Source: a virus. From it: 22,412 bases of DNA. The stretch is from the IMG/VR virus record IMGVR_UViG_3300020183_000501, positions 1-22,412 of that record; one strand, given 5' to 3'. The notes under the pieces were generated by a model. It made no database searches. It saw only the letters and a program-made list of their open reading frames with translations, and was not told the origin of the DNA. A program made the translations under genes and the position numbers. Positions 1 to 22,412 of the stretch are shown piece after piece; the stretch's first letter is position 1, and the number at the start of each line of letters is the position of its first letter.

Positions 1-3000
1 GATGCTAATGCTTGCTCCACCACCGGCAGACCGGATTCCTCGCTGTTCATAAACACGAACGCATAACCAGTGTTACTGTCGCTGCTAGGTGCTGACCCAG
101 CAGCATTTCCCACATCGCTCACCACCACTTCTTGGCCGAATTGGCTGATGTCGTCGCTGGGAGCCAGAACTGTGAGTTCTGGGGTTAGGACATCTGACAA
201 TACCCTGTAGGTTGATATCGAGTTTGATCCAGGTTTACCAACAAGCATAAAGCTGTTGTTGAAATCTATGGCCACGCTGGTCCCAAACAAGTCGTTGGGT
301 TGGGCGATAGCAGCGCCTGATGTGTCATCAGCTGAAAAGTAAACCGCGCTATTTTCATAAGCATCCTGCTTCTCATACACGCCCCAACCAGCATCGGTAG
401 CAGAATCTATGAACAACCTTGCATTGGCCTGCCAACCCATGATCGGTTCGCGACCTAATATATCGGCGCTGTTGGTGAATCTCTGGCTTATCAGCTTGAA
501 AAGCACGCCATTGATGTTATTTTTAGGCAAGAACGAAAAATCGGTCGCGACCACGATGGTTGTGCTGGTAGGTGTGGCAGAGATGATATAAAATCCGCTT
601 ATGGCAGGTGTGTTATTGATGGTCTTGATCAGTATAGTGTCTGCTTTTTCTAGCTCATGATTCCTGTCAAACTCCAAAGTCATCAAACCATTTTGAGCGA
701 TGGTGATGTTGATTATCTTGGATTGCGTCTCATCTATCCTTAGTATGTCCCATTGATTGTTGAGATTAGCTGCTAGATATATTAGATCACCCTTGAGGGC
801 TGCTGCGATGTTAACGTTGCTATTCAGCGCCGCTATTGTTGGACTAGCATATGCCACATCATCCAGCCGTCCATAACCAGCGTTTGGTAGATAGTCAGGC
901 AGACCATCTTTTGATCTGGTGCCCAAGAACTCGTGATCGAAAGGCTTGGCTTTGATATAGATGTTTGGTTCCTTGTAGGATATCCTACCAGGGGTCTCAG
1001 TATCGTTTAGATCCAGCAATTCTATCAAGCAAGGATTGCGCGTGGCATCATCTTCTTGGATGATCAGCTGTATCTGCTGCCTGATATCAGTCGCACCATA
1101 ATGTCCTGCTTTTATGGCCCAATCTTCATAGAAGTTAACAGTGCCGTCGAAGTTATCTAATTTCGCGCGCAGGAGCTTGTCGAAGCTGTTCTTGCTGCCT
1201 TTCTGTGTTATCATGCCTTGATAGAATTTGGCTTGGCTTGTGTCAGATATACGGAGATCATCTAGATATGTCCTCGGCCTCAGGCCGATCAAGCCTTTGC
1301 CTAGCTTATCAGCATCGCTCTCCAGATTCACTGATTCAACATCATAGAAACTTTTGAACTGTGCTGATTTGTTAGCGATGTTTGGCAATAGTCCAGTCTT
1401 TATCTTATCATAGTCAGCTTTTATCCATGCCTGGTTATCAAAAGAATTGCTGCCTCCTATGTCTTCGCTGGCGGTATAGTAAGCACTCTTGTATCTCACC
1501 AACTCGCCCTTGTAATAGTTCTTGCCTTCTATCCAATATTCGATATTGTCATCATTTATTATGAAACCAGCTGCACCAAAGCTTCCATCCCAATCTCCCG
1601 TTTTGTACCCAATGGTCTTGAGCCTATACTGCCTAGCTCCGATTGATTGATCATATATGATGTCATTGAAGCGTGTGGTGTTTTCGAATACCAGGATATG
1701 CTCATAGTTTACGACATCTATATCCAGCAGATATATGCCATTTTGGTCACCAATGGTAATCCTAAAATCTCGTCCAATCCTGTTGACCTTATATCCTTCA
1801 TTCCTGACTATGGTGAAGTTTTCAGTTAGTACCCTGCTGTCTAAGGCCTTGTCAGTCATTCCATCGACTGCGCCTAGAGCAGGCAAGAATCTGACTGAAC
1901 TGCCCACTGGACTGATGCTGATAGCTATGTCCAAATCCCAGCCTTGTTGTACGAAGAACATGAACTCACGTGCTGCTAGATCCCAATCTTTATAAAATCC
2001 AGCATCTTCATCCAATTTATCTTGGAACACGAATCCTTTGCGGGTGAGATAACGACCATAGCTTATCAGGAAATCCACCGTCTGATCCACTGACAGGAAT
2101 TCTGTGTTATAAGGGACTTCGAGCAGTTCGCCTGTGCCATCGACAAATTTGTTTGCCCTCGCGTTGCCTACCTTGATCTGTTCGACCCTGCCAGATGTGT
2201 TACTGGTTTCGATTATGAAATAAGGTTTGACATCATCGTACCCAGACACGGTATAACCGTCGGCTGTCTTGGTTATTATCACGCCGCTATATGTCACCGA
2301 ATCTATGGGTGCGCTCTTAGTAAGCACTATGGAATAATCCTCATCAGGTATGGTGACACTTGAATTGGTGCTGTTAGGGGTGGCTTGATCCGCATAGATC
2401 TTAAGCAGTTTCTTATCGCTGTAGCCTGCCATCTTATAGCTAAGCTGGATGGTACTGCTACGAAGCTTATCGCCGACTGCGGTGGTCCTATCTAGTCCTA
2501 GGGCTTTGGCATATTCTGATATCCAAGTCACATAGCCATTGATCCTGACAGCATTTCCATCACTGTCAATTTCGCCATGCACAAACTGTTGGGCATCCTT
2601 GCGCAGGCCAATGTCGTTGTATATCCATTGATCATTGCCATCGCCAAAGTTTTTCAATATCTGCCTGTTCTTGTCGACATTAGCACCAAAGTATTCACCT
2701 GGCTGCATCAAAGCCAATGCCAGCTGCATGGCATATGGATATTCGCTGCTCTGACGCCAAGCGGTCTCCACGGGACCGCCATCGCCTAGCACAAAATCGC
2801 CTGTGATATCGAGGCTATTATAATTTTTGACCAAGCAATCCAAAGGACTCAGCATGTTCCCGCTCTCGTCGACCGGAATGTAATCTAAAAGATTTGGTCT
2901 TATAAATCTGAGATCATATCCTGCCCTATCACCTGCCGCGACATAACCTTTCGAGAGGTCCTCCCATAACACTGAATTACCCCTAGTGAATGGTGCGAAG

Positions 3001-6000
3001 CCATAGTAATAGCTCCACCAAATTGGTTCGTCTGAAAATCCCAGCATCTCCCACGGCCTAAGATGCGGAGCGTCTGTGTCGAAATAATACTTGAAGATCC
3101 CCCTCCAATATGCTGCTGGCATCTTCTTGTCGTCTATCTTGCTTGTGGTCCTCGAATAGTCCCAAGTCCAGGGATCATTAGGATCAAAATTTTTGAAATC
3201 GGATGGCTGCAGTCCTACCTTGCCTAACCATCTGCTGAAGTTACCGCTGATTATGCTGTCATACTCTGCTTTGCTGTAAGGTGTGGATCTCGATGCTCCA
3301 GGCACATAATCTCTGAGATCATGCAGGTCACCGCTGTAGTTTACTTTTAGGTTGTTATAGATCCTCTGTTCAAATTCCAGGAGACAAGCATCTCTATGAT
3401 CACCGAACATCGCGGTCATGCTCCCATCATGCCCGCGTATCATCTGTCTGCTAGCTCCGTCCCTACCGTCTGTGACTATCTTAGGTATGAATGAGGGATA
3501 CAAGCCCAACTTGGTGGGTGTCTGTGGCACATGGCCACCATCTGTCGATCCATATTCAAGAATAGCTATTTTATCGTCGATCGACAAAGATATGCTGCTG
3601 AGATTATAATAATCATCACCATTGTCTACTATCAATTCCACGACTGGTCTGTCGGTCGGGACGTTGTATTCAAGGTCTTTTATCAGCAACCTACCGTTCA
3701 AATAAACGTTTACTGCCCTAGAACTTGGTTTGGTCATATCGATGATCGAAGTCAGGTCATAGGTAAGGACCGTTGGATCGGTCACGGTGTAAATCAGTGT
3801 GGTGCGATCATCACCAAATCCCAACATGTCGCTTTGATAAAAAGCCATCTGCTGATTTTTGTTGGCAGAGATTTCTGCTAGCGCTTGATCTAAGCTGAGT
3901 GAAGGGTTATTTGGATCTGACAACGTTGTTGTTATCAACGTTTCAAGCAGCCTGTTCTTAAATCGAGTGTATTCACGTTGGGCATAAAACAAAGCCTCGG
4001 TGAAATTAGCCTCCTTATCATTTAGGAATAGATTTGCCAGATGTGGGCTGCCTATGTTCTGGAGTATCTTTCCACCGTACTGCGTCAGATTACCCAGATC
4101 TCTGCTGTTGTTGCTGCCTATGAAATCACCTATCAAACCAGGTGTATTCTCAAACACGGTTGAGATGTGATCTCTGAGCTGTCCTAGGGTGAAATAGCTG
4201 GTCTCGTCGTTAAGTGGATTCCTCTCATAGCTGGTTGGAATTTCATATACGCTACGAACATTGTTATTATCGGTTGCAACCTTTATATCTATCTTGTCAT
4301 CCACCTCGAGATCAGTATCAAGCAATAAAAATCCTTGTTTTCCTTCAAGTTGTATGTCGTATAGATTGCTGTTGATAGGCCTGTTGTTGATATACACCAG
4401 GATGCTGCTGGGGTCCAGAGGTTCATATCTGTCCGTTGGTACGACATTAAGCTCGAATAGATTCTTTTGATATTGTGTAGCGAAGTAGGTCTGTGTCTGA
4501 TATTGTTCTGTCTTGAATCTGTTTGCCTGCCATTGGTTGATCAGCTGATGAGTCGAACTGGTAGTGTTTTTCTTTATCCTGCTAGCTCCGGTGCTCCTCG
4601 ATACGCTTTGTATTCCGCTCTGATATTCGAATGTGCTTTCATTTATATAATCAGTGAACAATATATCACCAACATTATTAAAATTACGATAAGCGAGCTT
4701 GAAGCCAAGCTCAAGATCATTGTTACCAGTATCTGATACTTTATAACCAAATAATTCGTTACCTTGGAAATTATTGCTGGGATATCGTTCGATATCACCT
4801 AGGCTTATCTCATCAAGATCATAGAGATCAAACTTAGGAGCTTGATTCACTGCGGTCTTGTTTTGTCCCTCCACCCATACTCCATCCTTGACATACAGTT
4901 GCTTTCCTTGATAACCAACACCTTGCGTGATGATCACAGTGTCATCATCACTGATATCATCATCGAGCAATTCTAAGTGTATCTGTTTGCTGAAAACTAG
5001 GTTAGCATCTATCTGCTTGCCTGCTTCAGGCACGCTGAAGCCACCGGTGTTAGAGAATATAAGATTTTCTCCCGACACGCTCCAGCTGTAACCTGCAGCA
5101 TTGGCGTTGACACCATCGATTCTCACATCCAGGTTGATGGGATTATCCACGGTGAAGTTGAGATCGTAAGTGGTAGTCGCACCATCACCTATGAACGTAG
5201 CACTGCGCGCATCAGTGTCGCTCTGTGGTCTGATCCAAGATACCTGATAAATCTTATTCTTTACGTCGCTGTCTCGGTCTGCTGCGAATATGACTTTGGT
5301 ACCATCTATCAGTGGAACGCCATCCACATTATAGCTGGAAATGCCCTCATCACCGGCTTCTACCGGTTGGCCTTCTACATTGCTGAACGCATCTGTCGTG
5401 ACGAAATCAATGACATTTACTGGTACCTTTGCATTCTTACCAAAATTAAATAGCTGTAGGTTCGGTTTGAATTCTATGATCGGTCGTTTGGCCCTTTGTT
5501 CGAACTGTAGCACAGGGTCGAAACCATTGTATCTCGCTGTGACGTTCAACACGTCTTGATGGAACCATCTGTTGATCCTGCTCCAGGAATTTTTGTCTTT
5601 GCTTGATCTGTTGATTGTGATATAGTCTTTGACGGTGGGATAGTTGGTTTCCGCCGTAAAAGGGACGCTATCAAAAGGCACAGAATCGAATGTCTCTTGT
5701 AACACAGCAAGCCAATTCTCGGGCAATATTAGATCATCCACCGCAGTCAGTGTGATGCTTTCCCCCACACCTTCGACATAATATTCCTTATCGGTATAGC
5801 TGCTGGGTATCACCTCATCCCTGAATATCACCTTCATTCCGTTCGTCAGCGTGACAGCGTTTGGGCTCACATAGGTTTTCTTGCCTATGATGCTTTCATC
5901 AACGTAGAGCGCACCATCATTGTCCTGATCGATGATTTCGATCACTCCGAAGATATCTTTGTCTAGGCTGTCTTGATAGTAAAGGAAATCAAGATTGGCT

Positions 6001-7421
6001 GTTATGTTTGGTATTAGTTCGAGCTCATTATCGGAGTTTCGATATATCTGCCTGTTGCCATAATTGCTGCCTTCTTCTACTTGTGTCTTGGAATTTACTG
6101 CGATAGTGCCGCTAGGGGCGAGGTTGATTATCCCTTGTGATGTTACCGTGATATTGAACTTGCCCAATTTATCTTCAGGAGACACATCAGGGCCGCGATC
6201 CAAGTTAGTGCTATCAAATGGGTATGAATCCCCGTCGAAAGGCACCGGATCGTACCAATCATCGTTGGCATCAAAAAACTCTAAGAATGTTGTGCTGAAT
6301 GTCCTGCCTGACCTGAAAGCGCTCAACACCCTATAAACTTTGTTTGAATAGCGGAGGAGATCACCCGATTCATAGGAGGTGAAAGCGTTCCAAGGCGCAG
6401 GATTAGAATAAAGCGCAGGATCTGGCAAGAAACAGATGGTCTTACCGTCGATGAATCTCTGGTTATCTATACCGCTATGATCTGCTACCAAAGCATCGTA
6501 GCTGCTGTTCTGTAGCTCCACATATCGCAGTTGCCTAGCTTTTTTGGCGCTATAGCTTACGAGGCTTACCTTGCCAGATTCCGGTAAGTTGATATAAAAA
6601 TCCTGTGCTGTCTTGGTAGGCACGTTGAAAGTTAAGGTCCCAACGTCCTCACCATTGTTGACAACACCATAGACATCCCTTGTGCTTATGGTCTTTTGCC
6701 AAGGTTCGCTGACATCTAAGCCTGATTTGGTTTGTATAAAGAAACCATGGCCTATCTGATCTAGTTTGAAATTGTATGATCCGCCACGTGCTAATCTTAA
6801 GCGGGGGTTGGTGCTTTGCCCATAGCCAGTGAATTTGAAACCATCCTCTTTCAAACGGGCAATAGGATTGCTGGAAGTATCAAATGCGGCTGCATCGAAG
6901 TTCTCTCTATCATATTCGCCAGGGATGGTCTGATAGATGCGTGGTGGTGTCACATCGAACGTATATTGGGTTGGTATAGCCACCGATCTCAGCGCCACCG
7001 CATCCGGACCGTTTGGTAACCAATAGTAATTGCTGAAATTCACGAACTTGTCATAGTCAAACAAGCCGTCATAGGTATATTGCCTGCTAGCGAACAATCT
7101 GCTGTGGTCATTTATCTTTCCACCTAGGCTCTGGATCCTAGATATCAAATCTTGATAACCGCTCACAAACTTGATCTTGCTATCATCGTCTTTGTAAATG
7201 GTGCTGGGTTCTAGCTGATAATTTTGCCTTAGATCATTGTTCTCTGATATGTAACCATCAGTTGCTTTGTATGATGGAGCGAATTTCCTGCCGATGTATC
7301 CATCTAATCTCTTTAGCTCTGGTTCGGATATCAACTGATCAAGCGTGGCATTCAGGAACTTGGAATTTGTCTCTGTCCTAAAATATGTGGGGAGGAAGTC
7401 TAGGCTGCGCCTAAAAGCCAT
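1..7421 (-). CDS. Giant virion structural protein (baseplate/tail-fibre type), 3' end outside window
   Basis: I read this frame codon by codon from 7421 to base 1 and found no stop, giving at least 2473 residues; the C-terminus lies beyond the window. The ATG follows the gp6 stop by 2 bases, and a GGAGG ribosome binding site (7431-7435) lies inside the last gp6 codons, suggesting translational coupling. The N-terminus (MAFRRSLDFLPTYF, then a TLDQLISEPELKRLDGYIG stretch) and a Trp-rich block near residues 1450-1475 (RPWEMLGFS, then WWSYYYG) resemble, from memory, the very large structural proteins of T4-like cyanophages. Several beta-rich modules with a V-x-Y-x-N-G-like core occur near residues 740-790, 1005-1050 and 1235-1285. 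An FG-GAP-like stretch (FGTSVAID) lies near residue 2377. No membrane segments are evident. Its place after gp6 is that of T4 gp7, but T4 gp7 is only about 1030 residues, so gp7 equivalence is only an inference from position. Confidence 0.88.
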   Translation of the reverse strand, partial: MAFRRSLDFLPTYFRTETNSKFLNATLDQLISEPELKRLDGYIGRKFAPSYKATDGYISENNDLRQNYQLEPSTIYKDDDSKIKFVSGYQDLISRIQSLGGKINDHSRLFASRQYTYDGLFDYDKFVNFSNYYWLPNGPDAVALRSVAIPTQYTFDVTPPRIYQTIPGEYDRENFDAAAFDTSSNPIARLKEDGFKFTGYGQSTNPRLRLARGGSYNFKLDQIGHGFFIQTKSGLDVSEPWQKTISTRDVYGVVNNGEDVGTLTFNVPTKTAQDFYINLPESGKVSLVSYSAKKARQLRYVELQNSSYDALVADHSGIDNQRFIDGKTICFLPDPALYSNPAPWNAFTSYESGDLLRYSNKVYRVLSAFRSGRTFSTTFLEFFDANDDWYDPVPFDGDSYPFDSTNLDRGPDVSPEDKLGKFNITVTSQGIINLAPSGTIAVNSKTQVEEGSNYGNRQIYRNSDNELELIPNITANLDFLYYQDSLDKDIFGVIEIIDQDNDGALYVDESIIGKKTYVSPNAVTLTNGMKVIFRDEVIPSSYTDKEYYVEGVGESITLTAVDDLILPENWLAVLQETFDSVPFDSVPFTAETNYPTVKDYITINRSSKDKNSWSRINRWFHQDVLNVTARYNGFDPVLQFEQRAKRPIIEFKPNLQLFNFGKNAKVPVNVIDFVTTDAFSNVEGQPVEAGDEGISSYNVDGVPLIDGTKVIFAADRDSDVKNKIYQVSWIRPQSDTDARSATFIGDGATTTYDLNFTVDNPINLDVRIDGVNANAAGYSWSVSGENLIFSNTGGFSVPEAGKQIDANLVFSKQIHLELLDDDISDDDTVIITQGVGYQGKQLYVKDGVWVEGQNKTAVNQAPKFDLYDLDEISLGDIERYPSNNFQGNELFGYKVSDTGNNDLELGFKLAYRNFNNVGDILFTDYINESTFEYQSGIQSVSRSTGASRIKKNTTSSTHQLINQWQANRFKTEQYQTQTYFATQYQKNLFELNVVPTDRYEPLDPSSILVYINNRPINSNLYDIQLEGKQGFLLLDTDLEVDDKIDIKVATDNNNVRSVYEIPTSYERNPLNDETSYFTLGQLRDHISTVFENTPGLIGDFIGSNNSRDLGNLTQYGGKILQNIGSPHLANLFLNDKEANFTEALFYAQREYTRFKNRLLETLITTTLSDPNNPSLSLDQALAEISANKNQQMAFYQSDMLGFGDDRTTLIYTVTDPTVLTYDLTSIIDMTKPSSRAVNVYLNGRLLIKDLEYNVPTDRPVVELIVDNGDDYYNLSSISLSIDDKIAILEYGSTDGGHVPQTPTKLGLYPSFIPKIVTDGRDGASRQMIRGHDGSMTAMFGDHRDACLLEFEQRIYNNLKVNYSGDLHDLRDYVPGASRSTPYSKAEYDSIISGNFSRWLGKVGLQPSDFKNFDPNDPWTWDYSRTTSKIDDKKMPAAYWRGIFKYYFDTDAPHLRPWEMLGFSDEPIWWSYYYGFAPFTRGNSVLWEDLSKGYVAAGDRAGYDLRFIRPNLLDYIPVDESGNMLSPLDCLVKNYNSLDITGDFVLGDGGPVETAWRQSSEYPYAMQLALALMQPGEYFGANVDKNRQILKNFGDGNDQWIYNDIGLRKDAQQFVHGEIDSDGNAVRINGYVTWISEYAKALGLDRTTAVGDKLRSSTIQLSYKMAGYSDKKLLKIYADQATPNSTNSSVTIPDEDYSIVLTKSAPIDSVTYSGVIITKTADGYTVSGYDDVKPYFIIETSNTSGRVEQIKVGNARANKFVDGTGELLEVPYNTEFLSVDQTVDFLISYGRYLTRKGFVFQDKLDEDAGFYKDWDLAAREFMFFVQQGWDLDIAISISPVGSSVRFLPALGAVDGMTDKALDSRVLTENFTIVRNEGYKVNRIGRDFRITIGDQNGIYLLDIDVVNYEHILVFENTTRFNDIIYDQSIGARQYRLKTIGYKTGDWDGSFGAAGFIINDDNIEYWIEGKNYYKGELVRYKSAYYTASEDIGGSNSFDNQAWIKADYDKIKTGLLPNIANKSAQFKSFYDVESVNLESDADKLGKGLIGLRPRTYLDDLRISDTSQAKFYQGMITQKGSKNSFDKLLRAKLDNFDGTVNFYEDWAIKAGHYGATDIRQQIQLIIQEDDATRNPCLIELLDLNDTETPGRISYKEPNIYIKAKPFDHEFLGTRSKDGLPDYLPNAGYGRLDDVAYASPTIAALNSNVNIAAALKGDLIYLAANLNNQWDILRIDETQSKIINITIAQNGLMTLEFDRNHELEKADTILIKTINNTPAISGFYIISATPTSTTIVVATDFSFLPKNNINGVLFKLISQRFTNSADILGREPIMGWQANARLFIDSATDAGWGVYEKQDAYENSAVYFSADDTSGAAIAQPNDLFGTSVAIDFNNSFMLVGKPGSNSISTYRVLSDVLTPELTVLAPSDDISQFGQEVVVSDVGNAAGSAPSSDSNTGYAFVFMNSEESGLPVVEQALA

Positions 7422-7423
7422 TT

Positions 7424-10400
7424 TTAGTAACCTCCATATCCAGAACCACTGCCCGAACCAGAACCACTGCCCGAACCAGAACCACTGCCCGAACCAGAAC
7501 CACTGCCCGAACCAGAACCACTGCCCGAACCAGAACCACTGTATGTCACTCCGGTGGTGCTGCTTCCGACGGTTGATGTCGTTCCTGAGAACACGACACC
7601 AGTGCTGGTGCTCCGCAGCCTTGATGCGGTTATCGCATCGACTATCTCGATATTGTCCACAGTTGCCGCTGAAACGAATATCTCATTGGCTTGGCTTGTG
7701 ATCTGGAACAGACTACCAAAGCTTTGATCATCGCTGGCGGGCACCATGACCACTGTTGCTATCTCGGTGCTGAGCTCTCTGTGTATGTAGGCAGCAAGTT
7801 CCGAATAGTAAAATGTATCACCGAAATCCCAGTTGTCTATGGCGAAATACTTGTCAATAGCTTTGATCACCCTTGAACGTATTTCATTGTTGCTGAGCCT
7901 GCTGCTCGGTGATTTCACCACTTTGAACGTGGCCTGCAGGGCGGTTTCTGCCCTGCTGCCGAAGAGGGCACGGAACTTGGCGGGATTGAATATTATCGAA
8001 TCACTGACAGATTTGAAATTATTGAGCCTACCATAACTGGTGGTCAGATCGACCACATTAGGCGCCACAGGTTCTTCCAGTGATCCAGTTGTATCAGTAA
8101 GCCATTGCTTGTACGCAGTGTTGTAAGCTCCAGTCAGCACATACATGTCGACGATGTTGGTAGGGCTGGGATCGATCCTGCGATCGCTGGGAGAATTGTG
8201 CTTGTATTGGAACAGCAGCGACGATCTACCAGTCAGTCGCTTGTAGTCACTGCTCTCGACGGCTGTTCTTTCTGAATCCACCAACGTGTTCACGTAAAAC
8301 AAACCTGTGCTGGTAGCATAGAACACCGTGCCTAGGGGATTGCTGAATCGTCCTGATAATTGTATCTCGTTTATGTTGGCATATGCGCTGCTGACATTAG
8401 CTGGATCGAACCATGAATATCGTTCCAAATTATCGTAATCGATGAACTTCTTGAAATATACCTTCTTGGTCAAAGGCGAAGTGTCTTCAGCAACCAAAGT
8501 ATCAAAGATATCTGGATCATCGGGTATTCCATCGTCGTCGCTGTCAGCGAACGTGACCTTGACCAGCGTATCCTCCTTGAATCCATCGGGATATATCACT
8601 GGGCCATAGATCTCCCAAATTATATCATTGGCCAACCTTGCTGTGCTGTCAGGTAGCGTGTTGCTCTTGATCACCTTGATGCTGTCTTTGACAACTTGTC
8701 CTACCCTGGAGTCGAATATTCTGAGGTCAGGATCGATGTAGAATCTAGTGCCTATCCTGGATCCAAAATAGTATAATATCTTCCTGTTGTATACCTGATA
8801 AGTGTTACCATTGTTGATGAAAGCCACAAACCAACTGTTATCAGCGTTGGTGCCAGCTATGCTACCCGCTTCTCCAGTCGTTATGGTCGATAGCAGTTCG
8901 TTGCTGAGATTGCTAGCGGTTATCAGAGTCCATGCTTGGGTAGCTATATCATAGCGGAGACCAAAGTCACTGTTGTTCTGCATCTGCGTCAATATACTTT
9001 GCTCAACAGTTGGACTGATGTAGGTATTGTATGTCACATGCAGATCCACTGCTATCGCGTCTGTGGGTATGTTCTCATTAAGGACCACTGGCCCTAATCC
9101 TGATGCTAACAAGCCTTCTTCTCCGGCGTCACCATCACCTGCAGCCACCACCGATATCAATGTCGCATATATCACAGTGCTTTGTCCCGGCGTTGTGGGA
9201 GAGCCAATCTTGAGGGTCCTATCTATATCGAAATATTTGCCAGCAGGTGCGCTGAATTTTACCAAGCTATTGGGCAGCAAAAAACTTAGGTTTCCTGATC
9301 CAGAGGCGCCTATCTTTTGGGGTGGATAGGTGACATCGCCATCTTCATCCACGACCTTGACAGCGAAGTAACCAGTGCTTGCTCCTGTTTCCGTGGTGGC
9401 TCTATACCAGACTATGTTAGTAAGGGTCTTCTTAGGGAACGTATCATAGAATAGATGCATACTTTCTTTGCTTTTGATGCTAGAAGACAATGTGCCCCTA
9501 ACATACCGCTGTATGTCGCTGAGCGTGTTCCAAGTGAAGCTGGTTATATCTGTTTTGCTTTCTTTATAGATATAGCCATCGTCACCGAAGAAATTGGTGC
9601 TGCTATATTTGCTGGTCGGATCAGTAATATCGAGGTAACGCGACAGACCGCTTGAAGTCCTGTTTACGCTCTTCACCTTAGCTATGTCATTGTACTTTGT
9701 GAACGGTAAAGTGTTATAGTCCTCGCCATTGACCATGCGATCTTGCGTGTAATTAAACTGCGGTGCCCTAGACTTGATGTCAGCAAGGCTTTCCTTGGCC
9801 GATGCATTGCTGACGGTGTATTGCAATCCTACCCTCAATACCAAGTTTTCTATCTTGCCATTGCGCGAAATGTAAGCTATGGATATGGGGATGCTGCGCA
9901 TCTCCTGAGGGGTGATGCTGTAAGTGGCACCCCTGCTCACCCTGACGACAGAACGATAAGAGCCAGTGGGTATCTCGCTGAAGACACCGTCACCGAATAT
10001 GAGATCAATCTGATCATTTGCCCTAGCACTCACCGAATACAAGCTGCGCTGTGCGCTGGCCACGTCATTGTATATCACATTGCTGCTGCGTAGATTATCT
10101 ACTTTGGTCCATTCTTTATCATAGGTTCCGGCATCATTGATCTTGTAAAGCCAAACGTCATCTTCGTTGATATCATTGAGATTGATGCCCACCAATCTGT
10201 TGGCTAGGCTTTCTGAGATACTAAAGTCTAGGTTGGTCATCGTGCCTTGTTTGAAAGCCAAGAAAAAACCAGTGTTGACCGAACTGTTACCTCGTCCATC
10301 GTTGCGATAGATTATGCCAAGCTCGTCCAGGGGCCGAGGACTCTTTTCTTTGACTCCTATGCCGGGATCCAACGTAGCGTTATATACCTCGAACGGCAAG

Positions 10401-11026
10401 CTAACACCATTGACGGTTGCGGTGAAAGGCAGCAGCGGCACTATGTTTTCACGCAGCCTCAGCTGATATAGATCATGCTTGAGATTTCCTATGGTCACCG
10501 ATGATGCAGGCTTGCCTATCCTCTGTCCTGGTTGCAGCGCTGCGTTCAACACCGCTGAGGACTGTTCAGACCAATCTAGGTTTGTAGGATCATCCCATTG
10601 GATGGTGGTGTTGGCTAGGTTCCTTCCGCTGCTATCGCGAACGGTCTCTGATGTTTGCACCGATAATATCTTGAGCAAACCACTGGCTGCCTTGTTCCTG
10701 CTCGGACTATAGCCTAACAGCTTGGCCAACCTATAGATGCTGTCGCGCCGCTCTGCTGTCTCTAGGAAGTTCTCGCGTGCGTTGAGATCTGTGCGGAAAG
10801 CAAGGCTTTGCCCCATGAAGGCCATGAGATCCAACAGCGCCACATATTCGGATGATTCGATATAATCGTTGAAATCCTCGGGATAATAGGTCCTGAGATA
10901 GTCGACCATTGTCTTGCGCAATGTCTCAAAATCATAGCTCTGGAAATCAGCTGAACTGAATGTAGTGTATATCTTCTTCCAATCCTCAGCGGCGAATAAG
11001 TTGCTCTGTCGTGTGGTTACGGCCAT
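7424..11026 (-). CDS. gp6: Baseplate wedge protein gp6, enlarged, with Gly-Ser tail
   Basis: This is the baseplate J/gp6-type wedge subunit, which forms the ring linking wedges around the hub and takes part in sheath contraction. The N-terminus (residues 35-110) has the classic gp6 pattern: a YLRTYYPEDFNDYIESSEYV stretch, then an Ala-Phe-Arg-Thr-Asp-Leu-Asn-Ala-Arg-Glu core and RRDSIYRLAKLLGY. The C-terminal part (about 1015-1130) carries the J-type region with NNEIRSRVIKAI and DNWDFGDTFYYSEL. At 1200 residues it is nearly twice T4 gp6 (about 660). The extra middle sequence includes an acidic DSDDDGIPDDPD loop near residue 827, like thrombospondin type 3 calcium loops. The last roughly 35 residues are Gly-Ser dipeptides ending in YGGY. 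The start has an AGAGG ribosome binding site (11035-11039) and its own late promoter box upstream. Confidence 0.93.
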   Translation of the reverse strand: MAVTTRQSNLFAAEDWKKIYTTFSSADFQSYDFETLRKTMVDYLRTYYPEDFNDYIESSEYVALLDLMAFMGQSLAFRTDLNARENFLETAERRDSIYRLAKLLGYSPSRNKAASGLLKILSVQTSETVRDSSGRNLANTTIQWDDPTNLDWSEQSSAVLNAALQPGQRIGKPASSVTIGNLKHDLYQLRLRENIVPLLPFTATVNGVSLPFEVYNATLDPGIGVKEKSPRPLDELGIIYRNDGRGNSSVNTGFFLAFKQGTMTNLDFSISESLANRLVGINLNDINEDDVWLYKINDAGTYDKEWTKVDNLRSSNVIYNDVASAQRSLYSVSARANDQIDLIFGDGVFSEIPTGSYRSVVRVSRGATYSITPQEMRSIPISIAYISRNGKIENLVLRVGLQYTVSNASAKESLADIKSRAPQFNYTQDRMVNGEDYNTLPFTKYNDIAKVKSVNRTSSGLSRYLDITDPTSKYSSTNFFGDDGYIYKESKTDITSFTWNTLSDIQRYVRGTLSSSIKSKESMHLFYDTFPKKTLTNIVWYRATTETGASTGYFAVKVVDEDGDVTYPPQKIGASGSGNLSFLLPNSLVKFSAPAGKYFDIDRTLKIGSPTTPGQSTVIYATLISVVAAGDGDAGEEGLLASGLGPVVLNENIPTDAIAVDLHVTYNTYISPTVEQSILTQMQNNSDFGLRYDIATQAWTLITASNLSNELLSTITTGEAGSIAGTNADNSWFVAFINNGNTYQVYNRKILYYFGSRIGTRFYIDPDLRIFDSRVGQVVKDSIKVIKSNTLPDSTARLANDIIWEIYGPVIYPDGFKEDTLVKVTFADSDDDGIPDDPDIFDTLVAEDTSPLTKKVYFKKFIDYDNLERYSWFDPANVSSAYANINEIQLSGRFSNPLGTVFYATSTGLFYVNTLVDSERTAVESSDYKRLTGRSSLLFQYKHNSPSDRRIDPSPTNIVDMYVLTGAYNTAYKQWLTDTTGSLEEPVAPNVVDLTTSYGRLNNFKSVSDSIIFNPAKFRALFGSRAETALQATFKVVKSPSSRLSNNEIRSRVIKAIDKYFAIDNWDFGDTFYYSELAAYIHRELSTEIATVVMVPASDDQSFGSLFQITSQANEIFVSAATVDNIEIVDAITASRLRSTSTGVVFSGTTSTVGSSTTGVTYSGSGSGSGSGSGSGSGSGSGSGSGSGSGSGSGSGYGGY
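7442..7541 (-). repeat. Perfect 18-bp tandem repeat coding a Gly-Ser tail
   Basis: On the plus strand the unit agaaccactgcccgaacc begins at 7442, 7460, 7478, 7496 and 7514 as five exact copies, with a 10-base partial sixth copy at 7532-7541. On the coding strand each unit encodes three Gly-Ser pairs. Because the unit is a multiple of three, gain or loss of copies would change the tail length of gp6 without shifting the frame. Confidence 0.97.
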
Positions 11027-11044
11027 GTGTCTTGCCTCTCAAAG

Positions 11045-11052
11045 TATTTATA
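11045..11052 (-). promoter_or_regulatory. T4-type late promoter box upstream of gp6
   Basis: The minus strand reads TATAAATA, an exact match to the T4 late promoter -10 consensus recognised by polymerase carrying gp55. It sits in the 46-base gap between gp25 and gp6, the longest gap inside the structural block. The box ends 18 bases before the gp6 ATG, so the leader would be very short, with the AGAGG ribosome binding site at its 5' end. It could give gp6 and the giant gene extra late transcripts. Confidence 0.72.
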
Positions 11053-11072
11053 TGGTTTGAAAAGTGATGTTT

Positions 11073-11447
11073 TTAACCTAGCTTGCCAGCAGTTTTGTCG
11101 AAAACCAAGCGGAGGTTCTCGGTTTCGTTGCTGTTAGAATAGATTAATCTCAGTTCTAATATCAATCCATTGTCGAAGCTGTCAACCATTATGCTCTCGA
11201 CAACCAAGCGTGGATCTGATCTCGCGATCTTTGTTACATCATCGATGATCTGATTCTTCAGCTGCTCTGTGAATGGTTCGAAGATGCTTTCCCATATGAC
11301 TGTTCCAAAATCAGGATTCATCAACTTCTCGCCCCTGCGGATGTTGAAATGATTTATCAGATCTTGCTTGATCAGATCAGCATCGGTCAACCTAACGGTG
11401 TTTTTGATACCAGGATTTTTGGTGCTGAATCCATTGTATAATGCCAT
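11073..11447 (-). CDS. gp25: Baseplate wedge protein gp25 (gpW/gp25 family)
   Basis: This small wedge protein joins gp6 and gp53 at the inner baseplate and nucleates the tail sheath in T4. At 124 residues it is close to T4 gp25 (132). Family features visible are an N-terminal GFSTKNPGIKNTVRLTDADL stretch, the core RRGEKLMNPDFGTVIWESIFEP, and a later Ile-Asp-Asp-Val, then RSDPRLVVESIMV segment; the last is the position of the usual Glu-Pro-Arg motif, here Asp-Pro-Arg. It lies between the lytic transglycosylase (13 bases upstream) and gp6 (46 bases downstream), as expected from the T4 order 25-6. No clear Shine-Dalgarno sequence is seen before its ATG, so translation may depend on the upstream gene. 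The assignment is secure. Confidence 0.93.
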   Translation of the reverse strand: MALYNGFSTKNPGIKNTVRLTDADLIKQDLINHFNIRRGEKLMNPDFGTVIWESIFEPFTEQLKNQIIDDVTKIARSDPRLVVESIMVDSFDNGLILELRLIYSNSNETENLRLVFDKTAGKLG

Positions 11448-11460
11448 GATAAACTATTTA

Positions 11461-12477
11461 TTAGTAACGATAATAGGCATTGATGCTGTCAACCGTGATG
11501 CGTCCGTCCGGGCCCCGCCATCCAGGATTCTGTGCGTAAGCCTTTGTGCCTTGTTTGTAAACTTCAAAGTTACCCGGCTTGTTGGCATATGCAGGAGCTG
11601 CTTGCATGATACCGAGGCGACCACCTTTGTAGTTGTTCTTGCTGAGATATTGATCATAGACAGCCAGCTGTTGGCTTGGTGTCATGTTTTGTATCTGACC
11701 AGTGTTATATCCCAGGCTATTGGCTGTGGAAGGTATGAACTGGAACAGACCAGTCGCACCTGAATCGCGGTTGACAGCCTTGGAATTGAAATTAGACTCA
11801 CCACCTATCACGTTGTATATCTGTTGATCAGTCAGTCCAGGATATTTCCCTTTCATCTCTGATAGCTTCGCTTGGAATTCGGGGTCATTTTTGAGGGCTT
11901 CCGGTGGTACAAACTGCTTGGCTCCTGGCTGGGCACCTTCTCCTATTCCAGACTGTTCGACTGGTTGATCTATACCAGATGAATCACCACTAGGACGTCC
12001 ACAGTTATCACCTTTTGCGAAGCCATCTATGTTGCCGCCACCTGGGCCCGCTGGAATGCTGCTCATAGCATCAGCAGATCCTAGCTGCTCTAAGGCTTGG
12101 CTCGCATCTGGCACCTTGGTTGGTAACATATTGCTGCCCAATGGCGCGCCGGCCAGTGGTCCGCCTTGTATTATGCCAATACCAGACGTTGATCGCACCA
12201 GGTCTTGAAGACCAGCGGTTGGTACACCTGCTAGTGGTCCGCCTGCGATTATGTTAGAATCCGCTACTGCCCTGTCTCTGACCAAAGCTTCAAGTGCTAG
12301 TCTACCTCCGCCAACATTAGAATCCGCTGCTGCCCTGTCTCTGATCAAAGCTCCAAGTGCTAGTCTACCTCGGCCAACACTGGTGCTAGGGTTAGCTGCC
12401 CTAGCACCTGACTTTGCGGTCTCACCTGCACTTGCGTCATAGGGCTTAGCTGTGCCTTTGTTGAAGACGCTGACCAT
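11461..12477 (-). CDS. Baseplate-associated lytic transglycosylase (SLT fold)
   Basis: Residues about 195-338 form a lysozyme-like SLT domain that should cleave the peptidoglycan glycan backbone. The likely catalytic Glu is residue 227 in GGESNFN, followed by the family motif GATGLFQFIPSTA (240-252) and an aromatic-rich C-terminus ending NAYYRY. Residues 1-190 are low in complexity: a 21-residue duplication (about 34-75, GRLALGALIRDRAAADSN type), two GGPLAG motifs (79-84 and 105-110), then a Gly/Pro/Ser linker. No signal peptide is seen, which fits a virion enzyme rather than an endolysin exported by the Sec route. The gene starts 3 bases after the stop of the gp5-like spike, with GGAGAGA upstream as ribosome binding site. 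I infer that it replaces the lysozyme domain found inside T4 gp5. Acting as the endolysin is a less likely alternative. Confidence 0.88.
   Translation of the reverse strand: MVSVFNKGTAKPYDASAGETAKSGARAANPSTSVGRGRLALGALIRDRAAADSNVGGGRLALEALVRDRAVADSNIIAGGPLAGVPTAGLQDLVRSTSGIGIIQGGPLAGAPLGSNMLPTKVPDASQALEQLGSADAMSSIPAGPGGGNIDGFAKGDNCGRPSGDSSGIDQPVEQSGIGEGAQPGAKQFVPPEALKNDPEFQAKLSEMKGKYPGLTDQQIYNVIGGESNFNSKAVNRDSGATGLFQFIPSTANSLGYNTGQIQNMTPSQQLAVYDQYLSKNNYKGGRLGIMQAAPAYANKPGNFEVYKQGTKAYAQNPGWRGPDGRITVDSINAYYRY
12254..12379 (-). repeat. 63-bp direct tandem duplication in the transglycosylase gene
   Basis: Bases 12254-12316 and 12317-12379 are adjacent copies of the same 63-base unit, differing at four positions by eye. 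Each copy encodes 21 residues of the type RLALxALxRDRAxADSN, so the duplication is in frame. It lies in the non-catalytic N-terminal half. Confidence 0.93.
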
Positions 12478-12480
12478 CTA

Positions 12481-13905
12481 TCATCTCTCCCCACCAACGC
12501 TGGTCTTAGGTGTCTGTGCAGCTGCCTTATTGTTAGGATTAGGTCCACCTCCTCCCACGAAATTGCTGGCACGTTCAGCGGCATTGTTTGTTTGTATGGC
12601 AGCGTTCTCAGCCGCTACCTGTTCCTGGCTCATGGGAGGAGCGGATGTTTGCCTATCATAAGGTTCGTGGCTAGGAGCGCGCTTGACCGTGGTATCATAG
12701 CCGCTCACGGTCGATGGTTCTTCGGGCGGCACTTGCTCGGCTTCTTTGGCAGTGCCCGAATTCCAACGGAAGCATTTAGCTTGCGCGATGAGATATCTAA
12801 ATCCTTTGATGAAGATATCGCTGAAACTGGTTATGATGATCTCATTGCAGGAATGCATATGTATGCTGTCAACTCCTTCAATCATGGTCTTGCTGCCATG
12901 TAGCTGAAGCTCCGCGGTGCCTTGTATCTTGGTACCAACACCGGCTATCACCTTGAGGTTATTACCTGCGTGTATGTTGACATCCTTGTTTGCATGTATG
13001 TTGATGTCACCTTCCGATGCCAGGTTGACACCTGCTTGGCCATAGACATCGATGTTACCATCAGGGCTGAGCTCGATCCAACCATTGCCTGCTGCGTTTA
13101 TCACATATACGAAACCAGTATCATCATGCATGGTTATCTGATTGCCGCCCGCGGTCCTGATCCTGATCAGCTTGCTCTTGCCATCCTTGCCTCCATCATC
13201 CATGGCGAAACTATGGCCGATTGGTGTGCTGAATCCCATGACCTTGCAGGGACTCTCCCGGAAGCTGCTGGTGGTGATAAAACCCCTCAACGGATCATCT
13301 TGTAGTCCTTGTGCGGAGAATTTTCCTATCTCATCTTGCAGTGGTTCCCTAGGTACCTGCGTGAGATCTGCTGCGGCCTGCACATCTGGTGAACTGGGAT
13401 CGAACTCGCTCTCAGGTTGTCCTGACGAGCCCGCGCCCAGCGCTGGTATCATACCATGTGCCGTCTCAGGTATTGCTGCGAACCAAAATCCCCGCTGTGC
13501 ATCGCCGTTGGCGAACATAACCAAGACTTTGGTGCCGATAGCTGGTGGTTGTATCCACATACCGAAGCTGCGTGGTGCTTGTGCCCTAGATCTGTTATCA
13601 AGGTATCCAGCAGTCAATGGATTTGATTCGTTACGCCTGAATTCGCCCGCTGTTATCGCACCTGTGATCTGCTTATAAGCAGCGTTGTCTGTCAATCCAT
13701 AGAAAGGACTAGCATATCGCACCGTGTACCAGCTGGTTGGATCCTTGGGATCACCACCGAAATCAGATATCCAAACCGAGACCCTGCCTGCTAGTGTGCT
13801 GTCAGCGTTTTCAACCACCAAACCTTCGTATAGTCCGATGTCTTGCTTGACTCCTGACTTGCCCCCAGCATGTGCTCTACTGGGCACATCAGCAAAATAT
13901 GTCAT
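12481..13905 (-). CDS. gp5: Baseplate hub spike protein, gp5-like without lysozyme domain
   Basis: This is the central spike that pierces the cell envelope. Residues about 18-150 form the gp5/VgrG-type OB fold: an LYEGLVVENADSTLAGRVSV start, a PFYG segment, and FGMWIQPPAIGTKVLVMFAN followed by RGFWFA. Residues about 228-370 are the triple-stranded beta-helix, opening with GHSFAMDDGG and running through short repeats such as GDINIHANKDVNIHAGNNLK. In T4 gp5 (575 residues) a lysozyme domain sits between the two; here that space (about 150-225) is a short linker with no catalytic motif. Residues 385-474 form a Pro/Ala/Asn-rich tail ending SVGGER, unlike a metal-capped spike tip. GAGGG upstream of the ATG is the ribosome binding site. 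The next gene, 3 bases on, supplies a separate glycan-cleaving domain. Confidence 0.92.
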   Translation of the reverse strand: MTYFADVPSRAHAGGKSGVKQDIGLYEGLVVENADSTLAGRVSVWISDFGGDPKDPTSWYTVRYASPFYGLTDNAAYKQITGAITAGEFRRNESNPLTAGYLDNRSRAQAPRSFGMWIQPPAIGTKVLVMFANGDAQRGFWFAAIPETAHGMIPALGAGSSGQPESEFDPSSPDVQAAADLTQVPREPLQDEIGKFSAQGLQDDPLRGFITTSSFRESPCKVMGFSTPIGHSFAMDDGGKDGKSKLIRIRTAGGNQITMHDDTGFVYVINAAGNGWIELSPDGNIDVYGQAGVNLASEGDINIHANKDVNIHAGNNLKVIAGVGTKIQGTAELQLHGSKTMIEGVDSIHMHSCNEIIITSFSDIFIKGFRYLIAQAKCFRWNSGTAKEAEQVPPEEPSTVSGYDTTVKRAPSHEPYDRQTSAPPMSQEQVAAENAAIQTNNAAERASNFVGGGGPNPNNKAAAQTPKTSVGGER

Positions 13906-13930
13906 ATGTCATTTCCCTCAATTTTTGATT

Positions 13931-16918
13931 TCATGGCAGCCTTAAACTACCCCCTGTTCCTCTACCTAAATCCGTAGGATCTGGAAACCCTCTTGATCCC
14001 CGTGTGTCGTCACCGAGTGAAGGATTTCCTAGGGAATTTTTAAGTTTTTCATCTTGTGCCTGTTGGAATTCATTTCGTGCCCTGTCTACTATATTTTCAT
14101 TCCTGCGATTTGCGGCAGCATTAGCGTCTGCTGTGGAGAATCCCGCCCTACCACCACCTGGTTGCCTAAGGGCGGCGTTGGGGTCGCTGGATGCTGTGGA
14201 GAATCCCGCCCTACCACCACCTGGTTGCATCAAATCACGTATTTGCTTGTCTATCTTGTTCTCTACTTGATCGAACACACGAACCATGTTCAGCTTCTGT
14301 GTGAACTTGCCCCCGTCGAAGTTGCTCTCGACCGTGATGACCTGATACACACCACCTATCATGTTCTGTTCCTGCGTGAGCTTCATGAGACCGCTGGCAT
14401 CGTCATAGTCACGTGGTGTGCGGAAATTCAGCTTGATATACACACCATCTACGTCAACGCTGATGCCTTTATTGACATCACCATCCACATAACCATTGTT
14501 GGCAGCATCTATGTCAGTGCCTTTGGGCCTGACGGATCTGTCTTGAGATATGAAGTCAGGATCGCCTATGATGTCCATGTCTAGTTTTACCAAGTCAGCT
14601 AGATCAGGACTGTTGAGTTCTTGATCGAAATATTCCGCGACCGAGTCTGGTTTTGGTCCCCTAGCCTGACCCCTCGTGGTGCTGCCTGTGGTCTGCTTGT
14701 AGATCATCGCGCTCTGCGAGGGATCTTGGCCTGACGTGACAGGATATTGTGATTCAGTTGGCACCTGCGCGCCTGATTCCACCAGCGCCCTCTGGGTCAT
14801 CCTCTTTTCGAACACCTTGAAATACATTAGATTGAAATTGAGATCTAATCCTAGCACATCGTCGTTCTTGCCGGTGAACAGCCAGTTGTATTCCTTGCTG
14901 TGTCCGCGTTGGTTGACCGGTGCTTGCCCTGTCTTGGGGTTGTTCTTACCATAGACGTAATAGGGCATGACCTTGTAGACTATCTTCTTCTGATATACGC
15001 CTCGCTTGCTGTCGAAATTACCTAGGTCCTTGACCACGGGAATTACCTTGATCAGCTCCATGGGATTTGATTTGTCAGCTTGACCATCGGTTATCTTGGA
15101 TTGGAAATACTTGGTGATTATGGCCAGGTCCCTGACCAGATCCTTGATGTTGCTGCCTGCCTTGAGCTGGAAATAAGCAGAGCTTGGATCCAATGCTGTG
15201 GCTGCTTGGACGTCTTCTGCTTGCGCTGCCCTCTGCAGGCTCATCTTCCTCCCTGATATGGGCGTCACAGAGCTGCCGTTATTGACGTCGAAGGTACATT
15301 CGCTCTGCCTCAGCTTGCCATCGTCTGAGGTCCTGTTCTTATCGAAGCTGACGATCTCGAAATCATATTCATCGGGAAATATAGCTTTGCCCTCGCGCAG
15401 CTCAGCTTCGCCTGCTTTCTTGAGCTTGGCCGCCAATCCGTCGGTGCCTTTGAGATAGTCTTCGAAGGTCTTGCCATAGAGCCGGGTGTCTTCCCTGAGC
15501 ACGCCATAGAAATTGTTGATACCTTGCTGGCTGTAGGGCACCATCTTGATGTCATATACCGTGCCAGCTGAAGTTATGTTGAAGGTCATGTTGATTATCT
15601 GGCAGGGTATCAACTTTGGACCTGTGCCTGGTATGCTGGGTATCAATCTGCCGCTGTCATCATAGCCTAGGAACTTTATCTCGATGAGATATGGGATCTG
15701 GAAATGATCATGCGGACCATTGGGAAGGCTATTAGCTATGCGTTTCATGTCTGCTATCAAGCTGACGCCATAGGGCTCCACGACCTGCATCTCGATCTCA
15801 GCGATAGAAGTGTTTGGGCTCATGTTGCTGCTGGCCACCACCGTGGTGAAGCGCAGGTTGTTCAATCCTAGATCATATTCCAAACCACGACCGGTTTTGG
15901 CGAATCCACCTGACCTCATCAGCGGATATCGCCTCAATGATGCAGTATCTTCGCCGCTGTTAGTGAATACATTATATGTGTCTATGTCTAGCATATACCA
16001 ACCAACTTGATAAGTCCAGTTGACATACTCATGCAGCTTGTTAGGACGCAGTATCAAAACCTTGTTGGGCGGAGTACCACCAGAGCCCGCTTCATATTCA
16101 TTGGGAGGACCAGTCCTCCCTTGCTTGCCTACAGTCACTAAACCATTGGATTCTCGCCTGCCGGTGCCTTCCTCATCTATCTTGCCGCCCGCTTCAGTTC
16201 CAGTACCCCCCGTGTTGCCGCTGTCGTCATATTCGCTAGGAGGACCAGAGCGACCAGATGAAGGTGCATTACCATTGGTGGTGACTGGTGTGGTATTAGC
16301 TGACACTTCATATTCGTTGGGTGGTCCTGCCCTGCTGTTACCAGTCGCGTCAGTGGCTCCCGCCGGAGGAGCAGGTCTGGTAGCTTGTCCTCCCAATGAA
16401 GGAGCATCTGTCGCTGCTGAATTAGAACCAGGCGGACCTGAACTTAACGATCTAGCGTAGGGATCAAATGGGTGAGCGCCGGACACGTTTGGTTTAGCAT
16501 CAGGCGGTGCCTGATCGAGGTCTGCGGGATCTGGTCTGGTTTGTGGATAAGCATCATCTGTAGGAGGCACACCGTTGCGCATAACTGATGCTGGCGGAGG
16601 TCTACCTGGTAAAAGTTGGGGCAACTGCGCTGTTGAAAGCACTCCTTGACTTTCGGTGTTGATGCCTAGGTTATCCCGCACCAGCATTCCTTGGTTTTGT
16701 GTAACTCCCACGTAGGGATACTTGCCCAAGATATCTGCTAGCGCGTCCTCCGCTCTTTGCCTGTAAGGTAAGATACCTTCATTGGCTCTCAGCCAAGATT
16801 GCCATTCGGCTTGCGCTGCTTCAAGCTGTTTGACCGCGACCAATTTCTCGCTGGTAGAACTGTTGTCAGTTATAGATGATATATTTCTGTCAACTAAAAA
16901 TTCTGCAATGTCCGCCAT
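13931..16918 (-). CDS. Large baseplate hub structural protein in the gp27 position
   Basis: This 995-residue protein lies directly before the gp5-like spike, where the central hub component (T4 gp27, about 390 residues) would act as adaptor between tube and spike. I see no clear gp27 motif, so the role rests on position and on resemblance to large cyanophage hub/structural proteins. Residues 1-70 look helical. Residues 90-285 are Pro/Gly/Ser/Asn-rich and probably disordered, with three copies of a GPPNEYE motif (198-204, 225-231 as GPPSEYD, 270-276). The folded part begins near 288 (LRPNKLHEYVNWTYQVGWYM) and runs to about 890. The tail has a duplicated QPGGGRAGFSTA motif and a charged helix (NIVDRARNEFQQAQDEK). 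The start lies one base after the gp53 stop, and the gp5-like gene follows after 25 bases. Confidence 0.75.
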   Translation of the reverse strand: MADIAEFLVDRNISSITDNSSTSEKLVAVKQLEAAQAEWQSWLRANEGILPYRQRAEDALADILGKYPYVGVTQNQGMLVRDNLGINTESQGVLSTAQLPQLLPGRPPPASVMRNGVPPTDDAYPQTRPDPADLDQAPPDAKPNVSGAHPFDPYARSLSSGPPGSNSAATDAPSLGGQATRPAPPAGATDATGNSRAGPPNEYEVSANTTPVTTNGNAPSSGRSGPPSEYDDSGNTGGTGTEAGGKIDEEGTGRRESNGLVTVGKQGRTGPPNEYEAGSGGTPPNKVLILRPNKLHEYVNWTYQVGWYMLDIDTYNVFTNSGEDTASLRRYPLMRSGGFAKTGRGLEYDLGLNNLRFTTVVASSNMSPNTSIAEIEMQVVEPYGVSLIADMKRIANSLPNGPHDHFQIPYLIEIKFLGYDDSGRLIPSIPGTGPKLIPCQIINMTFNITSAGTVYDIKMVPYSQQGINNFYGVLREDTRLYGKTFEDYLKGTDGLAAKLKKAGEAELREGKAIFPDEYDFEIVSFDKNRTSDDGKLRQSECTFDVNNGSSVTPISGRKMSLQRAAQAEDVQAATALDPSSAYFQLKAGSNIKDLVRDLAIITKYFQSKITDGQADKSNPMELIKVIPVVKDLGNFDSKRGVYQKKIVYKVMPYYVYGKNNPKTGQAPVNQRGHSKEYNWLFTGKNDDVLGLDLNFNLMYFKVFEKRMTQRALVESGAQVPTESQYPVTSGQDPSQSAMIYKQTTGSTTRGQARGPKPDSVAEYFDQELNSPDLADLVKLDMDIIGDPDFISQDRSVRPKGTDIDAANNGYVDGDVNKGISVDVDGVYIKLNFRTPRDYDDASGLMKLTQEQNMIGGVYQVITVESNFDGGKFTQKLNMVRVFDQVENKIDKQIRDLMQPGGGRAGFSTASSDPNAALRQPGGGRAGFSTADANAAANRRNENIVDRARNEFQQAQDEKLKNSLGNPSLGDDTRGSRGFPDPTDLGRGTGGSLRLP
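14130..14228 (-). repeat. 36-bp direct repeat pair in the hub gene
   Basis: Bases 14130-14165 and 14193-14228 are identical over 36 bases and are spaced 63 bases apart start to start (21 codons). Each encodes the QPGGGRAGFSTA motif near residues 897 and 918. The identity stops abruptly at both ends, as expected for a recent in-frame duplication or a segment kept identical by recombination. Confidence 0.95.
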
Positions 16919-16919
16919 G

Positions 16920-17219
16920 TCATAATCCCAAAGCTTCCTTGATGGTGGCTAGCTTGGGCAAGTATATGGTCCTGCCCTCTTGGAAGTCAAATATGGGATC
17001 TTCTATGCTGTTGGGATTGCGGGCCGCGAAAACCCAAAACAGCGACGCATCGCCGTAGAGATCTGAGGCCAGGATGTCTGGCCTCAGGGCATGCATGCTC
17101 TTTATGGTGTAGAGCGTGTCATCAGGTTGCTTGGGTATGGTCCTAAAATTAAGCGTGTCAAGATAACCATCATAGACTGTGGTCACGAAATAAGGACTGG
17201 TCTGGCTGTAAGTAACCAT
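16920..17219 (-). CDS. gp53: Baseplate wedge protein, gp53-like
   Basis: A 99-residue protein that I assign to the gp53 wedge family, which joins wedges to the hub together with gp25 and gp6. The diagnostic stretch is RPDILASDLYGDASLFWVFA, followed by RNPNSIEDPIFDFQEG and a terminal IYLP. A basic residue, then P-D-x-L-A-x-D-x-Y-G-D, two aromatics and a late YxP is the family pattern, and the tail resembles a LysM-type fold. It is about half the length of T4 gp53 (196), so only the core domain seems to be kept. Its ATG overlaps the stop of the tube-junction gene by one base, and the hub gene begins one base after its own stop, so translation of the three is probably coupled. Confidence 0.85.
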   Translation of the reverse strand: MVTYSQTSPYFVTTVYDGYLDTLNFRTIPKQPDDTLYTIKSMHALRPDILASDLYGDASLFWVFAARNPNSIEDPIFDFQEGRTIYLPKLATIKEALGL

Positions 17220-18313
17220 CAGATGAATCCTCCCCTGCCGCCTTCAGTGCCCAGCAGTTTGCCCGCGGCGAAATCCCTGAGCGAGAAGTCTTTGCTGATG
17301 CTTCTCCTGGAGTAGACTGGTGTGCATGATATTTGGAATTCTTGAATCACAGGCACTTTAGTGGTCCTTGCAACTCCAGCACCGCTGGGACCTGATGCTA
17401 TCGATGTTGTAGATATGTAGTCCACATCCGTCGGCAAAGTAATGGTGAATTCCTTGATTACGATAGGCAAAGAACTGAACTGATAATCGCCGTGGCCATC
17501 TAATCTCAGCACAGGCGGTGGTGTTCCCGCTTCAGGATCCCTACCATAGAACATCTTGGTCACTGAGCGGAAGAAGTGCTGCACCGCTATGACATAGGCG
17601 GCGCTGAACTCATCCTTGGCTGTGAAGGTGCCAGTGATGCTGATGGTAGCCGTGGAAGAATTCTGATAGAACTGATAAGAGTAGTTGCTGTGTGTGGGAC
17701 TTTCTTCAGTGTAATTTGCACTATGAGTCATACTGATGCTGGGCGTGTATGGAAACAACACATAACCCGTGTCTACCAATGGTTTCATTATCTCGTTCTG
17801 AGGATTTATGAACAGGTTACTGGGATCTGATATCCTCACCCTGTCCTCCGATTCGGCACCAGCGAATCTTATCTGATTGTTTTGGCTGGTCAGCTGCCTG
17901 GTAGTAAACATGCCTAGCCCAGCGGCAACCAACCTCGCGGTTTTAGGATCATAGAGCCTAGCGGCTTGTATGCCTAGCTGGCCTAAGCTAGGACTTCTGC
18001 CTGTGGAGTATGCGAAGTCGCTGAACCTGGGATTCCTTGTTCGGCCTATCAGCGCTTGGCTGGCTAGATAGGCCGTGCTGAGCTGCTGTTGCTCGCGTGC
18101 GTTCAACTGCCTAAGGTTGTCACGCTCCAAGTTAGTGAGTATGGCGCCCAGCTGATCATATGTTTGGCGCGTGAATTGTCCTTTGTTGTTGCGATAACTA
18201 ACCGAAGTAGGTATGTCTGATTCGAAACCAACATCAGTGATTTCAGATATGGCAAAACCCATCTGCTTGCTTAATGATTCTAATATCTGTGTCTGACGGG
18301 GAGTATAAGCCAT
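17219..18313 (-). CDS. gp48: Baseplate/tail-tube junction protein, gp48/gp54 type
   Basis: First gene of the structural block. At 364 residues it is the size of T4 gp48, which caps the baseplate centre and starts tube polymerisation together with its paralogue gp54. The most conserved-looking part is residues about 180-260: LFPYTPSISMTHSANYTEES, then a Tyr-rich HSNYSYQFYQNSS segment, ISITGTFTAKDEFSAAYVIA and HFFRSVTKMFYGRD. This reads like the tube-type beta-sandwich and helix shared by tube and tube-initiator proteins. The N-terminal 150 residues are polar and helical. Only one member of the 48/54 pair is present here, so I cannot say which it is; the other may be elsewhere. The start is supported by a late promoter box about 27 bases upstream. 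The ribosome binding site (GGAAAAG) is weak. Confidence 0.82.
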   Translation of the reverse strand: MAYTPRQTQILESLSKQMGFAISEITDVGFESDIPTSVSYRNNKGQFTRQTYDQLGAILTNLERDNLRQLNAREQQQLSTAYLASQALIGRTRNPRFSDFAYSTGRSPSLGQLGIQAARLYDPKTARLVAAGLGMFTTRQLTSQNNQIRFAGAESEDRVRISDPSNLFINPQNEIMKPLVDTGYVLFPYTPSISMTHSANYTEESPTHSNYSYQFYQNSSTATISITGTFTAKDEFSAAYVIAVQHFFRSVTKMFYGRDPEAGTPPPVLRLDGHGDYQFSSLPIVIKEFTITLPTDVDYISTTSIASGPSGAGVARTTKVPVIQEFQISCTPVYSRRSISKDFSLRDFAAGKLLGTEGGRGGFI

Positions 18314-18329
18314 GTCTTTTCCGAGAATA

Positions 18330-18358
18330 TTGTATATCAGTATTTATGGCTGTATAAT
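18330..18358 (+). promoter_or_regulatory. Sigma70-like promoter for the gp55 operon
   Basis: A perfect TATAAT -10 hexamer lies at 18353-18358. TTGTAT at 18330-18335 sits at the ideal 17-base spacing but matches the -35 consensus TTGACA at only three positions. The predicted start is about 18365, giving a leader of less than 20 bases that contains the strong ribosome binding site. This is consistent with host polymerase transcribing the gp55 operon before late genes. Confidence 0.6.
18341..18348 (-). promoter_or_regulatory. Late promoter box for the structural block
   Basis: The minus strand reads CATAAATA, seven of eight bases of the T4 late consensus TATAAATA. It ends 27 bases before the first structural ATG, giving a predicted leader of roughly 20 bases. 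No sigma70-like -35 element is needed at gp55-dependent promoters. The box lies inside the spacer of the opposing promoter for gp55. Confidence 0.68.
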
Positions 18359-18371
18359 CTAACATTATTTT

Positions 18372-18377
18372 GGAGGT
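18372..18377 (+). promoter_or_regulatory. Strong ribosome binding site deciding the TTG start of gp55
   Basis: GGAGGT, a full-strength Shine-Dalgarno core, lies five bases before TTG at 18383-18385. No in-frame ATG occurs until Met97 (RIMTFDH), well inside conserved-looking sequence, so the site fixes the TTG as the start. Confidence 0.85.
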
Positions 18378-18382
18378 GCAAC

Positions 18383-19195
18383 TTGGCCAAGATCAACTAT
18401 CTAAACAACAGGGATCTGTTAAAAGAGATTCACAAGAGCAAGAACAGCTATTGTTCCTACATCTCGCCCGAGGACGGAGCTTATGATCTGATATTGCCTA
18501 ATCTCAGCAAGATAAATCGCAATACCATCGCGGAAGCCAAGCGCGCTAGGGCAGAACGATTGGCCAGGATCGATTGGGAGACTGCGCTTAAGAACAACAG
18601 CAAGGCCAAGCTGGACGAGTTCAAGCGAGATCCGAAAAAGATAGCCAAGACCGACCTAGTGTTCCGCATCATGACCTTCGATCACGTACCGTTGGCACCT
18701 GGACGCAAGAAGTCGCCTAAGAGCAAGGCTGATAATCATGCCAAGGTCAATTTTCCGCCTTTCCAGCATTTCAAGCTGAGGGAAGATGACGTCACGTTCT
18801 GTGTGGGCAAGAGCCATTGGCAAGGAGGTATGGTTAACGGACAATTCAACAAGGACCATGGCAAGATGACCAACGAGCTGGCTAGGATGTTCATGAAGCT
18901 CTGCGAGCGCTATGGCACCCGCGGCAACTGGCGTGGTTATACCTACAACGACGAGATGCGCAGCCAAGCGCTGTTGCAGCTGTCACAGGTCGGTCTGCAG
19001 TTCGACGAGAGCAAGAGCTCGAACCCTTTCGCGTATTACACCGCTACCATAACCAACAGCTTCACACGCATCCTCAACCTCGAAAAGCGCAATCAAAGCA
19101 TGCGGGATGACATATTGGAAATGAATGGCATGACACCCAGTTACACCCGCCAGACTGAATGGGGCACAGGCGGTGGGCGCGGTCCTGACGAATGA
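18383..19195 (+). CDS. gp55: Late-transcription sigma factor, gp55-like
   Basis: A 270-residue sigma-family protein that should direct host polymerase to late promoters. Residues 4-14 (INYLNNRDLLK) match the T4 gp55 start (YNYVNNKELLQ). Residues about 175-235 match its sigma-2-like core: an ERYGTRGNWRGYTYNDEM stretch, then QFDESKSSNPFAYYT and NSFTRILNLEKRNQ, against FNFSGYTQSWKQEM, FDETKYKNPHAYIT and NAFVQRIKKERKE in T4. It is about 85 residues longer than T4 gp55 (185), with an extra basic segment (about 45-140) between the two matching parts. The T4 C-terminal clamp-binding motif (SLDFLYE) is absent; this protein ends WGTGGGRGPDE. It starts at TTG after GGAGGT. Its stop overlaps the next start by four bases. 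Confidence 0.88.
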   Translation: MAKINYLNNRDLLKEIHKSKNSYCSYISPEDGAYDLILPNLSKINRNTIAEAKRARAERLARIDWETALKNNSKAKLDEFKRDPKKIAKTDLVFRIMTFDHVPLAPGRKKSPKSKADNHAKVNFPPFQHFKLREDDVTFCVGKSHWQGGMVNGQFNKDHGKMTNELARMFMKLCERYGTRGNWRGYTYNDEMRSQALLQLSQVGLQFDESKSSNPFAYYTATITNSFTRILNLEKRNQSMRDDILEMNGMTPSYTRQTEWGTGGGRGPDE

Positions 19196-19932
19196 AGCTG
19201 ATCGCGGGCGGGGATAGCTTCGTTTGGGGATCAGAGCTCCGGGATCACAAGCACGGTGGTCCAGGTGGACACAGTCCGTCCACTTATCCCGCGCTGTTGG
19301 CACAGCAGAATGGGCTCGATTATGAATGTGTCGCCATGCCTGGCAGCGGCAACGACAGCATAGCCAGGCGCGTCATCGAAGCATGCTACGATCAAGACGA
19401 TGTCATGGTCTTGGTGTCTTGGACTTGGAGCGCGAGATACGAATTTTGGATCGATAAAAAAAGCCATTGGGAAACAGTATCTAGTGCTCAATACGAGCGC
19501 AAAGCTTTCGCACCCTTTGCTGAACTCAGCAAGGATTTCATACAAACCTATTTCAATGATGTTGGATTCAGCGACTACTGGGAGACATACACCAGCTTGC
19601 GTGAGATCACGAGATTGCAAGATCATCTCACCGCGAGGAGCATACCTTATATGTTCACTATCTGCGATAACTGGTTTGAAAAAGCGGACTGCCTCAGGAA
19701 ACCAGATCCCGTTATCTCATCATTACACTATCATTTGGATAAACGAAGATGGTTCTTCTTCCCAGAAGGTTCCAAATATCCAAAGACCACCACTCCACGC
19801 GGTTTCTATCAATGGGCAGTGGAAGAAGGGTATGAGCAAGGTCCTCAGCTTCATCCATTAGAAGAGGCCCATGTATCCGCTGCCAAACTCATGTCAGATA
19901 GATTCTTGACACTGATCAACGAAAGACCATAA
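19192..19932 (+). CDS. SGNH/GDSL-like hydrolase
   Basis: A 246-residue protein with the landmarks of the SGNH hydrolase fold. There is an N-terminal GDSFVWG block (candidate nucleophile Ser9), a glycine/asparagine block PGSGNDSIARRV (50-61), and a C-terminal HPLEEAH (221-227) placed like the catalytic His block. Family members are esterases, lipases or acyl/acetyl hydrolases; the substrate cannot be read here. No signal peptide or membrane segment is present, so it should act in the cytoplasm. The region 120-210 is rich in Trp, Tyr and Phe. Its start overlaps the gp55 stop (ATGA) and gp47 begins 9 bases after its end, so it is probably expressed with both. Related small proteins of unknown role occur in marine T4-like phages; this is from memory. 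It could modify a surface sugar or be catalytically degenerate. Confidence 0.75.
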   Translation: MKLIAGGDSFVWGSELRDHKHGGPGGHSPSTYPALLAQQNGLDYECVAMPGSGNDSIARRVIEACYDQDDVMVLVSWTWSARYEFWIDKKSHWETVSSAQYERKAFAPFAELSKDFIQTYFNDVGFSDYWETYTSLREITRLQDHLTARSIPYMFTICDNWFEKADCLRKPDPVISSLHYHLDKRRWFFFPEGSKYPKTTTPRGFYQWAVEEGYEQGPQLHPLEEAHVSAAKLMSDRFLTLINERP

Positions 19933-19941
19933 ACTAAGGCA

Positions 19942-20955
19942 ATGGCAAATCCATTCAACAGAGCCCTGCTGTTCACAGACATCCACTTTGGGATGAAGAG
20001 CAACAGCCAGCAACACAACCAAGACTGCATCGATTTCATCGAATGGGCCACTGACCTAGGCAAAGCCAAAGCCTGTGACCGCGTGATATTCGCGGGCGAT
20101 TGGCATCACAATCGCGCCAGCATATCGGTCTATACGCTCACAGCCAGCCTACGTGGCCTGGAGATAATCAGCAGCAAGTTTGACCGCGCTGATTTCATAC
20201 CAGGCAACCATGATCTCTATTACAGGGACAAGAGGACCGTGGCCAGCATCGAATGGGCGCGGCACATACCCAACATACACATACACAATGATACCTATCG
20301 CGAGGGCGACTTCGTGATGATCCCGTGGCTGGTAGGCGATGAATACAAGCATCTGAAGCGACTATCGGCCAAGCATGTCATCGGACACTTCGAGCTACCG
20401 CACTTCAAGATGAACGCCATGGTGGACATGCCAGACCACGGGGAGATACAGGCCGAGGACCTCGGCGGCGTCGAGCATGTCTGGACCGGACACTTCCACA
20501 AGCGACAGCAGCGCGGCAACATCAACTACATAGGCAACGCTTTCCCACACAACTACGCCGACGCTTGGGATGATGAGCGCGGTGCGGTGATATTGTGTTG
20601 GGATGGCACAAGGGAGTATCACGCTTGGCCTGGCGCGCCGCGCTACAGGACCATCAAGCTGAGCCAGCTGCTGGACAGCCCAGACACCCACCTCACACAT
20701 GAGAGCTATCTCAGGGTCAACATCGACATACCGATATCATATGAAGAAGCTAACTTCATCCGCGAGACTTTCGATCAACAATACAAACCGCGCGAGCTAG
20801 CGCTGATACCGCAGAAGCAAGACGAAGCTGTGTTCGACACCGCGGTAGAGATAAAGTTCGAGAGCGTGGATCAGATCGTGCATGGACAGCTGGCTGCGGT
20901 CGAGAGCGAATTCTATGATCCCAAGCTACTATTGCAGATATATGAGAACCTATGA
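19942..20955 (+). CDS. gp47: Recombination endonuclease subunit gp47 (SbcD/Mre11 family)
   Basis: At 337 residues it matches T4 gp47 (339), the metal-dependent nuclease partner of the gp46 SMC-type ATPase. The complex resects DNA ends for recombination-dependent replication and helps degrade host DNA. All calcineurin-type phosphoesterase motifs are visible in order: DIHFG (13-17), GDWHHNR (52-58), GNHD (about 92-95), a middle His in VIGHFE, and GHFH in VWTGHFHKRQ. After the nuclease core, the C-terminal 100 residues resemble the capping and ATPase-binding part. AAGG a few bases upstream of the ATG serves as ribosome binding site. gp46, usually nearby, is not in the window; a radical SAM gene comes next instead, with a four-base overlap. 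Confidence 0.93.
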   Translation: MANPFNRALLFTDIHFGMKSNSQQHNQDCIDFIEWATDLGKAKACDRVIFAGDWHHNRASISVYTLTASLRGLEIISSKFDRADFIPGNHDLYYRDKRTVASIEWARHIPNIHIHNDTYREGDFVMIPWLVGDEYKHLKRLSAKHVIGHFELPHFKMNAMVDMPDHGEIQAEDLGGVEHVWTGHFHKRQQRGNINYIGNAFPHNYADAWDDERGAVILCWDGTREYHAWPGAPRYRTIKLSQLLDSPDTHLTHESYLRVNIDIPISYEEANFIRETFDQQYKPRELALIPQKQDEAVFDTAVEIKFESVDQIVHGQLAAVESEFYDPKLLLQIYENL

Positions 20956-22400
20956 CAAGGATCATCGCCAACGTCGATCTTTCTCAATATTTCACTTTAG
21001 GCAAAGAATGGCTCTATGAAACAGTCAAATCTTTGCATAAAGGAAAATATGATGATGATGAAAGGATACTTTTCTTCTTAGATCAGAATGATAAGAGAAA
21101 ATATTCAAATGAAAAAGGAGAAATCGAATCATGGTTAGACGAATGTCTAACCATGATAGACATCCCGGAATATTTTGTTATCAAAAGATTCACAGCAAAC
21201 ACAGTTGATGGATCTGATGTAAATCGAGATAAAGCGATCTGTGTGTTACCGTGGATTCACTTATATGTGAATCCAGAAGGCGATCTAGCTCCTTGTTGCA
21301 TAGGTAAACCTATATTAGGCAACATAAAGGATTATCCAACCGTCGATGAAGCTATTAACTCTATCGAATACAAAAATCTAAGATCAAACATGCTTTCAGG
21401 TAAAAAGCATTCTGCGTGTTCTAAATGTTATGAAAATGAAGATAGTGGACGAGGCAGTGGACGATTGATTGCTAACAATCAATGGGTTAGATATCTAGAC
21501 AACGTTAGAAGCGTAGATTTACATGATTTTGCACTTAGATTCTACGACATCAGGCTTTCAAATATTTGTAACTTCAAGTGCAGGACTTGTAGTGGCACAT
21601 TCAGTTCAAGCATAGCCCTAGAAGATGAACAGTTAGGTCACCTGAGAACTAACTCACAATCAGAGATGATACACAAAACTTTTATTAAATCTGTGATGGA
21701 TCACATACAAGACCTAGAAGAAATCTATTTTGCTGGTGGTGAACCTCTTATTATGGAAGAAAACTATCAGATATTAGATTTATTGATACAAAAAAACAAA
21801 TGTGATATACCAATCTATTATAATACCAATTTCAGCAATCTAAAGTATAAGAAAGTTTTGATAACAGAAATTTGGAAAAAATTCAGAAATATAACCCTTG
21901 GTCTCAGTTTAGATGCTATGGGAACAAGAGCTGAATATCTTCGTAAAGGCACAAAGTGGAATCGAATTTTAGATAATATAAAGATCGTCAAAAGAGAATG
22001 TCCTAATGTTAGGCTTACTATCGCCTCAACCTGGAGCATCTATAATTCTCTCCATCTCCCTGATTTCCATTCATGGTTGATTAAAAATGATATAGTAGAT
22101 CCTAACGATATCACACTCCATGCTGCAAATGGAGATCTACACGATTTGCTTTTATTACCTGATCATTTGAAAAACAAAGCTAAAGAAAATGCTATGAACA
22201 TGATCAATGATATCAGATCACATCCATGTTCAGATAAGTTCATAGAGTCATGGCAAAAGAACATCGACTATCTAACAAGCGGTGATAAATCCTACCTTTT
22301 GGATAGATTTATCATCAGGACACAACAACTAGATCAAATCCGTAAAGAAGATTTTTTAACAGCTTTTCCAGAGTTGCAACAACTATTTTTACCAAGATGA
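20952..22400 (+). CDS. Radical SAM protein with N-terminal SPASM/twitch-like cysteine domain
   Basis: A 482-residue enzyme. The radical SAM signature Cx3Cx2C is at Cys206, Cys210 and Cys213 (ICNFKCRTC), followed by the GGEP motif (262-265) that contacts the S-adenosylmethionine amino group. A second cysteine set lies before it: Cys97 (ICVLPW), Cys115-Cys116 (LAPCC) and Cys156/Cys159 (ACSKCYE), the pattern of SPASM/twitch auxiliary iron-sulfur domains, which usually come after the radical SAM barrel. Residues 1-80 are charged and unfamiliar. Such enzymes often modify peptides or small molecules, but no precursor peptide is visible here. The start overlaps the gp47 stop by four bases and lacks a strong ribosome binding site. 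Composition changes sharply at this junction: 20 of 60 G+C at 21001-21060 against 35 of 60 at 20401-20460. The substrate is unknown. Confidence 0.87.
   Translation: MTRIIANVDLSQYFTLGKEWLYETVKSLHKGKYDDDERILFFLDQNDKRKYSNEKGEIESWLDECLTMIDIPEYFVIKRFTANTVDGSDVNRDKAICVLPWIHLYVNPEGDLAPCCIGKPILGNIKDYPTVDEAINSIEYKNLRSNMLSGKKHSACSKCYENEDSGRGSGRLIANNQWVRYLDNVRSVDLHDFALRFYDIRLSNICNFKCRTCSGTFSSSIALEDEQLGHLRTNSQSEMIHKTFIKSVMDHIQDLEEIYFAGGEPLIMEENYQILDLLIQKNKCDIPIYYNTNFSNLKYKKVLITEIWKKFRNITLGLSLDAMGTRAEYLRKGTKWNRILDNIKIVKRECPNVRLTIASTWSIYNSLHLPDFHSWLIKNDIVDPNDITLHAANGDLHDLLLLPDHLKNKAKENAMNMINDIRSHPCSDKFIESWQKNIDYLTSGDKSYLLDRFIIRTQQLDQIRKEDFLTAFPELQQLFLPR
21131..21154. repeat. Perfect inverted repeat, 10-bp stem
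   Basis: ATGGTTAGAC (21131-21140) and GTCTAACCAT (21145-21154) pair perfectly across a four-base loop (gaat), inside the 5' part of the radical SAM gene. No T-run follows, so it is not a typical terminator. Confidence 0.9.
21253..21274. repeat. Perfect inverted repeat, 8-bp stem
   Basis: GGATTCAC (21253-21260) pairs perfectly with GTGAATCC (21267-21274) across a six-base loop. It lies at the codons around Trp101 of the radical SAM protein, just after Cys97. Confidence 0.88.
21464..21483. repeat. Perfect inverted repeat, 8-bp stem
   Basis: ATTGATTG (21464-21471) pairs perfectly with CAATCAAT (21476-21483) across a four-base loop (ctaa), inside the radical SAM gene. Confidence 0.88.
22283..22314. 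repeat. Inverted repeat, 9-bp stem with long loop
   Basis: TGATAAATC (22283-22291) pairs with GATTTATCA (22306-22314) across 14 bases, near the 3' end of the radical SAM gene. No poly-T tract follows directly, so a terminator role is not supported. Confidence 0.7.
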
Positions 22401-22412
22401 TCGTTGTATTGG

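Follow-up and report, generated by a model that had tools for sequence, protein, structure and literature searches.

Late transcription in bacteriophage T4 is carried out with gp55, gp33 and gp45 at TATAAATA promoters (PMC2988020), and gene 55 is itself transcribed from the promoters Pe40.4 and Pm55 (PMC6024815). The genes shown beside gene 55 in T4 are all on one strand, and in cyanophages S-PM2 and P-SSM2 and in Rhizobium phage RHph_I1_18 gp55 lies in line with uvsW. Early and late promoters sharing one control region are known from phage phi29, where in the A2b/A2c-A3 region protein p4 activates the late promoter and represses the early ones (PMC3100819). For the giant phages CBB and GAP32, ATAAATA was predicted as the late motif, with 35 sites in CBB, and the gp55-like gene was noted to have a separate class of promoter immediately before it (Porf_244); we found there no mention of an opposite-strand late box abutting that promoter, and no proposal of a switch (PMC5259590).

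Here we focus on a 22.4-kb virus record (22,412 nucleotides, analysed over its full length and called the window below), whose best named relatives are the giant phages PA5oct, Phosso, Atu_ph07, Vibrio 2.275.O, RaK2, GAP32 and others. As in T4, a gp55 homologue is present and late boxes of the TATAAATA type stand before structural genes (PMC2988020). Unlike T4 gene 55, the gp55 gene of the window is divergent from a late operon. An earlier note on this DNA had proposed that the promoters of the two overlap, so that gp55 would switch on the operon facing it and shut off its own gene, and had added that T4 is not arranged in this way; the neighbours of gene 55 and its known promoters bear out the latter (PMC6024815). 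The divergent overlapping arrangement is absent from T4 and the cyanophages. The logic resembles that of phi29, in which early and late genes also occupy opposite strands and share a single control region for their promoters (PMC3100819). The differences are that phi29 uses a DNA-binding regulator, p4, together with p6, and host sigma-A polymerase at both promoters, whereas here the proposed repressor would be the late polymerase, directed by the very sigma factor whose gene is repressed; neither an operator nor a regulator apart from it was found. An overlapping early/late promoter switch is of a known kind, and a late holoenzyme acting as repressor of its own sigma gene would be a new variation on it. 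No prior description of the arrangement was found in the open-access full texts searched.

The divergent junction in the window

The two transcription units are separated by an intergenic region of 69 nt (18314-18382, 32% GC), bounded by the ATG of a minus-strand structural ORF at 18313 and by the TTG start of gp55 at 18383 on the plus strand. The gp55 gene (18383-19195, plus strand) encodes a late-transcription sigma factor of 270 aa and is preceded by GGAGG (18372-18376, plus strand). The assignment made in the earlier note is supported by matches to PHROG_12791 (5.9e-82) and PHROG_234 (8e-24), by a sigma-2 region and by the match of residues 156-237 to the T4 gp55 chain of PDB 7d7c_F (E 6.6e-5); a search of the window gp55 against Pfam gave no match. 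Downstream on the same strand (19192-22400) are a protein of 246 aa with unknown function, a gp47/SbcD-like nuclease (19942-20955) and a radical SAM/SPASM protein (20952-22400), and in PA5oct, GAP32 and RaK2 the genes downstream of gp55 are gp47 and gp46. The gp55 promoter also drives gp47 and other genes, which makes any switch at this site one of an operon boundary rather than a loop on gp55 only.

The late operon on the minus strand opens with a virion structural protein of 364 aa (17219-18313; PHROG_12050, 2.9e-43) and continues leftward through 11461-17219 with a baseplate wedge gene (16920-17219), a structural protein, a hub/tail lysozyme and a hub protein with a transglycosylase-like domain. 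It is followed on the same strand by a gp25-like gene (11073-11447) and by a large gene (7424-11026) that corresponds by synteny to the relatives' gp6-like baseplate wedge gene.

In gp55 of the window and of 70 relatives, about 130 residues more than in T4 gp55 separate the sigma-2 region from an N-terminal NYLNNRDLL motif. A hydrophobic/acidic clamp-binding tail is not obvious by eye at the C-terminus of the window gp55 or in the variable C-termini of the relatives. The sliding-clamp domain PF09116 was found in T4 and S-PM2 and not in 8 records of this lineage, a search in which a divergent clamp could be missed. Late transcription in the lineage may not be clamp-driven.

Since the gene upstream runs antisense to gp55, a promoter for gp55 has to lie within the gap or close to it. 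On the plus strand, a -35-like TTGTAT (18330-18335, 3/6 consensus) is followed after 17 nt by a perfect TATAAT (18353-18358, 6/6), with a predicted start at about 18365; the -35-like element, the -10, a spacer within the 16-18 nt range and their conservation mark this as a sigma70-type promoter. On the minus strand, the T4-type late box CATAAATA (plus-strand letters TATTTATG; 18341-18348) matches the consensus at 7/8 positions and sits between the -35-like element and the -10 of gp55; from the T4 positions -13 to -6, its start is predicted at about 18335. The leaders would then be about 18 nt on the gp55 side and about 22 nt on the late side. All three elements lie exactly where the earlier note had placed them.

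Taken by itself, the window gives weak to modest evidence. A sigma70 scan returned 14 promoter-like sites against 13.7 in shuffles, and late boxes with one mismatch are at chance level (17 against 18.5); neither scan was counted as support. When the 69-mer is shuffled with its dinucleotides preserved, the sigma70 score is reached in 4.3% of cases, TATTTAT appears in 9.4% and TATAAT in 17%, and the sigma70 score and the late box occur jointly in 0.4%. In its DNA fold the gap does not stand out (z 0.33). It is the placement of strict ATAAATA together with conservation that lifts the pairing above chance, and with the comparative data the pairing is strong.

ATAAATA as a late promoter motif

Strict ATAAATA occurs three times in the window, always on the minus strand and always just before the start of a structural ORF (18313, 11447 and 11026). 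In addition to the box in the gap, a second late box, AATAAATA (11455-11462, minus strand), precedes the gp25-like gene, and a third, a perfect TATAAATA (11045-11052, minus strand), precedes the large gene at 7424-11026. All three (3/3) thus combine a TATAAATA-like sequence with a site just upstream of a structural gene, as expected of T4-type late promoters. Since shuffles of the window yield 1.3 copies on the plus strand and 2.0 on the minus strand, it is the position and strand of the copies that are informative and not their number.

The relatives carry this further. In five large contigs, ATAAATA lies 12-80 nt before a start on the same strand in 25/32, 12/24, 12/14, 15/20 and 11/15 cases, while at most 19% of the copies of permuted words are so placed in the same contigs. 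The word is also scarce, with 32 copies in an example contig of 210 kb, where four permuted words have 93-156. When every 7-mer was scanned without bias in three more contigs, ATAAATA came out as the most start-enriched (13/18, log10 p -17.8). What had been read as a late box from a single window is therefore a member of a genuine motif class. Two other candidates fared differently. The one-base variant CTAAATA was unsupported as the general late motif of the lineage that carries it before gp55, since away from this site such contigs use ATAAATA, and TGTGCTATTAT was rejected as a genome-wide class of middle promoters, being near-unique to gp55.

Promoter geometries in related loci

We collected 301 related loci, some of them fetched twice, which reduce to 132 non-redundant loci at <90% gp55 identity. 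These loci share descent and the sampling favoured close relatives, so that the counts below are not counts of independent events. In nearly all related loci gp55 is divergent from its upstream ORF. This ORF is structural in PA5oct, GAP32, XaC1 and RaK2, carries no annotated name in SCTP-2 and Vibrio 2.275, and is annotated as an adenylyl- or cytidyltransferase in Phosso and Atu_ph07; in Vibrio 2.275 and Atu_ph07 structural genes come next. Among 70 loci at <85% gp55 identity, [AC]TAAATA was found within 175 nt upstream of gp55 on the minus strand in 67 and on the plus strand in 8, with 9.5 expected from shuffles.

To describe the layouts, a distance d is counted from the first T of TATTTA to that of the -10. 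The geometry classes were drawn from aligned sequences and fixed patterns and were set post hoc, with the data already seen; a generic sigma70 score was unused for this purpose, as it chose wrong -10 sites in lineages with a weak -35. The late box overlaps or abuts the gp55 promoter in 98 of the 132 loci, in five geometries. It lies in the spacer, as in the window, in 19 loci (d 10-13, with 16 at 13 and the window at 12); at the -35 position, with an extended -10, in 14 (d 23); abutting the TTG of the -35 or sharing a base with it in 35 (d 29-30); at the gp55 start point in 22 (d -12 to -14); and just upstream of the -35 region in 8 (d 33-35, the spacing of GAP32, CBB and RaK2). In a further 21 loci, comprising the PA5oct lineage and a few others, the boxes are separated (d 57-102, mostly 65); for PA5oct itself the spacing is about 52 bp. 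The remaining 13/132 are unclassified; judged by eye, several of these carry TATTTAC as a variant of the box or have their start wrongly set.

Within each of the five geometries the spacing between the two elements varies by no more than about 1 bp, and it is most rigid in four of them (sd of d 0.0-0.7), as against sd 1.3-9.3 for the distances from the elements to the start codons. An alignment of 16 relatives that share the geometry of the window shows TATTTAT without variation and TATAAT with almost none. The TTG of the -35 shifts by no more than one base, and the outer flanks are unconserved. The early-type promoter claimed for gp55 likewise recurs, a TTG and a TATAAT-type hexamer being found in 19/19 non-redundant loci of the same geometry, features which partly define that class. 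In one geometry the late box is the off-consensus CTAAATA (26 loci), and promoters of this type may be weak.

The earlier note had staked its reading on the conservation of both boxes and of their overlap in related phages. The first part holds and the second holds for most loci: both boxes are kept throughout the five geometries, whereas in the PA5oct lineage they persist without overlap, mostly 65 bp apart, and on this ground the overlap is lineage-specific. The gaps of the PA5oct lineage (e.g. L098, L103, L109) contain conserved ATAAAC, TTTTTAT and GAAA between the separated promoters, at a near-constant 65-bp spacing, perhaps as the site of another factor. In a PA5oct sub-lineage (L119, L120, L122-L124) a plus-strand ATAAATA stands 84-98 nt before gp55, and in L001 one stands 62 nt before it. 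This suggests that gp55 is also transcribed late in these phages, where the box would possibly give positive and not negative feedback.

A pairing of a similar kind is seen in XacN1 (L159:4803-4916) and RAS14 (L195:3740-3880), in which the neighbour that points away from gp55, here a short one, is the portal block and not the tail block. The structural genes are preceded by ATAAATA and gp55 by TTGACA-17-TAGGAT or TATCAT, the two being about 54 bp apart in XacN1.

A proposed handover and its alternatives

Our preferred reading, to which we give a probability of about 0.55, is that the junction is a composite of two mutually exclusive promoters that hand transcription over from early to late genes and feed back negatively on gp55 and the genes downstream of it. 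The gap would form the boundary between an early/middle operon (gp55, gp47 and others) and the late tail operon. Early in infection, host sigma70 polymerase at TTGTAT-17-TATAAT would make gp55 and cover the late box meanwhile. As gp55 builds up, polymerase carrying it would open the late box in the spacer and start the tail operon leftwards, and from that site it would occlude the gp55 promoter. The late open complex melts -12 to +2 (PMC7892883). Placed on the window, this bubble falls in and beside the spacer of the gp55 promoter, and either polymerase should for this reason exclude the other. Steric mutual exclusion is a sound expectation from this bubble and ordinary polymerase footprints, while the negative feedback on gp55 that would follow is plausible. 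With footprints of about -40 to +20, the two polymerases would clash up to a d of about 62, by which the five overlapping geometries should exclude and the PA5oct type should roughly abut.

A wider form of this reading would hold that, in a lineage of giant phages related to T4, the late holoenzyme occludes its own sigma gene through an opposite-facing late promoter, with the same logic arrived at in at least five geometries and similar pairing recurring in XacN1 and RAS14. This we put forward tentatively, at somewhat under even odds. Should the overlap act in the way proposed, a minimal homeostatic circuit with no extra regulator would be present in many giant phages: a promoter served by the sigma factor would switch off the gene that encodes it. 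The spacing series (-13, 12-13, 23, 29-30, 33-35 and 52-102 bp) amounts to a natural test of promoter interference that includes lineages without overlap.

The architecture alone is no proof of feedback, since overlapping divergent pairs of two late promoters also exist. Face-to-face late boxes 17-32 bp apart are found at G001:108348-108373, G002:31449-31472, G003:7293-7321, G004:6262-6290 and G006:92232-92270, and in G001-G004 this junction lies between an ORF of ~280-300 aa and a large ORF (about 630-1200 aa). As these pairs overlap in the same genomes, compact divergent promoters are evidently tolerated without a switch. It is thus a real possibility, though one we would not bet on, that both promoters at the gp55 junction are functional and overlap simply from the shortness of the gap, with gp55 shut off by a general takeover of polymerase and the overlap having little regulatory effect. 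The similar closeness of the late-late pairs speaks for this, as do the survival of lineages with separate promoters and three geometries with a gap of ~60-91 nt, too short for separate promoters by minimum start distances. Against it, two lineages with gaps of ~110-154 nt, as long as those of many PA5oct-lineage loci, still overlap or abut at a fixed spacing (-13 and 34) and have a longer gp55 leader.

The exclusion could also run in the reverse direction, with sigma70 polymerase silencing the late promoter until the host sigma is displaced, which would make the overlap a timer for the tail operon and not a feedback on gp55. Some lineages do have a perfect TTGACA-17-TATAAT beside the weaker late box CTAAATA. 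In the window, however, the late box matches at 7/8 beside an early promoter of no more than moderate quality (3/6 at -35), and an additional timer looks redundant since T4 late promoters already require late factors. We consider this improbable. A chance origin, in which either box or both arose simply because boxes and gap alike are rich in A and T, would fit the weak statistics of the single window, and is made very unlikely by conservation and fixed spacing over the 132 non-redundant loci.

Apart from the promoters, the L006-L029 group and others have a long conserved leader of about 100 nt before gp55 with repeated TAGGC (e.g. L010:5903-6000). It contains an invariant AACAGACCTGTTTGTGGTCA, a GACC-TGTTTGT-GGTC hairpin with 4 invariant pairs, for which neither an Rfam match nor covariation was found. 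This leader is possibly an operator or a structured RNA controlling gp55.
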